In this document: one piece after another, positions 1 through 34,769 of the stretch
Position numbering within the stretch: the first letter of the stretch is position 1
Layout: every line of letters starts with the position of its first letter
NCBI GenBank assembly: GCA_003696725.1
Contig: RFGI01000006.1
Coordinates: 1-34,769 of the forward strand
Origin: Planctomycetota bacterium
GTDB lineage: Bacteria > Planctomycetota > Phycisphaerae > Phycisphaerales > UBA1924
DNA length: 34,769 bases
Direction: 5' to 3'
Position numbers and translations under genes: made by a program
The notes under the pieces: model-generated
Databases searched by the model: none
What the model was told of the DNA's origin: nothing
The model's input: only the letters and a program-made list of their open reading frames with translations

Positions 1-29
1 AAAGAATCGGCGCCGTCTGGCGCCGATTC
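1..29 (-). terminator. Intrinsic terminator of the pseudopilin gene
   Basis: A perfect 11-bp inverted repeat (4-14 paired with 19-29, GAATCGGCGCC arms, 4-nt loop) is followed on the minus strand by TTT at the window edge. It lies about 35 bp downstream of the stop of the minus-strand pseudopilin gene, so it fits a Rho-independent terminator. The T tract continues beyond the window and cannot be measured. Confidence 0.75.
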
Positions 30-63
30 GGTCGTTCTGCGAGGTGTCAGGCTAGGCGAACGC

Positions 64-1278
64 TCAGGAGCCCGAGCCGCCGGCGAGATCCCGACCCCGT
101 GGGCCGAAATCCGTCGCGATAAACCACGCGAAGGGCTTGGACGAGGGGCCCACCAGGCCCAGCGCCTGGCCGACCTGCTGGGTCGGGTGGTTGCTCTGGA
201 TGGGGTAATGCAGCTGCGTGCCCCACCCAACGCCGTCCTGGTACGCGTCGGACGACTGCTGCTGGTCGGGCATGACGTCGAAGGGCTTGATGACCCGCGC
301 GCTGCCGTCGCCGGTGGTCACGGGGATCTCGGCGTTCGGCATGAAGTAGATGTTGAGCGCCCCGATGGTCCCGATCGACCCGGGGTACGCGGCCCGGCGG
401 CTCAGCCAGGCGAAGTGCTCCCAGAAGATGACCTTGTCTGACAGGAAATCGAACTGCGATTCCTGGATGTACGCGCGCCACCCACGGGCCGCCCTGCCGA
501 GATTCCACGGCACGTCCAGCCGGGCGCCAGGGCCGCCCGGGTTCGGGTTCTGCGGGATCCAGTAGTTCTGGGCGCCGCCCGCAATCTGCTGGAACGCGGG
601 ATCGCCGAACAACGCCGCCCACGTGTACCGGTAGTCGCCCTGCAGCGCCCAGAGGGTGTTGTCCTCGTCGGTGTTCTCAGCCGCGTACCACCCGCCCTGG
701 AACCAGCCCACGGGCTGCGAGCCGTTGCCGGAGGTCTTGGCCTGGAACTTATCCTCGAAGGGACGGACCGCGGGATCGAAGCCTTCCTTGATGGCGTCCC
801 AGTTCCTCGCCGTGCTTGACCCCGGCGAGGTGTGGACGTCCGTCAGCAGCTCGTAGCCCGTCCCGTCGCTGATGTAATCCCCAAACGCGATGTTGGGGAA
901 GCGCCAGACGTCCTCGTACTGCAGGCCGGCGGGCGCGAAGGCGAACCCGTTGTGCGCCAGCGGCGCCCCGCCGCTGGGCGAATCAGGATCGGTGCTCCCG
1001 GACCGGTTCGCCCAGTTCGTCGCGGGTTTGCCCGGTATGTACTGGTTCAGGGTGTTGTCCGCGCTGCCCTCGGGGATGTTCGGCATCCGGCCGCGGTTCT
1101 CGGTGACGTAGATCTTCATCCCCTTGCCGTACTCGCCGAGGTTGGCGACGTTCTGGAGCATCTGAGCCTTGCGCTTGGCCTCGCCCAGCGCCGGCAGCAG
1201 GATGCCGATCAAGAGGGCGATGATGCTGATCACCACCAGCAGCTCAATCAGGGTGAAGCCTTTGGTCCGCGTTTTCAT
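64..1278 (-). CDS. Type II secretion/type IV pilin-like pseudopilin (prepilin N-terminal methylation motif)
   Basis: This 404-residue protein starts with a class III prepilin signal: a short basic leader MKTRTKG, then FTLIELLVV with Glu at mature position 5, then a hydrophobic helix to about residue 30 (IIALLIGILLPAL). Cleavage would fall between G7 and F8. The rest is a large soluble domain rich in Trp, Tyr and Gly. I see no enzyme motif in it. Planctomycetes encode many such proteins (DUF1559-like and relatives) that use the pilin helix to reach the inner membrane or a pseudopilus. The start is supported by AGGAG seven bases upstream of ATG. The gene is monocistronic, with a terminator downstream and a hairpin in the leader. 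The pilin class is certain; the specific role is unknown. Confidence 0.88.
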   Translation of the reverse strand: MKTRTKGFTLIELLVVISIIALLIGILLPALGEAKRKAQMLQNVANLGEYGKGMKIYVTENRGRMPNIPEGSADNTLNQYIPGKPATNWANRSGSTDPDSPSGGAPLAHNGFAFAPAGLQYEDVWRFPNIAFGDYISDGTGYELLTDVHTSPGSSTARNWDAIKEGFDPAVRPFEDKFQAKTSGNGSQPVGWFQGGWYAAENTDEDNTLWALQGDYRYTWAALFGDPAFQQIAGGAQNYWIPQNPNPGGPGARLDVPWNLGRAARGWRAYIQESQFDFLSDKVIFWEHFAWLSRRAAYPGSIGTIGALNIYFMPNAEIPVTTGDGSARVIKPFDVMPDQQQSSDAYQDGVGWGTQLHYPIQSNHPTQQVGQALGLVGPSSKPFAWFIATDFGPRGRDLAGGSGS

Positions 1279-1297
1279 TCAAGGTCTCCTACGGGAT

Positions 1298-1315
1298 CAC
1301 GCGAGGGCTCGCGTG
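1298..1315. promoter_or_regulatory. Perfect 8-bp palindrome in the leader region of the pseudopilin gene
   Basis: The arms CACGCGAG and CTCGCGTG are separated by two bases and lie about 10 nt upstream of the Shine-Dalgarno of the minus-strand pseudopilin. In RNA this would be a very stable hairpin beside the ribosome site; in DNA it could be an operator. A run of seven A/T (1320-1327) sits just beyond it. Its function is inferred only from symmetry and position. Confidence 0.4.
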
Positions 1316-1394
1316 CGTGTCTTTTTTTGTGCCGGGAGGCGGCGCCGGCCGCGATCCGACGGGGGTCAGCGCTCGGCTCGGCCAAGCATCCTAG

Positions 1395-1414
1395 CCCGGT
1401 GGATCGCCACCGGG
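1395..1414 (-). terminator. Hairpin downstream of tRNA-Leu(CAG), possible terminator
   Basis: The inverted repeat CCCGGTGG / CCACCGGG has 8-bp arms and a 4-nt loop. It starts 27 bases past the 3' end of the minus-strand tRNA. There is no T tract, so it may be a processing or Rho-assisted end rather than a classic intrinsic terminator. Confidence 0.35.
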
Positions 1415-1441
1415 ACGACGGAGGGCCCGCCCGACCTCAAA

Positions 1442-1527
1442 TGCGGCTGAGAGGAGTCGAACCTCCACGGGGTTTTACCCCCACTAGGACCTGAACCTAG
1501 CGCGTCTGCCAATTCCGCCACAGCCGC
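1442..1527 (-). tRNA. tRNA-Leu, anticodon CAG
   Basis: The minus strand folds as a class II tRNA. The acceptor arms are GCGGCTG and CAGCCGC with discriminator A. The D arm carries GGCAGACGCGC, the anticodon stem CTAGG/CCTAG encloses TTCAGGT (anticodon CAG), and there is a long variable arm and a GGTTCGACTCC T arm. The CCA end is not encoded. It reads CUG, a preferred leucine codon in G+C-rich genes. A weak -10-like TATCCT (1541-1546, minus) lies 14 bases upstream of the 5' end. Confidence 0.96.
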
Positions 1528-1716
1528 TCGCAGGGCGTGAAGGATAGCCCCGGCGACGCACGCCGCAAACGCACGCGGATGACGCCGCAGCCCGAGCCGA
1601 CACGGATTGGCCGCCTGACGCTGGCTCATGCCGCTCGGGTGTACGCAACCCATGCCGAGCCGGTTCCTGCCACGAAGGCCCGCTCGCCCGAGTTCCTCGG
1701 TCCTTGCTCGGGCAGG

Positions 1717-1736
1717 GTCGGGGCCCCCGCCCCGAC
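1717..1736 (-). terminator. GC hairpin after recA, possible terminator
   Basis: The perfect inverted repeat GTCGGGGC / GCCCCGAC, with a 4-nt loop, begins 15 bases past the recA stop on the minus strand. No T tract follows, so strength as an intrinsic terminator is doubtful. The rest of 1528-1751 shows no supported gene. Confidence 0.4.
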
Positions 1737-1751
1737 GCCGACGCCTCCCGC

Positions 1752-2927
1752 TCAGCCGCCACCGGCCTCGGCGGCCGTCGCCTCCTCAGCAGGGATCACG
1801 CCCTTGGCCCGCAGGACCCGCGTGCGGATCTCTTCGAAGACGTCGGGGTTCTCCTCAATGAAGCGCTTGGCGTTCTCCCGGCCCTGCCCCAGCCGGACTT
1901 CCCCGTAGCTGAACCACGCCCCGCTCTTCTCGACGATCTTCTCGTCCACCGCCAGGTCCAGCAGGTCCCCCGACGCCGAGATCCCCCGATCGAACATGAT
2001 GTCGAACTCGGCGTTGCGAAACGGCGGGGCCACCTTGTTCTTCACCACCCGGGCCCGCACGCGGTTGCCGACCGCCACGTCCCCCTCCTTGATGGATCCC
2101 GTCCGCCGGATGTCGATCCGCACCGACGAATAGAACTTCAGCGCCCGCCCGCCCGGCGTGGTCTCCGGCGAGCCGAACATCACCCCGATCTTCTCCCGGA
2201 TCTGATTGATGAAGATCACGCAGGCGTTGGACCGGCTGATGGCGCCGGTCAGCTTCCGCATGGCCTGGCTCATCAGCCGGGCCTGCAGGCCCACGTGTGA
2301 GTCCCCGATCTCGCCCTCGATCTCCGCCCGCGGGATCAGGGCCGCCACGGAGTCCACCACGATCACGTCCACGGCGTTGGAGCGGATGAGCAGCTCGCAG
2401 ATCTCCAGCGCCTGCTCGCCGCTGTCCGGCTGGGAGACGAGCATCTCGTCGATGTCGACCCCCAGCCGCCGGGCCCACGACGGGTCCAAGGCGTGCTCGG
2501 CGTCGATGAACGCCGCGACCCCGCCGCCGCGCTGCCCGTGGGCGACCACCGTCAGCGCCAGCGTCGTTTTGCCCGACGATTCCGGCCCGAAGATCTCGAC
2601 GATCCGGCCGCGGGGCACGCCCCGGCCGCCCAGCGCCAGGTCCAAAGACAGGGCCCCAGTGCTGATCGCGGGGATCGGCTGCTGGCGCTCGGCGTCCAGC
2701 CGCATGATCGCGCCCTTGCCGAAGGTCTTCTCGATCTGGCTGACGGTGCGCTCGACGGCCTCGTCCCGGGCCCTGTCCGGGCCGGCGTCGGGCGTCGTGT
2801 CGGCGGCTTTGGGCATCCGCGGGTTCCTCTCCTCGGCGTCGGCGCTGGCCCGCCGGCTGCGTTCGCGGGCGGCCCGCTGGGCGTTCTTCGATCCTCGCTG
2901 CGTGCCGTTGCTGGTCGCGGTGGGCAT
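1752..2927 (-). CDS. recA: Recombinase RecA
   Basis: RecA forms the ATP-dependent strand-exchange filament on single-stranded DNA and triggers LexA cleavage. The conserved core begins at [14 protein letters not shown]. Walker A GPESSGKT is at about residues 114-121, followed by [16 protein letters not shown], the L2-loop [14 protein letters not shown] and GGRALKFY. The chosen ATG at 2927 has GGGAGG 11 bases upstream and gives 391 residues, about 40 more than usual. The extension is Arg/Ser/Ala-rich but has strong G/C third-position bias. An upstream ATG at 2978 falls within the predicted promoter, so it is unlikely. An internal ATG at 2816, with GAGGAGAGG nine bases upstream, would give a normal-length 354-residue RecA and remains a real alternative. 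The usual acidic C-terminal tail is short and ends in Gly. Confidence 0.96.
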
Positions 2928-2964
2928 GATACGGGTCGCCTCCCGGGCCGGGGCCCGATTTCGT

Positions 2965-3045
2965 TGTTCGGGTTCCACTAGGTACCAGGCCCGTCATCGG
3001 CTGTCAAGCGATGTTCGGGTGATTTTCGGAAGTGCTTTGTTCGGG
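2965..3045. promoter_or_regulatory. Three direct TGTTCGGG motifs around the recA promoter (candidate SOS operator)
   Basis: Identical octamers lie at 2965-2972, 3012-3019 and 3038-3045. One is at the expected transcription start, one just upstream of the -35, and one further upstream. The core CGAACA/TGTTCG matches the half-site of the Gram-positive-type LexA box (CGAAC-N4-GTTCG). No copy is a complete inverted pair, so a link to LexA is inference. Confidence 0.4.
2979..3007 (-). promoter_or_regulatory. recA promoter, sigma-70 type
   Basis: On the minus strand a perfect -35 TTGACA (3007-3002) is followed by exactly 17 bp and then TACCTA (2984-2979) as a weak -10. Transcription would begin near 2972, about 45 bases before the ATG at 2927. 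This supports that start over the one at 2978. Confidence 0.6.
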
Positions 3046-3065
3046 TCTGGGCGCCTCGGCGCGTT

Positions 3066-4565
3066 CTACGGCCCGAGGGCCGGGGGCATCTCGAACAGCC
3101 CCTCGGGCGCCGGGGAGAGGCCCAGCCCGGCCCGCACCAGGGCCGTGAAGCGTCGCCCCCGCTCCTCATAATTCGTGAATTGATCCCAACTTGCGCAGCC
3201 GGGACTGAGCAGGACCGTCTCTCCGGGCCGGGCCCGGCTCACGGCCTGCGCCACGGCCTGGTCCAGCCCGCCGCACGCCTCGGCCCGGCCACCGGCGTGT
3301 TGGACCAGCCGGGCCAGCGCCGGCCCGGTCGCCCCGATCGTAAAGACGCCCCGGCACCGGGCCGCGGGCCCGACCATCGGCGTCAGATCGACGCCCTTGT
3401 CGAACCCGCCGGCGATGAGGTGGACCGGGATGGACGCGACGACGGGCGAGACACCCGCCCCACCCTCAACCGCGACGACGGGCGAGACGCCCGTCCCACC
3501 CTCCACCCATGCATTGGGCGGGGCGCCGGTTGCGCCGCTGTCCGTGACTTCGGCGAACGCCTGCACGGCGAGGGCTGTCGCCTCGGGCGTGGTGGATTTG
3601 GAGTCATTGACCGCGCGGATCACGCCGCCGTCGCGCTCGACCTCGGCGACGAGCTGCAACCGGTGAGGCAATCCCGTGAACGACGCCGTCGCGTCGCGCA
3701 TCGCGTCTGCATCGTCGTCCGTCCCGCGCATCGCCCGCGTCGCGGCCACGGCAAGTCCCGCATTTCTTCGGTTGTGCGCACCGGCGAGCGCCGTCTCACA
3801 CTCGGGCGCGCCGGCCCGCCCGTCGATGGCCCTATCGCCGGGCCGTTGATGCGCGAGGATCGTCCGCTTGCACCGCTCGTAGTGCGCGAACTCGCCGTGC
3901 CAGTCCAGGTGGTTCGGCGCCACGTTCGTCACCACTGCGACGTGCGGCGACCAGCCGGGCTCATCCCGACGACCCACGAACCAGTCGCCCAGCCAGTACA
4001 GCATCGCGCTGGAGAGCTCCAGCACGACCCAATCCTCCGGCTCGATCTCGTGCGCACGCGGCAAGAGCGACCCCCCTATGTTCCCGCCCAGCCACGTCCG
4101 CCCCGGCGCCAGCCGGCGCAGGATGTGGGCGATCATCGCCGCGGTGGTGCTCTTGCCGGCCGTCCCGGTCACGCCGACGACGCGTCCGCGGTCGGGCAGA
4201 CGCTCGACGAGCAAGCGGATCTCCGTGGTCATGCGTGCGCCGCGTTCGGCGGCTGCGAGGATGAAACGGTTCTCCCACGGCCGGGGCACAGCGGGGCTCA
4301 CCACGACCGTGTCGGCGCCGGCGAAGTCCGCCTCGTCGTGCCCGCCCAGCCGGAGGGTGACGCGCCCCGCGTCGACCAGATCCCGGATCGACGCCAGGGG
4401 CTCGTCGAGCGCCCCGGCGTCGGCGAGGTCCGTCACCAGCACGTCCGCGCCCTGCTCGGCGAGCCAGCGCGCGGCGCCCGCCCCCCCGCCGAAGCGGCCC
4501 AGGCCCATGACCACGACGCGCCGGCCGGCCCACTCCGCGTCCGATGGCGTGCGATCCATCCCCAT
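3066..4565 (-). CDS. murD: UDP-N-acetylmuramoyl-L-alanine--D-glutamate ligase MurD
   Basis: MurD adds D-glutamate to UDP-MurNAc-L-Ala in cytoplasmic peptidoglycan precursor synthesis. The N-terminal Rossmann domain (VVVMGLGRFGGG, about 17-28) is followed by the Mur ligase ATP loop GTAGKST (134-140; the family usually has GTNGKST). Next come NVAPNHLDWH in the central domain and the C-terminal motif HLIAGGFDKGVDL. The 499 residues exceed the usual 440-470. Part of the excess is an in-frame insertion at about 353-377, two copies of a palindromic repeat read as GTGVSPVVA and GAGVSPVVA, just before the C-terminal HLIAGG strand. The frame stays open throughout. A presence in planctomycetes is notable, because peptidoglycan was long disputed in this phylum. 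The start has GGGGCAGGGA upstream. Confidence 0.93.
   Translation of the reverse strand: MGMDRTPSDAEWAGRRVVVMGLGRFGGGAGAARWLAEQGADVLVTDLADAGALDEPLASIRDLVDAGRVTLRLGGHDEADFAGADTVVVSPAVPRPWENRFILAAAERGARMTTEIRLLVERLPDRGRVVGVTGTAGKSTTAAMIAHILRRLAPGRTWLGGNIGGSLLPRAHEIEPEDWVVLELSSAMLYWLGDWFVGRRDEPGWSPHVAVVTNVAPNHLDWHGEFAHYERCKRTILAHQRPGDRAIDGRAGAPECETALAGAHNRRNAGLAVAATRAMRGTDDDADAMRDATASFTGLPHRLQLVAEVERDGGVIRAVNDSKSTTPEATALAVQAFAEVTDSGATGAPPNAWVEGGTGVSPVVAVEGGAGVSPVVASIPVHLIAGGFDKGVDLTPMVGPAARCRGVFTIGATGPALARLVQHAGGRAEACGGLDQAVAQAVSRARPGETVLLSPGCASWDQFTNYEERGRRFTALVRAGLGLSPAPEGLFEMPPALGP
3438..3506. repeat. Two tandem 36-bp copies of the palindromic repeat inside murD
   Basis: The core palindrome GACGGGCG-AGA-CGCCCGTC (3477-3495) is perfect. 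A degenerate copy starts exactly 36 bp earlier at 3441. Both are followed by CCCAC or CCCCAC and a short linker. The orientation relative to the gene is opposite to that in purL. Confidence 0.85.
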
Positions 4566-4637
4566 GGCGTCCCTGCCCCGCGTCGCGAGCCCGCCGCGAT
4601 CGGCGCCCGGGCCGGGCGCGCCGGTAGATTACCCGGC

Positions 4638-6047
4638 ATGAGACGCCACCCCATCGCCGTCGCCGCCGTCACCCTGATTCCCGTGTGCCTGAGCGCCTGC
4701 CGAGCCAGCCAGCCGGCGCCGGGCCTTCAGATGCATCACCCGCGCCAGGCCCCGCCCGCGGGAGTCTCGGCGATGCTCGCCGACATCTCCGCCGAGTCGG
4801 TCAAGGGATACGTCGACCGGCTCGCGGCGTTCGGCACCCGGCACTCGCTCTCCGACACCGAGTCGGATACGCGCGGCATCGGCGCGGCGAGGCGCTGGAT
4901 CCGCGACGAGTTCGAGCGTTTCAGCCGCGAGTCCGGCCGGTCCGGCGACCTCGCCCTGCGGGTGTATATGGACCGCCACCACATCCAGCCCGACGGCCGG
5001 CGGATCGACGTCCCCGCCGAGATCGTCAACCCCGTCTGCGTGATCCCCGGCGCCATGCCCGAGGCCCGCGACCGGCTCTATTACGTCATCGGCCACTACG
5101 ACTCGCGCAACAGCGACGAGATGGACCGTGTCGGCGACGCCCCGGGCGCCAACGACGACGCCTCGGGGACCGCCGTCGTCATCGAGCTGGCCCGGGTCCT
5201 CTCCAAGCAACGGCTCGACGCGACCGTGGTGTGCATGGCGACCGCGGCGGAAGAGCAGGGCCTCATCGGCGCGACGCTCCACGCCACCGACGCCCGTGAC
5301 GCGGGCAAGGACATCCGCGCCGTCCTCTCCAACGACATCGTCGGCGACCCCTCCAGCCCCTTCGGCGGCAGGCACGACTCGCGCATCCGGGTCTTCTCCG
5401 AGGGCGTGCCGCGCAACCTGCCGGAGAACGGCCTGCGCCGGATCCAGGGCCTCTCCGCGGAGAACGACTCCGACTCGCGGCAGCTGGCCCGGTTCATCGG
5501 CGAGGTCGGCGCCTGGCACGACCTGCCCGTCCGCGCCATGCTCATGTATCGGCCCGACCGCTTCCTCCGCGGCGGGGACCACACCGCCTTCAACCGGGTC
5601 GGGTACCCGGCCGTCCGCTTCACCGTCGTCGAGGAGGTCTACGAGCGCCAGCACCAGGACGTCCGCGTCGAGAACGGCGTGCAATACGGCGACCTGCCCG
5701 AGTTCGTCGACGGTGAGTACCTCGCCGGCGTCGCGAAACTCAACGCCGCGGCGATGATGCACCTCGCCAACGCGCCGTCGGCGCCGGGCGACGCGCGGAT
5801 CATCACCGCCCGGCTCATGCCGGAGACGATCCTCCGCTGGCAGGCCTCACCCGAGCCCGACACCGCGGGGTACGAGATCGTCTGGCGCGACACGGCCAGC
5901 CCCGTCTGGACCGGCTCGATCGACGTCGGGAACGTCACCGAATACACGCTGAAGATGTCCAAGGACAACCACTTCTTCGGCGTGCGGGCGTACGACTCTG
6001 ACGGCTACCGCAGCCCCGTGGCCTTCCCGGCGGCGGCGCGGCGATAA
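4638..6047 (+). CDS. M28-family zinc aminopeptidase lipoprotein with C-terminal fibronectin-like domain
   Basis: This 469-residue exported peptidase has a signal peptide ending in lipobox LSAC, lipid-modified Cys at 21. The M28 co-catalytic metal site is visible: H153-x-D in GHYDSRN, the bridging Asp in GANDDASGT (about 173), the catalytic Glu pair in TAAEEQGL (205-206), an Asp in SNDIVGD (about 233-237) and H315 in GGDHTAFNRVGYPAVR. The C-terminal ~90 residues (ETILRWQASPEPDTAGYEI onward) resemble a fibronectin type III fold. It probably trims peptides in the periplasm or at the outer membrane; the substrate is unknown. The ATG has no Shine-Dalgarno but has TAGATT seven bases upstream, which suggests a leaderless transcript. 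The open frame extends far upstream, but that stretch is only antisense to murD. Confidence 0.9.
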   Translation: MRRHPIAVAAVTLIPVCLSACRASQPAPGLQMHHPRQAPPAGVSAMLADISAESVKGYVDRLAAFGTRHSLSDTESDTRGIGAARRWIRDEFERFSRESGRSGDLALRVYMDRHHIQPDGRRIDVPAEIVNPVCVIPGAMPEARDRLYYVIGHYDSRNSDEMDRVGDAPGANDDASGTAVVIELARVLSKQRLDATVVCMATAAEEQGLIGATLHATDARDAGKDIRAVLSNDIVGDPSSPFGGRHDSRIRVFSEGVPRNLPENGLRRIQGLSAENDSDSRQLARFIGEVGAWHDLPVRAMLMYRPDRFLRGGDHTAFNRVGYPAVRFTVVEEVYERQHQDVRVENGVQYGDLPEFVDGEYLAGVAKLNAAAMMHLANAPSAPGDARIITARLMPETILRWQASPEPDTAGYEIVWRDTASPVWTGSIDVGNVTEYTLKMSKDNHFFGVRAYDSDGYRSPVAFPAAARR

Positions 6048-6073
6048 CGCCGACGGCCCCCGGCCCGCTCGAG

Positions 6074-6093
6074 GTGGGCGCGGCCCCGCCCAC
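6074..6093 (+). terminator. GC hairpin after the M28 peptidase gene
   Basis: GTGGGCG and CGCCCAC pair across a 6-nt loop, starting 27 bases after the peptidase stop. There is no T tract. The remaining 6094-6219 contains a weaker CAAGGT/ACCTTG inverted repeat and nothing else I can support. Confidence 0.3.
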
Positions 6094-6219
6094 GCGCCTC
6101 TGACGCGGGCCTGAACGCCGCGCGCCGTTGAGCCGATACCCAAGGTCGACCCACCTTGCCGGGGGCGGTGTGCGCCCCGAGTCCGGGCCCTGTTCTCGGA
6201 CGCCGGTGGCGCCTGCATC

Positions 6220-7401
6220 ATGACCGACGGCGACGGCTATATCGACACCCTCCGCCTGTCCGATGCCCAGTTGCTGGAGTTGTTGGACTCGCTGGACCAC
6301 TCGGGGCCCTCGCCCGAGAACGCCGACCGGCCCAACCGCCGGTCCGGGAGCGACATCCGCCTGCCGTTCCGGCACGCCCGGCTGCACCTGACCATCGACC
6401 ACCCCGGGGGCGGTCAGTCGCCGTTCGTCGTCGCCGGGCGGAACCTCACGCCGCGGGGCCTGGGGTTCCTGCACGGCAACTTCCTGCACACCGGGACGAT
6501 GGGGAAGGTCAATCTGCCCCAGACGGTCGGCGGGTTCCTGCCCATCCGATGCACGGTCATCTGGTGCCGGCACCTGCGCGACCACATCCACGAGGCCGCG
6601 ATCCGGTTCGAGCGCCCCATCGACCTCTGGCGCCACATCGAGAGCGCCGAGGCCGCCGCCGATCTCACCACGCGCATCGACCCGACCGAACTCAAGGGCC
6701 GGGTCCACGTCCTGAGCGCGTCGGACCTCTTCCGCGACCTGATGGCCCAGGAGCTCGGCCCGACCAATCTCGACCTCAAGGTGTCCGACAGCACGGACGA
6801 CGCCGCGCCCACGGCCCAGACCGACCCGCCGGAACTGGTCCTCTTGCACGCGGACTTCGACAACACCGACGTCCCGGCGCAGGTCCGCGCCCTGCGCGAC
6901 GCGCCGATCTTCTGCCCCATCGTGCTGGTGACGGGCGAGCCCAGCGCCCAGCGGATCCAGCCGGCGCGGGACGCCGGCGCCGACGGCGTGATGCGCATGC
7001 CGTTCCAGCCGATGCAGCTGCTCGCCGTCCTCCTGGAGTGGCTCACCGTCTCCCGCGCCAACGCCGACTGCGAGGACTCCAACGGCCTCGCCGAGCGGGG
7101 CCCCGAGTTCGCCGCGCTCTACGACCGCTACGTCACCGAGCTCGACCAGGACGCCGCCGCCCTGACCGAGGCCATCGCCGCCGACGACTTCGAACGGGCC
7201 CGGGCCCTGTGCCGCAAGATCGCCGAGACCGGCGGCGTGTTTGGCCTGCCGCGCCTCTCCGACACCGCCCGCAAGGCCCTGACCCAGCTCGACTCGTGCT
7301 ACTCCATCGAGGAGTCCACAGGCGAGTTGCAGCGGCTGCTCCAGCAGGTCCGCAAGGTCAGCCTCGACCACGCCGGCGCCAGCCAGAAACAGGCCGCCTG
7401 A
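6220..7401 (+). CDS. PilZ-like / pseudo-receiver / HPt-like signalling protein
   Basis: This 393-residue cytoplasmic protein appears to have three parts. Residues 36-135 look PilZ-like: basic RPNRRSGSDIR, then NLTPRGLGF in place of D-x-S-x-x-G, then beta strands ending CTVIWCRHL. Residues 160-275 resemble a response-regulator receiver, but the strand-3 phospho-acceptor Asp is replaced by His (ELVLLH210AD) and the conserved Lys by Met (VMRM260PFQP), while Thr of LVTGE is kept. Residues 295-385 look like an HPt helical bundle in which the phospho-His position reads ARALC331RKIAETGG. So both phosphotransfer sites appear lost, suggesting a ligand-driven scaffold. Domain calls come from pattern only. 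The gene ends 10 bp from the convergent neighbour. I see no clear ribosome site. Confidence 0.7.
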   Translation: MTDGDGYIDTLRLSDAQLLELLDSLDHSGPSPENADRPNRRSGSDIRLPFRHARLHLTIDHPGGGQSPFVVAGRNLTPRGLGFLHGNFLHTGTMGKVNLPQTVGGFLPIRCTVIWCRHLRDHIHEAAIRFERPIDLWRHIESAEAAADLTTRIDPTELKGRVHVLSASDLFRDLMAQELGPTNLDLKVSDSTDDAAPTAQTDPPELVLLHADFDNTDVPAQVRALRDAPIFCPIVLVTGEPSAQRIQPARDAGADGVMRMPFQPMQLLAVLLEWLTVSRANADCEDSNGLAERGPEFAALYDRYVTELDQDAAALTEAIAADDFERARALCRKIAETGGVFGLPRLSDTARKALTQLDSCYSIEESTGELQRLLQQVRKVSLDHAGASQKQAA

Positions 7402-7411
7402 CCACCCCGCG

Positions 7412-8197
7412 TCACCGCGCCGGGACTTCCGCGTCGAGCAACGCCCGCACCTGAGCCGGTGGCTCGAACCGCGTGGGCGGGATCTCGGGGTTGACCTCGA
7501 TGGACGTGTACGTCGCGGTCCAGTCCTGCCCCTGTGCCGAGTGCGACCACACCGTGGCGAACCGCACGCCCTCGATCTCCCGGTACGCCGACGCCCGGCC
7601 GATCAAGGTGGCGTCCTCGCCCCCGGGCGCCGGCTGGCTCTCGATCCGGCCGATGAGCAGGTGGGTGTCGGGATCGAAGAACTCCTCGATCGTCTGCCCG
7701 TCGTGCGTGGTGAGCCGGAGGTGATGCGCCGGGGCGCCCTCGAACTCCCCTTCCCCCAGGCTCTCGATCGTCGCGTACATCCCGATGTCGGGCAGCAGGC
7801 TGAAGCCTCGCGCCGCCTGCTTGAGCACCACCGCGCGGGCCCGGCCCTCCATCACCGCGGCGCCGGCCTGCGGGTGGACCCGCCACGCGACGCCCCCGGC
7901 CAAGCCCTGCTCGGCCACCCCGAACCCCGGGATGTCCACCGTGAACCGCAGCCGGTCCGGCCGCTCATACGCCAGCGCGATCGTCCCGCTGAGCCCGAAC
8001 GACGGCAGCTCATACGTCCCCTCAACGGTGAACGACCCCACCCGCGCGATGGCCCCGGCGCCGCCGACCGCGTCGATATACGCATGGTAGATCGCCCGGC
8101 CCTCGCGCTGGGCCTCGCCCGGCCCGGCCGCGTTCGCGGCCGAGCCCCAGCCGACGGCCGTCATCGCCGCCGCGGTCACGATGAATTGAATCCTCAT
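7412..8197 (-). CDS. Secreted LolA/LppX-like protein of unknown function
   Basis: The 261-residue product has a Sec signal peptide (MRIQFIVTAAAMTAVGWGSAANAAG), then alternating polar and hydrophobic strands typical of outer-membrane lipoprotein carrier-like or DUF-type beta proteins (SFTVEGTYELPSFGLSGTIALAYERPDRLRF). This layout matches periplasmic proteins that cradle lipid or lipoprotein, but I recognise no diagnostic residue, so the family is tentative. The ATG at 8197 is preferred over one at 8233 because AAAGGAG lies nine bases upstream and the signal peptide begins there. It is the third gene of the TetR-CPBP operon, 60 bp after the CPBP stop, so it is probably controlled with them. Confidence 0.65.
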   Translation of the reverse strand: MRIQFIVTAAAMTAVGWGSAANAAGPGEAQREGRAIYHAYIDAVGGAGAIARVGSFTVEGTYELPSFGLSGTIALAYERPDRLRFTVDIPGFGVAEQGLAGGVAWRVHPQAGAAVMEGRARAVVLKQAARGFSLLPDIGMYATIESLGEGEFEGAPAHHLRLTTHDGQTIEEFFDPDTHLLIGRIESQPAPGGEDATLIGRASAYREIEGVRFATVWSHSAQGQDWTATYTSIEVNPEIPPTRFEPPAQVRALLDAEVPAR

Positions 8198-8257
8198 CAC
8201 GGTGGTCTCCTTTGCTGACTGAGGTGAACACAAGCGTTTGCCCGCCGGCCCGCCGCC

Positions 8258-8968
8258 CTATGCGGCGCCGGGCTGCGCCCGTTGCGCGTACAGCGCCAGG
8301 AACCCGATCGTGTCGATCAGGCCGTGCGCCAGGATCACCACCCACAGGTTCCGCTTGACGATGAGGAACGCGGCGGCCATGGCCAGGCCCACCGCGCCCG
8401 TCAGGATCATGCCGACCGCGCCCTGGTAGGCGTGACCGACGCCAAAGAGCACGGCCTGAACCCCCACCGCCGCGGCGACGCCTCCCCGCCCTTTCCCGAA
8501 CAGCCGCGTGAGCCGATCGATCAGGAACCCGCGGAACACGATCTCCTCGCCGAAGGCCGCCGTGGTCCACGAGATCACCAGCAGCTGCGCCAGCAGCGCC
8601 GGATTGCCGGGCAGCGACTCGAACGCCGAGAGGTCAGCCTGCGCGTCGAACGCCCACGCCAGCGCCTGCCCCACACCGATGAAGACCACGACCAGGATCG
8701 CGACCCCCGCGACGGCGCCCGCGACGGCCGTTTTCCACAGGCTCTTGGGGCGCGCCAGCCCCAGCGATCCCACGCCCCGGCCGGTCAGGCGCGACGACAC
8801 CAGCGCCGCGACGGCCGACACCGCCACCACGATCGGCGCGCCCGCCGGCGCCCCGGCCGCCGACATAATCACCAGGGCCAGCGCGGGGATCACGAACACC
8901 ACCGCGAGCTCGACCCAGGTCGTGCGCCCGCCGGCGTCGACCGCCGTGTTCGTCGCTGCAACGCTCAT
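8258..8968 (-). CDS. CPBP-family intramembrane metalloprotease (CAAX protease/Abi type)
   Basis: This 236-residue multi-pass membrane protein carries the CPBP catalytic signatures: FGEEIVFRGFL (E141, E142, R146), GVGHAYQG (H179) and LAHGLIDTIG (H215, D219). Hydrophobic segments lie at about 20-40, 45-60, 80-108, 125-140, 165-180, 185-203 and 208-228. Family members cleave prenylated proteins in eukaryotes and act in bacteriocin self-immunity or membrane-protein processing in bacteria; the substrate here is unknown. The start codon overlaps the stop of the upstream TetR gene (ATGA), so translation is coupled. Confidence 0.9.
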   Translation of the reverse strand: MSVAATNTAVDAGGRTTWVELAVVFVIPALALVIMSAAGAPAGAPIVVAVSAVAALVSSRLTGRGVGSLGLARPKSLWKTAVAGAVAGVAILVVVFIGVGQALAWAFDAQADLSAFESLPGNPALLAQLLVISWTTAAFGEEIVFRGFLIDRLTRLFGKGRGGVAAAVGVQAVLFGVGHAYQGAVGMILTGAVGLAMAAAFLIVKRNLWVVILAHGLIDTIGFLALYAQRAQPGAA

Positions 8969-9618
8969 GATTCAATCTCCGTGACGGTCGGCCCGATCGG
9001 CGTGGTCAGATACGCGACCACGGCGTGGACCAACTCGCGCTTGACCTCGTCGAGGCTCATGTCCAGCGATCGCGCCAGGTTCGTGTCGCGCAGCAGCGCC
9101 TGTTCCTGAAGCGTGGACTGCGCGAACACAAGCGCCACGTGCACCGCGCGCTCCGGGTCCGGGTGAGTGATCTCGTCGCCGGCGCCCAGCAGGTGACGCT
9201 TGAGTGTGTCGAGCACGCGCAGGGCCTTGTCGCGGTCCTCGGGGCGCAGGCTCGACGGGTCGGCGCGCATGTTCTTGGCGATGGCGCGCAGGAGCCCCCG
9301 GCGCTCGGCGGCGACCTGCAGCAGAGCGTCGAACAGGCCCTCGACGCGCCGCGCCAGGCCCGCGCCCTGCCAGCACGATGGCGCGAAGCGCGTGGCCGTC
9401 GCCTCGACCGCGTCGTCGTAGTACCGCGACGCCAAGAGCGGCAGCAGCGCGTCCTTGGTCTCGAACCGGGCGTAGAACGCGCCCACCGAGACGCCCGCCC
9501 GGGCGACGATCTCCTGCACGGTGAGGGCCTCGAACTCGCGGTCGGCCAGCAGCCGCTCGGCCGCCTCGACGATCCGTTCGAGCGTCCGGCGGCTCCGCGA
9601 TTGTCGGGGTGAACGCAC
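8965..9618 (-). CDS. TetR/AcrR-family transcriptional repressor
   Basis: The N-terminal ~50 residues form the TetR helix-turn-helix: RRTLERIVEAAERLL, LTVQEIVARAGVSVGAFYARFETKDALL. The remaining ~160 residues are a helical ligand-binding and dimer domain without an obvious ligand clue. The frame has no ATG near the domain, so I place the start at GTG 9618, giving 217 residues, usual for the family. A longer version from another upstream GTG would cover the palindromes at 9662-9692 and the -10-like CATAAT. It is first in an operon with a CPBP protease (4-bp overlap) and a LolA-like protein, so it probably represses its own operon. No clear Shine-Dalgarno is seen, and the start is the weakest part of this call. 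Confidence 0.88.
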   Translation of the reverse strand: MRSPRQSRSRRTLERIVEAAERLLADREFEALTVQEIVARAGVSVGAFYARFETKDALLPLLASRYYDDAVEATATRFAPSCWQGAGLARRVEGLFDALLQVAAERRGLLRAIAKNMRADPSSLRPEDRDKALRVLDTLKRHLLGAGDEITHPDPERAVHVALVFAQSTLQEQALLRDTNLARSLDMSLDEVKRELVHAVVAYLTTPIGPTVTEIES

Positions 9619-9661
9619 CCCATCATGGCCGATGAGTCGCTCCAGAGGCGATTCAAGAGCA

Positions 9662-9692
9662 CATTCTGGATCAGAATGCGAATTATGATTCG
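9662..9692. promoter_or_regulatory. Tandem palindromes, candidate operator and promoter of the TetR operon
   Basis: CATTCTG-GAT-CAGAATG (9662-9678) is a perfect 7-bp inverted repeat. It is immediately followed by CGAAT-TATG-ATTCG (9679-9692), a 5-bp inverted repeat. The second palindrome contains CATAAT on the minus strand (9687-9682), a plausible -10. The site is 44-74 bp upstream of the proposed tetR start, the position expected for TetR autorepression. The local A+T content is far above the surroundings. Confidence 0.6.
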
Positions 9693-9819
9693 TTTCCACG
9701 CCGGCTTCTACGGCGACCGCTCCGCGGAGTTTCACCTCAACGACCAGATTCAGCGACTCATTCGGCGGGCGCCGTGAACCCCACCCGACCCGGCGGCGAC
9801 AATCCCCCTGGGAGGGCCC

Positions 9820-10404
9820 ATGCGCCGCACCAGCGAGGACATCTACGACGAGTGGCTGGTCCTCCGCTGCCAGGCCGGCGACGGCGACGCCCTCCCGATC
9901 CTGGTCCATCGCTGGCACGGCCGGCTCTCGGCCCACGCCCGCCGATGCACCGGCGACACCGACGCCGCCCGCGACGCCGTGCAGGACGCCTGGCTCGCCA
10001 TCGTCGGCGGGCTCCCCCGCCTGAACGACCCCGCCCGGTTTGCGCCGTGGGCCTACCGCATCCTGACCAACAAGTGCCGCGACTGGGCCCGCCGGCGCAC
10101 GCGCGACCGGGACCGCGGCCTGATCGGCGCTGCGGGGTCCGGATCCGCCGACGCCTTCCCCGCCCCCGAGCCACCGGCCGGCCCGGACGCCGACGGCGCC
10201 GTCACACGCCTGCGCCGGGCCATGCGGCGCCTGAGCCCGGATCACCGCGCCGTCCTGGACCTGCACTACCTCGACGGGCTGGGCGTCGCGGCGATCGCCG
10301 ACGCCCTCGGCGTCCCCGCCGGCACCGTCAAGTCCCGGCTGCACCACGCGCGCGAGAAGTTGCGCGCGATCATCGAATCTTCACCGGAAAGGATTGAATC
10401 ATGA
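9820..10404 (+). CDS. ECF (group IV) RNA polymerase sigma factor
   Basis: The 194-residue protein has sigma region 2 at about 13-85 (DALPILVHRWHGRLSAHARR, DAVQDAWLAI, FAPWAYRILTNKCRDWARRR). An Ala/Pro linker at 100-125 follows, then region 4 at 128-185 (RLSPDHRAVLDLHYLDGLGVAAIADALGVPAGTVKSRLHHAREKLR). Regions 1 and 3 are absent, as in ECF factors. GGGAGG lies four bases before ATG. The stop overlaps the start of the next gene (ATGA), so the two are co-translated. Upstream, GTGAAC (9774-9779) and CGACAAT (9797-9803) are spaced like an ECF-type promoter, which would allow autoregulation; this is inference. The trigger and target genes are not evident. Confidence 0.92.
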   Translation: MRRTSEDIYDEWLVLRCQAGDGDALPILVHRWHGRLSAHARRCTGDTDAARDAVQDAWLAIVGGLPRLNDPARFAPWAYRILTNKCRDWARRRTRDRDRGLIGAAGSGSADAFPAPEPPAGPDADGAVTRLRRAMRRLSPDHRAVLDLHYLDGLGVAAIADALGVPAGTVKSRLHHAREKLRAIIESSPERIES

Positions 10405-10781
10405 GCCGCACCGATGACGCCATCCGCCGCGCGCTCCGCGCCGAGCGCGACGACCTGCTCGCCGACCTCGACGAGCCGAACATGCTCAGCCAGGCCCTGA
10501 CCACCATGCGCCGAGGCACGCGCTGGATCAACGCGCTGGTGATTGTCTTTACGCTCGTGTTCTTCGGGCTCCAGATCTGGACCGCGGTCCGGTTCTTCGG
10601 CGCCACGGAGGTGAAGCACATGATCGCCTGGGCCGTGGGGTTCTCGTTCTGCGCCCTGGCCGTCGCCATGCTCAAGCTCTGGTTCTGGATGCAGATGGAC
10701 AAGTATGTCATCCTGCGCGAGGTCAAGCGGCTGGAGCTGCAGGTCGCACGCCTCAGCGAGAAGCTCGCCGAGTCGCTGTGA
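10401..10781 (+). CDS. Two-helix membrane protein coupled to the ECF sigma factor (DUF6768-like)
   Basis: The 126-residue protein has a charged N-terminal cytoplasmic segment (DDAIRRALRAERDDLLADLDE). Two hydrophobic helices follow at about 47-65 (ALVIVFTLVFFGLQIWTAV) and 74-95 (IAWAVGFSFCALAVAMLKLWFW). A basic coiled-coil-like tail ends the protein (LREVKRLELQVARLSEKL). I think it matches a family catalogued as DUF6768, found beside ECF sigma genes, but cannot confirm that here. There is no zinc-binding anti-sigma motif (H-x3-C-x2-C). Direct coupling to the sigma gene makes a membrane-tethered regulator of that sigma factor the leading hypothesis. Confidence 0.8.
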   Translation: MSRTDDAIRRALRAERDDLLADLDEPNMLSQALTTMRRGTRWINALVIVFTLVFFGLQIWTAVRFFGATEVKHMIAWAVGFSFCALAVAMLKLWFWMQMDKYVILREVKRLELQVARLSEKLAESL

Positions 10782-10790
10782 GTCGGATCG

Positions 10791-10866
10791 GTGGGCCGGG
10801 CGTCTCGCCCTGTGGGACGGGCGTCTCGCCCGTCGTGGTTGACACAGACAACGGCCGAGACGGCCG
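10791..10866. repeat. Intergenic copies of the GACGGGCG palindromic repeat and a CGGCCG variant
   Basis: Two copies start with GTGGG at 10791 and 10812, 21 bp apart. The second contains the perfect palindrome GACGGGCG-TCT-CGCCCGTC (10816-10834). A related stem CGGCCG-AGA-CGGCCG lies at 10852-10866 with the same 3-nt loop design. The cluster fills most of the gap between the sigma operon and the carbonic-anhydrase-like gene; the rest of 10867-10955 shows nothing I can support. Confidence 0.85.
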
Positions 10867-10969
10867 CTCCACCGGCGGTCCCCGTCCCGGATGACGACCG
10901 AGCGATCCGTCGAACGGGACCTCGCGCCGCTCTGGTCATCCGCGGTCGGCGCCGGTACCGTCCGCCCGC

Positions 10970-11431
10970 ATGAGCGAAGATCCGGCCGGCGCCACCTGGC
11001 GATCCCTGACCCGCTTCCGCGACGAGCCCACCCCGGACCTGGTCGTCGCGTGCAGCGACGGCCGGTTCGCCCGCGCCTTCGAGGAGTTCGCCCAGACGGG
11101 GCTGGGTCTGGACCGCTGCGCCCGGCTCGTCGTGCCCGGCGGGCCCGCGTTCCTCGCCGTCGACGACGGCGACTGGGCCCGGCGGGACCACGCCCGCGAT
11201 CTCCTGTTCATCCTCGACGCGCTGCGGATCGAGCGTGCCCACCTCATCCAGCACGACCTGTGCGCGTACTACCAGCAGGTTCTCGGGGCCGAGCCCGCGG
11301 ACTTGGGATCCCGCCAGCGCGCCGATCTTGATCTCGCCGAGGCCCGACTCTGCGAGGCCCGCCCGAGCGTGGCCGTGCGCCGCTGGCGCGCGACGGTCGA
11401 GGCCGGCGCCGTCGTCGTCGCGCCGTGCTGA
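10970..11431 (+). CDS. Short beta-carbonic-anhydrase-like protein
   Basis: The 153-residue product contains the beta-class zinc site pattern: VVACSDGRF (Cys and Asp-x-Arg) near residue 29 and IQHDLCAYY (His-x-x-Cys) near residue 90. LVVPGGPAFL sits between them, where the family has a RNAGN-like segment. Classical enzymes are about 200 residues and read C-x-D-S-R and H-T-x-C-G, so this is a divergent, shortened relative. Activity on CO2 is plausible but not assured. The ATG has no Shine-Dalgarno; TACCGT (10956-10961) is eight bases upstream, which suggests a leaderless message. The next gene begins about 90 bp later. Confidence 0.78.
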   Translation: MSEDPAGATWRSLTRFRDEPTPDLVVACSDGRFARAFEEFAQTGLGLDRCARLVVPGGPAFLAVDDGDWARRDHARDLLFILDALRIERAHLIQHDLCAYYQQVLGAEPADLGSRQRADLDLAEARLCEARPSVAVRRWRATVEAGAVVVAPC

Positions 11432-11461
11432 GCCGCGGCCTGGCGCGCGCCGGCCGGGGGC

Positions 11462-11467
11462 TACAAT
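11462..11467 (+). promoter_or_regulatory. Candidate -10 element of the homogentisate dioxygenase gene
   Basis: TACAAT stands in a G+C-rich gap 58 bp before the ATG of the dioxygenase gene. No convincing -35 is present at 17 bp. The implied leader would be about 50 nt and includes the AAGGA ribosome site. Confidence 0.35.
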
Positions 11468-11525
11468 GCCCGTCGAGGGGCCGCGCGATCGGCTCGCCCC
11501 TTGACGCACCGAAGGATCCGACGCC

Positions 11526-12791
11526 ATGCCGCATTACATGAAACTCGGCGACCTGCCGCGCAAACGCCACATCCAGTTCCGCCGGCCCGACGGCGCGTTC
11601 TATTCCGAGGAGGTCTTCGGCACCAAGGGCTTCGTCGGGCCCACCAGCACCCTCTACCACATCCACCCGCCCACGCAGGTCTCGGGATGGGAGCCGCTCT
11701 ACTCCACCAAGCCGGAGTACGTCGAGACCGGCGTGATGCGCATGCGCCACCTCAAGACCATGCCCCGCCGGCCGCACGGCGACCCCGTCACCGGACGCGT
11801 GGTCCTCTTCGGCAACGCCGACTGCCGCATCAGCATCTGCGTCCCCGCCGAGCCCATGACCTACCACTACAAGAACGGCATGGGCGACGAGTGCCTCTTC
11901 GTCCACTTCGGCTCGGGCGTCTGCCGCACGATGTTCGGCACGCTGAGGTTCGGGCCCAAGGACTACCTCATCATCCCCAAGGGCACGATCTATCAGATGA
12001 CCTTCGACGAGCCCGAGCCGGGCGACCCCGACCCGCGCCTGCTGGTCATCGAGACGGTCAACGCCTCGCACATCGCGCCCCCGCCGCGGTACCTGTCGAA
12101 GGAGACGTCCCAGTTCCTGGAGCACGCCCCGTACTGCGAGCGCGACCTGCGCCTGCCTCAAACGCCCCTGACCTTCGACGAGGAGGGCGAGTTCGAGGTC
12201 CGCGTCAAAGCCCTCGATCAGATGCACTCCTACCACTACCACTACCACCCGCTGGACGTCGTGGGCTGGGACGGCTGCTACTACCCCTACATCTTCAACA
12301 TCGACGACTTCGCCCCCATCACCGGCAAGCTGCACATGCCCCCGCCCATCCACCAGACCTTCGAAGCGCACAACTTCGTGATCTGCTCCTTCTGCCCGCG
12401 GATGCTCGACTGGCACCCCGAGGCGATCAAGGTCCCCTACAACCACTCCAACATCGATTCCGATGAGGTGCTGTACTACGTCGAGGGCAACTTCGGCTCG
12501 CGCCGGGGGATCGAGGTCGGCTCGATCACCGCCCACCCGCAGGGCATCCCGCACGGCCCGCACCCGGGGACGATCGTCGCGTCGCTGACCGCGACCCGCA
12601 CCGAGGAGCTCGCCGTCATGTGCGACACCTTCCGCCCGCTCTTACCCACGAAGGAGGCGCTGGAACTCGACGACCCGGCGTACCCGGCCTCCTGGCAGGG
12701 CGAGCACTTCCCGGGGCTCGAGTCGGGCAACGGCCGGCTCACCGCCGCGCCCGACCCCAAGGCCGGCGACACCGCCGACACCTGGAGCTGA
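11526..12791 (+). CDS. hmgA: Homogentisate 1,2-dioxygenase
   Basis: This 421-residue cupin-fold iron(II) enzyme opens the ring of homogentisate to maleylacetoacetate in tyrosine and phenylalanine breakdown. The family pattern is seen in VSGWEPLY, RHLKTMPRRP, LIIPKGTIYQM, HSYHYHYHPLDVVGWDG and MLDWHPEAIKVPYNHSNIDSDEVLYY. The spacing from H307 to H343 is 36 residues, equal to that of the two iron-ligand histidines in the human enzyme. The acidic ligand would be D313 or E314. It belongs to a branch divergent from the proteobacterial type (NHSNIDSDE rather than HRNxMSE). AAGGA lies nine bases before ATG. No fumarylacetoacetase or maleylacetoacetate isomerase gene is adjacent, so the pathway is not clustered here. 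Confidence 0.88.
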   Translation: MPHYMKLGDLPRKRHIQFRRPDGAFYSEEVFGTKGFVGPTSTLYHIHPPTQVSGWEPLYSTKPEYVETGVMRMRHLKTMPRRPHGDPVTGRVVLFGNADCRISICVPAEPMTYHYKNGMGDECLFVHFGSGVCRTMFGTLRFGPKDYLIIPKGTIYQMTFDEPEPGDPDPRLLVIETVNASHIAPPPRYLSKETSQFLEHAPYCERDLRLPQTPLTFDEEGEFEVRVKALDQMHSYHYHYHPLDVVGWDGCYYPYIFNIDDFAPITGKLHMPPPIHQTFEAHNFVICSFCPRMLDWHPEAIKVPYNHSNIDSDEVLYYVEGNFGSRRGIEVGSITAHPQGIPHGPHPGTIVASLTATRTEELAVMCDTFRPLLPTKEALELDDPAYPASWQGEHFPGLESGNGRLTAAPDPKAGDTADTWS

Positions 12792-12807
12792 GCACACGCT
12801 CATCCGA

Positions 12808-13479
12808 GTGGCGAACCGAGTTTCTCGTAGCGTGCTCGACCCCTTGCTGGCGCCGATCGCGCCCGCGCTGTATCGGGCCGCGCCGATCCCGCGCGGGTTC
12901 CCGCCCGAAGGGATCGTCGCCCTGGGTCATCTGGTCGCGATCGCCGGCGCGATCGGGTTCGCGCTGGCCGGTCGGCACTGGTGGGCGGGGCTTCTCGCCG
13001 CCGCCGGCGTCGCCGGCAACCACCTCTGCGACATGATCGACGGCGCCCACGCCCGGGCCACCGGCCAGTGCCGCCACGGCGGGGAGCTCCTCGACCACTT
13101 CTTCGACCCGCTCTCGTTCTCGCTCTGGATGGTCGGGCTCGGCGTCGCCGCCGACCGGCATGACCTGGCTCTCGCCTGTGTCCTGTGGATCTACGCCAGC
13201 GCGGTGCTGACCTCCATCCGCGCCAAGATCACCGGCGTCTTCCTCCTCCAAAGGGTCGGGCCGACCGAGTTCAAAGCGCTCCTGACGTTGCTGGCGCTGG
13301 CGCTCGCCGCCGCCCGCGCCGCGTCGAGCACGGAGACCGCCGTCAGGATCATCACCGTCTCGCTCTGGGCGCTCGCCGCGCTGGGCTGGGCGCAGCTCGC
13401 GGTGAACCTCGTCCGGGGCGTGCGCGCCGTCAACCGCGCCGACACCCCCGTCGATACGGAGCCCTGGCGGCGCGGGTGA
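12808..13479 (+). CDS. CDP-alcohol phosphatidyltransferase family membrane enzyme
   Basis: The 223-residue integral membrane protein contains a complete CDP-alcohol phosphotransferase motif D-x2-DG-x2-AR-x8-G-x3-D-x3-D: D75, D78, G79, A82, R83, G92, D96, D100 (CDMIDGAHARATG onward). These residues bind Mg2+ and the CDP moiety. Hydrophobic helices lie at about 36-54, 58-72, 102-118, 122-140, 155-170 and 182-200. The acceptor alcohol (glycerol phosphate, inositol phosphate, serine and so on) cannot be read from the motif. The start is GTG, 16 bp after the dioxygenase stop, so co-transcription is likely though function appears unrelated. It converges with the next gene over 34 bp. Confidence 0.88.
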   Translation: MANRVSRSVLDPLLAPIAPALYRAAPIPRGFPPEGIVALGHLVAIAGAIGFALAGRHWWAGLLAAAGVAGNHLCDMIDGAHARATGQCRHGGELLDHFFDPLSFSLWMVGLGVAADRHDLALACVLWIYASAVLTSIRAKITGVFLLQRVGPTEFKALLTLLALALAAARAASSTETAVRIITVSLWALAALGWAQLAVNLVRGVRAVNRADTPVDTEPWRRG

Positions 13480-13513
13480 CCCGCCCGCCATCGCTGGACC
13501 CGCGCCGGACGGG

Positions 13514-14293
13514 CTACTGCTCCGGCGCCGCGGCGACGATCGCGTCCGGCCCCAGACGGGCCCGGGCCCGGACCGCGTCGGCCCGGGTCGCGAACTCGCC
13601 CACCTGCACCAGATAGACGGCCCGGCCGTCGCGCCGCGCCACCACGACTCTGGCGGGCCCCAACCCGAGGCCCGCCGCGGACGTGTCAGCGCGGCGCCGG
13701 GCGCGCTCCGCGTTGCGCCGGCTCGTGAACGCCCCCACCTGGATCGTGAAGCGCCCCTCGCCCAGCCGGCGCTCGGCCAGCGCCCGGACCTCTGCGCTGC
13801 GCGCCAGCGTCGCGGCCCGGCGGTATTCCCGCTGCGCCGGCTCAACCCGCCCCAGCGCCCGCAGCGACTGGCCCGCGTAGAGCGCCGCCCGCGCCGCGTC
13901 GTCGCCGGTGAGCGCCACCGACGCCTCGGCCAGGAGCGCCGCGGCCCGCTCGTGATCACCCTGCCGCTGCGCGATCAGCCCGAGCCCCGCCCGCGCCCTG
14001 GCCGCGACCGACCGGTCGCGCGACGCCAGCAGGGGCTCCAGCCACGCCCGGGCCGACGCGTCGTCGCCCAGCGCCTGGGCCGAGAGCCCGGCGATCAGGG
14101 CGGCCTCGTCGCGCGCGGCGCCGGTGCTCGACAGGGCCGCCGACCGCGCCCCGCGCAGCGCCGCTGCGTGCCGGCCCGCCTGGTAGTCGCTCACGAATGC
14201 CGACCCGCCGTGCCCCGCGCACGCGGTCACGATCAGGGCCATCACCACCAGCGACACCGGCCCCGGTCGTATGGGCGCCCTCTCCTGCATCAT
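13514..14293 (-). CDS. Lipoprotein with TPR-like repeats and a C-terminal SPOR domain
   Basis: The 259-residue protein has a lipoprotein signal ending VTAC, lipid-modified Cys at 25. Residues 33-175 are Ala-rich helices with TPR-like periodicity. A C-terminal SPOR domain spans about 183-255: FTIQVGAFTSRRNAERARRRA, then VYLVQVGEFATRADAVRARARL. SPOR domains bind denuded septal glycan, so the protein probably acts at the cell envelope and division site, in keeping with the MurD encoded in the same region. Two adjacent ATG codons start the frame. A -10-like TAGCCT (14304-14299, minus) is 5 or 8 bases upstream of them, so a leaderless or near-leaderless transcript is possible. Confidence 0.85.
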   Translation of the reverse strand: MMQERAPIRPGPVSLVVMALIVTACAGHGGSAFVSDYQAGRHAAALRGARSAALSSTGAARDEAALIAGLSAQALGDDASARAWLEPLLASRDRSVAARARAGLGLIAQRQGDHERAAALLAEASVALTGDDAARAALYAGQSLRALGRVEPAQREYRRAATLARSAEVRALAERRLGEGRFTIQVGAFTSRRNAERARRRADTSAAGLGLGPARVVVARRDGRAVYLVQVGEFATRADAVRARARLGPDAIVAAAPEQ

Positions 14294-14371
14294 GTCCTAG
14301 GCTATCGGCGGCCGCGGCGTGTCCCGTGCACGATCCGCCTGCCGACGACCCACGCGAGGACGCGCACCGCG

Positions 14372-17191
<2,820 letters not shown>

Positions 17192-17283
17192 GGTCGGCCT
17201 CCAGCCCCACGTTGTGCCAGCGTTTTCTACTGTCGAGGCCCCCGCCCTATTCCCTGCGGAGCCCGTCCCGGGACGCCGGGCGC

Positions 17284-17592
17284 TCAGGTTTTCTTCGGCC
17301 TCGGCGTCGAGTTCGTCCCGCTCGGCACGCCCATCGATTCGAGCCGGCCGGCGATCGCGTTGTACAGCCACGCGAAGAGCAGCCCCCCGACCAGCCCGTC
17401 GACGAGCCCCCACACCAGGCCGATCACGCTGCCCGCCCCGCTGACGGTGTACCCGAGGTAGACCCTGCCCAGGAGGGTCGGCTCGCCCGTCTGGGCCGTC
17501 CCGAAGACGAGCATCCACCAGGTCAGGACGAAGACGCCGCCGCCCCACAGCAGGCCGCACGCCATCCCGAACGCCGGAACATTGAGTCTCAT
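17284..17592 (-). CDS. Two-helix 'holin-like' small membrane protein
   Basis: The 102-residue protein has two hydrophobic helices at about 8-29 (FGMACGLLWGGGVFVLTWWMLV) and 48-75 (GYTVSGAGSVIGLVWGLVDGLVGGLLFAWLY), then a short polar tail ending in lysines. Databases label similar planctomycete proteins 'bacteriophage holin', as I recall; there is no lysis cassette or phage gene here, so that name says little about function. GGAGGA lies six bases before the ATG, which fixes the start within a longer open frame. It is divergent from atpC. Confidence 0.75.
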   Translation of the reverse strand: MRLNVPAFGMACGLLWGGGVFVLTWWMLVFGTAQTGEPTLLGRVYLGYTVSGAGSVIGLVWGLVDGLVGGLLFAWLYNAIAGRLESMGVPSGTNSTPRPKKT

Positions 17593-17712
17593 GGCGAGTC
17601 CTCCGCTGTCCCCTCGCCGTATTCTTGGCGCGCCGCGGGGCCTTCGGCCGGGGCGGACAGGCCCGGCGCCCGCTACACTGGCCGGCCCGATCCACCCCGG
17701 AGCAGTCCCCCG

Positions 17713-18138
17713 ATGGCCGCACGATCGTTCGCCTGCACGCTGATCACCCCCGCCGCCCGCGTCTTCGACGAGGACGCGACCGAGGCGATCCTGCCCCTGC
17801 ACGACGGGTCGGCGGGCGTGCTGCCGAGGCGCGCCCCGTTCGTCGCCGAGCTGGGCGTGGGCGAGTTCCGCGTGACCTTCGCCGAGGGCGGCTCGCGGTC
17901 GTTCTATGTCGACTCGGGCTTCGCGCAGATGACGGGCGATCGGCTGACGCTCCTGGCTGAGGCCGCCATCCCCGCCGAGGAGCTCTCCCTCTCCGAGGCC
18001 GAGGCCGAGCTCGCCGAGGCCGTCGCCCGCAAGCCGCAGAACGCCGAAGAGATGGAGCAGGTGAGCGCCACCCGCCGCCGCGCCCGCGCCAAGGTGAGCG
18101 TGGCCCGCGGCTTCAAGCAGTCCGGGTCCGGGATCTGA
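17713..18138 (+). CDS. atpC: F-type ATP synthase epsilon subunit
   Basis: The 141-residue protein has the epsilon beta-sandwich (FACTLITPAARVFDEDATEAILPLHDGSAGVLPRRAPFVAELGVGEFRV). A C-terminal helical hairpin region follows (AEEALS-type: LSLSEAEAELAEAVARKP...ATRRRARAKV). The family motif is usually PG-x-x-G-x-x-G-I-LPGHAP; here it reads LHDGSAGVLPRRAP. Epsilon couples rotor and catalytic head and can inhibit ATP hydrolysis. GGAG is ten bases upstream, with TACACT (17674-17679) as a possible -10. No other atp gene is nearby: a divergent membrane gene precedes it and apt follows 4 bp later, so it has left the usual atpD-atpC order, or its operon is split. Confidence 0.85.
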   Translation: MAARSFACTLITPAARVFDEDATEAILPLHDGSAGVLPRRAPFVAELGVGEFRVTFAEGGSRSFYVDSGFAQMTGDRLTLLAEAAIPAEELSLSEAEAELAEAVARKPQNAEEMEQVSATRRRARAKVSVARGFKQSGSGI

Positions 18139-18142
18139 CGCC

Positions 18143-18712
18143 GTGCCCCCCGCCGCGGCGCCGCACGATCACACCGCGGACCACCGGCCGCCGATCGACC
18201 GCCTGCGCTCGCTCATCCGCGACGTCCCCGGCTTCCCTAAAGAGGGGATCGTCTTCAAGGACATCGTGCCCCTCTTGGGCGATCCCGCGGGGCTGGCCCT
18301 GGCCGTGGAGCTGATGGTCAACCCGTTCCGAGGGCGGGCCATCGACGTCGTGGTCGGCGCCGAGAGCCGGGGGTTCATCTTCGGCGCCGCCGTCGCCCAA
18401 GCGCTCTCGGCGGGGTTCGTCCCCATCCGCAAGCCGGGCAAGCTCCCGCTGGCGACGCACGCCATCGAGTACGGGCTCGAGTACGGCACGGACCGCGTCG
18501 AGATCCACCAGGACGCCATCGAGCCCGGCCAGCGCGCCCTGATGGTCGACGACCTGCTCGCCACCGGCGGCACCATGAAGGCCTGCTGCGACCTGGTCGA
18601 GAAACTCGACGCCGAGATCGTCGGCGTCACCGTCCTCATCGAACTGACCGACCTCGGCGGGCGGGCCCACCTCGGCCGGCACGGCAACGTCCACGCGGTC
18701 CTGCGCGACTGA
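18143..18712 (+). CDS. apt: Adenine phosphoribosyltransferase
   Basis: Apt salvages adenine with PRPP to give AMP. The 189-residue sequence shows IRDVPGFPKEGIVFKDIVPLLGD (26-47), GAESRGFIFGAAVA (72-85), the flexible-loop region RKPGKLPLATHAIEYGLEYG and the PRPP-binding motif ALMVDDLLATGGTMKA (132-146). The start is GTG four bases after the atpC stop, so it is very likely translated from the same message. About 18 N-terminal residues are extra and Pro/His/Ala-rich compared with usual members. Confidence 0.96.
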   Translation: MPPAAAPHDHTADHRPPIDRLRSLIRDVPGFPKEGIVFKDIVPLLGDPAGLALAVELMVNPFRGRAIDVVVGAESRGFIFGAAVAQALSAGFVPIRKPGKLPLATHAIEYGLEYGTDRVEIHQDAIEPGQRALMVDDLLATGGTMKACCDLVEKLDAEIVGVTVLIELTDLGGRAHLGRHGNVHAVLRD

Positions 18713-18744
18713 CGCCCGACCGCCGCCTCGAGGAAGCCCGCCCC

Positions 18745-20439
18745 ATGCCCGCCGCAAGCCCGCCCGCCGTCACCCGCTTCGCGCCCAGCCCGACGGGCCA
18801 CCTGCACATCGGCGGGGCGCGCACCGCCCTGTTCAACTGGGCGCTCGCCAGACGCCTCGGCGGGCATTTCCTCCTGCGTATCGAGGACACCGACCGCGCC
18901 CGCGACGCCGGGCCCGAATCCGTCGTCGGCATCCTCCGCGGGCTCGAGTGGCTCGGGATCGACTGGGACGAGGGGCCCGCGCCGGACCTCTCGGCCGACC
19001 GTGATCCCCGCGGCGTGGGGCCGTTCCGCCAGTCCGAGCGCCGAGCCCTCTACGACGACGCCGCCCGGCGACTGCTCGAAGCGGACCTCGCGTACCACGC
19101 CTTCGAGACGCCCGACGAGCTCGCCGCGATGCGCGACCTCGCCAAGCGCGAGAAGCGCCCGTTCCGCTACGACCGGGCCGCGCTCCGGATCCCCCGCGCC
19201 GAGCGGTTCGCCCGCGCCGAGTCCGAGCCGCACGTCGTCCGGTTCCGCGCCCCCGAGGAGGAGGTCGTGGTGCGTGACGAGGTGCTCGGCGAGGTGCGCC
19301 TGGCGCCCGGCGAGGTGGACGACTTCGTCATCGTCAAGGCCGACGGCTTCCCGACCTACCACCTCGCGGTGGTGGTCGACGACGAGGCCATGGGCGTGAC
19401 GCACGTCGTCCGAGGGCAGGAGCACCTCATCAACACGCCCCGGCACGTGCTCCTCCAGCGGGCGCTGGGGTGCCGCACCCCCATCTACGCCCACCTGCCG
19501 CTGATCGTCAGCCCGTCGGGCGCCAAGATGTCCAAGCGCGACAAGGACCGGACTGTGCGCCGGGCGTGCCGGGACGCCGGGCTCGCCGAGCCCCCGCCGG
19601 GGACGGTCGAGCCGGCGGTCTTCGCCCGGTGGCTCGCCGACAAGAACCGGCAGATGGAGCAGGGCGCCCTGGCCCGGCTCGCCGCGGCGCTGGGCGTGAC
19701 GCTGCCCGAGATCGACGTCGAGGACTTCCGGGCGGCCGGCTACCTGCCCCGGGTCGTCGCCAACTACATCGCGCTGCTGGGCTTCTCCCCGGGCGGGGAC
19801 GTCGAGAAGTTCGACTTGGCGTTCCTCGCCGAGCGATTCGATCTGGCGCGCATCGGCAAGACCGGCGCCCGGTTCGATTACAAGAAACTCCTGGCGTTCA
19901 ACACCGACGCGATCGCCGCGATGAGCGACGAGGACTTCGCCGAGCGTTGGCGGGCGTGGTGCCTGGAGTTCGCGCCCGAGGTGGTCCGCGCCGCCGGCGC
20001 CGAGGCGGGCGTCTCCCCGACCTGGCGCGTGCTGGCCGCGGCGCTGCGCCCGCGGAGCAAGACCTTCGCCGACGCCGCCCGCGGTGCGGGGTTCCTGGTG
20101 ACGCCCGATGACGAGATCGCGTACGACCGCAAGGCCGTTGACAAGGCGCTCCTCAAGAACGACGGCGAGGGGCTGGCCGTGCTGCGCGACCTGCGCCGGA
20201 CCCTCGCCGGGCTCACCGACTGGTCCGCCCCCGGCGTCGGCGCGGCGCTGGGCGCGTTCGCCGAGGGCCGGGGCGTCGGGCTGGGCAAGGTCGCCCAGCC
20301 CCTGCGGGTGGCGCTGACGGGCTCGACGGTCAGCCCGCCGATCGATGCGACGGCTGCGCTGCTGGGCCGGGACCGCTGCCTGGCGCGGATCGACCGGTGC
20401 CTGGCGGCTGTGGACCGCGGGCGGTTCGACGGATCTTGA
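18745..20439 (+). CDS. gltX: Glutamyl-tRNA synthetase with a ~60-residue insertion after KMSKR
   Basis: This class I synthetase charges tRNA-Glu, and perhaps tRNA-Gln where Gln is made by the amidotransferase route. The ATP signature FAPSPTGHLHIGGART is at 12-27 and the KMSKS loop GAKMSKRDKD at 259-268. The C-terminal helical anticodon-binding region follows AAGYLPRVVANYIALLGFSPGG (330-351). At 564 residues it is longer than the usual 470-500. The excess lies at about 268-325, between KMSKR and VEDFRAAGYLP, where normal enzymes have only about ten residues. The insertion is helical, charged and not repeat-derived. GAGGAAG lies eight bases before ATG; it follows apt by 32 bp and is probably in the same operon. 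Confidence 0.95.
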   Translation: MPAASPPAVTRFAPSPTGHLHIGGARTALFNWALARRLGGHFLLRIEDTDRARDAGPESVVGILRGLEWLGIDWDEGPAPDLSADRDPRGVGPFRQSERRALYDDAARRLLEADLAYHAFETPDELAAMRDLAKREKRPFRYDRAALRIPRAERFARAESEPHVVRFRAPEEEVVVRDEVLGEVRLAPGEVDDFVIVKADGFPTYHLAVVVDDEAMGVTHVVRGQEHLINTPRHVLLQRALGCRTPIYAHLPLIVSPSGAKMSKRDKDRTVRRACRDAGLAEPPPGTVEPAVFARWLADKNRQMEQGALARLAAALGVTLPEIDVEDFRAAGYLPRVVANYIALLGFSPGGDVEKFDLAFLAERFDLARIGKTGARFDYKKLLAFNTDAIAAMSDEDFAERWRAWCLEFAPEVVRAAGAEAGVSPTWRVLAAALRPRSKTFADAARGAGFLVTPDDEIAYDRKAVDKALLKNDGEGLAVLRDLRRTLAGLTDWSAPGVGAALGAFAEGRGVGLGKVAQPLRVALTGSTVSPPIDATAALLGRDRCLARIDRCLAAVDRGRFDGS

Positions 20440-20487
20440 CCGACTCATCCGCCGGCGGGGCGCCGCGGCCGGCTATCGTTCATGCTC

Positions 20488-21582
20488 ATGCGCGTCGTGG
20501 TGACCGGTCAGGTCGGGATGGACAAGAAGCCGTACCTGGACGCCGTGGCGCAGGCCGCGCGCGACGGCGGTGAGCCCGTGACCGTCCACCACGTCGGCGA
20601 GATGATGTACGCCGAGGCCCCCGACGTCCCCCGCGGGCGGATCCTGAATCTCCCGCTGTCGCGGCTGCAGGCCCTCCGCCGCAGCGTCATGAACGCCATC
20701 ATCGGGCGCGACGACCCGGGCCACACCGTCATCAACACCCACGCCACCTTCCGCTGGCGCCACGGGCTGTTCAGCGCGTTCGACTTCGACCAGATCAACC
20801 GGCTCGGCGTGGACCTCTTCGTGTGCCTGGTGGACAACATCGAGGTCGTCCACCGCCGGCTGCACGACGAGCACGAGATCGACGCCACGCTCAAGGACTG
20901 CATGGTCTGGCGCGAGGAGGAGATCCTCGCCACCGAGCTGATGGCCCAGGCCGCCGGCGGGGACTTCTGCATCGTCAGCCGCGGCCGCGAGCGGGACAAC
21001 ATCTCGACGCTCGCCCGGCTGATCCTCGACCCGCGCGCCAAGCGGGCGTACCCATCCTTCCCCATGAGCCACGTCGCCGACCTCCCCGAGACGCTGGCCG
21101 AGATCGACGCCTTCCGGGCCGAGATCGCCCTGCGGTTCATCGCCTTCGACCCGGGCGACGTCGACGAGAAGATGCTGCTCGAGCGGGCGATCGTCGCCTC
21201 GCGCGAGAGCCGGGACTTCGTCGAGGCGCGGATGCCCACGGGGACGCCCTTCCGCGTGCCGGTGCGGGAGATCCTGGACATCGCCGGCGACATCGACGGG
21301 CAGATCTACATGCGCGACTTCAAGCTCATCGATCAGTCGGACATGATCGTGTCGTACATCCCGGAACTGCCCGGCGGGGCGCCCGGGCTCTCCAGCGGCG
21401 TGGAGCGCGAGCTCCAGCACGCCTACGAGCACGGCAAGGACGTCTACGTCATCTGGAAGCCCGCCAAGAGCCCCTCTCCCTTCATCACCGAGACCGCGAC
21501 CCGGGTCTTCCGCACCGTCGACGAGGCCCTGGCGCACTTCGACGCCCTCTCGCCCGCCCCCAAGCCGCACCTGTTCGCGTAA
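20488..21582 (+). CDS. P-loop kinase-like protein fused to a nucleoside-deoxyribosyltransferase-like domain
   Basis: The 364-residue product starts MRVVVTGQVGMDKKPYLDAVAQ, a strand-P-loop-helix start like archaeal-type adenylate kinases. The loop is G-Q-V-G-M-D-K-K, with a second Lys in place of Ser/Thr. The C-terminal ~90 residues (IYMRDFKLIDQSDMIVSYIP, then SSGVERELQHAYEHGKDVYVIWKP) resemble nucleoside 2-deoxyribosyltransferases, including an S-G-x-x-x-E stretch. Between them is an acidic helical region. A role in nucleotide handling fits the neighbours apt and purL but is inference. I choose the second ATG (20488): TATCGT (20474-20479) is eight bases upstream and there is no Shine-Dalgarno; the first ATG at 20482 would be too close. 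Its stop is 18 bp from the convergent purL stop. Confidence 0.65.
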   Translation: MRVVVTGQVGMDKKPYLDAVAQAARDGGEPVTVHHVGEMMYAEAPDVPRGRILNLPLSRLQALRRSVMNAIIGRDDPGHTVINTHATFRWRHGLFSAFDFDQINRLGVDLFVCLVDNIEVVHRRLHDEHEIDATLKDCMVWREEEILATELMAQAAGGDFCIVSRGRERDNISTLARLILDPRAKRAYPSFPMSHVADLPETLAEIDAFRAEIALRFIAFDPGDVDEKMLLERAIVASRESRDFVEARMPTGTPFRVPVREILDIAGDIDGQIYMRDFKLIDQSDMIVSYIPELPGGAPGLSSGVERELQHAYEHGKDVYVIWKPAKSPSPFITETATRVFRTVDEALAHFDALSPAPKPHLFA

Positions 21583-21600
21583 GGGCCGGCGCGGGTTGCG

Positions 21601-24600
21601 TCACCAGTCCAGCGCGCCGAAGAACGCCCGCCGCATCGCTTCGAGTGCGACCTCCGCCCGCTCACCGGGCGTGATCAGCGTCAGCCCGTTCAAGCCCGCC
21701 GACGCCCGGCCGACGACGCGCGCCGACGCCCCGGCGCGGCGCAGCGCACCGGCCGTCGCGGGCCCGTCGGCGGCCTCGAGGATGTACGTCGCTGGGCGCT
21801 CGGCGAAGGGGTCGTCCAGGCTCACCTCGGCGCCGACGCCCGACGCGAGGACCATCTCGGCGACCGCGACGCCGGCGCCGCCTTCGGACGCGTCGTGCGC
21901 CGACAGGATCAGTCCGTCTCGGATCGCGGCGTGGACGGCCGCGGCGACGCGCGCCCGCCGTTGGGGCATTGAGCCCTCGCCGTCATCGTCCACGGTCGCC
22001 AGCAGGAGGGCCGATTCGCCCGCGACCGGCGCCCCCTTGAGGTCCATGGTCACGCACCGGTCGATGTCGGGCACGATCCCGACGCCGGTGATCAGCAGCG
22101 TCGGGGGGATCTCGATGGTCTCGCCGGCCTCCGTCGTGAACTGGTTGTTGAGCGAGTCCTTGCCGCTGATGAACGGCGTGCGGTAGGCGATCGCCGCGTC
22201 GTGGCACCCCTCCGCGGCCCGCACCAGCGCCGCGAGGTTCTCCGGCTTCTCGCACGAGGGCCAGCAGAAGTTGTCCAGGATCGCGATGCGCGAGGGGTCC
22301 GCGCCGACGCACACCAGGTTCCGCACGCACTCGTCCACCGCCGACAGCGCCATCAGGTACGGGTCGCCGCCCGCGGCGGGGTCGCCCCCGCTGACATCGA
22401 GCCCCTGCGAGATCGCCAGCCCGCGCGTCGAGCCCGGCGCCGGGCGGATCACCGTCGCGTCGCCCGGGCCGTCACCGCCCGGACCGACCAGGGGCTTGAC
22501 GATCGTGGCGCCCTGCACCTCGTGGTCGTACTGCCGGACGATCCACCGCTTCGACGCGATCGTCGGGTGCGCCAGAAGGGCCAGGAGCGTGCCCGCGACA
22601 GAAGCGTCCCGCCCGGTCTGGATCAACCCGGTGGGACGGGCGTCCCGCCCGTCATCGGACAACCCAGTGGGACGGGCGTCCCGCCCGTCATCGGACAACC
22701 CGGTGGGACGGGCGTCTCGCCCGTCATCGGACAACCCAGTGGGACGGGCGTCTCGCCCGTCTGGCGCATGCCCGGCGCCCGGCCAGACCGCGTCGCGCGT
22801 GCGCCGCGGCAGCCCATCGTGCAGGAAGGCCATGCCCAGCCGACCGACCTCCTCGCCGTGGAACCGGAGGATCAGTTCCCGATCGGGCGTGCCGAACGTC
22901 CCCAGCACCGCGAGCTCGACGTGCTCCTCATCGCAGATCGCGCGGAGCGCGTCGAGCCGGTCCGGCGGGACGGCCAGGACCATCCGCTCCTGCGCCTCGG
23001 AGATCCAGACTTCGCTGTACGTCAGCCCGTTGTACTTGAGCGGGGCGCGGTCCAGGTGCACCTCGGCGCCCAGCGCCTCGCCCATCTCCCCCACGGCGCT
23101 GGAGAACCCGCCGGCGCCGCAGTCCGTAATCGCCGAGTACAGCGGGCCCCCCGCCGCGTCTCGCGCTCGCAGGATCGCGTCGAGCAGTTTCTTTTCCTCG
23201 ATGGGATTCCCGATCTGGACGGCGTGGGCGAACTCGTCGGCGTGCGTGTCGGTCAGCTCGGCGCTGCTGAACGTGGCGCCGTGGATCCCGTCCCGACCGG
23301 TGCGTCCGCCCAGGGCGACGATCAGGTCGCCCGCCCGGGCCTCGCCCGCGATCCGGTCCCGCGGCAACACGCCCACGCACCCGCAGAACACCAGCGGGTT
23401 GCCCACGTACCGGTCGTCGAAGAACACCCCGCCCGAGACCGTCGGGACGCCCATCCGGTTGCCGTAGTCCCGCACGCCCGCCACGACCTGCGTGAGGATC
23501 CGTCTGGGCGCCAGGCAGCCGGCGGGCAGCGTGTCGTCGTCGAAGGAATCGGGGTGCGCGACGCAGAAGACGTCCGTGTTGGCGATGGGCTTGGCCGCGA
23601 GCCCCGTCCCGATGATGTCGCGGATGCACCCGCCGACGCCGGTGGCCGCTCCGCCGTAGGGCTCGATGGCGCTGGGGTGGTTGTGCGTCTCGACCTTCAC
23701 GCACACCGCCAGGTCGTCGTCGAAGGCGATCACGCCCGCGTTGTCCACGAACACGCTCAGGGCCCAATCCAGCCCGTCCTCGATCAGCCGGTGCGTCGCC
23801 GCCGCGACCGTCGAGCGCAAGAGGTTCTCGATCCGCACTGATCCGTCCGGCAGGGCGGTGTGCCCGGGCCGGCCGGACCAGTCGATGCCGTCGGCCGGGC
23901 CTCGGTAGACGATGTCCGCCTTGAGCGTCTTGTGCACGCAATGCTCGGACCAGGTCTGGGCCAGGGTCTCCAGTTCGGCGTCGGTGGGCTCGCGGCCGCG
24001 GTCCCGGAAGTGCTCCCGGATCGCGCGCATCTCGTCGAGCGACAGGAACAGGTGAGCCTCGCGGGAGAGGCGCGCCAGCCCCTCGTCGTCCAAGTCGCGC
24101 ACCGGCACGCGCGTCACCCGGAACGGCTTGGGCTCGGCGTGCGGGAACTCATCGGGGCAGTGCGGCCCGTCGTGGACCGCGTGGATCACCGGGTTGGCCA
24201 GCAGCCGCCGAGCCAGCCGGCGGGCGTCGGCCGGGCTCACCCCGGCGAGGTCGTACCGCCACCCCGTCGACGCCCGCACCCCGGGGACGCCCGTGAGCTC
24301 CTCGACCGCCGCCGCGACGGTCTGCGCCGGCGGGTCCATCACGCCCGGCAGGGGGTGGACCTCCAGGCACGCCGACCCCTCGTCGATCGGGCCGGCGCCG
24401 GTTGTGACGTCCTCCAGAACCGGGTTGGCCAAGAGCGACGCGCCCACCCGATCGGCGTCGGCGTCGGTCAGGGCCCCGTGGATCAGGTACACCCGGGCCA
24501 CGCGAGCCCGCTCGACCGCGACGCCCACCGCCCGCGCCTCGCGCGCCAGGCTCTCGGCCCGCGGATCGGCCAGCCCCGGGCGAACGCGCACCTCGAATCG

Positions 24601-24651
24601 GCGCATGCGGGCGGTGGCGTGGGGCGGCGCGCTGGCGGCGGCTCGGCTCAT
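21601..24651 (-). CDS. purL: Phosphoribosylformylglycinamidine synthase, PurS-PurS-PurL fusion
   Basis: PurL makes FGAM from FGAR, ATP and glutamine-derived ammonia in de novo purine synthesis. The 1016-residue chain begins with two PurS-like repeats (about 16-85, MRRFEVRVRPGLADPRAESL, and 93-165, CLEVHPLPGVMDPPAQTV). A linker and the AIR-synthase-like catalytic halves follow, with THNHPSAIEPYGGAATGVGG near 323 and ISGKDSLNNQF in the second half. There is no C-terminal glutaminase, so a separate PurQ is expected elsewhere. Residues about 627-675 are four 12-residue copies of DGRDARPTGLSD from the palindromic repeat, placed in the linker between the halves. No Shine-Dalgarno is present, but TAGACT (24663-24658, minus) lies six bases before ATG 24651, supporting this start over ATG 24606. 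Confidence 0.95.
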   Translation of the reverse strand: MSRAAASAPPHATARMRRFEVRVRPGLADPRAESLAREARAVGVAVERARVARVYLIHGALTDADADRVGASLLANPVLEDVTTGAGPIDEGSACLEVHPLPGVMDPPAQTVAAAVEELTGVPGVRASTGWRYDLAGVSPADARRLARRLLANPVIHAVHDGPHCPDEFPHAEPKPFRVTRVPVRDLDDEGLARLSREAHLFLSLDEMRAIREHFRDRGREPTDAELETLAQTWSEHCVHKTLKADIVYRGPADGIDWSGRPGHTALPDGSVRIENLLRSTVAAATHRLIEDGLDWALSVFVDNAGVIAFDDDLAVCVKVETHNHPSAIEPYGGAATGVGGCIRDIIGTGLAAKPIANTDVFCVAHPDSFDDDTLPAGCLAPRRILTQVVAGVRDYGNRMGVPTVSGGVFFDDRYVGNPLVFCGCVGVLPRDRIAGEARAGDLIVALGGRTGRDGIHGATFSSAELTDTHADEFAHAVQIGNPIEEKKLLDAILRARDAAGGPLYSAITDCGAGGFSSAVGEMGEALGAEVHLDRAPLKYNGLTYSEVWISEAQERMVLAVPPDRLDALRAICDEEHVELAVLGTFGTPDRELILRFHGEEVGRLGMAFLHDGLPRRTRDAVWPGAGHAPDGRDARPTGLSDDGRDARPTGLSDDGRDARPTGLSDDGRDARPTGLIQTGRDASVAGTLLALLAHPTIASKRWIVRQYDHEVQGATIVKPLVGPGGDGPGDATVIRPAPGSTRGLAISQGLDVSGGDPAAGGDPYLMALSAVDECVRNLVCVGADPSRIAILDNFCWPSCEKPENLAALVRAAEGCHDAAIAYRTPFISGKDSLNNQFTTEAGETIEIPPTLLITGVGIVPDIDRCVTMDLKGAPVAGESALLLATVDDDGEGSMPQRRARVAAAVHAAIRDGLILSAHDASEGGAGVAVAEMVLASGVGAEVSLDDPFAERPATYILEAADGPATAGALRRAGASARVVGRASAGLNGLTLITPGERAEVALEAMRRAFFGALDW
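22627..22770. repeat. Four tandem 36-bp palindromic repeats inside purL
   Basis: Copies begin at 22627, 22663, 22699 and 22735. Each holds GACGGGCG-TCY-CGCCCGTC, and the linker between copies is ATCGGACAACCCRGTGG. The first two have loop TCC and the last two TCT. The last copy is cut short after the palindrome. A 36-bp period equals 12 codons, so the purL frame is unbroken. Confidence 0.95.
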
Positions 24652-24682
24652 CCGCCGAGTCTACGTTCTGTTGGACCGATCA

Positions 24683-24736
24683 GTGGGACGGGCGTCCCGC
24701 CCGTCGGCGTCGGTGGGATGACGGCCGACGGCCGTC
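24683..24736. repeat. Two palindromic repeats upstream of purL
   Basis: GACGGGCG-TCC-CGCCCGTC lies at 24687-24705. A variant with perfect arms GACGGCCG-A-CGGCCGTC lies at 24720-24736. Both are preceded by GTGGGA and start 30 bp apart. They sit 20-85 bp from the purL start, so they would be in or beside its promoter. The rest of 24737-24791 shows nothing else I can support. Confidence 0.9.
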
Positions 24737-24791
24737 CCGCCGGCTGGGCGCGGCGCCTCGGCGCTGCCGGGTGATCCGTCAAACAGAACAG

Positions 24792-24833
24792 AGAAACAAA
24801 CGCCGCCCGGGTCCGGCAGGGCCCGCGCGGCGT
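24792..24833 (-). terminator. Intrinsic terminator of the DUF1579 gene
   Basis: On the minus strand, the arms ACGCCGC-CGGGCCC and GGACCCG-GCGGCGT pair with one mismatch and a small bulge around a 4-nt loop. TTTGTTTC follows. It begins 40 bases after the DUF1579 stop. This is the clearest Rho-independent terminator inside the window. Confidence 0.8.
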
Positions 24834-24873
24834 CGTTGGTTCAAAGATGATGCTCAGCGGCCGGGCGGGACGG

Positions 24874-25509
24874 TCACTTGCGCGTGTACGTCAGCTCCAT
24901 CACCTTCATCCACGAGCCGTCGGGCATCTGGTGGTGCATCTGCATGACGTGCTTGTCGTTGCTGATGATGCGGATCACGTCCTTGGTCTTCTTCAGCGCG
25001 CCGCCCATGGCCGGGTCCTGCATGGCGCCCTGGTACGTGAAGACCTTCCCGTCCGGCGAGACCGTGCCGACGCTCTGGTAGGTCATCGTGCCGAACGTGT
25101 CCCACCAGAACGACTGGTACTGCTGGAGGTACCGGTCGTACCCGTTCATGCCCATGCCCTCGAACGGCATGCCCATGAACTCGCTCTTGTACTTGATGAG
25201 CATGAAGCGCCCGCCGAGGACCCACTCGTGGTGGGCCTCGCCGTGCATGACCGTGGGCTCGGACTGCGACGGGTCCATCCACATCTTGCCCATCACGTGC
25301 CAGTCGCCGATCATGGGCTGCAGGAGCCGGTGGTGCTCGGCGGGCTCGGCGTACTTCATCCACTCGGCCATCATCTCATCGAACGACGGGGCGTCCGCGG
25401 GCTGGCTCATGCCGTTGTCGTGGTCGTGGCGGTCGCTGTGCTGCGCGAGCCCCGGCGCCGCGCACCACAACGCCGCGGCGACGCACATCGCCGGTGTCCT
25501 CAGGTTCAT
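24874..25509 (-). CDS. Secreted DUF1579-family protein
   Basis: The 211-residue protein has a Sec signal peptide (MNLRTPAMCVAAALWCAAPGLAQ), a His/Asp-rich stretch, then the DUF1579-like beta-barrel: LQPMIGDWHVMGKMWMDPSQ, HHEWVLGGRFMLIKYKSEFMGMPFEGMGMNGYD, then WWDTFGTMTYQSVGTVSPDGK. These lipocalin-sized proteins have no settled biochemical role. Methionine is unusually frequent, with ligand-like M and H clusters (HDHDNGMSQ, HVMQMHHQM), which would suit metal binding, but that is inference. AAAGGGAG lies five bases before ATG. The gene is alone and has its own terminator. Confidence 0.85.
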   Translation of the reverse strand: MNLRTPAMCVAAALWCAAPGLAQHSDRHDHDNGMSQPADAPSFDEMMAEWMKYAEPAEHHRLLQPMIGDWHVMGKMWMDPSQSEPTVMHGEAHHEWVLGGRFMLIKYKSEFMGMPFEGMGMNGYDRYLQQYQSFWWDTFGTMTYQSVGTVSPDGKVFTYQGAMQDPAMGGALKKTKDVIRIISNDKHVMQMHHQMPDGSWMKVMELTYTRK

Positions 25510-25664
25510 CGATGCTCCCTTTCCGGTTGTGTCCGTGATGGGCCGATCCCGGCTCCGCCGGTTCTGGCCCGCCGCCCGCCGCGTTGATCCTCCCGAGCCG
25601 GCACGCGCCGGCGCCGCGGTGGGCTCCCCCACTATACCCCGCCGATCGCCCCGTGTTTCGCTGG

Positions 25665-25682
25665 ACGACCGGCCCCGGTCGT
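25665..25682 (-). terminator. Hairpin after the SpoIIE-type phosphatase gene
   Basis: The perfect 8-bp inverted repeat ACGACCGG / CCGGTCGT, 2-nt loop, starts 6 bases after the phosphatase stop on the minus strand. No T tract. Further on, TATAGT (25636-25631, minus) may be the -10 of the DUF1579 gene, without a clear -35. Confidence 0.4.
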
Positions 25683-25687
25683 GCTCT

Positions 25688-26554
25688 TCACAGGCCGAGC
25701 AGCCGGCTCAGCGTCCGGGCCCGTTCGAGAAGATTCAACCTCAGCGGGCCGGCCGCGTTGTGGCGCATGGCGATCACTGTCAGGTCGTCCTCGGGGTCGC
25801 CCCCGGCGCGGAACTGACGCAGGCGCTGGAGCGTCTGAGGGATCAGCCGGTCGGTGGCCCAGACCGCCACGCCGTCGAGGAGATCCGCCAGCCCGTCCTC
25901 CCCGAGTTGCCGGCCGTCGGCGCCGCGGCCCTCGATCAGGGCGTCGGTGTACATCATCACCTCGTCGCCGGGCGCCAGAGGAATGGCGAACTGCGCGTAG
26001 TCGGTGTCGTCAATCACGCCCAGCGGCAAGCCCGACGCCCCGCCCGTCGCATCCGTCACCGCGGCGGGCGAGCCGGCGTCGATCGGCGCCCACCCGGCCT
26101 GGCCCGCGCGGCGGAGCATCGGCCTGGGGTGCCCCGCGTTGCAGACGATCAGATGGTCCGACCCGGCGTCGTACGTCGCCAGGAGCGCCGTGGCGTATTG
26201 GCCCATCCGCGCCAGTTCGCCGAAGGATCGGTTCAGCGCCCGGGCGATGCCGGCCTGATCGGCCCGGTTCACGTTCCGCCGGACCTGCCGGCGGAGGGTG
26301 CGTGCGAGGGCGTCGACGCCCTCGCCGTGCCCCGATACGTCCGCCAGCGCGAACCGCGCCAAGCACCCTTGCATGCACAGCGTCAGGTAGTAGACGTCGC
26401 CCCCGCCCGCGGCGCCGGCGTACGGCTCGCTGTACACCCACACGTCCAGGCCCGTCGTCGAGACGGCCGTGTTCACCGCGGCGTTGCCGCCCCAGACCTC
26501 GGCGCAGTGCAGCGTGATCGGGCCCGGCTCGCCCGGCGCAGCCGGCGCGCTCAT
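25688..26554 (-). CDS. SpoIIE/RsbU-type PP2C serine phosphatase
   Basis: The 288-residue single-domain phosphatase shows the metal-binding motifs GGDVYYL (D53), ALADVSGHGEGV (D72, G75-H76-G77), DEVMMYTDALIEGR and the final Asp pair in EDDLTVIAMR. Enzymes of this type dephosphorylate anti-anti-sigma factors in partner-switching pathways. No sensor domain or STAS/HPK-like kinase is attached or adjacent. The ATG overlaps the stop of the upstream B12/MeaB gene (ATGA), so the two are translated as a pair. That pairing is unusual and suggests that the phosphatase acts in a pathway linked to cobalamin enzymes, though this is inference. Confidence 0.9.
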   Translation of the reverse strand: MSAPAAPGEPGPITLHCAEVWGGNAAVNTAVSTTGLDVWVYSEPYAGAAGGGDVYYLTLCMQGCLARFALADVSGHGEGVDALARTLRRQVRRNVNRADQAGIARALNRSFGELARMGQYATALLATYDAGSDHLIVCNAGHPRPMLRRAGQAGWAPIDAGSPAAVTDATGGASGLPLGVIDDTDYAQFAIPLAPGDEVMMYTDALIEGRGADGRQLGEDGLADLLDGVAVWATDRLIPQTLQRLRQFRAGGDPEDDLTVIAMRHNAAGPLRLNLLERARTLSRLLGL

Positions 26555-27726
26555 CCCGCCCCGCCCGCCGAGCCCAGCAGCGTCGCCAGCGCCTCGGGCA
26601 CGCCCCGGCCTTTGGTGGCGACCGTCTCGACGATGGGCCGGGCGCCGGCGATGTCGCGCAGGTCGCGCACCAGCTCGTTCTCGCCCGGGTGGTCGGCCTT
26701 GTTGCAGATGAAGACGTCGGCGATCTCCAGGATCCCGGCCTTGTCCATCTGCACGGCGTCGCCCATCCCCGGCGTGAGCACCACCGCCGTGGCGTCCACG
26801 TGGTCGCGGATGCGGGTCTCGTTCTGCCCGGCGCCGACGGTCTCGACGAAGACCAGATCGAACGCCGGCGCCCCGCCGACCTCGCACCCGCCGATCAGCT
26901 CCAGGATCTCGTCCAAGCCCGCGTAGTCCTCGCCGCGGATCGCCAGCGAGCGGTAGTACACCGACTCGCCCAGGCGGTTGAAGTCCACCCGCAGGCGGTC
27001 GCCCAGGAGCGCCCCGCCCGTGATCGGGCTCATCGGGTCGAACGCGACGACCGCGACGCGCGGCGGCGACTCTTCCCCGGCCGCCCGGATGCGCTCGGCG
27101 GCGAGCTGCGCCACCAGCGTGCTCTTGCCCGCCCCGGGCGATCCCGTGACCCCCACGACCCGCGCCGGCCGACGCCGGGCCGCCCCCGGCCGCACGCCCG
27201 CGCCCGCGTGCACCCGGGTGATGTCCCGCGCCAGCTGCGCCACCGGGTGGCCCGTCTCGACCCGCTCGGCGAGCGGGCGGACCTCCTCGCGCACGGCGTC
27301 GACCACCTCCGTCAGGCTCACGCCGGTGGTCGAGAGCCGCTTGATCCCCGCGTCCAGCAGCGCCCGGAAGTCCTCCTGCGGCAGGATCCCGCCCATGTGC
27401 ACCGGGATGTCCGGCCGGCCGACCTCCTTCAGCGACTCGATCAGCTTGGGCCCGAGCACCAGGTGCGAGTTGCTCATCATCGACGCGGCGATGACGTCGC
27501 AGTCCTCATCTCGCGCGCCGATCGCCAGGCTCATCGGCGTCTGCCACAGCCCCGAGTAGATCACGTGCACGCCCGAATCCCGCAGCGCCCGCGCCAGCAC
27601 CTTCACGCCGCGGTCGTGCCCGTCCAGGCCCATCTTGCCCAGCAGGACCCGCGGGCGGTGGTCCAGCCCCGCGCAGCGGTCGGCCTTCTCGAACTCCGTG
27701 GTCGGGGTGTGCGTGGTCGTGGTCAT
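26551..27726 (-). CDS. Cobalamin-binding domain fused to a MeaB/ArgK GTPase chaperone
   Basis: The 391-residue protein joins two domains. Residues 24-155 match the B12-binding half of acyl-CoA mutases: VLLGKMGLDGHDRGVKVLARAL, with H37 in D-x-H-x-x-G as the lower cobalt ligand, then SMMSNSHL and HMGGILPQEDF. Residues 165-391 are a MeaB-type G3E GTPase: P-loop GSPGAGKST (195-203), AFDPMSPITGGALLGDRLR, VETVGAGQNE (295-303) and NKAD (342-345). MeaB gates cofactor loading and protects methylmalonyl-CoA-type mutases. The order matches IcmF without its mutase barrel, so a separate large mutase subunit must exist elsewhere. No ribosome site is evident. The downstream phosphatase overlaps by four bases. 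Confidence 0.9.
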   Translation of the reverse strand: MTTTTHTPTTEFEKADRCAGLDHRPRVLLGKMGLDGHDRGVKVLARALRDSGVHVIYSGLWQTPMSLAIGARDEDCDVIAASMMSNSHLVLGPKLIESLKEVGRPDIPVHMGGILPQEDFRALLDAGIKRLSTTGVSLTEVVDAVREEVRPLAERVETGHPVAQLARDITRVHAGAGVRPGAARRRPARVVGVTGSPGAGKSTLVAQLAAERIRAAGEESPPRVAVVAFDPMSPITGGALLGDRLRVDFNRLGESVYYRSLAIRGEDYAGLDEILELIGGCEVGGAPAFDLVFVETVGAGQNETRIRDHVDATAVVLTPGMGDAVQMDKAGILEIADVFICNKADHPGENELVRDLRDIAGARPIVETVATKGRGVPEALATLLGSAGGAG

Positions 27727-27796
27727 GAGGGTCGGCGTGGGGTCGTGTGCGGTTCAGGAGGCAGGCGGCCAGAACGCCACGATAGCGGCACGCCGA

Positions 27797-28315
27797 TCAG
27801 CCGAGCCCGAGGCGATCGGCCGCGGCGCCCCCCGGCGCGATCACCTGCGCGACCTCCGCCGCCGCCGCCCGCTGGCCCGGCCACATGAACGCCTCCTCGA
27901 TCCCTTCGGCGGAGACCCACCGATGCCCGTCGTGCTCCTCGTTGAGCCTCGGCGCCCAGCCCGGCGACGCCCGCACCGCGAAGCACGGGCTGAGCACCAC
28001 CGAGTCCGCCGCAGCCAAGTAGTACGGGTGGACCCCCTCAAGCTGCCAGAACCCCAGCCATTCGGAGTCCGATCGGCCCAGGCCCACCTCCTCCAGGATC
28101 TCGCGCGTCGCGCACCCGACGGCGCTCTCGCCCGGCTCGATGTGCCCCATCAGGGGATGCCAGCCGCCGGCCATCGGCGGTCGAGCCCGGCGCACCTGCA
28201 GCAGTTCGACCCCGGCGCGGGCCGCCCTGAACACGTACACCTCAACGATGTCCGTGCGCAGGGTCGGCCCCGGGACCGGCGTTCGGCGGTAGCCGTCGGC
28301 GTCGCGCCCGCTCAT
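27797..28315 (-). CDS. NUDIX hydrolase
   Basis: The 172-residue protein has an intact Nudix box at 57-79, GHIEPGESAVGCATREILEEVGL, with the REILEE Mg2+ ligands present. The flanking strands (IVEVYVFRAARAGVELLQVRR) fit the fold. Substrate specificity is not readable. In folate synthesis, dihydroneopterin triphosphate is hydrolysed by a Nudix enzyme in some bacteria; coupling to pabB by an ATGA overlap makes that role attractive but unproven. The start at 28315 is set by that overlap. An upstream ATG at 28390 lies inside pabB. Confidence 0.9.
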   Translation of the reverse strand: MSGRDADGYRRTPVPGPTLRTDIVEVYVFRAARAGVELLQVRRARPPMAGGWHPLMGHIEPGESAVGCATREILEEVGLGRSDSEWLGFWQLEGVHPYYLAAADSVVLSPCFAVRASPGWAPRLNEEHDGHRWVSAEGIEEAFMWPGQRAAAAEVAQVIAPGGAAADRLGLG

Positions 28316-29652
28316 CCGGGGCGCCCCGTCGGCGCCGCCCTCGCGAGAGCCCGGCGCAGGCCCGCGGCTTTGGCCTCGGTCTCGGCCCACTCGGCGCTCG
28401 GCTCCGAGCCCGCCACGATCCCGCCGCCCACGGCGTACTCGAGCGCGCCGCCCCGCACCACCGCGGTGCGGATCGCGACGCTCATCACCGCCGCGCCGTC
28501 ATCACCGACGAACCCGACCGCCCCGTAGTGCGGGCCGCGCGGCGAGCGCTCCAGCTCGGCGATGATCTGCATGGCCCGGATCTTCGGCGCCCCGGTGATC
28601 GAGCCCGCCGGGAACGACGCCTCGACCAGATCGGCGACCGTCGCGCCCGCGCGAATCCGGCCCTCGACCGTAGCGACGCCGTGCCAGACGCCCGCGCGGC
28701 GGTCGCGCGACCCGTGCCGTTCGATCGACCTCGCGTCCGTGACCCGCACCGAGCCGTACTCGCACACCCGCCCCAGGTCGTTGCGCATGAGATCGACGAT
28801 CATGGCGAGTTCCGCCGCATCTTTCGCCGACGCCGCCAGCCGGTCCGGCGGGGCTGACCCGGGCGCCGTTCCCTTGATGGGCCGCGTCACGACCCGTCCG
28901 GTCCCGGCGTCGACGCGCAGGAAGAGCTCGGGGCTCAGCGACACGACGGCCTCGCCCGCCGCCGGGCCCTCGACCAGCGCCCCGTACGCCGGCGCTGTCG
29001 CGTTGAGCAGGTGAAGAAACAGCGCCCGCGGCGAGCCCGCGAACTCGGCCCGAAGCCGCCGCGTCAGGTTCACCTGGAAGACGTCCCCGGCCCGGATGTG
29101 CTCGAGCGCCCGGTGGACCATCGCCTCGTGCGTCGCTCTCGCCCGGGCGTCGCCCCCGTCGGCCAGCAGCGGCCCGACCGCGTGATTGTCGGGCGACCGT
29201 GCCGGGCCCGCGAGCTCGATCGGCGGGATCGCGGCGGGATCGCCCACACTGAACCACGCGCCCGTCGCCGAGTCGTGCGCCAAGGCGCCCTCGCACCGGT
29301 ACAGGCGAGCGACCGGGACCGCCGCCGGGAACGTCCCCGCCGCGGGCTCGATGACCCCGCCGAGCTCGTACCCCAGCCAGCCGATCCACCCGGACCGCAA
29401 CGGCGGGTCGTTCGGTGTGGCCACGCGCCCAGCCCTCGGCGATGGCGAGAGCGCCTCGCGCACGGCGGGCCACGAGGTTGCCGACGGCCCGGGCCGGGCG
29501 AGGATCGACCAGCGTCCGCCGACGCCCCGCGCGTCGGCCCCGATCAGCGCCGCCAGGGGCTCGCCCACGGGCCAGCGCGCGATCGCTTCGGCCGGGCTCG
29601 CGCGCCACGCCAGCCGGCGAACCTCTGTCGAACCCGCGCACACGCCCGCCAT
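28312..29652 (-). CDS. pabB: Aminodeoxychorismate synthase component I (PabB)
   Basis: PabB converts chorismate and ammonia to 4-amino-4-deoxychorismate for folate synthesis. The chorismate-enzyme core is seen in HIRAGDVFQVNLTRRL (185-200), SLSPELFLRV and RPIKGTAPG. K260 of PIKGT is the residue that separates PabB from TrpE, which has PIAGT. DLMRNDLGRVCEYGSVRV, EASFPAGSITGAPKIRAMQII and EYAVGGGIVAGSEPSAEWAETEAKA follow. Around 317-333 the usual HL-x-S-T-V-E-G-x motif reads RRAGVWHGVATVEGRI after a basic stretch. The glutaminase partner PabA is not adjacent. TATCAT lies eight bases before ATG with no Shine-Dalgarno (leaderless candidate). It shares a 122-bp divergent gap with ppdK. Confidence 0.92.
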   Translation of the reverse strand: MAGVCAGSTEVRRLAWRASPAEAIARWPVGEPLAALIGADARGVGGRWSILARPGPSATSWPAVREALSPSPRAGRVATPNDPPLRSGWIGWLGYELGGVIEPAAGTFPAAVPVARLYRCEGALAHDSATGAWFSVGDPAAIPPIELAGPARSPDNHAVGPLLADGGDARARATHEAMVHRALEHIRAGDVFQVNLTRRLRAEFAGSPRALFLHLLNATAPAYGALVEGPAAGEAVVSLSPELFLRVDAGTGRVVTRPIKGTAPGSAPPDRLAASAKDAAELAMIVDLMRNDLGRVCEYGSVRVTDARSIERHGSRDRRAGVWHGVATVEGRIRAGATVADLVEASFPAGSITGAPKIRAMQIIAELERSPRGPHYGAVGFVGDDGAAVMSVAIRTAVVRGGALEYAVGGGIVAGSEPSAEWAETEAKAAGLRRALARAAPTGRPG

Positions 29653-29774
29653 GAGCGCGCATGATAGGGCGGCGGCCGCCTGCGCTCGCCCCGCGGGTAC
29701 ACTGCACGCTTGACGCGCCGCCCGTCACGGACGCCCCGACCCGCGGCGCCCCCCGATCCATCAACGAGAGATCC

Positions 29775-32600
29775 ATGGCCGCCACACGAAAGAAGAAGAA
29801 AAAGACGAAAACCGCTCGCGTGTCGGGCGCCGGGAAGAAAGCCCGCGTCGGGTCGAAGTCCGGGACGACCTCCCGCGCGACCAAGCGCCCCTCGACGCGC
29901 AAGAAAGTGTCGCGCAAGACCCCGACCAAGAAGAAGCCGGCCCGCGCCGCGGGCGCCTCCCGCCGCGCGACCCGCATGACCTACTTCTTCAGCCCGGGCT
30001 CGTCCGACGGCGACGGCTCGATGAAGGGGCTCCTCGGGGGCAAGGGGGCCAACCTCGCCGAGATGTGCCGGATCGGCCTGCCCGTCCCGCCCGGGTTCAC
30101 CATCACCACGGCGGTGTGCGCCGCGTACTACGACGCCGGCCGGCGCCTGCCCGAGATCCTGATGGACGAGGTCGCCCGGCGCGTCCGCCGGCTCGAGCGC
30201 GAGACCGGCAAGCGATTCGGCGATGCGAGCGACCCGCTGCTGGTCTCGGTGCGCTCGGGCGCGGCCGTCTCCATGCCGGGGATGATGGACACGGTGCTGA
30301 ACCTCGGCCTGACCGACGCCGCCGTCGCCGGCCTCGCCGAGCAGACCCAGAACCCGCGCTTCGCGTACGACGCCTACCGCCGGCTCATCAACATGTACGG
30401 CGACGTCGTCATGGGCGTCGCCCACGAGCACTTCGAGCGCGCCTTCGACGTGGTCAAGGACCGCTACGGCGTGTCGGCGGACACCGACGTCCCCGCCGAG
30501 GGCCTCGCCGAGCTGTGCGAGGAGTACAAGCGGGTGTACCGCGCCCACACCCGGCGCCCGTTCCCGCAGGATCCGATGCAGCAGCTGCGCCTGGCGATCG
30601 AGGCGGTGTTCAAGTCCTGGCAAACGCCGCGCGCCGTCCGCTACCGACAGATCAACAGCATCACCGGCCTGACCGGGACGGCCGTCAACGTCCAGGCGAT
30701 GGTCTTCGGCAACATGGGCGAGGACTCGGGCACGGGCGTCGCGTTCACGCGGAACCCTTCCACCGGCGAGGACGAGCTCTACGGCGAGTTCCTGGTCAAC
30801 GCCCAGGGCGAGGACGTCGTCGCCGGCATCCGCACGCCGCGGCCCATCGGCGAGATGGCCGACTGGAACAAGGCCGTCTACGCCCGGCTGCTGCGCGTCA
30901 AGAAGACGCTCGAGTCGCACTACCGCGACATGCAGGACATCGAGTTCACCGTGGAGCGCGGCCGGCTCTTCATGCTCCAGACCCGCACCGGCAAGAGGAC
31001 CGGCTTCGCCGCCGTGCGCATCGCGTGCGACCTGGCCCGCTCGCGCCGGATCACGCGCGACGAGGCCCTGGCCCGCATCCCCGCGGGCGACCTGATCCAG
31101 CTGCTCCTGCCGCGCTTCGACGACGAGGCCAAACGCGGCGCCGAGGTCTTGGCCACGGGGCTGCCGGCCTCGCCCGGCGTCGCGGTGGGCAAGCCCGCCT
31201 TCACCGCCGACGAAGCCGTCCGCCGCGCCCGCGACGGTGAGCGCGTCATCCTCGTCCGGCAGGAGACCTCGCCCGAGGACATCGACGGGATGCACTCGGC
31301 GGTCGGGATTCTCACCTCGACGGGCGGCATGACCTCGCACGCCGCCGTGGTGGCCCGCGGGTGGGGCAAGTGCTGCGTCGCCGGCGCCGGGGCGATCTCC
31401 ATCGACCCCGAGCAGGGCCGATTCATCGTGGGTGGCCGGTCCTTCTGGCGCGACGACGTGATCTCCCTGGACGGCTCGACGGGCCAGGTCATGGCCGGGG
31501 AGATCAAGACCACCGACCCCGAGCTCTCGGGCGACTTCGAGACGGTGATGGCCTGGGCCGACCGCCGTCGGCGCCTCGCCGTTCGCACCAACGCCGACAC
31601 CCCCGCCGACGCGCGCCGGGCCCGCGAGTTCGGCGCCCAGGGCATCGGCCTGTGCCGGACCGAGCACATGTTCTTCGAGGGCGACCGCATCGACGCCATG
31701 CGCGAGATGATCCTCGCCGAGGACGAGCCCCGACGCCGGGCCGCCCTGGACACACTCCTGCCGTATCAGCGCGAGGACTTCGTCGGCATCTTCACCGCCA
31801 TGGACGGGCTGCCCGTCACCGTGCGCCTCCTGGACCCGCCCCTGCACGAGTTCCTCCCGCAGGACGACGCGGCCCAGGCCCACCTGGCCGCGCGCACCGG
31901 GCTCCCCGTCGAGGACATCCGCCGCCGCGTCGCCGCCCTGCACGAGGCCAACCCCATGCTCGGGCACCGCGGCTGCCGGCTCGCGATCACCTACCCCGAG
32001 ATCCTCGAGATGCAGGTCACGGCGATCGTCCACGCCGCGATCGACTGCCTCGAGCATGGGCGCAGACCCAAGCCCGAGATCATGATCCCCCTCGTCGGTG
32101 TGCGGGCCGAGCTGGCGCTCCTGCGACAGAAAACCCTCGACACGATCACGCGCGTCAAGAAAGACCGCGGCTGGTCCAAGAAACTCGCCATCCCCGTCGG
32201 CACCATGATCGAGATCCCGCGGGCGTGTGTGACGGCCGACGAGATCGCCGCCGAGGCCGACTTCTTCTCCTTCGGCACCAACGACCTGACGCAGCTGACC
32301 TTCGGCTACAGCCGCGACGACATCAACACCTTCCTCCCCGACTACCTGGACCAGGAGATCCTGCCTCGCGACCCCTTCCAAACCATCGACCGCGCCGGCG
32401 TCGGCGCTCTGGTCGAGATGGCGATCCGGAAAGGCCGGGCCGCGCGCCAGCGCCTCAAGATCGGCATCTGCGGGGAGCACGGCGGGGACCCCGACAGCGT
32501 CTTCTTCTGCCACGACGCGGGGCTCGACTACGTCTCGTGCTCGCCCTTCCGCGTGCCCATCGCGCGCCTCGCCGCGGCCCAGGCGGTCATCCGGACGTGA
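29775..32600 (+). CDS. ppdK: Pyruvate phosphate dikinase with a Lys/Arg-rich N-terminal tail
   Basis: This enzyme interconverts pyruvate + ATP + Pi and PEP + AMP + PPi. The canonical start MTYFFSPGSSDGDGSMKGLLGGKGANLAEM begins only at residue 68. ATP-grasp motifs (SVRSGAAVSMPGMMDTVLNLG, VAFTRNPSTGEDELYGEFL) are followed by the swivelling phosphohistidine domain (GGMTSHAAVVARG, H522) and the PEP barrel ending KIGICGEHGGDP (C899 as acid/base). Residues 2-67 hold 16 Lys and 11 Arg with no acidic residue, like a histone H1-type tail. GAGAG lies five bases before this ATG, while the ATG at 29976 has no ribosome site, so the tail is likely translated. The total length is 941. TACACT (29698-29703) may be a -10. 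Confidence 0.96.
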   Translation: MAATRKKKKKTKTARVSGAGKKARVGSKSGTTSRATKRPSTRKKVSRKTPTKKKPARAAGASRRATRMTYFFSPGSSDGDGSMKGLLGGKGANLAEMCRIGLPVPPGFTITTAVCAAYYDAGRRLPEILMDEVARRVRRLERETGKRFGDASDPLLVSVRSGAAVSMPGMMDTVLNLGLTDAAVAGLAEQTQNPRFAYDAYRRLINMYGDVVMGVAHEHFERAFDVVKDRYGVSADTDVPAEGLAELCEEYKRVYRAHTRRPFPQDPMQQLRLAIEAVFKSWQTPRAVRYRQINSITGLTGTAVNVQAMVFGNMGEDSGTGVAFTRNPSTGEDELYGEFLVNAQGEDVVAGIRTPRPIGEMADWNKAVYARLLRVKKTLESHYRDMQDIEFTVERGRLFMLQTRTGKRTGFAAVRIACDLARSRRITRDEALARIPAGDLIQLLLPRFDDEAKRGAEVLATGLPASPGVAVGKPAFTADEAVRRARDGERVILVRQETSPEDIDGMHSAVGILTSTGGMTSHAAVVARGWGKCCVAGAGAISIDPEQGRFIVGGRSFWRDDVISLDGSTGQVMAGEIKTTDPELSGDFETVMAWADRRRRLAVRTNADTPADARRAREFGAQGIGLCRTEHMFFEGDRIDAMREMILAEDEPRRRAALDTLLPYQREDFVGIFTAMDGLPVTVRLLDPPLHEFLPQDDAAQAHLAARTGLPVEDIRRRVAALHEANPMLGHRGCRLAITYPEILEMQVTAIVHAAIDCLEHGRRPKPEIMIPLVGVRAELALLRQKTLDTITRVKKDRGWSKKLAIPVGTMIEIPRACVTADEIAAEADFFSFGTNDLTQLTFGYSRDDINTFLPDYLDQEILPRDPFQTIDRAGVGALVEMAIRKGRAARQRLKIGICGEHGGDPDSVFFCHDAGLDYVSCSPFRVPIARLAAAQAVIRT

Positions 32601-32696
32601 CCCAAGCAGAGAGCGATTGCAACCGATCAGTCCCGTTCGCAGCGCCGGGCAAAGCCCCATAATCACTGCCAACACAGCGTTTTTTTATCTGATTGA

Positions 32697-32726
32697 GTTG
32701 CACCTGCAACGCTCATCAGGTATATT
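32697..32726 (+). promoter_or_regulatory. Promoter of the PEP-CTERM-like gene with an overlapping palindrome
   Basis: TTGCAC (32698-32703), 17 bp, then TATATT (32721-32726) make a good sigma-70-type promoter in an A+T-rich island. The palindrome GTTGCA-CC-TGCAAC (32697-32710) covers the -35, so a repressor or activator could bind there. A run of seven T (32680-32686) lies upstream without a hairpin. The rest of 32601-32679 shows no supported feature. Confidence 0.65.
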
Positions 32727-32795
32727 GCGCCGCGAGTGCTGGGCCAGACGTGTGGCAGGCCCGGAACACGTCACGGGGATGAGGAGCACGAAGAT

Positions 32796-33542
32796 ATGAA
32801 AACTGGGCTGTTCTGTTATGGTGCGCGCTCACGGCGCGCTGTCGCCGCGACGATGGCCTGCACGGCTTCGATCGGCTTGATCGGCCCCGCCCCGTGCCGG
32901 GCCGGCGTGATCGATCAGAATAACCCGATCGCCAGCCCCGGGAACGCGGATTCATTCGATCCGTTTCAGGAGCTGGGCCAGACCTTCACCGTCGGAATCA
33001 CCGGCCAGCTGGCCAGCATCGATGTCATGATGTTCCGCCACGCGTCGCTGACCCAGCCGACGCTCGACGCCGTGCTCACGCTGTACGACGCCAGCGGCGA
33101 CCTCCCGACGGCGACGGTGCTGGGGTCCGCCAGCGTCGCCGCCGCCGACGTGCCGTCCATCCAGCCTTCGCAACTCATGGACTTTGTCTCGTTCGACCTG
33201 ACAGCGCTGAACATCAACGTCACCGCGGGTCAGACGCTGGCGTGGGGGCTCGTCAGCGGGACGGTCTCGGGCGACCTGTCGCCGACGCCCGACGCCGGGT
33301 CGTACTTTGTCGGCGCCAACGTCGGATCGGACGCCACCTACGCCGGCGGGCGCGCCTTGCTGCGGTTTTTCAGCAGTTTTCCCACCCCATCGTGGGGCGC
33401 GTGGGCCCCGCCGTTCGTGTCGCTCGACGAGGATTACGCCTTCCGGACCGTGATGGTCGGGGGCCAGATCCCGACCCCGGGGCCGATCGCGCTATTCGCG
33501 ATCTCCTGCGCAACCCTCCACCGCCGACGCCGGGCGCTGTGA
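32796..33542 (+). CDS. Secreted protein with a PEP-CTERM-like C-terminal sorting tail
   Basis: The 248-residue protein has a signal peptide (MKTGLFCYGARSRRAVAATMACTASIGLIGPAPCRAG). A Thr/Ser/Asp-rich beta-sandwich region follows (GQTFTVGITGQLASIDVMMFRH, LTLYDASGDLPT, AGQTLAWGLVSG). The C-terminus is PTPGPIALFAISCATLHRRRR: a proline-rich motif, a hydrophobic helix and a basic end, the tripartite layout of PEP-CTERM/exosortase tails. It would be exported and processed at the outer surface. The ligand or role is unknown. GAGGAG lies 10-12 bases upstream of ATG, and an independent promoter precedes it. Third-position G+C is a little lower than in neighbours, consistent with a faster-evolving surface protein. 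Confidence 0.82.
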   Translation: MKTGLFCYGARSRRAVAATMACTASIGLIGPAPCRAGVIDQNNPIASPGNADSFDPFQELGQTFTVGITGQLASIDVMMFRHASLTQPTLDAVLTLYDASGDLPTATVLGSASVAAADVPSIQPSQLMDFVSFDLTALNINVTAGQTLAWGLVSGTVSGDLSPTPDAGSYFVGANVGSDATYAGGRALLRFFSSFPTPSWGAWAPPFVSLDEDYAFRTVMVGGQIPTPGPIALFAISCATLHRRRRAL

Positions 33543-33564
33543 CCCACGTTCGGCCCGCGGCTCA

Positions 33565-33597
33565 ACGTGTCAGCGCTCGCGCGAGACGGCGACACGT
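33565..33597. terminator. Inverted repeat between convergent genes, possible bidirectional terminator
   Basis: ACGTGTC (33565-33571) pairs with GACACGT (33591-33597), and the loop contains the inner palindrome CTCGCGCGAG (33576-33585). It lies midway between the stops of the plus-strand secreted protein and the minus-strand pseudopilin. No T tract on either side. Confidence 0.4.
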
Positions 33598-33635
33598 CCG
33601 GGGTGGTCGTCGCGCGGCGTCGACCTGACCGAGGC

Positions 33636-34499
33636 TCACCAGTCCGCGCCCGCCAGCCCGCCCGCGGTGGTCAGGTACGGGACGGCTTTCCTGCACCAGA
33701 CGCACGGCAGCCCACCGGCGCGCCGGCCCTCGACGGCCACAGCCGGCCTGGCCTGGTCGCCGCGCCTGGGCTCGGCGTGCCCATCGGCCGCCAGCGCGTT
33801 GAACCGCAACGCGGACGCGCCGTCGGTGATCGCGTCCCGCCGGCGCGAGTGGTGCGAGAACCGCTCGCTCAGCAGCGCCTTGTTCGCCGGGAACGCGACG
33901 TCGGACACGCGCGTCGGCGCATAGTCGCGGTTGAGATCGACGCGCGACCCGGCGGCCCACGCGCTGGGTGTGGTGAAGAACGCCGGGCTCTGGAGGTACG
34001 ACACGCGCGAGAGGAACGACGGCGCCGCCTGGCCGCGATCGGCCCGCGTCAGCTCCCTGTACACCGTCAGGCAGGAGACGACCTGCTCGGCATTGAACGG
34101 CGAGTCCTCGGCCTCGTCCGTCACATACGTCCGAAGCGGGTTCGCCCAGATCTGCACCTGGTCCGCCGGGAGCACGAAGATCCGCGTCCCGACCTGATCC
34201 CGCGGGATCGGGATCGCGAACCACCACTCGGTGAGGATCTCCCGGCGGATCACGCCGTCCGGGTCGCGCTGGAACTCATAGGTCGGCCATTCGTCGGCGT
34301 GGTCCTGCGTATAGAGCCCGAACGCCTGCCCGATGGTGCGCAGGTTCGCCAGGCACGCCGACGCGTCCGCCGCCCGACGGGCGCCCACCAGCGCGGGGAC
34401 GGCGATCCCGACGAGCGCCCCCACGACCGCCACCACCACGAGGACTTCGATCAGCGTGACGCCGCGCCGCCGGCCCGCCTGTCGCCCGGCGCGGCGCAT
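33636..34499 (-). CDS. Type II secretion/type IV pilin-like pseudopilin
   Basis: The 287-residue protein has a basic prepilin leader MRRAGRQAGRRRG, then VTLIEVLVVVAVVGALVGIAVPAL with Glu at mature position 5. The first mature residue is Val rather than Phe or Met. The soluble part ends with RFNALAADGHAEPRRG, the late ADGHAE-type motif common in planctomycete pseudopilin-like proteins. A Cys pair is present near the C-terminus (PCVWC). Its start codon overlaps the stop of the upstream gene (TGATG), so they are translationally coupled. It is distinct from the pseudopilin at 64-1278; both probably depend on the same prepilin peptidase encoded elsewhere. Confidence 0.87.
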   Translation of the reverse strand: MRRAGRQAGRRRGVTLIEVLVVVAVVGALVGIAVPALVGARRAADASACLANLRTIGQAFGLYTQDHADEWPTYEFQRDPDGVIRREILTEWWFAIPIPRDQVGTRIFVLPADQVQIWANPLRTYVTDEAEDSPFNAEQVVSCLTVYRELTRADRGQAAPSFLSRVSYLQSPAFFTTPSAWAAGSRVDLNRDYAPTRVSDVAFPANKALLSERFSHHSRRRDAITDGASALRFNALAADGHAEPRRGDQARPAVAVEGRRAGGLPCVWCRKAVPYLTTAGGLAGADW

Positions 34500-34769
34500 C
34501 AGAACAATCCGCTCACACCCCGCCCGCTGTTCGTCGCCATCTCATCGCACACCCAGCGCCCGCCCGCGCCGTCCCACACCCAGCGCGTCTGCCACACGAA
34601 GGGCCACCCCTGCCGTGTCTTGACCAGCACATGAGCGTAGGCCACGATTGCCGACGGCTGCCGTTCGAGGATCGCCGCCACCGCCGACCGCGGCGTGCCC
34701 AGCGCGTCGGCGTCCGCATCCGCGGGGGGCGCCAGGTCCGGCGAGGTCCACGTGAAGTTGTGGAAGTAG
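34499..34769 (-). CDS. C-terminal part of an unknown protein (runs off the window)
   Basis: The minus-strand frame is open from the window edge to TGA at 34501-34499, giving about 89 codons. The visible sequence (YFHNFTWTSPDLAPP, then SAVAAILERQPSAIVAYAHVLVKT, then GGRWVCDEMATNSGRGVSG) contains several Trp and alternating polar and hydrophobic residues, suggesting a beta-rich domain. I recognise no family. A GTG at 34681 could start a 60-residue product, but strong G/C third-position bias continues upstream to the edge, so the gene is more likely cut by the window. The TGATG overlap ties it to the pseudopilin, hinting at an envelope or secretion role. Confidence 0.6.
   Translation of the reverse strand, partial: YFHNFTWTSPDLAPPADADADALGTPRSAVAAILERQPSAIVAYAHVLVKTRQGWPFVWQTRWVWDGAGGRWVCDEMATNSGRGVSGLF

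Follow-up and report, generated by a model that had tools for sequence, protein, structure and literature searches.

The window, i.e. the whole stretch of 34,769 nucleotides that was analyzed, belongs to a 2.46 Mb Phycisphaerales MAG (G000). It harbors copies of a short repeat (REP) which lie within murD, within purL and between genes. The REP unit consists of a GTGG tag, an 8-bp stem and a 3-nt loop (GTGG-GACGGGCG-TCT-CGCCCGTC), and 8 copies were counted in the window versus 0.01 expected by chance. The relevant features are:

3066..4565, minus strand: murD, encoding UDP-N-acetylmuramoyl-L-alanine--D-glutamate ligase (NCBIfam TIGR01087, 286.7 bits, cut-off 211.95)
3441..3463, minus strand: murD REP copy 2, two mismatches, translated GGAGVSPV
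3477..3499, minus strand: murD REP copy 1, exact, translated GGTGVSPV
10791..10872, plus strand: intergenic composite of two overlapping REPs (21-bp period) and the inverted hairpin B, directly after the ORF at 10401-10781
21601..24651, minus strand: purL, host gene (Pfam AIRS, AIRS_C and FGAR-AT_linker)
22631..22761, plus strand: REP array in purL, four tandem copies with a 36-bp period, translated four times as DGRDARPT
24683..24705, plus strand: REP copy 31 bp upstream of the purL start

Translation of the murD strand across the two REP copies gives WVEGGTGVSPVVAVEGGAGVSPVV. The copies are arranged in tandem, 36 bp from start to start, and both are in frame. The first-pass annotation had claimed that the same repeat is present in murD in the orientation opposite to purL, and this was confirmed when both copies were located and the strands compared: relative to the coding strand, the murD REPs (GTGVSPV) run opposite to the purL REPs (DGRDARPT). 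A spacing of 36 bp as in purL but with different linkers had also been described correctly, the linker being GTCGCGGTTGAGG in murD versus ATCGGACAACCCR in purL. The same holds for the addition of ~24 residues before HLIAGG. The insert was absent from 19 of 19 aligned relatives. In total MurD exceeds its relatives by ~33-38 residues, of which the repeat accounts for ~24, and the insert site is the loop before HLIAGG, which varies in length among relatives anyway. PurL of most relatives examined aligns uninterrupted across the linker that holds the REP array in the window. In a genome of another genus (G007, locus L323), an independent REP peptide, RGTGLQPV, was observed in this same PurL linker.

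Number, spacing and placement of REPs in the genome

The genome contains 122 REP copies, versus 0 for a reversed-pattern control. Placement and spacing were analyzed in 60 stretches and the window, with 22 of the 122 copies lying outside this set. Tandem spacings ranged from 21 to 42 bp, with 21 bp being the most frequent and 30, 33, 36, 38, 39, 40 and 42 bp also occurring; 36 bp is therefore not a genome-wide period of tandem copies, as had been considered. Spacing by multiples of three, also proposed by the first-pass annotation, held within recognized genes (30, 33, 36 and 42 bp) and failed outside of them, to which spacings of 38 and 40 bp are confined. Random spacing, which the annotation had named as evidence against its reading, is thus half correct: spacing is variable overall, but is held to multiples of three inside genes. 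One codon phase comprises 21 of 25 good genic copies and, when counted by site, ~12 of 16 genic sites (binomial p ~8e-4). The GTGVSPV and DGRDARPT readings have common triplet boundaries.

It had further been suggested that an element open in all frames is specially adapted to genes. Six-frame openness is ordinary, since in simulations all six frames were open in 71% of random hairpins with the GC content of the genome and in 89% of stem-shuffled hairpins. Moreover, the REP mostly avoids genes: coding regions make up ~88% of the sequence, yet ~15 of 63 classifiable sites were genic and ~48 (~76%) intergenic, counts which are approximate for genic sites because murD, classed by homology, had been passed over by a simple codon-model gene finder in favor of a competing frame. 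Intergenic REPs usually belong to a composite whose other hairpin (ACGGCCGAGACGGCCGT, hairpin B) lies ~38 bp off in inverted orientation, and in many composites the upstream gene ends in a TAG stop codon that lies 17-18 bp ahead of the hairpin. Examples of such intergenic composites with a predicted TAG stop are L036, L043, L049, L057, L064, L065, L070 and L091. Genic copies are naked hairpins that lack the composite flanks. As REPs lie mostly outside genes in spite of the high coding density, the in-frame genic copies are best read as tolerated survivors of selection. The true adaptation to life in genes is a cassette of a REP-associated tyrosine transposase (RAYT), which lay beyond the view of the first-pass annotation.

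RAYTs nested in host enzymes

Two Y1 transposase matches were found in G000. One is a RAYT on contig C143 that is flanked on its two sides by copies of the REP present in murD and purL, three of them direct and three inverted. RAYT and REPs form a single open frame, with no stop codon and with valyl-tRNA synthetase (ValRS) on either side. In this fragmented MAG valS is split over two contigs, its 3' part being located on C138, and the two contigs share an overlap of 33 residues without a difference; a second valS was not found in G000. The nested domain matched NCBIfam REP_Tyr_transpos with 95.1 bits (cut-off 80). Its predicted structure (pLDDT 92.6) had its best PDB match in 4er8 (TM 0.76), the structure of a RAYT in complex with a REP hairpin. 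The full-length ValRS-RAYT model was poor beyond the RAYT domain and is uninformative there, because it was based on only 9 sequences. The HUH histidines and the catalytic tyrosine of the RAYTs are conserved with few changes or none, H58 and Tyr123 being invariant across 36 sequences. With the RAYT profile NF047646, L031, L128, L148, L173, L256 and L163 scored above the cut-off, and L166, hosted by MiaA, scored 76.1, below the cut-off of 80. The REPs that flank the RAYT in valS are identical to the genome's family, and this RAYT is the probable mobilizer of the murD/purL-type REP. A second RAYT (L034, contig C191, 125-700) was observed in frame after the end of an upstream ORF. It has its own type of REP (GTGGGGCAGGC...), of which only 4 copies are present in G000.

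When 301 genomes of Phycisphaerales, most of them MAGs, were searched for RAYT homologues, long frames (at least 399 amino acids) held 52 of 58 strong RAYT matches versus 5 of 92 weaker, distant Y1 matches; ~6 of the 58 close RAYTs were outside long frames. An artefact of high GC content as the origin of the long frames was ruled out by this difference between close and distant transposases, both taken from one set of genomes, and also by the host domains flanking the nested RAYT on both sides. Inspection of 50 RAYT loci placed 48 within host proteins, namely ValRS (26), RdgB (12), LeuRS (8), KBL (1) and MiaA (1), with a few of the 48 loci ending at contig boundaries. Hosts in other groups and phyla were IleRS, PurH, DnaK, AlaRS (Verrucomicrobiota), an MgsA-type AAA ATPase, an SNF2 helicase and several DNA methyltransferases. 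Beyond Phycisphaerales, close RAYT homologues are mostly stand-alone. At L220, L221, L229 and L258, from genomes labelled Chloroflexi, Deltaproteobacteria, Bacteroidota and Desulfobacca, a RAYT was seen in an open frame with DUF1156-type methyltransferase sequence. Nested RAYTs of the LeuRS type (e.g. L176 and L173) form a distinct subfamily whose N-terminal segment (RDPYPxG) is longer, and the hairpin of L176 is tagged GTAC.

Matched inverted tagged hairpins were present on both sides of the RAYT in 35 of the 48 nested loci. In 30 of these 35, the length from GTGG to CCAC leaves a remainder of 1 when divided by 3, and the codon phase at its start is shared; together with one flanking base per side, the cassette is thus in frame. 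No stop codon between host and RAYT was found in any of the 48 loci. In 16 of them there was no ATG, GTG or TTG in the 30 codons upstream, and these RAYTs would hardly be translatable except with their host. An own start and stop, true of the described members of the family but not defining it, is thus not a property of the nested copies. A filled and an empty ValRS site were available from the same genus. The filled site of G093 reads GGGGAT-G/GTGGCACAGG...CCTGTGCCAC/C-GGGGAG and the empty site of G057 reads GGCGATCGTGGCGGCGAACCGGGG, with the insert in G093 bounded by GTGG...CCAC. Rfam matches were absent from seven nested loci, showing that no group I or II intron is present in these seven. 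Likewise, no intein Hint or splicing domain was found among the Pfam matches of the nested proteins at E 1e-5.

On a ValRS tree comprising 21 genes with the RAYT and 29 with an empty site, at least 12 changes between presence and absence are required. The RAYT tree requires at least 8 host switches for 7 host labels, and the ValRS-nested L162 and L169 group within the LeuRS-type RAYT clade, which implies that the ValRS loop was occupied more than once. A single ancient insertion into valS followed by strict vertical descent is supported by neither tree. RAYT and ValRS distances are weakly correlated (r 0.19, p 0.06), which does not allow vertical inheritance to be told clearly apart from mobile inheritance. 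Purifying selection acts on the nested RAYT, with a dN/dS of 0.133 (L133/L136) and 0.147 (L137/L145), not above that of the host, and of 0.13-0.21 in the less saturated pairs, synonymous saturation limiting the other pairs. Related genomes hold 7-15 copies of REPs resembling those beside their own RAYT. The G017/G204-type REP was found in 15 copies in G204, 10 in G016 and 9 in G017 versus 0 in four genomes without a ValRS-nested RAYT, a comparison biased by the choice of the pattern from RAYT-bearing genomes. The valS loop of G034 (L181), which has no RAYT, contains a solo REP-like peptide, GGRNACPT, possibly a remnant.

Origin of the murD insert and relation to known systems

Taken together, the murD insert is very likely a tandem of naked GTGG-tagged REPs, the non-autonomous part of a REP/RAYT system whose RAYT is nested in valS in G000. 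Belonging to the Y1/HUH single-strand transposases, the cognate RAYT would recognize the REP hairpin, cut single-stranded DNA in the manner of IS200/IS605 and insert copies of REP DNA elsewhere, thereby spreading REPs and at times the entire cassette. Insertions in essential genes would persist only if the frame is kept and the site is a tolerant surface loop or linker. Having no stop and no conserved start, the REP>-RAYT-<REP unit in valS of G000 is expected to be synthesized as one domain of ValRS, and the essential reading frame would provide the transposase with expression and with a shield against deletion. At the level of sequence, the matched REPs, the catalytic residues, the dN/dS of ~0.13-0.2, the filled/empty pair and the patchiness indicate that the in-frame RAYT cassettes are active and mobile.

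On a wider scale, we consider it rather probable that these RAYTs form a lineage without own start and stop that lives as an in-frame passenger-domain cassette in essential or housekeeping enzymes and moves among a small number of tolerant loops, in a niche resembling that of inteins but minus splicing. The enzymes in question would probably comprise ValRS, LeuRS, IleRS, AlaRS, RdgB, PurH, DnaK and others. Within this reading the host would not survive an imprecise deletion, which would keep the passenger from being lost.

For murD and purL on their own, it would be adequate to assume that ordinary intergenic REPs land in genes now and then, with the RAYT in valS as a lone accident and nothing beyond Di Nocera et al. 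(2013). The ~76% of intergenic sites are in line with this, as are the intragenic GTAG/GTGG REPs on record, Verrucomicrobia included (PMC3733652). However, 48 nested RAYTs in several host families remain unexplained by it, as do the absent start and stop codons and the presence of at least two distinct RAYT clades in one ValRS loop (L162 and L169 belonging to the LeuRS-type one). It is contradicted as regards the RAYT and appears quite unlikely. A domesticated RAYT, kept as a functional part of ValRS, RdgB or LeuRS for the benefit of the host, would agree with purifying selection on the domain, with its invariant catalytic residues and with its presence over several families of Phycisphaerales. 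Such a part would hardly be expected to show a patchy distribution, having been gained in or lost from ValRS at least 12 times, an empty site within the same genus, unrelated host enzymes and flanking REPs that are intact and matched, and we regard domestication as unlikely.

Tolerance in essential enzymes would also be accounted for if the cassette were removed during maturation, by RNA or protein splicing or by ribosome hopping, leaving the host enzyme unmodified. This is very unlikely, given that the seven loci lack an Rfam match, that no intein (Hint) domain was among the Pfam matches and that the reading frame continues across the cassette, a property needed for neither splicing nor hopping. 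The fragmentation of G000, with valS on two contigs joined by the 33-residue overlap, could point to assembly chimeras or pseudogenes. As the architecture recurs in many genera, including the one- or few-contig assemblies G093, G099 and G051, and combines absence of stops with low dN/dS, this possibility is largely refuted and extremely improbable. The favored explanation remains that of REPs mobilized by a RAYT which is itself an in-frame passenger of host enzymes. Its directly observed basis comprises the sequence and number of the copies, their frames, the RAYT fold with its catalytic residues, the matched REPs on either side, the filled and empty sites and the turnover, whereas transposition activity, translation as a single protein and function of the fusion are inferred.

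REPs and RAYTs are widespread, and nested RAYTs occur in dozens of related genomes. They may represent a testable natural answer to the question how RAYTs persist without being ordinary transposons, the proposed strategy being an in-frame hiding place in a gene that the host cannot lose. Natural filled/empty pairs could define the exact mobile unit and its target, and nesting suggests that translation is linked to transposase dose. Essential tRNA synthetases appear to tolerate an entire nuclease domain in a loop. In annotation, proteins with a nested RAYT are likely misnamed or taken for chimeras.

REPs, their intragenic in-frame copies (in O. terrae and elsewhere), GTGG variants and REPtrons have already been described (PMC3733652), and GTAG-20 of Opitutus terrae is GTGG-tagged (Di Nocera et al. 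2013, PMC3733652). The REP of G000 has the characteristics of GTAG/GTGG REPs: a tag and hairpin, many dispersed copies, mostly extragenic location and inverted pairs or clusters. Like GTAG-tagged REPs (PMC3733652) it combines a tag and a short hairpin with high copy number and tandem or inverted arrays, its flank often supplies a stop codon and some copies are intragenic and in frame; in contrast to them, the sequence of the present family is specific to its lineage. Rickettsia palindromic elements (RPE) of ~150 bp, the classic example, are likewise palindromes inserted in frame in many unrelated host genes, with no mobilizing enzyme reported (PMC10969869). The present repeat falls outside the definition of RPE, being 23 bp long, GTGG-tagged, found in Phycisphaerales and linked to a RAYT. 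IS200/IS605 elements (IS608, ISDra2) and IStrons share the Y1/HUH fold, but here REP-type tags are present and no group I intron or TnpB was seen. Inteins and homing endonuclease cassettes place a mobile nuclease in frame within conserved essential proteins; unlike in inteins, a splicing domain was not found in the nested RAYTs, and their sites are tolerant loops, not active sites.

In REPtrons, a RAYT lies between matching inverted REPs (Nunvar 2010, PMC2817692; PMC3733652). The nested RAYTs share with REPtrons and RAYTs (4er8) the transposase with HUH and Tyr, the matching inverted REPs and the NCBIfam family REP_Tyr_transpos. Known RAYTs are separate genes, described as single-copy and vertically inherited (PMC8049555), whereas here the RAYT lacks a stop of its own and often a start as well, and is inserted in frame into a housekeeping enzyme. 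RAYT genes inside host proteins are not described in the accessible part of Di Nocera 2013 (PMC3733652), and among open-licence papers no literature was found on RAYT together with tRNA synthetases or on RAYT as an in-frame part of a host enzyme. A stop-less RAYT as in-frame domain of essential enzymes thus appears to be undescribed. The murD REPs alone are of a known sort, and the novelty lies in the nested RAYT.

Follow-up and report, generated by a model that had tools for sequence, protein, structure and literature searches.

GTGG-tagged REP elements in frame within purL of a Phycisphaerales bacterium, with a likely cognate RAYT embedded in valS

The window, a stretch of 34,769 nucleotides from a Phycisphaerales bacterium, carries purL on its minus strand (21604–24651). 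The gene encodes a protein of 1016 amino acids, with a PurS-like N-terminus, an FGAR-AT linker and two AIRS pairs, that is 54–65% identical to the proteins of 25 relatives. Within purL lie four repeat units, all on the plus strand. In copy 1 (22631–22653), a GTGG tag at 22631–22634 precedes the hairpin GACGGGCG-TCC-CGCCCGTC, which forms the core at 22635–22653. Copy 2 (22667–22689, core 22671–22689) also has the loop TCC, and copies 3 (22703–22725, core 22707–22725) and 4 (22739–22761, core 22743–22761) have TCT. Including the 5′ GTGG tag, the array spans 22631–22761 with a start-to-start spacing of exactly 36 bp, and the minus-strand purL frame stays open across it, giving the translation DGRDARPTGLSD. 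A preliminary description of this DNA had reported four in-frame 36-bp units and the division of loops between copies 1–2 and 3–4, and both observations hold, with cores starting at 22635, 22671, 22707 and 22743. It had also called the unit a 36-bp palindromic repeat; the period is indeed 36 bp, but the palindrome covers only 19 bp, the unit being completed by a 4-nt tag and a 13-nt spacer. Before copy 1 stands a degenerate half-unit consisting of a right arm only (22604–22614, plus strand; GCGTCCCGCCC). This is the remnant of a fifth copy, and it is the reason that TRF counts 4.4 copies in purL. The base preceding the GTGG tag in the four units is G, A, G and A, an alternation that suggests growth of the array by duplication of a 72-bp two-unit block.

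Across the window, we found 17 matches to the 19-mer with at most three mismatches, where 0.41 were expected. We then surveyed the genome (2.46 Mb in 215 contigs, a metagenome-assembled genome that is 94% complete) by pattern search and inspection of the retrieved stretches. The genome-wide core count that the preliminary description had proposed shows a dispersed element: the exact 13-bp core GGGCGTCYCGCCC occurs 100 times, against 0 for a reversed-pattern control. GTGG lies directly 5′ of the left arm in 90 of the 100 cores, and the mirrored CCAC in none. Some untagged cores in ordinary coding sequence (e.g. L151, L156, L169 and L176) were taken as chance matches. The 100 cores group into 67 arrays, and most copies are intergenic. 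As single-stranded DNA, the element folds into a hairpin with 8-bp arms, a 3-nt loop and an unpaired 5′ GTGG foot (....((((((((...)))))))), −10.3 kcal/mol, z about −4.1 to −4.2), and the unit is free of stops in all six frames. By its sequence features, namely a one-sided GT[AG]G foot, a high and dispersed copy number and inverted copies flanking a RAYT (described below), the purL unit is a polar, GTGG-tagged REP of the RAYT type. Among intergenic copies in the window are a single tagged REP upstream of the purL start, within a composite repeat (24683–24705, plus strand), and a pair with a 21-bp period (10791–10834, plus strand). Tandem units of 21 bp are common among intergenic REPs, and a second palindrome, ACGGCCGAGACGGCCGT, lies about 20 bp downstream of most of them in a longer conserved context (window 10791–10900 and 24683–24760).

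Twelve REP arrays, distributed over 11 genes of this genome, lie inside open frames that run through them. The carriers are acs, the gene for E2 (dihydrolipoyl transferase), nrdJ, thrC, a prpD-like gene, an amidohydrolase gene, an SDR gene, one ORF (L155), murD, purL and valS. The murD gene lies in the window (3066–4565, minus strand; TIGR01087 286.7 bits, above the cutoff of 211.95) and contains a pair of REP copies, one of them diverged, at a spacing of 36 bp (3441–3499, minus strand); they are read in frame as GTGVSPV and GAGVSPV. Across the host proteins, the element is read as GTGVSPV, GRDARPT or GETPVPP. Periods within intragenic arrays are divisible by three without exception (30, 33, 36 and 42); those within intergenic arrays are mostly 21, with 38, 39, 40 and 42 also seen. 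We looked among the arrays of the genome for an intragenic REP insertion that breaks the frame and found none, three same-strand frame mismatches having been assigned as intergenic on their flanks.

The linker joining the two halves of PurL, where the array falls, is 53 amino acids long here; in 93 relatives it is unconserved and measures 2–39 amino acids. In an AlphaFold2 model built with 25 relatives (mean pLDDT 79.7), residues 628–680, between the last strand of half one and the first helix of half two, have a pLDDT below 50 and are predicted to be disordered. Hypervariability and predicted disorder therefore indicate a loop that would tolerate almost anything. The preliminary description had proposed a frame-compatible element in this linker, and both the linker lengths and the model agree with it; the same four copies in all relatives, which it had named as the mark of an ordinary conserved linker, are not what the relatives carry. 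What it missed is that the element is the GTGG-REP of a RAYT system, present in at least 11 genes and with a likely transposase in valS. In L086, another Phycisphaerales genome, the purL linker contains an independent REP peptide, GGTGVSPV. Long insertions also occur at other purL positions in the relatives G006, G015, G013, G002, G009 and G019 (L348, L349, L350, L351, L352 and L353, respectively), and no REP was seen in the insert sequences that we inspected.

Only two Y1-transposase matches were found in this genome. One of these RAYTs sits in frame within valS, where neither of its ends carries a stop, on a 3.9-kb contig that ends inside the gene. A plus-strand REP array, the RAYT and a minus-strand REP array follow one another (L143 2822–2918, 2925–3392 and 3393–3471), so arranged that the same GTGG-REP flanks the RAYT in inverted orientation with three copies per side. 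The frame is open throughout: ValRS sequence gives way to GTGVSPV repeats, these to the RAYT, and GRDARPT repeats lead back into ValRS. The RAYT scores 99.6 bits against NF047646 (cutoff 80). It can be aligned to TnpA-REP of E. coli (4er8), and HVH and YISQNP in its sequence correspond to the HUH-Y core. On T. thermophilus ValRS (1gax), the cassette site maps between residues 364 and 376. RAYTs are usually, though not by definition, free-standing genes with their own stop; here the frame continues into valS. In this valS fragment, Pfam identified only tRNA-synthetase and Y1_Tnp domains, with REP-encoded peptides at the cassette ends, and no self-splicing (Hint) domain was found there. Judged from these sequence features, the embedded RAYT is likely the cognate transposase of the GTGG-REP.

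In 150 genomes of the family, strong matches to the valS RAYT fall within long open frames, from several hundred to 1,700 amino acids. All 66 embedded RAYT domains inspected read through into recognisable host genes: valS in 28 cases (one site), rdgB in 19 (one site) and leuS in 16 (two sites), the remaining hosts being an hscA/dnaK-type chaperone gene, miaA and kbl. A class-wide sample adds a second site in valS, ileS (two sites), purH (four genomes), gcvP, thiE (C-terminal) and DNA methylase or helicase genes. Hosts of the valS, leuS, ileS, purH, gcvP and miaA types that contain the RAYT score above their NCBIfam equivalog cut-offs, as does a thiE host with the RAYT at its C-terminus. In L366, L367 and L369, thiE (thiamine phosphate synthase) continues at its C-terminus into a RAYT, with VGQTFLSA or VGQAFLPV as the REP-like linker between the two. 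Outside the family of this genome, 51 of 79 RAYT matches lie in frames of at least 400 amino acids. Most of the long frames retrieved class-wide, though not all, are host genes, because high GC opens frames by chance; the long frames around the RAYTs of L338, L342 and L347 are examples that we set aside as GC-driven.

Embedded RAYTs retain the HxH motif in 65 of 66 cases and the catalytic Y in 64 of 65. Their pairwise dN/dS is 0.12–0.4, usually above that of the host and well under 1, and these substitution patterns show purifying selection on the embedded domains. In the RAYT tree, embedded domains form one group, separate from 19 free-standing RAYTs sampled in the family, and they cluster by host site (11 changes versus 49 when shuffled). 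In the ValRS tree, by comparison, occupied and empty sites are scattered (16–18 changes versus about 17 when shuffled). Congeners differ in carrying the cassette: G143 and G165 are occupied and G072 is empty, and a second such contrast pairs occupied G177 with empty G071. At the same leuS site of G065 and G161, the hosts have a pS of about 0.2, the cassettes have a pS of about 0.7, and the REP peptides differ. The valS site of G074, G053 and G002 (L294, L295 and L296) holds an in-frame Y1 transposase of a different class with a YVLxEQG motif, which resembles class 3 of Quentin et al. 2018 (PMC6006769); the cassettes of this type carry other repeats, EPRPSGSGLH or PLPHGRGS. The valS genes of G082 and G180 (L299 and L303) are mosaic, with a strongly diverged editing domain and nearly identical cassette and catalytic-core parts. 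General recombination of a mosaic valS could account for that near-identity, so we set this pair aside as a clean case of homing and relied on G065/G161 and on the congeneric occupied and empty pairs. Together with the scattered occupancy and the other Y1 class at the valS site, these comparisons favour recurrent, site-faithful re-occupation, which is our best reading of the sequence data; scattered occupancy, congeneric differences and cassette replacement disfavour simple vertical descent. Because occupancy is scattered on the ValRS tree, the behaviour of the embedded RAYTs resembles homing without splicing.

Several other explanations bear on these observations. The purL array could simply encode a conserved PurL linker of the ordinary kind, or a functional peptide under selection, and its stop-free translation in frame agrees with this; the variation of the linker in sequence and length among the 93 relatives, for which we dropped the conserved-linker reading, and the predicted disorder of the region make the idea highly improbable, and the reading of the same REP DNA in differing frames elsewhere (GTGVSPV, GETPVPP) disfavours a selected peptide. 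The REPs might instead have been moved by another enzyme, with the valS RAYT a mere passenger. The cognate role of the valS RAYT is a prediction, the assembly is incomplete and could have lost an enzyme, and a second RAYT does exist on contig C191 (L144 1–760), within a frame that is still open where the contig starts. The repeat adjoining it, TGGGGCAGGCCTCCGTGCCTGCC, differs from the GTGG-REP, however, for which reason we dropped the C191 RAYT as the cognate enzyme, whereas identical REPs surround the valS RAYT in the usual REP/RAYT layout; we regard a different mover as improbable. Most carriers are metagenome assemblies, which leaves room for the notion that RAYTs read in frame arise from chimeric assembly or represent pseudogene insertions in decay, with the real enzyme elsewhere. 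This is scarcely credible given that dozens of genera, with the single-contig genomes G082 (valS) and G154 (rdgB) among the carriers, have embedded RAYTs at the very same sites, and given frames without stops, retained catalytic residues, the low dN/dS and host ORFs above equivalog cut-offs; moreover, a valS search in the family returned one full-strength valS per carrier besides a distant paralogue of about 30% identity. We consider it quite likely that the purL array is an in-frame REP of a REP/RAYT system whose RAYT resides in valS, and that in-frame cassettes of this kind occur across the class.

Parts of this picture have precedents. Di Nocera et al. 2013 (PMC3733652) describe some REPs in frame in housekeeping genes, including tRNA synthetase genes, and also in Opitutus terrae, a PVC member, so the purL array alone is another case of a known type. 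Like the GTAG-tagged REPs of that study, the elements described here are short tagged hairpins that are dispersed, often clustered and in some cases in frame, but the tag is GTGG, and the transposase gene is also in frame in its hosts, where the intragenic cases described there are REPs alone. The HUH-Y core and the flanking REPs, inverted and bearing a GT[AG]G foot, are shared with RAYT/TnpA-REP REPtrons (PMC6006769, NF047646, 4er8), whereas described RAYTs are free-standing genes and the embedded ones lack a terminal stop and read on into the enzymes that host them. Rickettsia palindromic elements are likewise palindromic selfish DNA in frame in protein genes; their sequence is unrelated, and according to PMC3733652 the CGTC-type repeats flank no transposase, unlike the GTGG-tagged elements with their RAYT. 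Inteins and homing endonucleases offer a further parallel, with a nuclease in frame, recurrent sites in essential enzymes and patchy occupancy. In contrast to inteins, however, no splicing domain was seen in the valS fragment of this genome, the embedded cassettes lie in variable loops rather than active sites, and the nuclease here is a single-strand HUH enzyme. In the open-licence literature, we found no account of a RAYT gene in frame in essential enzymes, an absence that is weak evidence, and no mention of REP-encoded peptides.

We infer the following course of events. The RAYT, a single-tyrosine HUH nuclease, would act on its REP as a single-strand nuclease, and the copy in valS would be the one that mobilises the GTGG-REP. 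New REP copies in genes would survive only where they kept the frame and fell in a loop able to absorb them; in purL, 36-bp units would then have multiplied in tandem, adding about 48 codons to the linker. Translation presumably yields a host enzyme with the cassette as an additional domain, the chimeric host–RAYT enzymes being putatively functional, so that any stop codon or frameshift arising in the RAYT would disrupt the essential gene around it as well. Cassettes may persist in essential genes since such mutations would cost the host too much there, and such residence would be favoured through protection of the element. We give an even chance to the fuller reading of a RAYT lineage that leads a splice-free, intein-like life at recurrent surface-loop sites (valS, leuS, ileS, rdgB, purH and others), translated as a domain of host proteins so that its breakage harms the host, with solo REP arrays such as that in purL as by-products.

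Embedding might, alternatively, reflect mere tolerance in hypervariable loops and not protection, and tandem growth could proceed by plain slippage or recombination with no involvement of the RAYT. The embedded RAYT could also be domesticated, kept for a service to the host such as regulation or DNA repair and not self-propagating. Low copy number, purifying selection and site fidelity are consistent with domestication, and RAYTs elsewhere have been discussed as domesticated; scattered occupancy, differences between congeners and the replacement of one cassette by a different one at a single site argue against it, and we consider it rather unlikely.

At the level of individual proteins, REP-encoded peptides (GRDARPT, GTGVSPV and similar) are one origin of unusual insertions in the sequences of such proteins. 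Why RAYTs endure as genes of low copy number is debated; their in-frame residence at recurrent sites in essential enzymes of dozens of genera suggests a site where a transposase is hardly lost by mutation. If this is true, a bacterial class would use aminoacyl-tRNA synthetases and purine enzymes that work with an internal nuclease domain.
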